Assembly: GCA_034190875.2 (NCBI GenBank)
Contig: CM067350.1
Location: forward strand, 20,959,855 to 21,023,854
Source of the DNA: Urechis unicinctus
Taxonomy: Eukaryota > Annelida > Polychaeta > Xenopneusta > Urechidae
Length of the DNA stretch: 64,000 nt
Reading direction: 5' to 3'
The translations under genes and the position numbers were made by a program. Under the pieces are notes generated by a model, which had not been told where the DNA came from, made no database searches, and was given only the letters and a program-made list of their open reading frames with translations. Shown here piece after piece: positions 1 through 64,000 of this stretch (positions within the stretch are counted from its first letter, which is position 1; each line of letters starts with the position of its first letter).

Positions 1-852
1 CGAACGCCAGTCAAAACGCAACTGGATGAATGCACAACCAGGTCAAGGCGGTACAAGCAAAATCCTTCTGCGTATTTGAAGGCATCAACACAAATTGTGG
101 CTCCTCAACAAGTTGTACTGAGCAAGGAGAAAGGATTTAATTTGGTTCTGGTTCAGTAAATTATTGACACATCACAAACCTATGCTGCGCAAACATTTAT
201 GGAAATGTGTGAACATAAATGTCTTTTTTTGCCATAGCAAGCTATTCTGACCTGGTAGCATTTTCACACAGTTGCGTTTGATTTGTTGTGTTTTTACCTG
301 GACACTACAAATGGGATTCTCCAGATTAAGAATTAAAATAATCATTATGACTGATTTCACCTGTGCTACAATGGCCTCAGAATCAGTAGGGTGACCCTAA
401 CCACAATAGCAAGTTTTTGGTTTGATGGATCCCCAAATAACACCCATGATCCAGCATGATAGATGGAAACAGAATGGAGGGTTATAAATGACAAAGCTGG
501 TCTCACATATTGAAGATCAAATTGCATTTGATGGGATATTTCTGGTCATTGTGTTGTGTGGATGATTGGAACTCAAACACTGGACACCTGGCATCATTAA
601 TCTTTGAATACCTTCTGAAATTAATGTTTGACCCCAAGTATTGCCATTTTACAGCAAGTTAGTCATTGTAGCACAGGGATCAGTTCACATTGCAAGTTGA
701 TTATGGCATTTTAGGAAACCACATTTGTCTATTCTTAGGAGCATCACAAAATATGGATGCAGATAAATTCACCAGCATCAACTACCCGTACTTCATTCAT
801 GTGCTAAGGCATAAGAGGACATTTAATGATTTTAATGACGTGTTTTTTGCAG
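1..852. other. 5' stretch, no confident exon
   Basis: This is presumed upstream or intronic sequence of the RAVER-like gene. Bases 1-70 read in frame 2 as a basic segment ending S-K-I-L-L-R, which vaguely resembles the run into the first RRM of RAVER proteins. The frame closes at once at a TGA and the only possible donor (C|GTATTT) is weak, so I do not call it an exon. The rest is AT-rich with no recognisable domain. The next exon has a good acceptor at 850-852. Confidence 0.4.
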
Positions 853-919
853 GAAATAAAAGATTTTCTTAAAGGAGCTGAGGTTGCTGACATTGAAATA
901 AGCAAGAAATCCAGACATG
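853..919 (+). CDS. RAVER-like exon: first half of RRM1
   Basis: The exon follows TTTTTTGCAG and ends at ATG|GTATTC, phase 0 in and phase 1 out. It encodes 22 residues starting EIKDFLKG, corresponding to helix 1 and beta 2 of RRM1. It joins to the next exon to give H-A-I-V-T-L, the beta 3 strand that reads T-A-F-V-T-L in RAVER. The exon giving beta 1 should lie upstream and was not identified. Confidence 0.65.
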
Positions 920-3900
920 GTATTCCATTTATTGAAATAGCTTACCAACACAGGATATGATTTAATATTGTCATCCATTTAGTTTGTATTCATCTTAGTC
1001 CGTTGTAATATGTATTTACTCAGACTTGTTGCCCTATGTTGATAAATGCATATAATGTTGATGTCAATTACTAAGTTTAGAACATATAAGTAATGGCAAT
1101 GGTACTATTGTTAATATAGGAAAACGTTAGTACTTTATTCAGAAGTAATATGGCATTGTTGACTCTGAGTAACTCTCAGTGCTTAGGTGTTGCAAGCATT
1201 CCCCTTTGTCACAGACCGCTATCCAATCCTCTTCACCCCAAACATGATTCAAAGCTGTCACTTGATTCTACTATGGTATGTGAATTAAACCCCAAAAAGC
1301 AAAATAAGAAATTCTTCCAGCTTTGAAAAACCAAATGGGTATATGTGATACCGATGATTTTGCTGACAGAACTTCTCTTCTAAAAAGGCATTGCTTTTAA
1401 CATGTTTCCATCAGAACAATATTTGTTCAGATGAAGGATTACTTCTCACAATGTGAAGTTTGTACCTCACACAATGTGAAGTTTGTGAATTCCTTCTCAA
1501 TGCTTTGCATGAACACTATTGATTCACACCTGATCAGAAATCAGGGAAGACAGCCACAAAATTACCCCTCCCCACCCCCACCTCTTAATATCAAGATTAT
1601 TAGTAAGTTATGTTCCTTATATCTTGAAAACAAACACTCGCATGCCTCTTGATGTGAGAAACTGACCTACGAGAGGTAACTTGCAATGGCATATGAACAA
1701 ATCGGCTTCGAATGGAACAAACTAAACTATGGTGCTAGGCAGGAGTGAACACAAGTTGCAGAGTAAGGGCATGGCATGTCCACAGAGCCCACCATCCTCA
1801 CAGACACCTCTAGTCCATGCTCTTGCATAATTCTTTGCTATGTGAACAAGAATGTGAGACCAAACATTTAAGTATAAAGTTTTGTATGATGTAAAAAGAA
1901 CACCTCGCATACAGTGCCCTGTTAGTACATTGGATAATTGTGGAGTCACAAGCTTCCGTTAAGATAAGACCATTTTTATTTCAAGGAGTGATAAGATGCA
2001 CATGTGATTGGACATGCTATATACAAGAGGAGTTTTCCTATTAATAATTGCTACGTTTGTAAGTTTTGACCTCTGCCATGGGTCTGGAATTACACCTTAC
2101 TACAGTAGTCCTTTTGTTTGACTACTTCTATTGTTTATGACTTGTCTGTTAAAAGATCTCCATAATCTGTATGATGTCCCAGTTGAATGACTGAAGTCCT
2201 CTTGTTAATCTCGTTGGACTTCACCCAGTCACCTCTGTTAATGGATGCCATGTACTTATCCTAACTTAACATTACCACCCCATTATCAATGCATCGCATG
2301 GACAGAATCATACAGTAAAGGAATGTCCCATGAACAGTGGCAGACATTGTGCTAATGGAATTTCCCATAAACTTAAGCAATGCTTCATATTGATATGAAC
2401 CATGACCAATGTACACCAATTAAAAGTCCCATGGACCAATGTGACCCTTCGGATATTCTTATGGAAAGTCCTGTAGACCAATGTTTCCTGCAGATATTGT
2501 TATATAATGTTAAGTCCCAATGACCAATTTTTCCTACATATATTGTTATGAAACGAAAGTTCCATGGACCTTTGTTTCCTTCAGATATTGTTTTGTTATG
2601 GTTAGTCCCATGGGTCAATGTTTCCTTCAGATATTGTCCTAGTCAATGCATCCCCTAGGACATTGATATAATAAAAAGTACTGTGACCAATGCATCCACT
2701 TGGATATTGTTATAATGGAATGTCCCATGACCAATTTTTCCCCATAGACTCAGTTGTAATGGAAAGTCCCATGGCCAATGTTTTCTCATAGACTCAGTTG
2801 TAATGGAAAGTCCCATGGCCAATGCTTGCTCATAGACTCTGTTGTAATGGAAAGTCCCATGGCCAATGCTTCCTCATAGACTCTGTTGTAATGGAATGTC
2901 CCATGGCCAATGCTTCCTCATAGACTGTTTTAGTGGAATGTCCCATGGCCAATGCTTCCTCATAGACTGTTGTAATGGAATGTCCCATGACCAATGCTTT
3001 CTAATAGACTTAAAATGGAAATTTTACATGACCAATTCTTCCTCATAGACTCTGTAATAATGGAGGTAACATGACTGTAATAATGGAGGTAACATGACTC
3101 TGTAACATGACTCTGTAATAATGGAGGAAACATGACCTATGCATACCCAAAGACATTGACATAATGAAAAGTCCAAAGGACCATGAAGCATCTTCACAGG
3201 CAATGTTAGAATGGAAATGCATCCACATAAACATTATAATGGAAAGTCCTGTGGTTAATGCATCTTCACAGACCCTGTTAAAATGCATTTTCTCAGACAC
3301 TTTTGTATTGGAACGTCCTTTGGTCAGTACTTCCTCAGGCACCTAGCATTATCCCCACACAACATCCCCTTCCAAACCCCAAACTGCTCATTTTCTCAAC
3401 ACTCAACGGAGAGTAATATATGTACCACGTTATGCATGTTAATTTTGATTTCTGTCTCCATCTGCCGTTGCTGCCTCATAGCCATAGTGACACTGAAGAA
3501 CGGCGTGCTAGCCGAGCGGCTCGTGGCCAAGTACCACATGAAAAAGCTGCTGGGTACCCGTGTCGAAGTGGGACTCTACCCCCTCCTGCGCATGCTCTGC
3601 CTCACCAACCTGCCTCCCAGCATCGGCGAAGATGACGAGGAGTTTGCCAAGTTCCTGGAAGAATACGGCTCTCTTGAAAAGAGTTTCCTTATGAGAGACA
3701 ATGCAGGTTGGTTGATTTAGAGACTTTCTCATTCCTAAATATTGTTTTGTTATTGCTTTAATATCACATACTTCCAGCTTTTGACTGCTCTTCTCTGCCT
3801 TAGCATTGTCATAATATTGCCATCATGCAATTTAAATGGAAGGTTGTGAAAGTGCATTTCATTAAAAATTATCTTTATTCTGTTCTGAAAAAAAAAATTG

Positions 3901-6900
3901 TCTATCGATTCCATACAAGATTTAGTAATGATATCCAAAAAGTTAAGTCCAATCGGTAACCCCAGCCATGTTGGCCTTTGTAAAGTTTGATATCTTTTTT
4001 TTTATGGGACGTGAATTTTAACCCAAATATGGCACACAGTTAACTCTACAATACATCGGGGACTGAAAACGGGCTGAGTTTGACTCAAAGCAATAATACC
4101 AGAAAATGGTAGTTTTGTACATATAAAATAACTGGTTCATTCCCCTATTCATTTTTGTAAATAAAGTTAATAGGCTGTTTTTAGTGTGCAATAATTGATA
4201 AATTATCAATGATTTGGCATCCCTAGTTACATGTAAGGATTATAAACCAGTTGTAGCAACTACATAAAAATGGAAGCAAAACAAAATTGCACAGAAGTGC
4301 ATCTTTAAACTAAGAATCTTTCTTTGATTTCTGGTACTGTTTATTGCAAACTTATTTGCATTTGGCACTATATCAGAAGAATGTTATTGTTATGTCCTTA
4401 AATGTTGCTATTAATATAGGTATTATTGAACTTGTGCAGGTGCCAGTAAAGGCTACGGCTTTGTGGAGTTTGCTCACAACCGTGAGAAGCTGATGGAGGT
4501 TCGTGAGGACCTGGACGGCTTACAGCTCTCCTCGGACCGACCTCACACCCGCTTGCACTGTGACTTTGTCAAGGAGAACATCCTGCAGTACGACCACCTC
4601 CACACCCGCTGTCTCCTGGTCACCAACCTGCCCGCCCTCCGGAGCGGTGCCGTCTTCAGCAAGGAGCTGTTTGAGGCCAAGTTTAGTGAGCATCATAATC
4701 CATCACAGTGCAAGGTGGGTTTATTAGCTTCATAATCCATCACAGTGTATAGCCGGCTTATTGGCATCATAATCCATTACAGTGCAAGGTGGGTTTATTA
4801 ACATCATTATCCATCACAGTGTATAGCCGGCTTATTGGCATCATAATCCATCACAGTGCAAGGTGGGTTTATTGGCATCACAATCCATCACAGTGTAAGT
4901 CAGCTTGTTGACATCGTAATCCATCACAGTGCAAGGTGGGCTTATTGGGATCATAATCCATCACAGTGTAAGGTCAGCTTGTTGACATCGTAATCCATCA
5001 CAGTGCAAGTTGGGCTTATTGGGATCATAATCCATCACAGTGTAAGGTGGGTTTATTGGCATCGTAATCTATCACAGTGCAAGGTGGGCTTATAGGACAT
5101 AAAAGTCATATGAACTACAGTGAATGGTGGGAATGACAAGTCATGTTCTGTAGGAGAAGTAGTGATGAATGACATGATCCATGTAGGAGACCGGTGGTGG
5201 TGATGAATGACATGATCCATGTAGGAGACCGGTGGTGGTGATGAATGACATGATCCATGTAGGAGACGGGTGGTGGTGATCAATGACATGATCCATGTAG
5301 GAGACGGGTGGTGGTGATCAATGACATGATCCATGTAGGAGACGGGTGGTGGTGATCAATGACATGATCATGTAGGAGACGGGTGGTGGTGATCAATGAC
5401 ATGATCCATGTAGGAGACGGGTGGTGGTGATGAATGACACGATCCATCCCGTAACATGTTGTGACTGTCGCAACAAACATTACTGGCTTCAGCTTTTCCC
5501 TGCTAGCTAAGGCGAGACCCGCCATCTCTTAGTTCAATAGGGCATGTCTATAGGGCTTGTGGGTAGAACTGTATCGGTGACATACAAACATGTTGAACCC
5601 CTCCCACACTATCTTTACTTCTTATTTGTGACTCGAGTGTTTTAAATAGGCCACTAGCAGCCCGAAATATCTTCATTTTTATTCTTTTAAGATTAAGCTG
5701 AAAGCAACTTTGCAGTTTGTACAGCATTGACACTGTGTGAACTGTGTAATTGTTGCAGTTGGTTTACAAGAATGGCAACCAGTACCTGCACTGTGGCGTG
5801 GTACAATACCCCAACAGCTCGCAGGCTGAGAACATCCACCGCAAGCTGAAAAACATTCGACTCGACGGCAAGGTGATTGATATCAGCTTTGTCACTCCAG
5901 GACTCAACAAGATCAAAGAGATCATGGATAAAGTGGCCCATGTCATGGTGAGTGGCTGATCCAGGGGGTGGGGCAGCTCACTGGCGTTTGGATTGGCCCA
6001 GTCTAGCGATTGGCAGAGCATTGTAGTGATGTCTCACTCTCAGTAGGATACAGCTATATGTGTTGTACTGGTGTTCACTTGGTGAAAATTCATGGTTTGT
6101 CATGTCTATGATACAAAACCGTAACTTTAGTAGTTTTGAGGTGCATGTCCACTTGCATGCTTATCATTAGAGGTCATGCACCAGGAAATGATGTTGGCCA
6201 CCACGATTTCAAATCAAGAGACGGAGGGCTGCTAACGAGGTCATTAACGTGTCCCCTTTGTCTGTGGTGGCAGTCTCAGAAGAAGAAGGTGAAGAAGAAA
6301 GCAGCTGGGTTAGCCCTGCCCTCATTTGGCGTACCTGGGGCAGGTGGCACAGCGGGCGCTGTCAACCTCACCCAGCTCACAGACCCTACCATGGTCAACC
6401 TCCTGTCACAAAACCCTGCTGGTTGGTTCTGTCTAGACTATCAAGCTCTTGTGTATTGCTGGTTGGAGCGTCCTTGTGGACTGCCCCCTACCTCCCCACC
6501 CCCCACAACACTCCATATTCCGTCATGTATCTCCTGTTGATGTATTCGATTAGCTGTATGTGTCCTTCCTTTGGCGTGTGGAATTCATGTTTTGTGTGTG
6601 TGTGTGTGTGTAGTTTTGGATAACTACCGACAGGTTTTACAGCAGCTCCAAGTGCATGTGATTGGCCTGCATCAGCAACTCACTGCCAAGAAAACAGGTG
6701 GGCTCATATTCGGATGCACTCCCTGTTATCTAGTGGATATAGTTGCTCTGATTGAAGCACTCAAATGCTTCCAGATAGAGCTGACACCATGTTATTCTGT
6801 GTAATAAGCATGCCTTAGTTAGTGCCCATGACTTGTCAGCCTTCACCACTTCAATATTTTGTAATATAAAAGAGAGGCACTCCAGCTTTTTAAATCATGT

Positions 6901-9900
6901 GATCACTTGTTTGGGTGTGTTAGCGGGCCAGGAGGAAACCTCACCCCTCGCTGACCTCAATCTCCAGATCTCACTACTTGCTGTTCTCATGGCAACCTGG
7001 ATCCAACAGGTAATAGCTGCTTCAATGCATCCATGCAAAACTGCTTCCAATTGCTAACAGTAATGTAAATCCCTGTTAATTTTTTGGGCAGAATCATTGT
7101 TGTGGCAGAAATTGGGGAATGTCTCTAAATTTTCAACTATGGTGGCCACCTAAGCAGTTTTTTTAATGTCACTAACTGGTGCAGACAGCAGTGTCAGTAG
7201 GTGTGTTGGGTAATCAATACCTCTAGTTTAGATAGAACATGTCAGCCAAAGCACAGCACACCTTGCACATAAATAACATAGCCAGCTGCTCAAATCGGTA
7301 ACCTCGTGAAAACTGTCATTGTGGCCACCTGGTGCAACTTTGGTCAAGATGGGGTCATACCAAGCTGAACTCGTATGAACGAATCTTGAAAGGTGTCTGC
7401 CAGTGTTTGACATCATGTCATTAAACATTGAATGTTTTCATCTTCTGCTGTTGTTAGGATCAACCCAGAATGTTTTCCAGTCCACTTCTCAAGCGTGTTG
7501 TCAAGGTAAGCGTGATTACAGATGGGAGAAATCTGGATCTAGATATTGTTTGTAGTGGACCCATTAATATGATGTCATTGCCTTGAGTGTTTCAAACCTA
7601 TCTTTACTCCAAGGAACTTTTGCTAACCAGTGTACTAGTTGATCCCTACTGGCAATGTTAAGGAATTGTTTCTATATTTAAATAAGCCATGTTTATTGAG
7701 TATTTATGTGGCCTGCCATTGCTACATATGTCAGATGTTGTGGCTCGTAATGACTTATTGTGAGCTAGTCTGAATTTGGTTGCCTTGTAGCACATGCCTG
7801 TAGATAAACAATTCTTCACCCATAATTTTGCTATAAGTGATGCTCACTGTTGTAGCAGCGGGACTCTGGCAACAAACCGAGCCCAGAGATCAAGCGGGCA
7901 GACACCATGATCAGAGATCTAATGACCAAACCAGGTGTCAACCTAAAGTCACCTGTACGGAAGAACGAGACAAAGGCAGGCAAGAGTTCGCTGATCACGC
8001 CTGCCCTGCACCCTCACTCTGTAGCCACCCAGCCTCTCCATGAGCTCCTTCATCCCTCATCCCACACAGAGCCCAACAGATTCTGTCAGCTCCTCATGTC
8101 AGTCCAGAATCCCCCACACCCCGATCCCGTTGAGGATCCTATCCCAGATTCAGACTCCCAGACTAGTCTCGAGGAGGGTGAGATCCGTGACGACGAAGAT
8201 AAAAGTGGTAAGTTCCGCACCCCCATCCCTCGTCGGGTAAGCAAGTCCGGGTTGAAGGTGTCCCACTTGGCGGTAACCATCGAAAGCCAGATTCGCCTCC
8301 AGTTACACTACCTGGACCAGATGGAGGCTAAAGGTATCCCAGTGTCAGCGGCCTTAGCAGCTCAGAACAATGCCCTGCTGGCCCAGAGTAACCCACCACC
8401 AAACAATGGGGGCCCGACCACTGTCAACATCCCACCGCCCCCGATGCCCCCAGCCATCGCCGTGAAGGACATGCCGGAGAAGAAAACGCTCCAGTTTGAA
8501 GATGACGGACAAGACCAGTACCAGGTGGAGTTCAATTCAGACTCACCTCTCAGTTGACATATAATATGATGCCAGATTCAGTTCTTTCACTTTGTTTCCT
8601 TTGACAATTTAGACTATGATGACATGTTGCAGAGTTACTACCAGTATTACAATGAGGTTGTGGCCAGTTACAACAAAGTGTTGTATGGAGAGAAACCTGA
8701 TTCCAGTACTCCACCTTCAACAAAGGCCCCTCAGAGCTCATTGGCACAGTCTGCTGTATCTGTGGCCACTCCCACTAGCATCTCACTGGCTCCACCCATG
8801 ACCACGCCGTCAACAGAGACTCCGCCTCCTCGCATCACTGCTGCCACCAGTAAGGAGGCCTTCAACAAGACCGCTGCCCCCAAACAAACCTCAGTAGCCA
8901 CATCCAAATCGCAAGCTTCATCTCGTAACAACAAACCAGCGCCTGCCAAGGTGTCTCTCCAACCCACCCCTACCCCTGTGGCCCCTCCCCCCACCACCCA
9001 GCAGGCCCTTTTCACTTCTACATTGGCCCCTCCTTCCTCTACCCCACTGGCTCCTCCCTCCACCGCATCCATAGCCCATACCTCTGCCCCAAACCAGCCC
9101 TACCCTACCAGTCAGCAGGTGTCCCAGTATTCTCCAGCCATCACCTCACAGTCAGCTGACACCACCTCCAATCAACCACCTCTCACAGATCAGGAGAAGG
9201 TAAGGCACAGCAGATGCCCATTGAAGTCTTCATATCAGCTTTATATTGTGTGTACACCAGTATCTATTTTACTAGGTTTCATGACTTGGTCAGTGGCAGG
9301 AGAACCATGAATTTAGCAGATTATAGTTGCGTTTGATTGTTGAAATATGCTTTTCATTGACAATTTCCTTCTACTTAGGTAATTATATCCGTCCAGTCCA
9401 ATGACCCCAGTTATTTTTATCAAGCTGCTTGGCAACCACACATTGGAAACCAAAAGTTTTCAGACTTTCAGTCGCTACGCAGCGCTGCGGTCTCAGAAAA
9501 TCGATCCTTACTTCGGTTGTCGCCATTTATGTTGTCGGAAATTACCCTTCCTGCTTGTCAGTCTAATTTGTGCGCTGTGATGATCACAACTTTAATGAGT
9601 GAAGATTTGATGAAATCTATATTTTGTAACCTAAGCGGAAGTATACACATCAATAGCGAGGTAAATTCAGAGCGCGTAAAGATTTACTGCTAACATTCGT
9701 GTGGTTCATGATTTTAGGGAGTTGTGACCGTCCTTATCAATTAGATATTATGTAATAACTGCAGAAAGCGTCGTCAACCAGTGTGGAGTCATAATGCAAC
9801 ACCTCCCCCCACCCCCCTTAAATACCTAACCGTGATATCTAAAGTAAACGGCCACTATCCAAATTAAATAGTCCTGGTGTAGCAAGTAGAGCCCTAGACA

Positions 9901-12900
9901 TTCCCAACCCGTCGATTCAATAACAATTAACATCAGCCCGTTTGATCTTTATTAAAGCTAAAGGTGAGTGTACCTCCACGCTTGCTGACGACGCCACACA
10001 TTTGTATAAATACCTCCGTCCCTAGAAGTTAAAAACACATTCAGCATTGGGGCAACGATACCGTCAACGTCGTACGGACCAAGTTGGAAGGCCAACTCCG
10101 TACGGCACGTAGCAGTTTGGAATTCCAGCTCAGCAGTAGCCTCTGGACATCACCAGAGTTATTCCATATCACAGTTTTGTAATATATATTCGGACTTGCG
10201 GGATACGGAATCCGTACCCCAACATTCAGAAATATACCTCCGTTTTCTAGTTACCATTCAATTGACGTCGCATCTTCACCACTGCGACCATAAAGACTAC
10301 AACGTTCACGGTGAAAGAGGCACCGTTATGGATGGAACGACACAGCTTAATTAAACAGATTTCCACAGTACATCATTAATATTTCCAGTCAAATGATAAT
10401 GTAGAAAAATTTGCGGCACAAATTAAAAGATGGCATTATTTATGTCTACGTTAAACGTAGTTTTGTATTTACAAAATGATCTCGAGTGCCCGATATGGGG
10501 TTGAACAGCCTCTTTAAATAAGAAAAGTCTGATTGCTAATATTTTTTATGGGATGTGATTCATACCATTGCCCAAATATGGGACATCTAAGGCAATTACA
10601 AATGTTACACTGAAATGACTACATGAATATTTTGGGATTGAACATGTGTAGATATTTGAACCAATGGCTATTCATTTTAGTCAGGTAGGTTCAAGGCAGT
10701 CTTCAAGCCCCTGATATTGATGAATTTTAGATGATTCCCAATAAATATAAAAATTTTCAATCAAAAATCATTTGAAAGTGCATCTTCTAACCTTCTCCCT
10801 ATTTCCAAGAAATTAATGTTGCGACAAATAAACGCCGATTGAATAAATGGTAAATATGTCTTCAAAATGTCCTGACCCCCGAAAAGAAAAGTATCATGTT
10901 GTTGTGGGTGATGTGTGTTGTTGAAGTGATGATGCAATATAAAGGTGTGTGCTTTGATTGCAGGCGTACCAGGAATACCTGCTCAAGTACAAACAGTGGG
11001 AGGAGGATATGAGGGTGTATGAGGAACAGAAACGTGTGTATGAGCAGCAACAGGCAGCTCTATCAGCTACGCCCGCCAGTAACCCCGCCCCACATAACCC
11101 CCACATACCCCCGCCAGATGGTGTGGGGGCGTGGGGGGACAACATGTATAATTGGCAGAGTGAACAGGAATCCACACAAGCACTCTATGGGGTAAGCCAC
11201 AGTACAAAACTCCTCACTATGCAATGTCAGTATATACTGATACTATCCATTTCACTTGCATGTGAACTGAATCATGGCCAGGCGTTGATAGTGCGTTTTT
11301 CATCCCATTTTCTGTGTTTGGTGGCAGTTTTCTTATATGGCAAATGCAACATTAACCGCATTGTATGATCCCAGGTGTCTGTGTCCCACCCAAATATGAA
11401 GGATGTTCCAAGGTCACAAACACCTTCCCAGGGGACATCTGCATGGCCTGGTTCTAACCCTGGTAGCACCTTCACCCCACCTTTCCCAGTACAGGTAATT
11501 CATTCTTCTCCACATCCTTCTCCCAAAACTTTCAACCAGGGTCTTAGCCAGAGACCCGTCCAATGAACCCTGTCATCTAAACATAGCCCTATAAGACTTA
11601 TGACCTGAGTTATCTGGGACAAAATTGTAAAAAAAAATATATATTATGTTCTATGTTTTCCAATGGAGAATGATTTTTGAAGGCGCATTTCTTTATAGAT
11701 TAGGATGGCTGCCCCAAATAACACATTGACTCATCTGATATAGATGGCTTCTTGTTTTCTCAAAATTAACTTTTAGCTCTGCTTTTCAACAAAGCTAATT
11801 ATATACAATCACTGCAGCATCCATCTGTACGTCCATTTCGTCAAGTTTTCTGTTGTCAGTTTCATATAAAGCAAGCTAGCTGCCCCAAATTGGACCTCTT
11901 ATGATTATGGATCTATTGCTTGCTAAAATTCAGCTCCACACGACCAAGAAGGTTTTCTTAGGACAGGCAATAAGTAGAGTTTCGAAGACCTATTGGACTC
12001 TTTGCTTTGTTAAGTGCCGAACAAATTTGATTTGTTTGCAGGGAGCCATAAGATTTGATCACCCGCCACCCACCAGTATACCCCAGTCTGTAGAAACACC
12101 CTCATCAGATGGACCATCTCCACTAAGTCTACCTCAAATGGTTGGACCTCCACCTTTTGCTGGCCCATTTTCAGTTGCTCCTCCACCTGTGATAGGACCT
12201 CAACCAGTTGGACCTCCACCTATGACAGGACCTCCTCCAATGACAGGACCTCCTCCAATGACAGGACCTCCTCCAATGATAGGACCTCCCCCAATGACAG
12301 GACCTCAGCCAGTTGGACCTCCACTTGTGACTGGGCCTCAACCAGTTGGCCCTCCTCCTGTGACTGGACCTCCACCTATGAGAGGGCCTCCACCATTTAC
12401 ACCCCCATCTGCTGATGAAAATTTTTCAAGAGGTCCTCCACCTATAAGAGGTCCACCACCTATATCACTTCCATCAACCTCAGGACCTCCTCCTATGTTT
12501 GGTATTCCACCTCATCGGGGTCCTCCTTCCATTGGACCTCCATTCGATAATCATGAACCTCCTGGCCCAGATGATAAATATGACCCTCTTTCTGGGGCTT
12601 CTGAAGGTGCTGATAACTTCCTACAATCAACCAAACCTCTATTGCCTCCCAGAGGCTTTTCTAGTGAGGGTCAACCAGGAAGTTTTAATGATCAAGGCAC
12701 TGACAGAGAACATATACATAGACCCAAAGAAGAGGACCAAGCAGAATTTTATCAGGATCAGGGCCTCAGGGATTCTACTTTACCAGACTGGAGGCAACCT
12801 GGGGACAGTATACAGAATAACGACAGGTCATCTGATAGGGATCGCTTTCACAACCCAAGAGGTCCTCATCTTAACATGAGGTTCCCTTCAGTGGATGGAC

Positions 12901-15121
12901 CTCAAGGTAGACTACTTGGTCATCCTGGTGGACCACCAGATGGACCAAGAGGTTATCATGATGGACCTCCAGGAGGACCAATATTTCATCCTGATGGACC
13001 TCCAGATGGACCACATGGTGATCCTGATGGACCTGTAGGCGGACCACATGGCCGTCCTGATGGACCTAGAGCTGGACCACAAGGCCATCCTGATAGACCT
13101 AGAGCTGGACCACACGGCCATCCTGATGGACCTAGAGGTGGACCACAAGGCCATCCTGATGGACCTAGAGGTGGACCTTAAGGCCATCCTGATGGACCTA
13201 GAGGTGGACCACAAGGCCATCCTGATGGACCTTTAGGTGGACCACGAGGTCACCTAGGTGGACCTCATGGTGGACCACGAGGTCCCCCTGGTGGGCCTCA
13301 AAATGGACCACGAGGTTATCCTGGTGGACCTCGAGGTTACCCTGGTGGCCCTCTGGGTGGACCACGAGGTAATATGGATGGACCTTTAGACAGACCACCA
13401 AGTCATTTTGATGGGCCTCCACCTCACTTCCCTCCCTCTGACAGGCCAAGGGAGCCTTACAACAGCAGCCGAAGACCTCAGATCAGATTCCCAGGCCCTG
13501 ACAATCATATGGGACCTCCCCCTAACAAGCATGGTCCCAGACCAGCTGTTGCTAGACAGATGGGTCCCGGTGACCGAGGATTCAGACAGGTCCCACCGCG
13601 CATTCCTTCACTTCTAGATGCCCCGCTCATACGCCCGTCTTCAGGCTTCCATCCAAGTGACCCCACCCCAGGGAAAAGACCCCCGCCTGACAATAATGAA
13701 AGCACCAAACTTTGGGAACCCCCAGCCAAACTCACTGACCAGGAACCACATGACTTTCAAGACCACGACATGAGAATCGGCTCTGGCAGCTTTGGGAAAG
13801 AGGTGCCTAAGCTGCATGATAAGATGCCACCCTGTTCTGACAATCAATCTCTCAACAAACACACAGAAAGCGATGTCAACCAAGACCAGAGCAACTTGGC
13901 AAACATGGGAGTCAGAAGCGTTGATGCTGAGGATAGGGACGCTGGCAACAGAGGGCCCTCTGTACCCTCCTTGATGGCAGGAATACCTCGGTTGACAGAC
14001 CTCAATTTATCTGCCCCACCCAGAGGCCTCAAACCTCCACCCTCTTTTCCCAAATCGGGCAGCAACAAATATAATCCCATGAGCGACAAGCGCCAGATTG
14101 CTACTCGGCCAACAGAAGACAACAGGGCCAACCCTAATCCTGACTTCATGACAGCTTTTAGTGCTTCTAACTCAGTCAGCACTGCAGGGGAGATTGACCT
14201 TCCCATGGAGGGGGAGTGGCTGGATGAATGGGATGAAGATAGTGGTTGCAAGTCTTCTGAAGCTGAGCAGACTGCCAGGTCATCGCCAAGACCACCAGCT
14301 GCTGATGTTGATCTACGCACGATGAATGAGTTGGGCATGGCTCCTCCATTCCTCTTCCACAAGCTGGCCCCTGGTCAAGGTCGACCTCGAGGTCGAGGTC
14401 ACCCTCCACGACGGGTAAGTCTTATTGCTGTCTCTTGTCTTCTATGGGCATTTTCTCATTAGGCTTTAGCCAGCTCACCCTTATGCAAAACCTGGGGCTA
14501 TTTCACTTACAGTTTGAATGTAAACACTGCTTGCTTATACTAAGTCATAGCTTTTGGTTAACTGGGCTCTCTATGAGGGATAATTGATTGCCTTTCACTC
14601 AACACTTGTATCAAAATTGTTCACATTGTTTGCTCAAAATTCTGTATTTTGCTCTGTGAACATTTTGAGGTTCGAGCTTTTTGCTTGAGTAGGATATATA
14701 AGATTTTATTTGAGTAGAATCAGGAGTATTTCACTTGCCTAGAGTTATTAGTGAAATGATTCACACGTTTAAGAATCATAGATATAAGATGTCACAACAT
14801 CTTACCTCTCACCCTGCCCAATGTGCATACAAATTCACTTTTCTTAAACCCTGTATTGCCCCATGCTTCAACAACAAGATGATTATCTCTGTCTGGGTGT
14901 GTCAGGGTGGACCCCCTCCACACAGCCTGCCAGGTGGTGGAGGACGCGGCCAGAGGAAACGCGGCTTCCCCTCGCTGCTCCCCTCCCCAGAAGCCAGTCC
15001 TGATGGCCACTATGTGGGACAGCATTCGCAAGGCATCGGAGGCCACTATGCCGAGAGTCACGAGAGGAAAAGGCAGCGACTTCACCATCCAAGCAGCACG
15101 CCCAACCGGCCGCACTACTGA
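853..15121 (+). CDS. RAVER-like three-RRM RNA-binding protein (whole gene, 5' incomplete)
   Basis: Inferred joined exons: 853-919, 3482-3706, 4440-4714, 5759-5947, 6274-6421, 6614-6697, 6924-7009, 7458-7505, 7856-8207, 8613-9199, 10964-11191, 11375-11494, 12042-14414, 14906-15121. Every junction has AG/GT motifs and the phases join without error. The N-terminal half matches the RAVER (ribonucleoprotein PTB-binding) layout: partial RRM1, RRM2 with RNP motifs ([15 protein letters not shown]), and RRM3 (CLLVTNLP to DISFVTPG). RAVER proteins are nuclear partners of PTB that modulate splicing. The C-terminal half is low complexity: Lys-rich, Ser/Pro/Thr-rich, Tyr/Gln-rich, Gly-Pro repeats, then a basic tail. 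It is much longer than vertebrate RAVER1/2. The start codon was not found. A TAA at 13179-13181 interrupts the frame. Another multi-RRM splicing factor is possible; the RRM order argues for RAVER. Confidence 0.8.
2290..3345 (+). repeat. 44-bp degenerate minisatellite in RAVER-like intron
   Basis: About 24 diverged tandem copies of a roughly 44-bp unit, best conserved at 2750-3050. Each unit contains a segment close to TGCTTCCTCATAG. The true acceptor of the next exon reads TGCTGCCTCATAG (3469-3481), so the repeat unit carries a near copy of that 3' splice site. Units toward both edges are strongly diverged, so the limits are approximate. Confidence 0.8.
3482..3706 (+). CDS. RAVER-like exon: end of RRM1, start of RRM2
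   Basis: The acceptor is CTGCCTCATAG and the donor is GCAG|GTTGGT; phase 1 at both ends. It encodes the second half of RRM1 (beta 3, helix 2 with L-A-E-R-L-V-A-K, beta 4) and then RRM2 RNP2 ([10 protein letters not shown]) and helix 1 ([16 protein letters not shown]). The spacing of RRM1 to RRM2 matches RAVER family members, where the same L-C-x-x-N-L-P-P-S follows RRM1 almost directly. Confidence 0.85.
4440..4714 (+). CDS. RAVER-like exon: end of RRM2, start of RRM3
   Basis: The acceptor is CTTGTGCAG and the donor is CAAG|GTGGGT; phase 1 in, phase 0 out. It carries RRM2 RNP1 (SKGYGFVEF), its helix 2 and beta 4, then a linker with the family-typical L-H-T-R-C-L, followed by RRM3 RNP2 (CLLVTNLP). 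The last ~20 coding bases plus the donor are the founder of the tandem repeat that follows directly in the intron. Confidence 0.88.
4691..5095 (+). repeat. 37-bp minisatellite containing the exon end and splice donor
   Basis: About 11 tandem copies of a 37-bp unit begin inside the exon that ends at 4714. Each unit repeats the final exon bases (AATCCATCACAGTGCAAG) and the donor GTGGGT. Several copies keep an intact CAAG|GTGGG consensus (for example near 4790 and 4860); others are altered (TATAGCCGG, TAAGTCAG). The intron therefore begins with a ladder of potential 5' splice sites. Confidence 0.85.
5154..5448 (+). repeat. 38-bp minisatellite in RAVER-like intron
   Basis: Seven or so tandem copies of a 38-bp unit containing GACATGATCCATGTAGGAGA followed by a GGTGGTGGTGAT core. 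It lies between the splice-donor repeat and the exon at 5759. Copies differ mainly at a C/G and a G/C position, and one copy has lost two bases. It shows no sign of coding capacity beyond open frames made by the repeat itself. Confidence 0.85.
5759..5947 (+). CDS. RAVER-like exon: main part of RRM3
   Basis: The acceptor is TTGTTGCAG and the donor is CATG|GTGAGT; phase 0 at both ends, 63 codons. It encodes the beta 2 to beta 4 part of RRM3: [20 protein letters not shown] (RNP1 region), a helix ([16 protein letters not shown]) and the strand [13 protein letters not shown]. Vertebrate RAVER RRM3 ends with a comparable strand and P-G. A short helical segment, [10 protein letters not shown], follows. 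Confidence 0.85.
6274..7505 (+). CDS. RAVER-like exons after RRM3 (four small exons)
   Basis: Exons 6274-6421, 6614-6697, 6924-7009 and 7458-7505, with phases 0/1, 1/1, 1/0 and 0/0. The first starts with a Lys-rich run ([12 protein letters not shown]), a possible nuclear localisation signal, and ends [10 protein letters not shown], which may match the post-RRM helix of RAVER that contains I-L-Q-L-L-N-N. The next two encode Gln/Leu-rich helical stretches ([16 protein letters not shown] and [18 protein letters not shown]). The last gives a short basic segment, [10 protein letters not shown]. The acceptor at 6613 follows a (TG)n run, which is unusual. Function of this part is not known to me. 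Confidence 0.7.
7856..8207 (+). CDS. RAVER-like exon: basic/Ser-Pro linker to acidic patch (alternative end 8557)
   Basis: The acceptor is CACTGTTGTAG. A strong donor, AGTG|GTAAGT, ends it at 8207 in phase 1, which fits the phase of the exon at 8613. The encoded segment is basic at first ([17 protein letters not shown]) and ends with an acidic patch ([14 protein letters not shown]). The same frame stays open past this donor to a stop at 8555-8557. That adds about 115 residues with coding-like composition (for example [14 protein letters not shown]), so intron retention or an alternative C-terminus is plausible. Confidence 0.7.
8613..9199 (+). CDS. RAVER-like exon: Tyr-rich then Ser/Thr/Pro-rich segment
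   Basis: The acceptor is TTGACAATTTAG and the donor is GAAG|GTAAGG; phase 1 in, phase 0 out. It starts with a Tyr-rich helix ([19 protein letters not shown]) and continues as a long Pro/Ser/Thr-rich low-complexity region with [11 protein letters not shown] type runs, ending L-T-D-Q-E-K. This is likely to be disordered. The Tyr/Gln motif is taken up again in the next exon ([16 protein letters not shown]), which supports the join. Confidence 0.75.
9740..10370 (+). mobile_element. Possible solo LTR or cryptic promoter unit in intron
   Basis: This part of a 1.8-kb intron has a different texture from its surroundings. It contains a TATA box (TTGTATAAATACC near 9998), then about 60 bp further a strong hairpin (arms CGTACGG at 10071 and CCGTACG at 10098, inner stem AGTTGG/CCAACT), and the palindrome TACGGAATCCGTA at 10204. 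A TATA box followed by structured untranslated sequence and no ORF would suit a solo LTR. I could not define a target-site duplication or clear TG...CA ends, so the limits are guesses. Confidence 0.25.
10964..11494 (+). CDS. RAVER-like exons: Tyr/Gln-rich coiled segment and Pro/Ser linker
   Basis: Exons 10964-11191 and 11375-11494, all phase 0, with donors GGG|GTAAGC and CAG|GTAATT. The first encodes a charged helical stretch ([20 protein letters not shown]), probably a short coiled coil, then a Pro-rich run and a Trp-containing segment ([15 protein letters not shown]). The second is Ser/Pro-rich ([18 protein letters not shown]). No named domain is recognised. Confidence 0.72.
12042..14414 (+). 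CDS. RAVER-like giant exon with Gly-Pro repeats (contains in-frame TAA)
   Basis: The acceptor is TTTGTTTGCAG and the donor is CGACGG|GTAAGT; phase 0 at both ends; 791 codons if the stop is ignored. In order: Pro-rich linker; GPPPM-type repeats (about 12180-12400); a mixed Gly/Pro/Asp/Arg region; then about 25 copies of a decapeptide like [10 protein letters not shown] (about 12900-13380); then a less repetitive part with an acidic patch ([16 protein letters not shown]) and an Arg/Gly end ([12 protein letters not shown]). TAA at 13179-13181 falls where sister repeats have CAA (Gln). The frame is open on both sides, so either the protein is truncated here or this is an allele or sequence error. 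Such repeats suggest a disordered, condensate-prone region. Confidence 0.75.
14906..15121 (+). CDS. RAVER-like terminal exon
   Basis: The acceptor is GGGTGTGTCAG; phase 0 in; stop TGA at 15119-15121. It continues the Gly/Pro style ([20 protein letters not shown]) and ends with a His/Tyr and Lys/Arg-rich tail ([13 protein letters not shown]). The KRQR cluster could be a nuclear signal. Donor and acceptor phases agree with the preceding giant exon. Confidence 0.75.
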
Positions 15122-15581
15122 TCATTCCACATCCCTCACACAGCATTTAACATCTGGCTGTCACAGCGTGTTTTTCAGACTTTCTATCTGTATGAATAGT
15201 GAAGGTGATCTTGAATGTTTTTGAGTAAGACATTTTATGGCTTTCTTTTATACTGTTCTCTCTCTCTCTCCAGGAGAGCCAGGATGCTGCTTGGTTCTCT
15301 TGTTGTGTTTGATTATGTCTCAATGATAATGTGGCAAGCTGCCGACATAATTCAGACAGTCTTAGCATTTGTCTCTGTGGGACTTCACTGTTAAAATGTC
15401 TTGTCTCCAGTTTTTGAATAATGTCATAAATTGTAGTTCTGGAGATTTTTAAAACTGGTGTTTCTGTGTCAAGGAACTAATTTTGTGTTTCCCTTTTAGC
15501 TTGGTTACTGTTGTTGAGATGCAGTTAAGAGAGGAGGAATATATAGTTGTTATTTTCATTAATTTGTGTTTTTTATTTCTT

Positions 15582-15587
15582 AATAAA
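15582..15587 (+). promoter_or_regulatory. Poly(A) signal, RAVER-like gene
   Basis: A canonical AATAAA lies about 460 bp after the stop codon in an AT-rich stretch. It is the most convincing cleavage signal downstream of the gene. Confidence 0.5.
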
Positions 15588-15589
15588 TA

Positions 15590-17900
15590 ACCGGGGAAAT
15601 TCAACAGTAACAGGCTGTTGAAAGGTGGTGGCCAGGGGGGGAATATGTGTTGACAGTGTGTTATAGGCAACTAGTTTATAGTGGCTCTGTAGTGATCACT
15701 TCCCTAATTAAAATACATTGCAATCGTTAGGTGGCGCTACTGTGACACCAACAGAAGCACATGGGATTACTGGGCTGACGTCACTGGGATTGATTAGAGC
15801 GGGAAAAATGTTGTTTTGCAGACACTTGCTGCTGCCTAAACACGCTGCACAATAGGCTTATGAATAGCGAAAATAACAAGTACACTATTTAATCAATGTC
15901 AATTTGATAAATTACCCGGACTGGGGTACACCTATCAAAAACAGTTCGCCTCTAACAGCGTCTGCGCAGTTTACGATCCTCGATCTTTCATGTCCACACT
16001 GTGGATGGTAGTTTTAGATTGTCAATAACTGTCTGAAGCGATGGAACTGATCTGGGGTCGACATTAACATTTTTGGCATGTCAGGGGGTGTGAAGGTCTC
16101 GAACAAGGAGTTTAGCTGTGTGACGATTGTGAAATTACACGAAAGACACCCCCGACATCAGGCGACAATACCATGAAATCAACAAAAGCACATGGGACTC
16201 ATGATCCAACATCTTGGGGCTCAGCAGCTGTTAAAGATATGGAGTCATCTGATTGGTGAGGGGGACTGAAGCTCCAAATCAAACAGAGAATTCCACGTGG
16301 TTTTAAGAGATGCTATGACAATAACGTTTCGGCTTACAGGTGGCGTACTGGTAGTAATGTAATAGCACCTAGCTTAATGAAGTGGCATATGCTTTAAGTG
16401 ATGGTCTTGTTGTGTACCCTAAACTCACTATCAAACAAATGCACTGTCATGCTCCTGTTTACAACCCATTACCAGCCTGCAATACAATAGTACATGGTCT
16501 ATGGGGGGGTGAGGTCTATGTAGGTGTACATGGTTACTTAATGGGGTGTCTACACCAGTGTAATGAGGCTTTCATGCAGGGACCAAAATCAGCTCTAATG
16601 ATGAAGTCTGTCAAACAGAAACACTGGTTTTTATTTCGATTTACCAGCTGCAGTATTGAAATAATAGAAAGTAAGTCTTTAATAACGGACTGTATAATGC
16701 TGGTTTCTTCACCTTACTTGATTAATGTTAAAAATCAATTTAAACGCCCTTGCAAAGTTTAAAACAATGAGGGTTGGTTTATCTCAACCATTTGAAGAAC
16801 TTCCATGCCCGGACTCTCTGGTTGAATGATATATTGTTGAACTTGGCACCCAGCCACATGGTCGGGGGTTTCCCAGTGCTGTCTGGGCAACAGTTTTGTG
16901 CCAAGTGAGCGATTCCACTTTAAGTTACGCGAAACTAATTCCCGATCTCTGATTGGCTTATTAAGCAAGCTCTCAGCGCAGCTGTTAAATCTCTTGCCCT
17001 GTTACGATGTTCCTCAAGTGAACATTATGATAGTGGACGTTTCGCTTTTCAACATCATAACGGCGATTAGGAGACGCTATTTCGTTTTTTTCAGAACACA
17101 TCCTTTCTGTTCCAGATGGCAAGCGTCGAGATATCTATATAGAAACGATATTATATATTTAGATATAGAAGTGTGACGCTTCGAATCCTAACAGCGGGGA
17201 CCGAGAACCTTTGTTTCAAAATGCATTGGACGGCGATTTTAAAACGAAGCCGTTTTCTGTGTTGACGATGTACGTTTAGATGTACGACATCAAAATTTTC
17301 CCTGTTTATTTGCAAAAAAAATTCAACATGACTATGTTCGTAGACTAATATAGAACCTGCTGGAGTTTCTGATATCGTTTTTGAAGAGTCTGGGCTGTGC
17401 CCGTCCATAGAAGCACGAATATAGGAAAATGATGCATATCGTGTGCAGTTCGGCGCTCTAAACCCCACCGTCGGCATCTTCGAGGAACGATACAATTGAA
17501 GAATGTACGTGCTGGTTGAGATGATAATGCTTCTTAAGATTTCAAGACCCTAAGAACCTTTGGCCAATCGGTCAACTTTAGGAACTATCAACGATTACGA
17601 AATATATTTATGGTTCATATCTTACGTGCTGTGAGGGAGTAATCTGTGAATGGACTATGGTATTAATCAGACTGATTTATCTGGTAAAATACACCCTGAA
17701 CTCAACTGTAATCGCATTATTTGATTCAGATTGCTACATGGTGCATGACATTTCGAGATTTGTAAAACTATATGATGAAATATATGCGATTGTTTGAGTT
17801 TTCTATGAACATTCGGACGGCTGAGGAATTGTCCGACGACCTTAGACGTCCTTGACACGTCCTTGACACGCACTGGCGTTACAGTAGGTCATGCACGAGG

Positions 17901-17936
<36 letters not shown>

Positions 17937-18750
17937 GAATAAGAGTTGTAACAAGCTCTCAGTTGGTGCAAGGGCAAGGATGTAACCCCATTAACGACCA
18001 GTTTCTTCAGACACATCCTATTTGAAAACCTAATATCGCTTCTAAATATGGAAGGTCCTATAAAAAATCTATTCAACGAATTTCCTCTATTCAAAAGAGG
18101 TTTTTTATGAGCGCATAGCGTCTTTTGTTACTGAGGGTTGGCCGACTTAACTTGTTCTCGGTTGACTGGTCGCGTTGAATACGAAGTAGGTAGGACTGTC
18201 TCGGTGCAGAAATGAGCGCAAGTCCTTGCCCTTGAGGTGAAGGTCGTAAGCTGGAGGTTTTGGAGTACCACGTCCAGGCGGGTGTCCAGGGGTGAGGGAG
18301 TGAGGAGGGGGTGTGAAATGGGTTGATATGGTTTGGGGAGAGTTGCTCTGTTTTCTCAGATTTTAAACAGTTACAGTAATATGAGCTTCTAATAAATTAA
18401 GTTGGTATCCGAATAATTCTTAGCGTATATGTAATGGTAACATGCGTAAATCTGTATGTGTATGTCGTGACGATCTGATATAACCATGCGAACACGAGAG
18501 ATCTATAGTAGTGAACAGCACGGACGCTGTCAGAGGCCATGCTTCTTAAAGATCAAAACTAACGTTTTTTGGCATATCCGATTTGTATGTTTCAAAATGT
18601 AGGAAAATATCTTTTAATCTGACCACGGTAGATAATTTTACATTCTCTCAAGTACTGTGGACATAAATCCGCTGAGAATGTGGTGCTCGGGTTTAATTCC
18701 GATTGAATTCCCAGAGTCCATTTTGCACCAGTTGGTCGCTAGGAGGCAGG
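15590..18750. repeat. Spacer with 33-C homopolymer
   Basis: No gene is recognised here. The most striking element is an uninterrupted run of 33 C at 17902-17934 (33 G on the other strand). A TGACGTCA palindrome occurs at 15776-15783. The remainder is AT-rich sequence with short open frames lacking any domain. Confidence 0.6.
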
Positions 18751-18755
18751 ACGCG

Positions 18756-18763
18756 TGACGTCA
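18756..18763. promoter_or_regulatory. CRE-like palindrome upstream of P2X7-like gene
   Basis: TGACGTCA, the full CREB/ATF consensus, lies within CGTGACGTCACGTT. It ends exactly 117 bp before the ATG at 18881. The same palindrome sits at the same distance before the opposing THAP gene. About 19 bp around it (CGTGACGTCACGTT-x-GC-x-GCTC) are shared in inverted orientation with that site. Confidence 0.5.
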
Positions 18764-18880
18764 CGTTTGCGGCTCGTCCCAAAGCAAATTCGAAGGCGGC
18801 ATTTCGGAAGCTGAGAAAAATTATATGATCCGCGATTTTTTCCCTGCAACTTTCCTTTCTACTGATTGGTATATATTAAC

Positions 18881-20071
18881 ATGTCGTCATCAGATGAAGA
18901 TTATGAAGCCTCATTAGATGAAATGAGGACTTATGATGTCCGTTGATATTTATTTGAGCCCACACGATTGCGAATAACAACCGAGTCAGATAATGATGTT
19001 GGGAGCTCAGAAACGGATTCCGATTCGGAAAATGAATGCAGCAAAGACGCTTTGACTTTCTGGCCAGTGGAAGTGTGGTAGGTAGAAATTTTTCGTCTCT
19101 ATTAGTCTAAATGGATTAGCACCGGTAGAAATAACAATTCCGTGTAATGGGGTCTATCTGGCCTACACACCCAAGTCAATAAATTCACCCAGCGCGTTCC
19201 CCGAGCGATAGTGACATGTATGATAATATACATAATTGACTTGGGTGCCTGTGAACTGGCCCCTTTCAGAATTTAGACGTCCTGTTAATATATCTCTCAG
19301 CAGTGTATATTTAAAAGACTAAGTCTACTCTTTTGCTCACAAATAAAGTCAGAATGCTCAGAAGAATTTGTGAATCATGGACAAACATGGACTGCTGGGT
19401 CAGCTTTTGTTATGTGAATGATCTAACTTGGAGTTCAAAATGGCTAAAGCTTGATTTGGGCAACCTTTTAGGTGTAGCTGTAACAACTGCGATCAGATGA
19501 CCACATTGCGGGAATGTGTTTGTTGTCGAAATTACCTGAAGACTCTGGCAACAATAGAAGAGTGGCCATGTATGACCGAACATCCAGGGTTCAAGTCAAA
19601 CTGCTTGGACCGTTATGTCCTGCTTGCATCGAAATTCTAGTACATACAGATAGATGGACATATAGGGGATGAAGTTAACACAAATGAGTTAGTTTATGCC
19701 TTTATTGAAGCACATATAAGACACAGCCACTTCTGGACATGGACAATGTGTATCCCAAGTGTCCATGTTGTGCAATAGATTTGGTAATCACGTTCAGTGC
19801 TACATGACAACAAACAGCAAAACCATCAATACATTTATATCTGGAGTACATAGTTGACAAAACATTATTTTCATATTTCCCTAAGAAATAATCAATTCTT
19901 TTTTGCTCCAGGTTATTCAGATATTTGGCCTATCGCCATTTCATCTACTGGGTGTGGCACAGATTAGGTAGACATAACAGAAAAGTATTGCCATCATGTG
20001 TCGTAAACAAAATAAGATCTACATTCCCAGATCCAGAGGGCATTTACAAAGGATACCTAGAAAGTAGCTGA
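18881..20071 (+). pseudogene. P2X7 ballast-domain-like gene, two in-frame stops
   Basis: Exons 18881-19077, 19472-19687 and 19912-20071 join in phase (2 then 2). Exon 1 starts MSSSDEDYE, then Y-L-F-E-P and a Ser/Asp/Glu-rich run. Exon 2 carries the hallmark Cys pattern C-x-C-x2-C (CSCNNCDQMTT), E-C-x-C-C, and W-x-C-M-T-E-H-P-G-F. Exon 3 has YLAYRHFIYWVWHRLG and VLPSCVVNKIR. This is the zinc-binding 'ballast' module that forms the cytoplasmic end of vertebrate P2X7; in invertebrates it also occurs as separate proteins without the channel. No channel part is present here. TGA (18944-18946, before YLFEP) and TAG (19638-19640) break the frame, so it is probably a pseudogene, although the splice sites (GTAGGT, GTTAGT, both AGs) are intact. 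A poly(A) signal AATAAA is at 20276-20281. Confidence 0.8.
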
Positions 20072-21982
20072 GGAGATTTTGTTTGCATGATTGAAGCGGC
20101 ATCGGTGTGCTCCCACAAGGATGTCCTTTGCTGGCTTTTCAATTGAGCAGCAATAGGGGGCGGAACACTCCTTTCCGCCGAAAGGACTTTCGCCAGTCTG
20201 TAACTGGGATATTTCTCACGAAGCACAAACACTTCAGTAATGAGGTTGTCAACATAATCTGAAGCATAACCAGTTAATAAAAGATTAGTAATAAATTGTC
20301 TTTGAATCATTAAATGGAATGTTTGGTCTTTTGTGCCAGTATAATTACCCTATGGGCACGGCAGGAAACTCATAATAAATTTATCTTAATAAATGCCAGC
20401 ATTACATTATTGTTGAACTTATATTTACATATATTGAACAACAAATCCTGTGATATATACCAACCAAAACAGGCTTCACCACTGGATCACCCTGTCTGGA
20501 CTTTGGAAAGGACACTCCCCATTGTGCCTGGCCTTGTTGAGTGACTGCCTGAGCTCTATTGGAGTTTTCATTAAAATGCAAAACTGCAAGGAGTAATCTG
20601 GAAGTAAAGCACCAACAGTAGCAGATATAGCCTGGTGGTCTGGCATGCCCATGTGAGCTCACAATACACCAGCATGTCATAACTTTACAAGCACCAACAT
20701 AAACCCATGTTTTACATCAGGTATTTGCAATATATACCACACTTCAGTCACAGCAAAGCTCAATTAAATTACCTTGCTTCCATAGTGGCAAAGGGAAAGT
20801 GTACACTCTTGGGCGCGAAGAAGATCACCACCTTGTGGAAAGATTCTAAGCTGGATGTCTGTTCAGACAGAGATAATCTGCCAATGTCTTTCAGAAGGTG
20901 TTTGCTGTTTACGACCAGGGCCATCCTCTAGCTCAATGCCACTATAAAACCAAAGTTGTAGGTGCTTTATTAGGCTTATGAGAGAGCACTGATTTTTATA
21001 AGCATGCAATACAATTCCACTGTTTACAGGGATTTTCAAAGTAAACTATCACTTACATGTTCATCCATACCATCCTCGTCACTTTCCATGTCGAATATAG
21101 ACATCCAGGTGACTCAATATACTTACAAGCAAACATGTTTGTGGGAGCCCTCCACCGGTTCAGTTGAGCTGGCACACCTGTCATCTCGTTTTCACTTTCA
21201 CTGGAGGCATCAAGCATCTCAGCTCCAGTTAACATTTCATGCAGCACCTACAAACAGAGGCATCATGTGTTTCAGTGTCGACCAGATGTACACCAATGAT
21301 ATTTCCCAAAATCACCTATATCAATATACTCCTATATACAAACTGTCTAATTTGTCCTATGACATCAGTAGTACTCATGTAAATGGACCAATTAAACACA
21401 GTATGTAGTGTATCCAAATCCCTAAACAAAAACAGGCAATGTCATGCAAGTATTTTGAGATCACATTGAAACACCAGTTATTGAGCCATGCCCATGGGGC
21501 CTTTCTTTACCAGTGATGCCTTAGCCTTAACACGGACATGTCATTTGGGTCGTATGATTATTCATATAAGAAATAAATTTTGCTGTCAATCAAACACTAA
21601 GGCACAACCACGACTGGGAATGAAAATTGAATGGTCCTAGCTATCTTACCTGTTGACGTCGTCTTTTCTCAAAGGCACCTCGACGTCTTACTCGATCCTG
21701 GTTCACACCCATGTAATTTAAAATCGATGGCATGGCACCTTGGCGAAGCCTAGTTTGTTTAGAAAAGCCCAGACTTATGAGCAGCTCTGGGTCCGTTTCA
21801 TAGGCGTCTCTCTCAAAGTGGTCGGAGCAAAGGACAGGAGTTGTTTTTTGGTCGGCTTCCAATCCTTCCTCTTCACCTTTACAATCGAATTCTTGTGCAT
21901 GTTTCGGTCTTTCGGGAACCGAAAGAAACTCTTACCCGACCTCTCGTCGTTTCTTCTCCCAACCGACACAACAATAAGGCAT
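20044..21982 (-). pseudogene. THAP-domain transposase-like gene, frameshifted
   Basis: Minus-strand exons 21650-21982, 21178-21247, 21057-21112, 20773-20927, 20461-20597 and 20044-20258; all phases agree. Exon 1 encodes a THAP zinc finger in pieces: MPYCC, then SFFRFPKDR, RKDWKPTK and LCSDHFERD. Two frame breaks separate these pieces, one at an A6 run (21846-21851) where a seventh A would restore the frame. Later exons encode a module I associate with THAP-linked transposon proteins: SSLESFHKVVIFFAPKSVHF, then ARLLLAVLHFNENSNRAQA, W-x-V-x-F-P-K, and YVDNLITEV. The catalytic middle expected in a complete protein is not seen, so this looks like an internally deleted, decaying copy. A poly(A) signal (minus AATAAA) lies at 19701-19706, making the two convergent transcripts overlap. 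Confidence 0.75.
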
Positions 21983-22099
21983 AATCCAAACTGTGAGTGT
22001 AACAAACCGTGAAGACTTTTTCATAAACCATCAACGAGCCGCGACAACAATGGCGAAGTTTGTTGACATTCGTGATCAGCGAGCGCAGAGCAGCGAACG

Positions 22100-22107
22100 T
22101 GACGTCA
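22100..22107. promoter_or_regulatory. CRE-like palindrome upstream of THAP gene
   Basis: TGACGTCA lies within CGTGACGTCACG, and 117 bp separate it from the THAP start codon (first base 21982, minus strand). This mirrors the arrangement at 18756-18763. Confidence 0.5.
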
Positions 22108-24338
<2,231 letters not shown>

Positions 24339-24643
24339 AATACTCTCCAGACGACTATTTTGTGAGATTCAATGTGTTTGAGAACTGTTTCAAATGTGCT
24401 CATTGCGGTGACGGTGTTCAGATGAACTTAAAAGAAGTTCAGAATACGCTTGACATCTTCGGCGACGTCTTTGATGTTCTGTACAGCTATAGAAACATGC
24501 AACAAGAATACGTGCAACAACAACAACAACAACAGCAACTGGTAAAGCGCGAACAAAGCGTTGACAGCTTGACAGTTCCGGTCAAAATCGCTGTGCGCGT
24601 CGGTGGCCCTCCTAGCGGCCGCGACGGAAACCCGAGAATATGA
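24339..24643 (+). CDS. Possible terminal exon, unassigned
   Basis: An open frame follows a fair acceptor (GTTCTTGCAG, ending 24338) and reaches a TGA at 24641-24643. There is no upstream ATG in frame, so it would be an internal or last exon. The product starts EYSPDDYFVRFNVFENCF, has a C-x2-C pair (CAHC), a helical stretch (TLDIFGDVFDVLYSYRNMQ), a run of eight Gln interrupting Q-E-Y-V and L-V-K-R, and a basic Gly-rich end. I do not recognise the family and could not find a partner exon. A zinc-binding or transcription-factor tail is only a guess. Confidence 0.35.
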
Positions 24644-25837
24644 AGGTAGGGATAGTAGTATTGATATTTACTTCAAGTGAAATAAACTCCTAAAAAGCTG
24701 CATTCTACCAGGAATTACCCTTCCAGTCGCTCGTTGATGATAAATAAGCATGGATTTGAAAAGCGGTATTGAACATCGACGTCCATTTATTGCCCATTAA
24801 CCATTGTCACAGGCCCATAGATTTGACCCATTATGTTGGTGACGCCTCCGAACTCCACAAACTCGCTATTTTCTTTATTAATATGAATGCCCTGCAATTT
24901 TTTTCTTCCGTCTCTTGACGAGCATGTCTTTTTAACCGGAGGTTAATGACTCGGTGAAGAACAACACATAGAAACGCCCACAAGGTGTGTTGTTGTGCAT
25001 GGTGGCCATCGGTGAGCGGGGCTGGGGACAGCGGATCAGTGTTTAAACTTAGCTGCCTTACATACACTGGCACGGTTTTCAGACTCGGCATTGTAATGAA
25101 GAAAAAAGATTGATGGCATCGTAAGTATGGCGCCTGACGCGGTTTTAGGACAGGATGGCACACCGATCCCACATTCACTTGCTGTATATGCTGGGGTTGG
25201 GGAGGGCACTCGATCATTTTAAGTTGTCATGGAACGAAAAAAATCGCATATAGACACAAATCTAATTAATGGAAAAAATTTATGAACCGCAAAATATATC
25301 TTTGGATTGTCACAGTATTTTCATTTGTTGACATCTAGATGTTTCAGTGTATTCCACACCGATGTGTGGGAATTTGACAAAGGTAATCGAAGATGCGGTG
25401 ATTTTCTGTAAAATCCACTACGACTTTTAGCTTTAGAGTACCCCCTGCCAGATCACGTGGTATACCATGAAACCTTTCACGTAAAAGTCATGTGAAGTTT
25501 GTCGATAAACATCCATTGTTTATTGTTTTACATAAAATGAATAGTTCAGCAAACGCATATTTGTTAAAACACATTAGAATAAGAACCTATAGGTCCAAAA
25601 ACTTTTTACCATAGTACATTGCATAGGATTATCGATAATAACTGGTGTTCCCAAGACTACATTGTCGTATGATTGTAAACGATAAATGAATGTATAATAT
25701 ACATTTATGCGCGTATATAGAAGCATGGATATATTGTACAATGCTTAAATGATATGTCATTACAGCTCAGAATTCTGTTTTCTCTTCAATGTCAAAGTCT
25801 GACTTGATCACAAATGCAACAGTCTCTTCCAACATGT
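24644..25837. other. Spacer between unassigned exon and UGT
   Basis: I see no gene here. A minus-strand AATAAA at 25519-25524 is about 315 bp beyond the UGT stop and could be its cleavage signal. The rest is AT-rich and unremarkable. Confidence 0.4.
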
Positions 25838-27469
25838 CTAGTGAACTTTAGCTTTCCACACCGAATGAGGCACGAACCTGTTGAAGGTCATGGCGGCCAG
25901 TTTGAAGGTCACCCACATTAGAGACACGGCAAGGAGAAGCACCCCACCGCCCAGAACAGCGATGACGTCCAGCGAGAAATACTGGAACCAGGTGAGCGTA
26001 TGTGCGGCCGACTTGAGATGCTTGGCCCCTCCATGTCTGATGACGTAGTCGATCCAGAACTTGATTTTCTCCTCAGCCGAGATGGGTTGGTCGCGAAGCC
26101 GACTGGAAATCGCCAAGGCATTCTGTTTATAGACCGGATTGCTGATAACCTGGACCACTCCGTCATGAAGGATTTTGGGGGATAAGTCGTAGATGTTGAC
26201 TTTTAGGCCCATCTGTAGGTAGTCGACGAGTTTGGCAGCATGGTGAAACTGGTCACCACTGATAGGAATCGCCAGAACAGGAACCCCGAAATGGACACTC
26301 TCAAACATGGCGTTGAGGCCACAATGGGTGATGAAAAGTCTCGTTTTGGGGTGCGCCAAAAGGTCCGCCTGGGGAAGCCATTTCATGATTCGGATGTTCT
26401 GTGCGCCGCTGGTTTGATTCAAGATTGTTTTGGTATCCCCATAATACCGCCAAATAACTTTCTGCGGCAGACGAGAGAGGGCTTGAACAAAGACAGTCGT
26501 CCAGTCTTTGTTGAAGCGTTTCACCAGAGTTCCGAAACTTAACACGATGATCCCAGCATCACCGGACGATTGGATGAACTCTTCCAGCTCGGACGGCAGC
26601 GGGGATGGTGACTTGATGGCGAATCCACCAACCATGACTGTATCGGGCTCGATCGGTGCCGGGAAATCGACGGCAAAGTCCGAATTGACCAGCTTAATGG
26701 ATGCTCTTGAAAAAGTATCAGCAATCGAGAGGCTGGTATTAATGTTATGCTTTCTCTTCAGATCCTCGAACGTCTTATCGAAGCCCATAACGACAGGGAT
26801 CGTGTCGTACATGACCTTCATGATGAGGTTACCCAGACGCTGAGCGAAGGTCATCTGGGAAGTGTAAGGGGCGATTGTAGCAGGGATGTAGGAGGGTAAG
26901 CGTGGATTCCCATCCCAGTGACCCAGTCCAGCCGTGAACAGGGGCACGAAGGGAATATCGAGATAGTCGGCCAGAATTCGCCCGCACGGATCGATGGCTT
27001 CGATGATGAACAAATCGTAGTGTGCTGTTTTCAGTCGTTGCAGCAGGCTCACATCGGAAAGGAGTTTGTCACAGTAACGTCCGAACGTCTCCACCAGAGA
27101 ATGAAAACGTACTTTGATCGGGGAATATAGCATGAAGTCAATCGTATCGTACTCACAAACGGGGACGTAGTTGTCTGGTCCGGAAAATTCTACCAAATTG
27201 GTCCCAGGCGCCGAGGCAAACGGCTCGGATCCCTTTCGCCGATGATCGAAGCCACGGTATGCGGAGCTGATGAGAAAATCCACCGTGTGTCCGTCGGCGC
27301 CCAGGATGTGGGCCAGCCTCTCCGCGTTGAGGAGATGCGAATTGAGGCAATGACCAAATGGGTAGATGAGGATGCTGCCCCCCTGGACGGCATTCAGTCC
27401 CAGCAGCCCAAGCAACAGCAGTCGCATCATCGCGTCCAAGAACCCTCTGAGCTCTCTTTCCATTTCCAC
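25838..27469 (-). CDS. UDP-glycosyltransferase (UGT, GT1 family), intronless
   Basis: A 543-codon open frame, close to the usual 520-530 residues of animal UGTs. These ER membrane enzymes transfer a sugar from UDP-sugar to small lipophilic acceptors, as in detoxification. Seen in order: a hydrophobic signal (MMRLLLLGLLGLNAVQG, residues 14-30); the catalytic His in NSHLL (H45); D-P-C-G at 160-163; the donor-binding signature from W364 (WLPQADLLAHPKTRLFITHC) to G-D-Q at 405-407; a transmembrane helix at about 500-525; and a short basic tail ending WKAKVH. The acidic partner that is usually Asp aligns with Glu157 here. The signature reads H-C-G-L-N rather than H-G-G. The first ATG adds 13 charged residues before the signal; the Met at 27430 is the better start biologically. 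Confidence 0.93.
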   Translation of the reverse strand: MEMERELRGFLDAMMRLLLLGLLGLNAVQGGSILIYPFGHCLNSHLLNAERLAHILGADGHTVDFLISSAYRGFDHRRKGSEPFASAPGTNLVEFSGPDNYVPVCEYDTIDFMLYSPIKVRFHSLVETFGRYCDKLLSDVSLLQRLKTAHYDLFIIEAIDPCGRILADYLDIPFVPLFTAGLGHWDGNPRLPSYIPATIAPYTSQMTFAQRLGNLIMKVMYDTIPVVMGFDKTFEDLKRKHNINTSLSIADTFSRASIKLVNSDFAVDFPAPIEPDTVMVGGFAIKSPSPLPSELEEFIQSSGDAGIIVLSFGTLVKRFNKDWTTVFVQALSRLPQKVIWRYYGDTKTILNQTSGAQNIRIMKWLPQADLLAHPKTRLFITHCGLNAMFESVHFGVPVLAIPISGDQFHHAAKLVDYLQMGLKVNIYDLSPKILHDGVVQVISNPVYKQNALAISSRLRDQPISAEEKIKFWIDYVIRHGGAKHLKSAAHTLTWFQYFSLDVIAVLGGGVLLLAVSLMWVTFKLAAMTFNRFVPHSVWKAKVH

Positions 27470-27565
27470 TTCTTCTGGTATAAACTTACAATTTCTATTT
27501 TTGTAGGAGACGTGATTCAGTAGACGTTTCGGTAAGTTCTGCTAAATACGGGAGCGGCGGCTTCC

Positions 27566-27573
27566 TTATATAT
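27566..27573 (-). promoter_or_regulatory. TATA box of the UGT gene
   Basis: TATATAAG on the minus strand lies about 100 bp upstream of the first ATG. Transcription would begin near 27540, leaving a 5' leader of about 70 bp. Confidence 0.55.
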
Positions 27574-27840
27574 CCACTGTACGAGGAGCGTCGTAGCCCC
27601 GGCCATTTCGCCCCCTCTCCATAAACCACACCCCGCCTGGATCCCCGCTACCCCTCGACAAGTTACACCTAATCACTCGTTCTCCAAAACTGCGGTCCCC
27701 AAACCGGGTCATACGCATGCATCATTGCGCACAAGCGCCGCCATTTTCTCTTATTTGGGTAGAGTCTAAAGGTGGCGCTCGGTAGAAATGATTTCTGAAC
27801 GGTTTCGGAGGCGGACTATTTTGCGGGAGAAAATGGGGTC

Positions 27841-27975
27841 TGACCATGGTGGAACGTTCTGTACCGATTGCCTCTTGACCATGGTGGAACGTTCTGTACC
27901 GATTGCCTCTTGACCATGGTGGAACGTTCTGTACCGATTGCCTCTTGACCATGGTGGAACGTTCTGTACCGATTA
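27841..27975 (+). repeat. 35-bp direct repeats, about four near-identical copies
   Basis: The unit includes GACCATGGTGGAACGTTCTG and TACCGATTGCCTCTT. The copies are almost identical over about 135 bp, implying recent expansion. No gene is apparent here. Confidence 0.85.
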
Positions 27976-28149
27976 ACACGACATTTATGAAAGTATGGAG
28001 GGAGGGTGGGGTAAGGGACAGGGCGTACGGGGTTGGTGGTGTTTTATTGGAAATACAATCAACAGCTGAAAAAGGTAAGTATTTGGAATAAAGCAGCCAG
28101 TGATAAGCGACCGGTGACACAATCTGCATACTGCCGTGTATCAGAGACG

Positions 28150-28735
28150 GAATGGCACGAGGGAGACCAGGGGGCACGAAAGTGACCAGGGGGTTCGAGG
28201 GAGACCAGGGGGTACGAGGGTGACCAGGCGGCACGAGGGAGACCAGGGGGCACGAGGGAGACAGGGGGCACGAGGGATACCAAGGGCACGAGGGTGACCA
28301 GGGTGACCAGGGGGCACGAGGTAGACCAGAGGGCACGAGGGAGAACAGGGTGCACGAGGGTGACCAGGGGGCACGAGGGAGACCAGGAGCACGAGGGAGA
28401 CCAGGGGCACGAGGGAGACCAGGGGCACGAGGGAGACCAGGGGCACGAGGGTGACCAGGGGACACGAGGGTTACCAGGGGACACGAGGTAGACCAGGGGC
28501 ACGAGGGTGACCAGGGGTATGAGGGAGACCAGGGGGTACGAGGGTGACCAGGGGGCACGAGGGAGCCCAGGGGGCACGAGGGTGACGGTGACCAGGGGGC
28601 ACGAGGGTGACAAGGGGCACGAGGGAGTCCAGGGGGCTCAAGGGTGACCAGGGGGCATGAGGGTGACGGTGACCAGGGGTCACGAGGGTGACCAGGCGCC
28701 ACGAGGGAGACCAGGGGGCACGAGGGTGACCATGG
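28150..28735 (+). repeat. 18-19-bp G-rich minisatellite
   Basis: About 31 copies of a unit close to GGGGGCACGAGGGAGACCA, alternating with a GGTGACC version. The plus strand is G-rich with frequent runs of 3-5 G, so G-quadruplex formation is possible. A long Pro-rich open frame on the minus strand is a by-product of the repeat. Confidence 0.85.
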
Positions 28736-28799
28736 GTGACAGTCTAGTATGTCATTGCATACACTAAATAAAACAACACTGACACTGTGATCCATCAGA

Positions 28800-29400
28800 A
28801 CAAAACACATAACAGAGGGGTGACATAACTGAGGGGGTGATACAGCAGAGGGGTGACAAAACTGAGGGGATGACACAACAGAGGTGTGACAAAACTGAAG
28901 GAGTGGCGCAACGGAGAAGTTGACGCAAAAGAAACATTGACACAACCGAGAGGGTGGCCCAACAAAGAAAGGTGTCTAACCAGAGGGAGTACCACGTAAG
29001 AGAAGGTGACATAACTGATAAGGTGACACACCAGTGACGGCAAGACAGCATAAGACACGACAGAAAACTCGACTGTGACACAACGAAGACGTTGTCACAA
29101 CAGGAGCAGTGGAAACCACATGGAAGGTGACACACCAAAGAAGGTGACACACCAAAGAAGGTGACACACCAAAGAAGGTGACACACCAAAGAAGGTGACA
29201 CAACAGAGAAGATGACGTAAAAGAAACATTGCCACAACAGAGAACTCGACTATTACACAACAAAGATGCTGTCACAATATGGGGAGTGAAAACCACAATG
29301 AAAGGTGACAGACAGTCGCGCCACTGTGACACAATTGAGAAGGTGACGCAAAAGAGGCCGTAACGCAACAGAAACAGTACGACTCGGACGGTGACGCGAG
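28800..29400 (+). repeat. 17-bp degenerate minisatellite (GGTGACACAACAGAGAA type)
   Basis: Tandem, diverged copies of about 17 bp. The cleanest are at 29127-29200, where GAAGGTGACACACCAAA is repeated four times. The GGTGAC core is shared with the preceding G-rich array, which suggests a common origin. Confidence 0.75.
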
Positions 29401-31920
<2,520 letters not shown>

Positions 31921-31923
31921 GCA

Positions 31924-31947
31924 CCCCCCCCCCCCCCCCCCCCCCCC
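31924..31947 (+). repeat. 24-C homopolymer
   Basis: An uninterrupted run of 24 C, followed by a C-rich tail. Confidence 0.95.
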
Positions 31948-32239
31948 ACCAAGGCCCCCGCCATCTGATGGCCCCATATCAACTCACCCGAGTTACGGTG
32001 CCGTTAAACCCTCTACTTACATTACCTGAATGAGAGGTTATGGTGCCAGCAGCCATTCCGTGAGGTATTGACGTCGGGACGAAGCGGAGAAAACTGGTTC
32101 TGCGTACGCAATAGAAAATGATCTGCTGTTCGAGTCTGACCAAATCTTGTTTTGTTGATGTCAATTGCGATTGTGATACGTACCGATTCCAAGGGTGTTT
32201 TGGAGGGTTGACGGACCCTTGTGTACGGCGTAACACATT

Positions 32240-32310
32240 TACAGTTATCTGGTGACCTCGTTCCCATCTCGTAATCTGAAGGTCGCGGGTTCGAACCTCG
32301 TAATAGTACC
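32240..32310 (+). mobile_element. tRNA-like SINE head
   Basis: The segment GTAATCTGAAGGTCGCGG followed by GGTTCGAACC (32288-32297) matches the anticodon-arm to T-arm portion of a tRNA, with a full B box. The 5' half (A box) is degenerate and there is no complete cloverleaf, so this is a tRNA-derived SINE fragment, not a gene. A (TA)n array starts about 60 bp downstream, which could be the element's tail. Its body may extend on either side. Confidence 0.5.
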
Positions 32311-32362
32311 CTGTAGGGCAATAGCAATAATATATCAACCTTCCTTCTTTTCTAATGTCCTA

Positions 32363-32498
<136 letters not shown>

Positions 32499-32499
32499 A

Positions 32500-34400
32500 C
32501 GGGTCAACGATTCTACTCTCGCATACAACAACAAAATTCATAGCAACCGGCCAAACAGTTGATCAGATCTTCCTTGAGTACTCGATTGTCATAACGGTAC
32601 TCCAATGTCATAACGCGTTGTAAAACTCAAACCGTCCTCTTGCAAGGCTTAATAGTTCTGTTTGGATAGTCGTTTACTTTCTGCATGACATTAAATGCAA
32701 GCTGCAGACGATTTAAAACGATAACAAATTTCCGAACCAGACCATTACTGACGGCGTATTTCGATCACCTTGATGAAAGGTTAAATTAAAAGCAAATTTG
32801 TTGCCTAGCTATGGATATATGTTGATGAAGGCATAATTGAAAATTGCGATTCATACAGTATCACAAAATATTTACTAAGCCTGAAGAGAGGAGGCTGTTT
32901 CAGACGATACAGCAATGATGACAGTATTCATACCGTTATGATGACAGTATTCATACCGTTAGTATTCATGCCAAGCTCAAAATAAAACAACCATTACGAA
33001 ATACCTGGGCTACATATTTAGCATATTTTCTGAAATACTGAAAATCTTTACTAGTAAATATACAGTTTAATCGAACTGAAATGTTTTGGAAAAATTGCGC
33101 ATTTATAAGCGCAATATTTTTGTCAGGAAAGTTTCCTGTTAATTTTATCAATTAAGCTGCAAGCTATTTGCAATTCAACAGGTTATTTGTTACCTGAGTC
33201 TTTAATGCTTGATGTCAAGTCTTTCGAACAAGCAAACATTCAGTGAGAACATTCCACAGCTTCACAATCGTAAAGATTGGAGATCAATCTCAGCATCATA
33301 ACGTCCAGTAGACTATAATCACATTATGATTCCAATACCAGCAAAGTCTTTGGCTCTAAATTGTCAGGAATGGGTTGTGATGACCCAGCTCTGTCTCCAC
33401 AGAAGGTCAATTCACTTCCAGAAGTGACCCGATTGAACTGGAAATTGTTTTATTCTCAAGAAAGAACATGTGAAAGGGTTACATTGCGCTAAAAAAAATT
33501 TGAGGTACAACTCGCCGATTTGGCTGCGTAGGCTGGAAACGGTTACAGATTGATTGACAGACATAAATCAGATCATTGAAATGATGTGGTGTGAGTAATG
33601 TTGGTTGTGGACGACAACGGCAAACTAACCAAGGCTTCCTTTATGATGACTTCCAACGTTCGGGGGATGGAGAGCTGATCATAACGTACAAAGCTAAGCG
33701 ACAACAAAGATCTTGCTATAATAAGATACCCGACTCGGACGGTTCCATTGTGAAGCTCGCGACCAGCGCGCCACCTGGTTTCGTGGAAGCTAAAATGTAA
33801 ACAAAAGCGCGTGGCTCAATGGTAAAAGATCAATCGGCGATGGTATGTACTCATAAATACCGCTATATTTCTCAAATTTAACGACTTTTTGATAGAGCCA
33901 ATACATAAAAACAAAGCCAATTACTATTGACAACTTTTTATCAATTTGTGTGACGATTTATTAACTACAATATTTGTTTATGAACATTTGAACGAAGTCG
34001 CATATATCAGTATCTACCCCATGCCTAGCTCCGGTCAACGGTAATATACATACTCAGACGTCCTGTAGGTCTGAATTTACCCCTTTTTAAGACACAGTCG
34101 GACGTCAAGTCTACCCTTATTTGATGTTAAAAGATTAATCTGAATCAAATTAGTTTTGTCATTAGTGTGGACATACAAGAAGTTGATTTAAATACATGCT
34201 CATGATTTCCCGATTGAATGATATTTGATTTGTCTCCCGAACCTCCACCAAATCAACAAGCTCCATTGTCGGTTGATGGGGTGCCCTGTGCAGACGTATG
34301 ATTTTATAATGTAGTACTGTAACATGTATCCTTGCTTACTTTGAATAAAAATATAATAATGAATAATTTGAGGACATAGCATATACTAAAAACATTGATG
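32500..34400. other. Spacer, no confident gene
   Basis: No domain is found. One open frame at 33591-33800 lacks an ATG and good splice sites. A direct repeat of about 20 bp (GATGACAGTATTCATACCGT) occurs twice at 32917-32958. Confidence 0.4.
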
Positions 34401-34423
34401 CAGCATGAATTTAATCATCATTA

Positions 34424-34689
<266 letters not shown>

Positions 34690-35875
34690 GGTCATTACAA
34701 CTAAAACTCTCAGTCTTAATAGCTTACTCAGAACAACCACAAATGAAATAAGATCATCAGCATACATTAGAAGATTAACAACATGCACACTAAAGCTACA
34801 CTGAGCACAACAGTTATATAAAACCCGAGCTCAATTCATCCATATAAACACTGAACCGATAGGTTGACAATATGCCTCCCTGTCTTATGCCATTAAACAC
34901 ACCAAATCAGCCAGACATAGTTCTGCCCTATCTTACACACACATCTGATTGGAGTACCATGCAACCAACCATTCTAACAGTATATCCAGGGACACCTTTG
35001 TTCAACAAGCTCCCCCCCACCACTACAATCTAAGGTGCAGTAGTCCTATATACTGGTGTTGATTAATGATAGAAAAATCCTTGTACATCTGGCATAGAGG
35101 GCTTTCAAGGAACTCAGTAAACAAATATCAATATTTGATGTTTCGGCAATCTACACATACAACAACACCTAAAACAAATAAGAGCACAAATTTTCATGTG
35201 TGGGAAAATGTAAATGTCTTACGATTTTCTCTCTCCTTATGGTCCCTTAACTTACAGTTAGCAACCTGATGTTCACCATAATACATATTACAGAAACATG
35301 ACACCTGCATGATTCACATTGGAGTTTCTCTAATGAGACCTTTTTAGCTAGAATGCTTACAACCATGGCTTTCACTTGCTTACTGTATAATACTGTGTCA
35401 ATGAATTTGCGCGGCAATGTTCCTTAAGCCTGCATAATGCATCTACTCGTGATTTGCCTGGGACAACGAGCCCTTCCTTTGCACTTCGGTAATTCTTCTG
35501 GTCATGTATATCATTGACTACAGAAATTTTGTTTCTGCATATTGCACACAACTTAATTTCCGGGCAATATAGCCAGAGACATATGCTAGAACATTCACTT
35601 CCTGGGTGGAACGGCCATTGTCAATTCAAACAGCGCAGAAATGCCCATTTGTGTTTGACTTCTAGTCAGACATACTCGCAAGTCATAACGAAGTTGGTTG
35701 GCTGCTGCGCGTCGAGTAGCTTCCACAAAAGTAGCCGTGCTAGTTTCTGCCACCTCACTGTCTTTGAAAAAAAGGTCGATAATAATTAGTTGAGGATTTT
35801 GTTAATGTTTATGACAATACCGGGCTGACTTGACAACTCATTGGCCAACTTAAACCCCTACTGACCAGCCTCAGC
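34690..35875. other. Spacer, nothing recognised
   Basis: Unique AT-rich sequence with short open frames only. Confidence 0.4.
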
Positions 35876-35879
35876 CAAA

Positions 35880-36265
35880 TACTTATCTCGAACCCTAAGT
35901 GGTCCATCTCAAACCCTCAGTGGTCCATATCGAACTCTCACTGGTCCATCTCGAACCCTCATCGGCGCACTTCGACCCCTCTTTGACCCACCTCGAAACC
36001 TTATTGGTCCACCTCGACCCCTCATTGGCCCACCTTGACTCCTCATTGGCCCACCTCGACCCCTCATTGGCCAACCTTGACTCCTCATTTGCCCACCTCG
36101 AACCCTCATTGGTCCATCTCAAACTCTCATTGGACCACCTCGACCCCTAATTGGCCCATCTCGACCCTTCATTGGTCCATCTCGACCCCTCCTTGGTCCA
36201 TCTCGACCCCTCCTTGGTCCATCTCGTACCCTCATTAGCTTAAATCAACATCTCATTGACCCAAC
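35880..36265 (+). repeat. 21-bp minisatellite
   Basis: About 18 copies of a 21-bp unit, roughly CTCGACCCCTCATTGGCCCAC. Because 21 is a multiple of three, both strands show open frames of repeated heptapeptides; these are not genes. Confidence 0.85.
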
Positions 36266-36269
36266 TCGA

Positions 36270-37290
36270 CCCATCACTGGTTCGCGACGACACTCCGTCG
36301 CCTTCCCAAGCATCAGGGCCCACCATCCACAGTACAGGTCTCGTGGGACAGCGTCTTGTCTACCTCCTCTGTAACTGCTGCATGCGTAGTTGATGGTACA
36401 GTAAAATCACGTCTCTATGCCCCCCCAAATTAGCGCGAATTCGGCTATAACGCGATAAGTCATTTTACCCCTTTTTAGAAAAAGACTACCAGACGGATGT
36501 TCCCCGATTAAGAGCGACCCCGCTTTTTTCTCGATTACATTCTTTGGTCCCTTGCGATCAAGATATAAAACACGTTTCAGTGTAGAATCATAATGGTATG
36601 GCCCGAGCGCCAGTGCTCGCGTATACACCCGGTGTCTCTAAACATACCATACGCATTTCACCCACGCGCAGCGCAGCCTTTAAGAACAGCCGATGGAATG
36701 GCCATTGTTATGAATACGCCTTTAGAAGGATAGTTTTCTTCTGATCGGCAGACGTTGTTGCCGCTAGAGTCACCACCGTTGCAGGTGACAACAAGCAACA
36801 GAGGTAGGGGCCTGGGCCCAGGCACTCAAGTCAGGGCGTACTGGCTGCAAATAGACGGCGGGTAGTGGCGCCTTAAATGATCACACTCGCCAGGTGGCGC
36901 CTGTGTATCGACGGCTGTCGCGAAGCCCGGATTGATCCTGCCTGAGGGGAATCCCCTTCTGTCAGGTAAAACAAACTGGCTCGCAGAATAGCGTGGGAAC
37001 GTGGTGATCAGCCGAGAGTATACCTCATCGCCGCGCAGAGGACTAGCTCCTAGTCGGAGATGCAGTATGCCATCACTGGCGATTTGCGAAATGACCCGAA
37101 ACTGGACAAATGACAACGTATTCTCCAAGATATGCAATGTAATCTACTGCTCCAAAAAAACCGAGGTAACGTACATTTAAGGTTCAATTAATCTTAAACT
37201 GTGGCTTGACTGCGCTGGGTTAGCGTGGGCGTTAGACCGTGTCGACTCGAAGGTCTATATTACTTATAGGCGCGTTTTAGTACACATTTA
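36270..37290. other. Spacer, nothing confident
   Basis: Unique sequence. A block at 36415-36560 (AATTAGCGCGAATTCGGCTA and following) has the look of an interspersed repeat, but I cannot define its ends. Confidence 0.3.
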
Positions 37291-37296
37291 TAAATA

Positions 37297-37563
<267 letters not shown>

Positions 37564-38849
37564 CCCTCTACTTGCCCGCGGATCATACCAAAGACACGCG
37601 TGCAATTCATCTGTTTGTCCTAGTATTCTATATAAAACAATACACGCTGCATTATACGTCCTTACTCAGCCAGCAACACTATATAAGTAGCTTGGACTCA
37701 ATACAGGAGCTTTCTACGAACCCATACAAACCCGTTTTGCCAAAGTATGAATCTGTTGTGACCGCAAAGGTCTCTGCAGGGTGCAGGTACTCGAGTATAT
37801 AAGCACACCTCCTCTCTAGCTTCTAATATATAAAGTCTATATTTATATAAATGGCTAGATAGTAGGCGACGCTCAGCTGTAAGCAGTACATACAACGATA
37901 TTTCCTAGCCCTACTAACACCAAACTACAACAGACAACGCCCCCACGATCCAGCCAACGCATGTAGAATGTTCTAACCACTAAATACCCTCTTTAAAGCT
38001 CTCTCGTCATGTTATAGACCCTAACACGAATACTGCACGTCCCAGAGTTAGGATTGCCGCCAGGGCGTTATGCACGAGAGGGTATCTTAATGACCGGCTT
38101 CACCGACATTGAAAAGCAGCACTCCCCATTCTAATAAACCCACAGCATAAAAACCTGTGGAGTCCTGTTTGGCTATGAGGTACATTGCGAGCGTGGGAAT
38201 GTTTCTGATCTATTTGAGGTCCTTTGAACGTACCAAGCAAGTCGTGTGTTCTCACGCTCATGTTTTAACGATTAAAATCTATGAATCAAGTGACATTTAG
38301 ATTTCATCTTCTTTTCAATCTTGTTTGGGTCTGGGGAGCCCCAACGTTTTCACTATATGCAAGGCGTCCCCTTGCCTATCCACCCCCCATCCGCCCTGTA
38401 GTCAGCCTGACCACTTATCAATGTGTCCAAATGGTCTCGCGTTCGCAGCCCGTTGTGGACAATGAGAATGTACCAACTGCGTGTTGATGACGATGCGCTG
38501 TCCACGCAGCACAACTGTCATAACCCCTCAACGTCACCGTATCACCTTTTTTTTTCATTTTGTCTGTAATCTGAAGATCATCTTGATAACTTTCATAATC
38601 GATCATTTCTGGTCGAATAACATGTATTTGATCATCGGTAATGGATAGACAGATTCGTGAATATCAGTGACCTTTCTTAAAACCTTAAGGCACTTGCTTC
38701 AGAAAAAAAATGTATTCTTTAAAGGGGAAAACATAATGAGAAAAATAACAACATCCATGGACGTCCTGTCATATGCAGTTCGTGAGAAAGATGTCATGTA
38801 ATGCACTAAGTATCAAATATTAAATATTGTTGTCTGTTTTTGTTTACAG
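37564..38849. other. Spacer upstream of ankyrin exons
   Basis: No exon was recognised. The 5' part of the ankyrin gene must lie here or further upstream, but no convincing start exon was seen. Confidence 0.4.
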
Positions 38850-39735
38850 GATCGAAGCGATAACCGGGTTGGTGATATCGAAGAGGGACCTGGATTTATC
38901 CTGGAAAGTCCAATGGACTCCTGGTTTCAGTCCGTTAAACAACACAGCACCACCCTTGTTCAACAAATGATTGCTGAAGGTCAGGTGGATGTCAATATAA
39001 CTGACCAGGTAAAGTCACAAAAGTATTGATCCCATTCAATGACTGCTATGCATTGGTTTTAAATACATCCTTCTATTTGAGAGGAAAGGATTAATTTCCT
39101 TGACTGAAAAATCCGTAGACACAGTTAGATATATATTTTATGTATTATATATTCTTAATAACCGCCACTGATTTCACACAGAAAATAAGCCGCGTTGCAT
39201 ACCAACTCGAGCAGCACGTCTGCTGGGAAAAGGTTGCCTGTGCATTAGTTTCCACGTTTTCATATCAAGCACTGTTTCATGCTTTCAGAAAGGCTGGTCG
39301 GCTTTACATATCAGCGTGTGGAACGGATTTACAGACTTAGTTGCATTGCTTGTGGACGAAGCCGCTGACATCAACCTACCTGGGCCTGGAGGTTCTACGC
39401 CCGTGTCTCTGGCCTCCCAGAAAGGACATGCAGATATTGTAGACGTTCTCATTGCCGCTAATTGTGATGTACTCGCAGCTGCCTGTCTGGGAACTGACTG
39501 TTATAACGTGACACCACTCCATCTGGCGGCGCAAAATGGACATACGACGATCGTCCGGCAGTTGCTGGAGGCTGGTGCAGTGGTGAATGCCACGATGGAG
39601 TGTGGGGACATGAAGGGGGTGACACCTCTACATATGGCTGTACAGGCGGGACATCTTGAAGTCATGGATGTGTTGTTAGCGGCTGGGAGTGATGTTCATT
39701 CCTCCACGCAGACCATAATGGAATCCATGTGCTAA
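38850..39735 (+). CDS. Ankyrin-repeat protein, two 3' exons
   Basis: Exon 38850-39008 (acceptor TTTGTTTACAG, donor CCAG|GTAAAG) and exon 39289-39735 (acceptor GCTTTCAG), both phase 0. The first encodes an acidic lead (DRSDNRVGDIEEGPGF) and a helical pair (HSTTLVQQMIAEGQVDVN) that looks like a degenerate ankyrin repeat. The second holds four repeats: GWSALHISVWNGFTDLV, STPVSLASQKGHADIV, VTPLHLAAQNGHTTIV and VTPLHMAVQAGHLEVM. These scaffolds bind other proteins; no partner or catalytic domain is visible, so the role is unknown. The protein ends a few residues after the last repeat at a TAA (39733-39735) lying where a minisatellite begins. It may be a truncated copy of a longer family member. 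Confidence 0.7.
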
Positions 39736-40130
39736 AAAACGGTCGACCTGGCATCCACACGATTAGAACCCGACCATCTTGAATTCACGTGCTTAAATCC
39801 GTCCAATCTACTAAATACGCAACCTTTCTGGAATCCATATGCAAAAAAAAGACCCACCCAAACCAATGTGAAATCCAAATACTTTATTCAGACCAACCTG
39901 TACGCTGTGAATCCACGCGCTAAAACCCGACCGTCCTGGAAACCACGCACCAAAACCCGACCGACCTAGAATCCACGCGCTAAAACCCGACCAACCTGGA
40001 ATCCACGCGCCAAAACCCGACCGATCTAGAATCCACGCGCCAAAACCCGACCGACCTGGAATCCACGCGCCAAAACCCGACCGACCTGGAAACCACGCGC
40101 CAAAACCCGACCGACCTAGAATGCACGTGC
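39736..40130 (+). repeat. 30-bp minisatellite following the ankyrin stop
   Basis: About 13 copies of a 30-bp unit containing CCGACCTGGAATCCACGCGC and CAAAACCCGA. The first, diverged units overlap the end of the ankyrin coding exon (GACCATAATGGAATCCATGT then GCTAA), so the stop codon itself appears to come from the repeat. Confidence 0.8.
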
Positions 40131-43100
40131 TGACCTTGACATTATGATGTTGCCCACTTCTGACTAGCATACATTGATCTTAAGACTCACGAGATGTTTG
40201 ATTACACTTCGACATCGTATGGTTTCTTTCGGTCAAGATCGCCATATCATGCTGTATTCTTCATACGTCAGTGGGATGCTTTAAGCAGACTTCAGTTTTT
40301 GATTGGACTGGTTTCAATATAGTTTGAGGTAATCACACTGTATTCGAGAACACCAGTTGTTCCCCAATACAGACTCGTCCGTTTTATTTCTTACTGACCT
40401 CACCTTCTCAATAACCGGATTACCGCCCACTAATCACTTATCCAATAACCATCCAATTACCACCCGCAAATAACCACTCAGTAACCACTGCCCCAACAAC
40501 CTCCCACACAATAACCACATGATTACCACTCACGCAAAAACCAATCAGTAACCTGTCACCCAATTACCACTCATGTATACTGTCCATAATTTACAATAAA
40601 AAAACCCATCTTGAACTACTTTCGGTTTTATGTTTGCATCACTCAATTTACTCTAGTCATAAATCACTGAGGGGTTCGTTATTGACTCGACGAAATGCCA
40701 AGTTATGTTTACAATCCCTCTTTCTATCTTTGTTAACTCGGCCAAATGCAAACTGACATTGATCAGTGGGATCTACTTGTTTGTATGTAAGTTTTGTTTT
40801 TAGCCCGATTGTGGTATAAATTTTCAACCCACCCCCACTTTTGGGCATATTTTTTTATGAACAAAGCCAAATTCTCAATAACGTGGTCTATGAATTTAAA
40901 AATTTCCTAATATACTAATGCATATAAAAAATACACGGTTACTGCAGATATGAATAGTTTTCGCCCGCTCCCCTAGGTTGGAAAATAATGCTGACAATGA
41001 AAACGCTTCGTGAAATTATTGATCGCATATATAACCGTGACTATCTGTCTGATTACCTTCAAAATCAAGTTGATGAAATAGTAAACAAGTGATGCCCAAT
41101 ATATGACGGAAGTCGATAGCGTCACTTCCGGTAACCAGTACATGTTTAAGTGAAAATCAAAGCATCATAACTACGTTGATATTGGTAGCATGGAAATATC
41201 CCTTTGACACAGGTAAGCCGATCATATTTACTACAAGTTACGAATCACATCTAGTTGTAGGTTATTGATCGAATTCCTACGAAAAGCAGCACATTGTGTG
41301 CGTTATGATTTTTCTTTGAAATGGAACATTTTGTTATCATAACGTAAAATGTAGATTTCAAGAGACTCATGGTTGAGATCAGTTAAATGGGCGAATCATT
41401 AAATTTGTCATATAATTTGTCATCATGACCATCATCACGAACATAATATTTGTCTAAGTGCTTTTTCATGATCTATTCAATTAGAAATTATCACTGTAAC
41501 CACCCCCCACACCCCACCGCCACTCATTAAGAAACAAACGGTCTCGAATTCTACGCTGGTCCGACGGACTTGGCCAGTAAATATCTGGAAATATTTAGAC
41601 GTGGACACGCCGTTGAATTCCGGATCCCACAACGGAAACACACACAGCTTCATATTCCCTCCCACACGTTTACACACCAGCCTCTTTAATTTAGAAATAA
41701 TTAGAACCATTACTTTCATGGGTTACTATTGCTGATTAATAATCAAAGAGATCCCAGTTCCTCTCTGCCACCTGTCAATTATAGCAGGTATGCCATCTAG
41801 CCACAAAGTGATTTTTTCTCAGGATTAGACTATGTTCAGGTGAAACAGATCAGACCCGACTTGCGAGTATTATTCGAGAAAGTTGCCGACCGGTACAGGT
41901 TGTATTTATTTTATTTGTTGTCTTTAATTTCATGTTCAAAATTCAATTACAAATAAATTTGATAAACAAATAATTACTATTTATCATCCGATCAACCATT
42001 ATGGCTGTGTAGCAGGCCCCAGAAAACGGTTAGACGAGTTGATACCTGAGGCCTTCTCCTCTATATCACCAGTGCAGCACTTTAAACTGTTGGAAATGCA
42101 CCAAACACTGAACAAACACCACGGCCATTTGATAAAAGCAATCTTATGGACGAACTTCCGTCCCCATTGCTATGGTTTGTATTGCTCCACATCTTCAGTG
42201 AATTGTAAATCTGCTCGTTAAGACAGGAACACACCAAGCTATTATTTACCTTTTTCAAAAATCCTGATCTGTCCGTAGTTTGAAACCTTCCGCCTGGGCC
42301 AATTCATAAGTTAGAATGTTTATAAACTGGTTTCATGTAACTCGATACAGATCCCGTGACAGGACCCAAGACATGCTGAGATCTAGCGGTTCGGAAGCTT
42401 AGTATCGGGAACCGAGCGCCTGTGGCTGGACGGTCACTGGCCAGCCAGCCAGCAGTTAACAGTTTGCAATCTCCTACTTCACAACGCTACAAATAACTAA
42501 GGCAATCAAAAGCACTTCCCGTTACAAAAATCACGAGTGTTATCAACGTAATGGTAACCCTTGTGACACTGGCGGTGTTTGAAAGTCAAAATGTCCTAGC
42601 CGCTGCCAAGACAGTAACTGTGCCACCAAAGGAAAACATCATGATACGCCGTGGTTTGACGTAACAATCAGCAATGATATAAAATAGCGCCATGTTGATG
42701 GATGCGTATGATTTGTATGTTTGGAGAGACCTCTTGTATCACTCCCAATCAACAGCTAGTTTAGAAACGCGCTTATTTACAACCAGCCACGACACAACAT
42801 GCGCGGCGAAGTCAAACACAAGGCGGGGATGCCGCGTAAAGCTCAATAACTCGGCTGTATCGTTTTAATTGAAGTACCCGAGAACCACTGTATTTTTCTG
42901 ACTGAGGTGGCGCGGCTCGGCGGACAATTCCTATATCATCTTGACAAGATTGGTCTCGCGAGAGTTGACGCGGAGTAATTTCAGAGGAACGGTCTCGGGG
43001 ACCTCATCGAGACCAACATGTAATGAATGTACGATGTAGCCTTTGAGGGGAACATAGGCCAGGTTACCCTCCCAGAACCACGTTGTTGGAGGCACACGAT

Positions 43101-43200
43101 TCGTTAAGTGAAAGAATATTGAAAAACAGAATATGATGGACACACAGGGCGGTGTTGAAATATAAACTATTGAATGCAGACTGAACACGGCCTTGTTTAA
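40131..43200. other. Spacer with weak AATAACCAC repeats
   Basis: At 40380-40590 there are loose, short repeats of the ACCACTCA/AATAACCA type. The remainder to 43200 has no recognisable gene. Confidence 0.4.
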
Positions 43201-43204
43201 CTGT

Positions 43205-43600
43205 CATATTCATGACTCCACTTTATGACGCCTACTTGTGACACAGCCTTATGATGCAGTCCAGATACATAGCCTAATGCCATAGCATTATAACGCAGCC
43301 TTATGACGCAGCCTTATGACGCAGCCCTGTGGAACTGTCTTGTGATATTGCCTTATATTTCAGCCATATGAAACAGCCCTGAGACACAGCCTATGTCACA
43401 GCCTTGTGACATAACATTAAGACAGCCATATATCACAGCCTTGTGACATAACATTAAGACAGCCATATGTCACAGCTTTGCGTCATAAGATTTCACAACC
43501 TTATGACGCAGACATGAAACACCACCTTTTGACTCAGCCTTATGACATGTGTTGTTGGCATATAGCCCGATAACGCCACCTATCGACGCAGCCTGATGAC
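43205..43600 (+). repeat. Degenerate 12-13-bp repeat (GCCTTATGACGCA type)
   Basis: Numerous imperfect copies of GCCTTATGACGCA and CAGCCATATGTCACA variants. There is no coding potential. Confidence 0.65.
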
Positions 43601-45575
43601 AGCCATATTACACAAGCATATACACAATTCCAAAGACACTCGCAACTCGTTGTCCGGTGTTCAAGTAGCATGCCGCTAGATCTATATATGACAGCAAGGT
43701 GATCAGGTGTCTCGTCGACACACCTCCTTTAATCAGAATGGATTAGTTGTCTTTCCATCGACAGGACAAGTCGACAGTGAATGTATTTGCTTGTCCTGAC
43801 GCAGGAGTTGAGGCGATTCTAAAACGTGTTCATATCTCCGTGCTAAAAATCTGAGTTCATTTATACAAGGCTGAGCAGCTCCAGTAGTCTGATAGCAACG
43901 CTGTGGAGAAAATGGCTTCCTATGAACTGCTGCGCAGAAAATGTTAGGGAAAATGCACTGAAAAATGGTCATTTCACTCAGTAGCGATTTAAGGCAAACT
44001 GCGCGACACGACAGCGCGCGCATCATTGCTCGGACTCTAGCAGCTCAGCGGGCTGGAAGAGAGTGGTATAAGAATCTAGTCATCCGCCTGAAATTGTCTG
44101 ATGAATAAGGCAAGATGTGTGCGTGAGTGAGTGGGGCTGGGGGCGAGTTGTTGGCGCGTTAGTACCACGGCTGAGACAAAACAAGAATTGCAAGCCCCGT
44201 GAAAGTCAAATCCTTGTAACAACAACCAACCTCTTATGTAAATTTATTCAAATGGTTTATCCCTCGTATTGCGTGCCCCTTGAATGCAAGCCCCTTGAAT
44301 GGTAAGCCCCTTAGACAAGCCCCTTGGCATGCCATAGGAATCGTCGGCCCTTATCAGATATGGTGATGAAAAATTATCGGCCTTTGCCCGAGACAGTCTT
44401 GAAATCATTTGCAGTGTACTTATCTATTGTTATTGTTGATTAGTGTTCTTATGATAAATATCACCGAGTCTCTTATCATGTGTTACGTCCCGTCGTTTGG
44501 GAGTCATAATGGTTGAATCATCCAATCGATCATAATGATCAAACACATTGATTTAGCAGGTGCATGGCGATTACCTTTGTGATGTCAGACCGTAACAATC
44601 GCTGTCAGCCTCTCAATACACTATGGTCTAGTTATATATCGTCAATATGTGGCTAATTGAGTTTGGTTTGAAGTTGCATAATTCCAATTGAACTCTCGCC
44701 ATAAAACCAGCCGCGCTTTAATGACTTGTCTGATTGGCTTATGCAGGTGTGTACGTCACTGTGTGACCTGTCATAGCTCCATCAACAAAGATCAGCCCCC
44801 GGAAACTGGTACGGGGCAGGAAGCTGACCATTTGGCGTTGCTGGGCAGCAGCCTTATTAAGCCACCACCTGTTGCTCTGTCGCACGTGTATAGGAAACTC
44901 ATCAAGCGGCAGCAGCTGAGATGGGGATGTTGGGTAATGTTTAGGTCCGCATTATATCACTCTAATTCGCCCTCTGTTCGCTTTGCCGAATATAAAGCGA
45001 TTTTAATTACTTGACTTCATTAACCACACGAGGTATCCTATTCATCACGTTTTGGGGTTATTGTGATGTAGTTGGGTTTAATCACTTGTTGCTTTAACGA
45101 AGCATTTTTCTGCCGATTTCATGTACCTCTTATTTTGTTTTCATTTGTGTGTAGCAGCTGAGAGGACTCAATTGTAATCATTTCTTCGCGCAAGGAATAC
45201 CATCTAATTAATTTAGAAAAATATGCAGATAAGTAGCGACCGTGTCGAGTAACTGCGCGTGCGCAATTCCATCATTTTCTGGTATTACCGCTCAAACACG
45301 TTTTCAGCTTGCCATGCCATATTTTGCTTAGAATTAACATCCCATCAAACATAATGAATTAGACAATTGCCTTCAAAATAGACGGTTGGACGGACTCAAT
45401 TTCAGAGGTATCCGTAGGAATCGGTCAAAGAATTTTTTCACAGCGGATTTTAGATGCAATGCACCATTTAATTAATCAATGAATCATTTGTATATTTAGA
45501 CGGGCTTATAAAATCTGTGATTGCTGCTGTAAAGTATCATTCCTTGTCGGTCAGAAAACTAGATTTATATAAATA
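43601..45575. other. Spacer, nothing confident
   Basis: A small cluster of five AAGCCCCTTGAATG-like copies lies at 44190-44335. No gene is recognised. Confidence 0.4.
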
Positions 45576-45577
45576 TG

Positions 45578-46008
<431 letters not shown>

Positions 46009-47400
46009 CGGTGTCTGTGTGCTTGAGTGAGTGCGAGGGCTCTGCAAGTATTAGGCCATTTATATGAGTGGGGGTATTTCTTTCTACTGTCTCATCTCGT
46101 CCGATGTAGTTATCATGGGCTCTGTACAAATACAAAACAGGGCCCGGACAGATTACTGTAGCTAGTGCAGCGCTCATGTCCCGTTTCGTCATCTCCCTTC
46201 ACTGCACATCAGGTCATCCTCTACTGCTGTGGACCGCCTCTTATCAGCTCCTCTCTTCATTTCATTTCACTTCTCTCAGACTGCCTTGCCTGTGTTGGCT
46301 TGCCCTCTACCTAGCCGGGCTACCCGACACATCTAATGGGAGCAGCGAGGCGCCCATGTCGCTGTCCCCACCAGTAAATGTACCGCCTTATCACTGAAGG
46401 CTATGGCAACCTCCAAGCCTCACTCGTTATGCGCGGCGTGCATTTGTCATTAGGGCGATCTCTCTGTATGCCTCGTCGCGTTCTTGATGTCCATGCTAGC
46501 TTTCGTGAGCGGGGTGTGGGATGCCAGGACGCCTGGATGCCCATATCGTCCCCTCTACGAACGAGACAGCTGCACCAGGCATTGGTGTGTAAGTCGCAAT
46601 GCTATGTATTTACCCCCCCCCACCCCACACACACACACACTCCCCACACCACACCAAACCTGGCCTCTTCTTGTAAGCGGTCAGAAAGAATCGAATCATT
46701 CAACCAGGTGACAAAGAGATGATACCCAAAAAGCCTCGTCCGTAGGGAAGGTATGACATGACCAACACGTCACACGGCTTGACAACACCTCCTAATACTA
46801 CTGCCTTGATAATACCGAAAACATTCTCAGAGAATGCCTGGTTTAGGTTTTGTTCGATGCAATCCTATGAATGATGAATGGGTTGAGAGTGGTGTGGTGT
46901 GGAAGGGGGAGTCAGCATCATGAATGTTGCAGCAGCTGACACGCTGCGTAATTGAACATACCCTAGGCTCTCAGAAACACTCCCCGTCTCGTGGCTTACA
47001 CCTCTTCCGATTTCCTAACAACACTGCAACACAGCACAGGGGAGGCTTAGGTTGACACATAGGGGAAAAAATATCAAATTTCCTGTCTCTGTAGCAGGAA
47101 TCCCTCGGGGATCTACACTTGCGTACATAGTACCATGTTAGGATATCATCTACATATAAACGCCCGGATGTCACCAGGGCCTCGATGAGATATCTCAATT
47201 AATTATCGCCTCACAAAGGACGCCAGTTTTATGTCGACAGGGTTGATGAAACTGTACGCTTGATTGTCCACCGCCTCCATCAATCCAATCTAGGCTGGCT
47301 AGAGTAACCCGAGTGGGAGCAATATGTGGAAGCAAATTGTGTTAGACTGAAAACAAGAATGGCTCGCTTGTTATGGTGTGAATACTGGAGGTAGATGGCT
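46009..47400. other. Spacer, nothing recognised
   Basis: Unique sequence with short CA and C runs near 46612-46645 and no domain in any frame. Confidence 0.4.
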
Positions 47401-47429
47401 GCGCGATAAACCAAATTTAATGGGCTCTT

Positions 47430-48075
47430 TCTCACTCCTGCGAGCGCCCTCACTCCTTCGGAAACGACCGCCCTCTTTTTCTCACTCGTGAGATAAGCCT
47501 CTCTCCCTCTCTCGCGAGATCGCCCTATCTCTCTCTCACGCGTAAGATCACCCTCTTTTTCTCTCACTTGCGATATCGCCCTTCTCGCTATCTCACGTGG
47601 GATTGCCCTCCCTCTCGCACTGGTAAGATCGCCCCTCTCTCTCACACTCATGAGATCGCCCCTCTCTATCATTAGTGAGATCACTCTCCCTCGATCTTAC
47701 TTGTGAGAATAATCTCTGCCACTAGTAAGATCACCTCATCTCTCTCACTCGTGAGATCGCCCCTCTCTCTCACTCGTGAGATCGCCCCTCTCTCTCACTC
47801 CTGAGATCGCCCCTCTCTCACACTCCTGAGATCGCCCCTCTCTCTCACTCGTGAGATCGCCCATCTCTCTCACTAGTAAGATCACATTCTCTCACACACT
47901 CGTGAGATCGCCCCTCTCTCTCACTAGTGAGATCACATTCTCTCACACACTCGTGAGATCGCCCATCTCTCTCACTAGTGAGATCACATTCTCTCACACA
48001 CTCGTGAGATCGCCCATCTCTCTCACTAGTGAGATCACATTCTCTCACACACTCGTGAGATCGCCCCTTGCTCTC
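47430..48075 (+). repeat. Palindrome-bearing minisatellite (CTCACTAGTGAG)
   Basis: Tandem units of about 24 bp with the form CTCACTCGTGAGATCGCCCC plus CTCT spacers. From 47865 they organise into a 51-bp higher-order repeat that alternates a CTCACTAGTGAG unit with a CACTCGTGAGATCGCCC unit. CTCACTAGTGAG is a perfect 12-bp palindrome, so each unit can form a small hairpin. Confidence 0.85.
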
Positions 48076-50546
48076 AATAATAAGATGGCCCTATTGATCT
48101 CTATCGTGGGATCGCCTTCTCTCGTTGACCCACGTGATCGTCCTGTATCAACTATATCGCTCGCCACCTGTTTGTTGTTGTCTTCTAGGTATATGATAAC
48201 TTCCGAAATCACAGTTTGGCACAGATATTGTCTGCATAATCTGTTGTTTAATTAGTGTGTACCGATAACTCCTCTGCTGCTGTGTCAGGATTGACCGATT
48301 CGCCAGACAACAGATTCCGTATTAATCTGATAGCCACAACATACCACAACACAGGGCAATCGTAAATGAAATATACCGCAAGAATATATTCATTTATGAG
48401 GAAGCAATCAACTGTCGCGTCTGTATCGCGCGCGTCTTAATGAAGTCGAGCGGGTTCCCTGGCAGCCCAGGTGATTGAATTAGCGCTTGCAACGAAACAT
48501 CTCTCATTAGCAACCAACACGCCTTTCTCTATATGACCCCCGCCTTTTTTTAATCATTCCATCTCGTGAGCTAACCCAACACCCTTATCCCCACACCCCC
48601 TTCCCAACTCCATCCCTTTCCCCAGCCCCCCCCCCCCCCCCCCCCCCCTCCTCGTGTCTTGGTACCCCTGATTTCACGCGCTGTTCATCTCAGTCGGATA
48701 TACCTGACATTTAAAGTCCCCCGCACCTGTCAGATTATGCAGCCAGACGATTATTTTACTTTGTTAAACAAGCGCAGTGTTTATCTGTCTAAACCATGGC
48801 TGACCTTATGCAGTTTAACGAGTCCACGAGGATTAGCCGAGAGTACGATGCAATTAAATGTCTATCTATGTTTTTATGGCCACCTTAACCGCGTTGTTGA
48901 ACATTGGAAGAGCTGGGGTGTAAATAACATCTCGCTGAACGATCGGCAAGCAATGAATTCCTACCGCTCTGATCCTGACAGGCGCACGACAGTTTCGGAA
49001 GCGGTGAATCTCCCCCGTCACCTCACGCCACCTTCACCACGAGCCTCAGTCCCCCCCCCCCCCAACCCCCCCACCCCCCCACCCCCTTGTTGACCACCCA
49101 GTGGTCGCCGTTTCTATGTGAGACAGGAACAATGTTTCTCACAGCGTCATCCCATTCCCCAGTTACCAATGCCTCACTTAAGCTTTCCCGAGGATGGGAA
49201 GAACATGAAAGATAATACAAATCCGGCTCTAGCTCGCAGAGGACCTCGTAAATGTGCTGTTGTGCGTAATACAGTAAGCCCCCTACATCGACGACTGAAG
49301 TGCCGTATAATTAGGTTGCCATGGTATTCAGCTAGAGACAAGTTAATTCATGTCTTGTTTGTAGGAGATATTATTGCAGGCGAGGATTGGTCGCTAATGA
49401 GACAGCAAGACAGGACGGCAACATTAATGAGGTTTTCAATGAAGACTTGGTGTAAGTAAATAGAGGCAACTTTAGGGTATGTTGTAACATGACGTGATAT
49501 ACAACTGATACGTTATGGCTTACCAGTAGTTTGAATCAGAACTGCAAATTTTACCGATTTGATCATTAATTGCTTTGCTGAGGAATGTCATATTTGGTCT
49601 GCCGGAAATGTGTTTAGACAAAGATTGTTTTTAATTGTGTCACTTCTCACCAGCGCGAGGGTCAAAACATATCCCCCTTATAATATTTTCTATTTACTGG
49701 CCGCTCGATAATTACCGACTGGTCGAGAAGTTAGCAGCTTGTCGGGACGTTCAAGGAAATGACTTCCAACTTGGGCGATCAAGATCCCAGAAGCAAGTCG
49801 GAAGTGGCTTGACATGTTGCTCCATTAGGAGATCCGGTTGGTGGACAGGGTACAAGGGGAAAAGACGGAGACTCAATGTTGAGGCTCTCATCACGAGTGA
49901 TACAGCATGCCCTGTCAGTGACGCGCCATTGAATCATCGAAGACCGCAGGAGAATCCACGATTTGCGCCCCCTAACGGACAGGAGCATCAATTTGAGGTG
50001 TCAAGAGGGTGAGGGGGTGCGTGGCGCGGCCTAGCGGTGAATCAGGTGCGCAAGTCGTCGTCATCTGTTGGCAGCGCCCACTTCATACCCCCGGGCTGAG
50101 CCACACGGCACGCTCTCACCGTCAGCGCGCGCTAATAGCGATTCATCTTCATACAGCGGATCGAATATCTCGAATGCTTCATTCAATCGAAACCTACGCT
50201 TGATCTCCGGAAGGATCAATTTATGGTGAAAATAAGACGTTTATGGCAGACCTGGAATAGGCGTAAGTTGACAAAAGGACCGGGTTATGGAATACTCTGC
50301 TAAACGCTAAGGTGATAGGATCTTGAAGGGAATGCTGGAATTAATTTGATCGGCCAAAAATACTTATTGGACTGAGATCGTGAAAGGATAACACGTCAAG
50401 TGGGGTGCAAAATACTCAACTCGCCAGGAAGGCGTGGATTGCATCAGAGAGGGGATGAATTGTTTATATTGAGGAAATTCAACACCGGATCAAAGCTCGT
50501 GTATTTTTGGAGTTATATCGACAGTGCCAACAACGGTGAGACCACT
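48076..50546. repeat. Spacer with 23-C homopolymer and C-rich tract
   Basis: C runs lie at 48626-48648 (23 C) and near 49051-49085. No gene is recognised. Confidence 0.5.
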
Positions 50547-60600
<10,054 letters not shown>

Positions 60601-61609
60601 TCAACCCAGTGACGCTTGTTGAAATTGACCAGTCCGTTTGTGCTCCGCGGGATAGTTGTCAATATTTTACGCCAGTCTTAACGCACTTTATTACTCGCGG
60701 AATATGGATTATTCAGTGGAAATATTCCACGAGAGATCGTCAGATTTTATATCTGAAAACCTGTCCTATATGGAATGATTCTGCCGGGGTGTGTCAACCA
60801 AGAACTGTCTAATAATGAACTACTTCGTCTTCTTCGTTTTCATCTGTGTTGTTGCGTTCGTCGAACGGACAATGTTGTGATTTTGGATTGTATGAAGTTT
60901 TTGTGAGTGGATTGCATCATGTTAGTCTGCTGTGAGCATTTATTATAATGTAATTTTCACTTTGTGATGTGGTGGATTTCTCTATTTACGGATATATTAT
61001 CCTGTGTGCGGCGCTATGAAAGATCTAATCTCGAACTAGAGGGAAAAGCTGAGGCACTCTGAAAGTTGATTTCTGATTTGTGTCTAGCCCAGTTTAATCC
61101 ACCACTATGTCGCTATCACTGATAGGGAAATCTATTATTTTACTTCTTTACTTTAGTTGATCTTTTAGAGTTGTTGAACCTCATCACTGACACTCTGAAA
61201 ATTTTCTTTGTTGCTACCGTTGCAATGCGGTGGTGGGCGATAATGCGATTGTTGTGAGAAGCGATATCTTGATGCCAGATTACGAACGTAAGCGCACCAC
61301 GTTATGATTCACCTAGCAATCTACGATTGAGACAAACGCATCAGTGAACGTTTAATCTGTCGATATGGGAAAGAACCAGAGCGCTTATTCCATTTTTGTT
61401 CATATAATATGTGACACTGATTTATAATGCAGTAAAACATTGAATGCGAGGCTTACACTTGCGACTCATAGGGCAATAAACGTGGGCTAGCTAGAAGCCT
61501 ACGTCATGAACTCAAGGAATATAGTGAAAATAGAAAAGATGAATTTCATTCACTTAAATTCAACCTTCAGTAAGTGGCATAAGAGAAGTTGGCAACAATA
61601 ACGTTCATT
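60601..61609. other. 3' region of lectin receptor
   Basis: No gene is recognised. AATAAA at 61475-61480 is a possible poly(A) signal, about 875 bp after the stop; a nearer canonical signal was not seen. Confidence 0.4.
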
Positions 61610-64000
61610 TACGGGTTCATCCGCTATCATTAGATACAATTCGGTGATGTCAACATGCGTATGATATTCTCTGCTATGTCCTCAACTACGACATCATAAC
61701 GAGAGCAAAACTGTGTCCTTTACTGAACATCTTCAGCAGTCATCGAGTGACAGCCGAGAAAGCATCTCCTTCAGCAGTCATCGCGTGACAGCCGTGAAAA
61801 CATTTAGAATGTGGGAATCGAAAGAACAAATGAACACCTGGATTACATGGAAAGCTAGAATACATGGAAAGCTGGAGAATATTTGGAACCCAGAGATCAA
61901 GGGATCCTAAAGAATATTAGGAACATTGAGCTATCTACGCTCTTTGACAGCCCAGCTCAGTATAGGGAGAAGAAGAAGAAGAATAGTAGAGAACATTTGG
62001 AGCCCAGAGTATATTGAAACCTAACGAATATGTTAAACCCAGAGTACATGGAAACCTAGAGAATATTGAGAACCCATAGTACAGGGAAATCCAGAGAGCA
62101 TGTGGAACCAAGTGTATATGGAGACCTACAGCACATGGAAACCTCTAGAATATTAGGTACCTAGGGTTCATGGAAACCTGCAGAATATTGGGGACCCAGA
62201 GTACATAGACATATGTGGAACCCAGACTGAGTATATGGAAACCTAGAGAACTTTACGAACCCAGAGTACATGGTAACCTAGAGAATATTGGAAACCCAGA
62301 GTACATGGGAACCTAGAAAATATTGGAAACCCAGAGTAAATGGGAACCTAGAAAATATTGGAAACCCAGAGTACATGGAAACCTAGAGAATATTGGAAAC
62401 CCAGAGTACATGGGTACCTAGAGAATATTGGAAACCCAGAGTACATGGAAACCTAGAGAATATTGGAAACCCAGAGTACATGGAAACCTACAGAATATTG
62501 AAAACCAAGAGTACATGGAAACCTAGAGAATATTAGGAACACAGAGTACATGGAAACCTAGAGAATATTGGGAACACAGACTGCATGGAATCTTACGGGT
62601 TCATCCTCTGTCATAAAATACGATTCAGCGAGGTCATCTTGCGTTTGGTTTTCTTCGGCATGTCCTCATTTTCACAATTCAGTAAACTTTAACTACGACA
62701 TGACGCTCATCATAACGGGATCAGCATCTCCATCAGGAGTAAATCTTTAGAATGTGTGAATCAAAAGAATAAATGGAGTAAATGAAAAGCTAGAATACAT
62801 GGAATCCTACAGAATACTGGGGACCCACAGTACATGGAAACCTACAGAATACTGGGGACCCAGAGTAAATGGAAACCTACAGAATATTGGTGACCCAGAG
62901 TACATGGAAACCTACAGAATATTAGGGACCCAGAGAACATGGAAACCTACAGAATATTGGTGACCCAGAGTACATGGAAACCTACAGAATATTGGGAACC
63001 AAGAGTACATGGAAACCTACAGAATATTGGTGACCCATATTACATGAAAACCTACAAAATGTTGGTGACCCAGAGTAAATGGAAACCTACAGAATAGTGG
63101 GAACCAAGAGTACATGGAATCCTACAGAATATTGGTGACCCAGAATACATGGAAACCTACAGAATATTGGGAACCAAGAGTACATGGAAACCTACAGAAT
63201 ATTGGTGACCCAGAGTAAATCGAAACCTACAGAATATTGGTGACCAAGAGTACATGGAAACCTACAGAATGTTGGTGACACAGAGTACATGGAAACCTAC
63301 AGAATATTGGGGACCCATATAACATGGAAACCTACAGAATATTGGTTACCCAGAGTACATGGAAACCTACAGAATATTGGGGACCCAGAGTATATGGAAA
63401 CCTACAGAATATTGGTGACACAGAATACATGGAAACCTACAGAATATTGGGAACCAAGAATACATGGAAACCTACAGAATATTGGTGACCCAGAGTAAAT
63501 AGAAACCTACAGAATATTGGGAACCCAGAGTACATGGAAACCTACAGAATGTTGGTGACACAGAGTACATGGAAACCTACAGAATATTGGGGACCCATAT
63601 AACATGGAAACCTACAGAATATTGGTTACCCAGAGTACATGGAAACCTACAGAATATTGGGGACCCAGAGTATATGGAAACCTACAGAATATTGGTGACA
63701 CAGAATACATGGAAACCTACAGAATATTGGGAACCAAGAGTACATGGAATCCTACAGAATATTGGTGACCCAGAATACATGGAAACCTACAGAATATTGG
63801 GAACCAAGAGTACATGGAATCCTACAGAATATTGTGAACCAAGAGTACATGGAAACCTACAGAATGTTGGTGACCCAGAGTACATGGAAATCTAGAGAAT
63901 ATTTGAAACCAACAGTACCTGGAAACCTAGGTAATATTGGGAACCAAGAGTACATGGAAACCTACAGAATATTTAGGACCCTGAGTACATGGAAACCTAG
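61610..64000 (+). repeat. Large 35-bp minisatellite with higher-order duplication, runs off the end
   Basis: Over 55 copies of a 35-bp unit containing ACATGGAAACCTACAGAATA and TTGGTGACCCAG. A flank-plus-array block starting at ACGGGTTCATCC (61611) recurs 984 bp later (62595). Within the second array a block of eight units (280 bp) is repeated almost exactly (63289 and 63569). The array continues past the window end. Confidence 0.9.

Follow-up and report, generated by a model that had tools for sequence, protein, structure and literature searches.

What kind of unit brings a P2X7-ballast-like gene and a THAP transposase-like gene face to face within a few kilobases? The question is raised by a 64,000-nucleotide stretch of the Urechis unicinctus genome (contig CM067350.1, hereafter the window), in which a reading made from the sequence only had noted such a pair, each gene preceded by the same palindrome, and had suggested that the two are inherited together, possibly as a mobile element pairing a ballast protein with a THAP transposase. 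The proposal holds up well: the pair lies within a multi-copy element with common TTAA boundaries, and the two genes are paired convergently at many other loci. We consider it very probable that the window pair belongs to a Kolobok cut-and-paste DNA transposon of the Kol0 type, present here as a non-autonomous copy with an internal deletion (Table 1).

Elements of the Kol0 type are described as encoding a transposase together with KolX, a protein resembling the cytoplasmic ballast of P2X7, and P2X7 itself as having arisen through fusion with KolX (Kojima and Bao, 2022; PMC9587614). According to the same paper, ballast proteins had previously gone unremarked as a part of Kolobok. Stand-alone ballast (ZCD) proteins are described from many animals, one tick ORF being joined to a THAP domain (Rump et al., 2020; PMC7016195). 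The further suggestion of the sequence-only reading, that multi-copy stand-alone ballast proteins have a transposon context, is correct, as the convergent pairing and TTAA ends bear out, but it was already published in 2022 (PMC9587614).

A run of 33 C (17902-17934) lies ~0.6 kb to its left; a long UDP-glycosyltransferase frame at 25838-27466 on the minus strand (PF00201, 2e-102) is probably a host gene; and a long tandem array of 35/105-bp units runs from 62119 to the window end at 64000. Rfam gave no match in the window.

Table 1. Features of the element, in window coordinates
Feature	Position	Strand	Remark
Whole element, including both TTAA sites	18546..22294	.	3,749 bp
Left TTAA and terminal inverted repeat (KolX side)	18546..18570	+	
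Left CGTGACGTCACG palindrome, CRE-like	18754..18765	.	octamer kept in L052 and L044
KolX exon 1	18881..19077	+	in-frame TGA at 18944; exon end set by eye
KolX exon 2, zinc-cysteine part	19472..19637	+	to in-frame TAG at 19638
KolX exon 3	19910..20071	+	PF20478, 2.3e-10
C-terminal transposase exon	20143..20262	-	
Transposase exon LLLAVLHFNENSNR...	20468..20596	-	
Exon with presumed catalytic E (SLESFHK)	20774..20935	-	start set by eye
Acidic transposase exon	21128..21247	-	
THAP exon	21647..21982	-	PF05485; two frameshifts
Right CGTGACGTCACG palindrome	22098..22109	.	octamer kept in L052
Right terminal inverted repeat and TTAA (transposase side)	22270..22294	-	

Extent, copies and pairing

The sequence-only reading had let the unit run from palindrome to palindrome (18756..22107). 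That delimitation fails, and the palindromes are rejected as element ends: similarity among copies continues outward on both sides to TTAA sites ~200 bp beyond them. The outer inverted repeat comprises 25 nt at 76% with TTAA at both extremes, its TTAA pair has the best inner match among 4,499 TTAA pairs lying 2.5-6 kb apart in the window, and the inner termini start with AG on both sides, as 5'-RR termini do.

Twenty copy loci, fetched from 150 listed ballast places and chosen for scores near that of the window copy, were compared with window positions 17500-23500. In 17 of the 20, similarity sets in no more than 10 bases from 18546, and in 16 it ends no more than 4 bases from 22294; the flanks outside the element vary between these copies from one 1.19 Gb genome. 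The exceptions begin late on the left (L015, L017, L028) or end early on the right (L011, L013, L018), and in one (L010) the alignment continues to 22763. TTAA stands at the left end in 15 of 18 readable rows, at the right end in 16 of 17 and at both ends in 12 of 14, the window being counted, which is the TTAA target-site duplication of Kolobok and supplies the common boundary around the pair that the sequence-only reading had asked a multi-copy alignment to show; the remaining ends read TGAA (L010 and L020) or ATAA (L017) or have been replaced (L025). Two loci, L012 and L026, overlap a series of at least three copies, arranged head to tail, that have TTAA in common. By eye, no repeat longer than TTAA is common to the two flanks of a copy. 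Members of the P-element superfamily, which also have THAP transposases, make an 8-bp target-site duplication; this assignment was rejected, only TTAA being common to both ends.

With at most two mismatches, the left terminus (40 bp) is found at 237 places in the genome, its reversed control at none. Most aligned rows are at least 99% identical to the majority sequence, and the window family has apparently been amplified recently. At two places on C11, three transposase-exon matches follow one another at regular spacing (~9.4 kb at 53787166-53806688; ~5.8 kb at 42706521-42718479), which suggests tandem duplication of element-bearing regions.

That the two gene families should be neighbours at other loci was likewise borne out. 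We compared 150 listed ballast exon-3 matches (of 2,984 first-look candidates) with 128 listed transposase places, these being matches to the second half of the query, first-half matches excluded, among the listed part of 207. For at least 58 of the 150, a listed transposase exon lies no more than 5 kb away, where ~0.16 would be expected by chance, and all 58 are convergent with a gap of 365-422 bp; these loci are copies of related elements rather than independent events, and the count is a lower bound because both lists are partial.

Two broken genes and a missing core

As had been read, ballast exons on the plus strand (PF20478) face a THAP exon on the minus strand (PF05485); neither gene, however, is intact. 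On the KolX side, PF20478 matches exon 2 alone at 0.0029, below cut-off, and exons 2 and 3, joined by hand with X at the stop, at 2.5e-13; exon 3 with exon 2 matches P2X7 chains at 1.3e-5. It is by these matches that the gene, though broken in the window copy, answers to the KolX of Kol0. Read by eye, six zinc-binding cysteines, of the seven looked for, pair with cysteines in the P2X7 alignment, and one further window cysteine lies unaligned nearby. In a 17-row alignment of the window and 16 copies, the TGA in exon 1 is common to 13 of the 15 rows having bases there, and the TAG after exon 2 is present in 12 of 16. Genome-wide, of 2,591 first-look ballast candidates 150 were scored, and all 150 exceeded the family cut-off; the first-look counts suggest that ballast exons number in the hundreds to thousands in this one genome.

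Left in the minus-strand gene are the THAP and acidic exons, together with the exon bearing the catalytic E and those that follow it. Its THAP exon gives PF05485 at 3.1e-5 (over cut-off) and 0.0024 (below it) in its two frames and at 7.7e-12 in the majority reading of the 17 rows; the first frameshift, after MPYCCV, is found in 14 of 16 rows, and the second in the window only (1 of 15 rows measured). This gene, which the sequence-only reading had taken for a THAP transposase-like gene, is not a whole transposase: within the window element neither the exons of the two catalytic D residues nor that of the zinc finger turned up. Pfam gave no match for the E and C exons of the window, and weak matches below cut-off (Baculo_gp41, 0.012; ARMH2, 0.092) were dismissed; the window transposase tail matched a fragment from L001 no better than shuffled sequences did (204 of 500 as good). 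A tblastn search with the L052 core (1e-3) against the window element and 52 loci returned only L052 and part of L051. Since it also missed L029 and L030, this search is not sensitive by itself, and the absence of the core rests on it together with the layout. With broken frames and neither D nor zinc-finger exons found, the window copy does not hold a complete transposase and is filed only as non-autonomous.

Relatives with and without the core

The missing parts are seen in relatives. L052, 4,946 bp long, is bounded by TTAA, the inner bases of its two ends agreeing at 8 of 8 and 14 of 16 positions (the best of 593 pairs), and holds THAP, core (GGDARCCSPG, TTDRH), zinc-finger, E and C exons facing a ballast exon. 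Structurally it is a full-length relative; its frames are broken, and the match of its ballast exon is confined to residues 1-29 of the exon-3 query. L029, a second family, has TTAA ends that are the best of 499 pairs, between which a 364-aa frame (GDGRSDSPG, VVTDAHPQI) faces a 169-aa frame with PF20478 at 2.1e-28. Between them, L052 and L029 display both D motifs of a DDD/E transposase, the E coming from exon homology; in the stretch between the second D and the E, where Kolobok has a C/DxxH motif, L052 gives no clear frame. Pfam matches to the L029 core below cut-off (Stereocilin, 2.8e-4; Mutator-like transposase, 4e-4) were dismissed. L029 also has, at 1349-1966 and on the KolX strand (KolX on plus), an open frame of 206 aa that gave no Pfam match. 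Its Cys-rich stretch, CRCKGQCVRRCPCKKNGTNCSTRCFC, is reminiscent of CXC-type domains.

The L044 family, 61-66% identical in its DNA, keeps the zinc-finger exon, and no D, D exons were seen in it; six further loci of this kind (L045-L050) have identical layout. Core loss seems to have happened separately in the window family and the L044 family. We found no intact partner carrying the window family's own ends. An extra 2.7 kb in L013 was considered as a core and rejected, its translations being self-repeating and without a core match; it looks like another insertion. L007/L043 is a nest of broken pieces from which nothing clear was obtained, and one scan of viral contigs yielded no confirmed relative.

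The TGACGTCA palindromes

The octamer TGACGTCA, which we take to be the full CRE octamer, a CREB/ATF motif, stands at 18756-18763 and 22100-22107, each time within the 12-mer CGTGACGTCACG. The 12-mer, found twice in the window, occurred in none of 100 simulated windows; genome-wide it is found 1,062 times and the reversed pattern, whose base make-up differs, 84 times. The inverted match around the palindromes, previously put at about 19 bp, is present and extends over 22 nt with 20 matches (18754-18775 / 22088-22109). Similarly, the start codons at 18881 (plus) and 21982 (minus) do each lie 117 bp from their own palindrome, as had been pointed out, but the exact symmetry is not a fixed feature: the two gaps are equal in only 6 of the 12 copies in which both are measurable (range 111-120), and in L052 they are 101 and 109 bp, measured by hand with starts placed by likeness to the window's.

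All 14 rows of the 17-row alignment that reach the left 12-mer have it, and the right octamer is kept in 16 of 16, 15 of them with the full 12-mer; outside the alignment, L010 has the right palindrome only and L040 has one only. The octamers of L052 lie 209 and 186 bp inside its ends, compared with 210 and 187 bp in the window, although the two end regions are just 53% and 52% identical to the window's. Such near-equal offsets in ends so diverged suggest a functional, common CRE-like element. Between window and L052 the octamer is the second-longest identical run on each side, other blocks being kept too. L044 has the left octamer at the window offset, and L029 has no TGACGTCA. The paired octamers at near-equal offsets in window and L052 are apparently a new observation; that no paper joining octamer and Kolobok stood among those listed is weak evidence that such sites are undescribed.

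Also kept in L052, on the KolX side, is a block just before the palindrome (18719-18755, with CCATTTTGC, CAGTTGG, CGCTAGG and GGCAGG). It may loosely resemble a CTCF motif.

Classification and rival explanations

A TTAA target, AG termini and THAP and further transposase exons together with a ballast gene argue for Kolobok, and the gene content points to the Kol0 type, with the ballast gene as its KolX. In TTAA, 5'-RR termini, transposase and KolX ballast fold, the element is like the published Kol0/KolX systems, differing in that the window copy is broken and core-less and in the paired TGACGTCA sites, which the available part of that paper does not mention (PMC9587614). XKol and the T2-MITEs of Xenopus likewise have TTAA flanks, AG termini, THAP, zinc-finger (H2CH) and DDE parts and non-autonomous relatives, the word P2X being absent from the main text (PMC6004289). 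The zinc-cysteine domain of stand-alone ballast proteins, nanor and the P2X7 tail is the same as that of window KolX, but the available part of that account has one or few (<10) ballast genes per species and no transposon (PMC7016195), whereas all 150 scored matches pass here.

That two ordinary host genes with CRE promoters became convergent neighbours by chance is scarcely credible: each does have a start codon, exons and an upstream palindrome, but the unit is multi-copy with sharp TTAA ends and differing flanks, the common boundaries refute independent genes, and the broken frames are common to most aligned copies. A piggyBac element that gained a KolX-like gene is very improbable too, since the termini begin with AG as in Kolobok, the 5'-RR ... 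YY-3' termini of which are contrasted with those of piggyBac TTAA elements, a THAP exon is present, and KolX-like piggyBac proteins are described as being without most of the seven cysteines (PMC9587614), which are largely present here. It might be argued instead that core-less THAP and KolX proteins are kept by selection as regulators of transposition, pN/pS being 0.32-0.67 in seven of eight exon segments (16 representatives, pairs not independent). We think this unlikely and make no such claim: the acidic segment, at 1.87, aside, most near-identical copies have broken frames, and, as the parts lost differ between the window and L044 families, the constraint may be a legacy of full-length parents.

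Under the Kol0 reading, full-length relatives carry convergent THAP-DDE transposase and KolX genes, each starting ~0.3 kb inside an end, KolX being a zinc-cysteine (P2X7 ballast) protein that stands alone. Binding of the ends by the transposase, probably via its THAP domain, would be followed by cutting and by insertion at TTAA. With its D-bearing exons missing and its frames broken, the window subfamily was most likely mobilised in trans by transposase from another copy, and the near-identical broken copies suggest a defective master moved in this way. The palindromes are most likely matching, putative CREB/ATF-type promoter elements for both genes. That they are instead subterminal transposase-binding sites has a chance somewhat short of even: they lie within near-symmetric subterminal inverted repeats, and other blocks of similar length are kept in both end regions, but they stand 101-120 bp from the presumed starts in the window family and L052, contain the full CRE octamer, and are absent from L029. 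It is a tentative and rather doubtful extension that a clade of Kol0 elements drives convergent transposase and KolX from matching CREB/ATF (CRE) elements ~210 and ~187 bp inside the ends, placing both proteins in one host cAMP-type programme, e.g. that of the germline. If true, that the pair has been conserved for so long would imply that KolX has to be produced along with the transposase and hence works in transposition.

Significance

By multi-copy alignment in one genome, the present analysis provides an independent check of the point published for KolX, that transposons carry stand-alone ballast proteins as cargo. If ballast exons do number in the hundreds to thousands, as suggested here, invertebrate "P2X7-like" gene models may often be transposon genes, and the kept pair of CRE-like sites offers a testable handle on the role of KolX.
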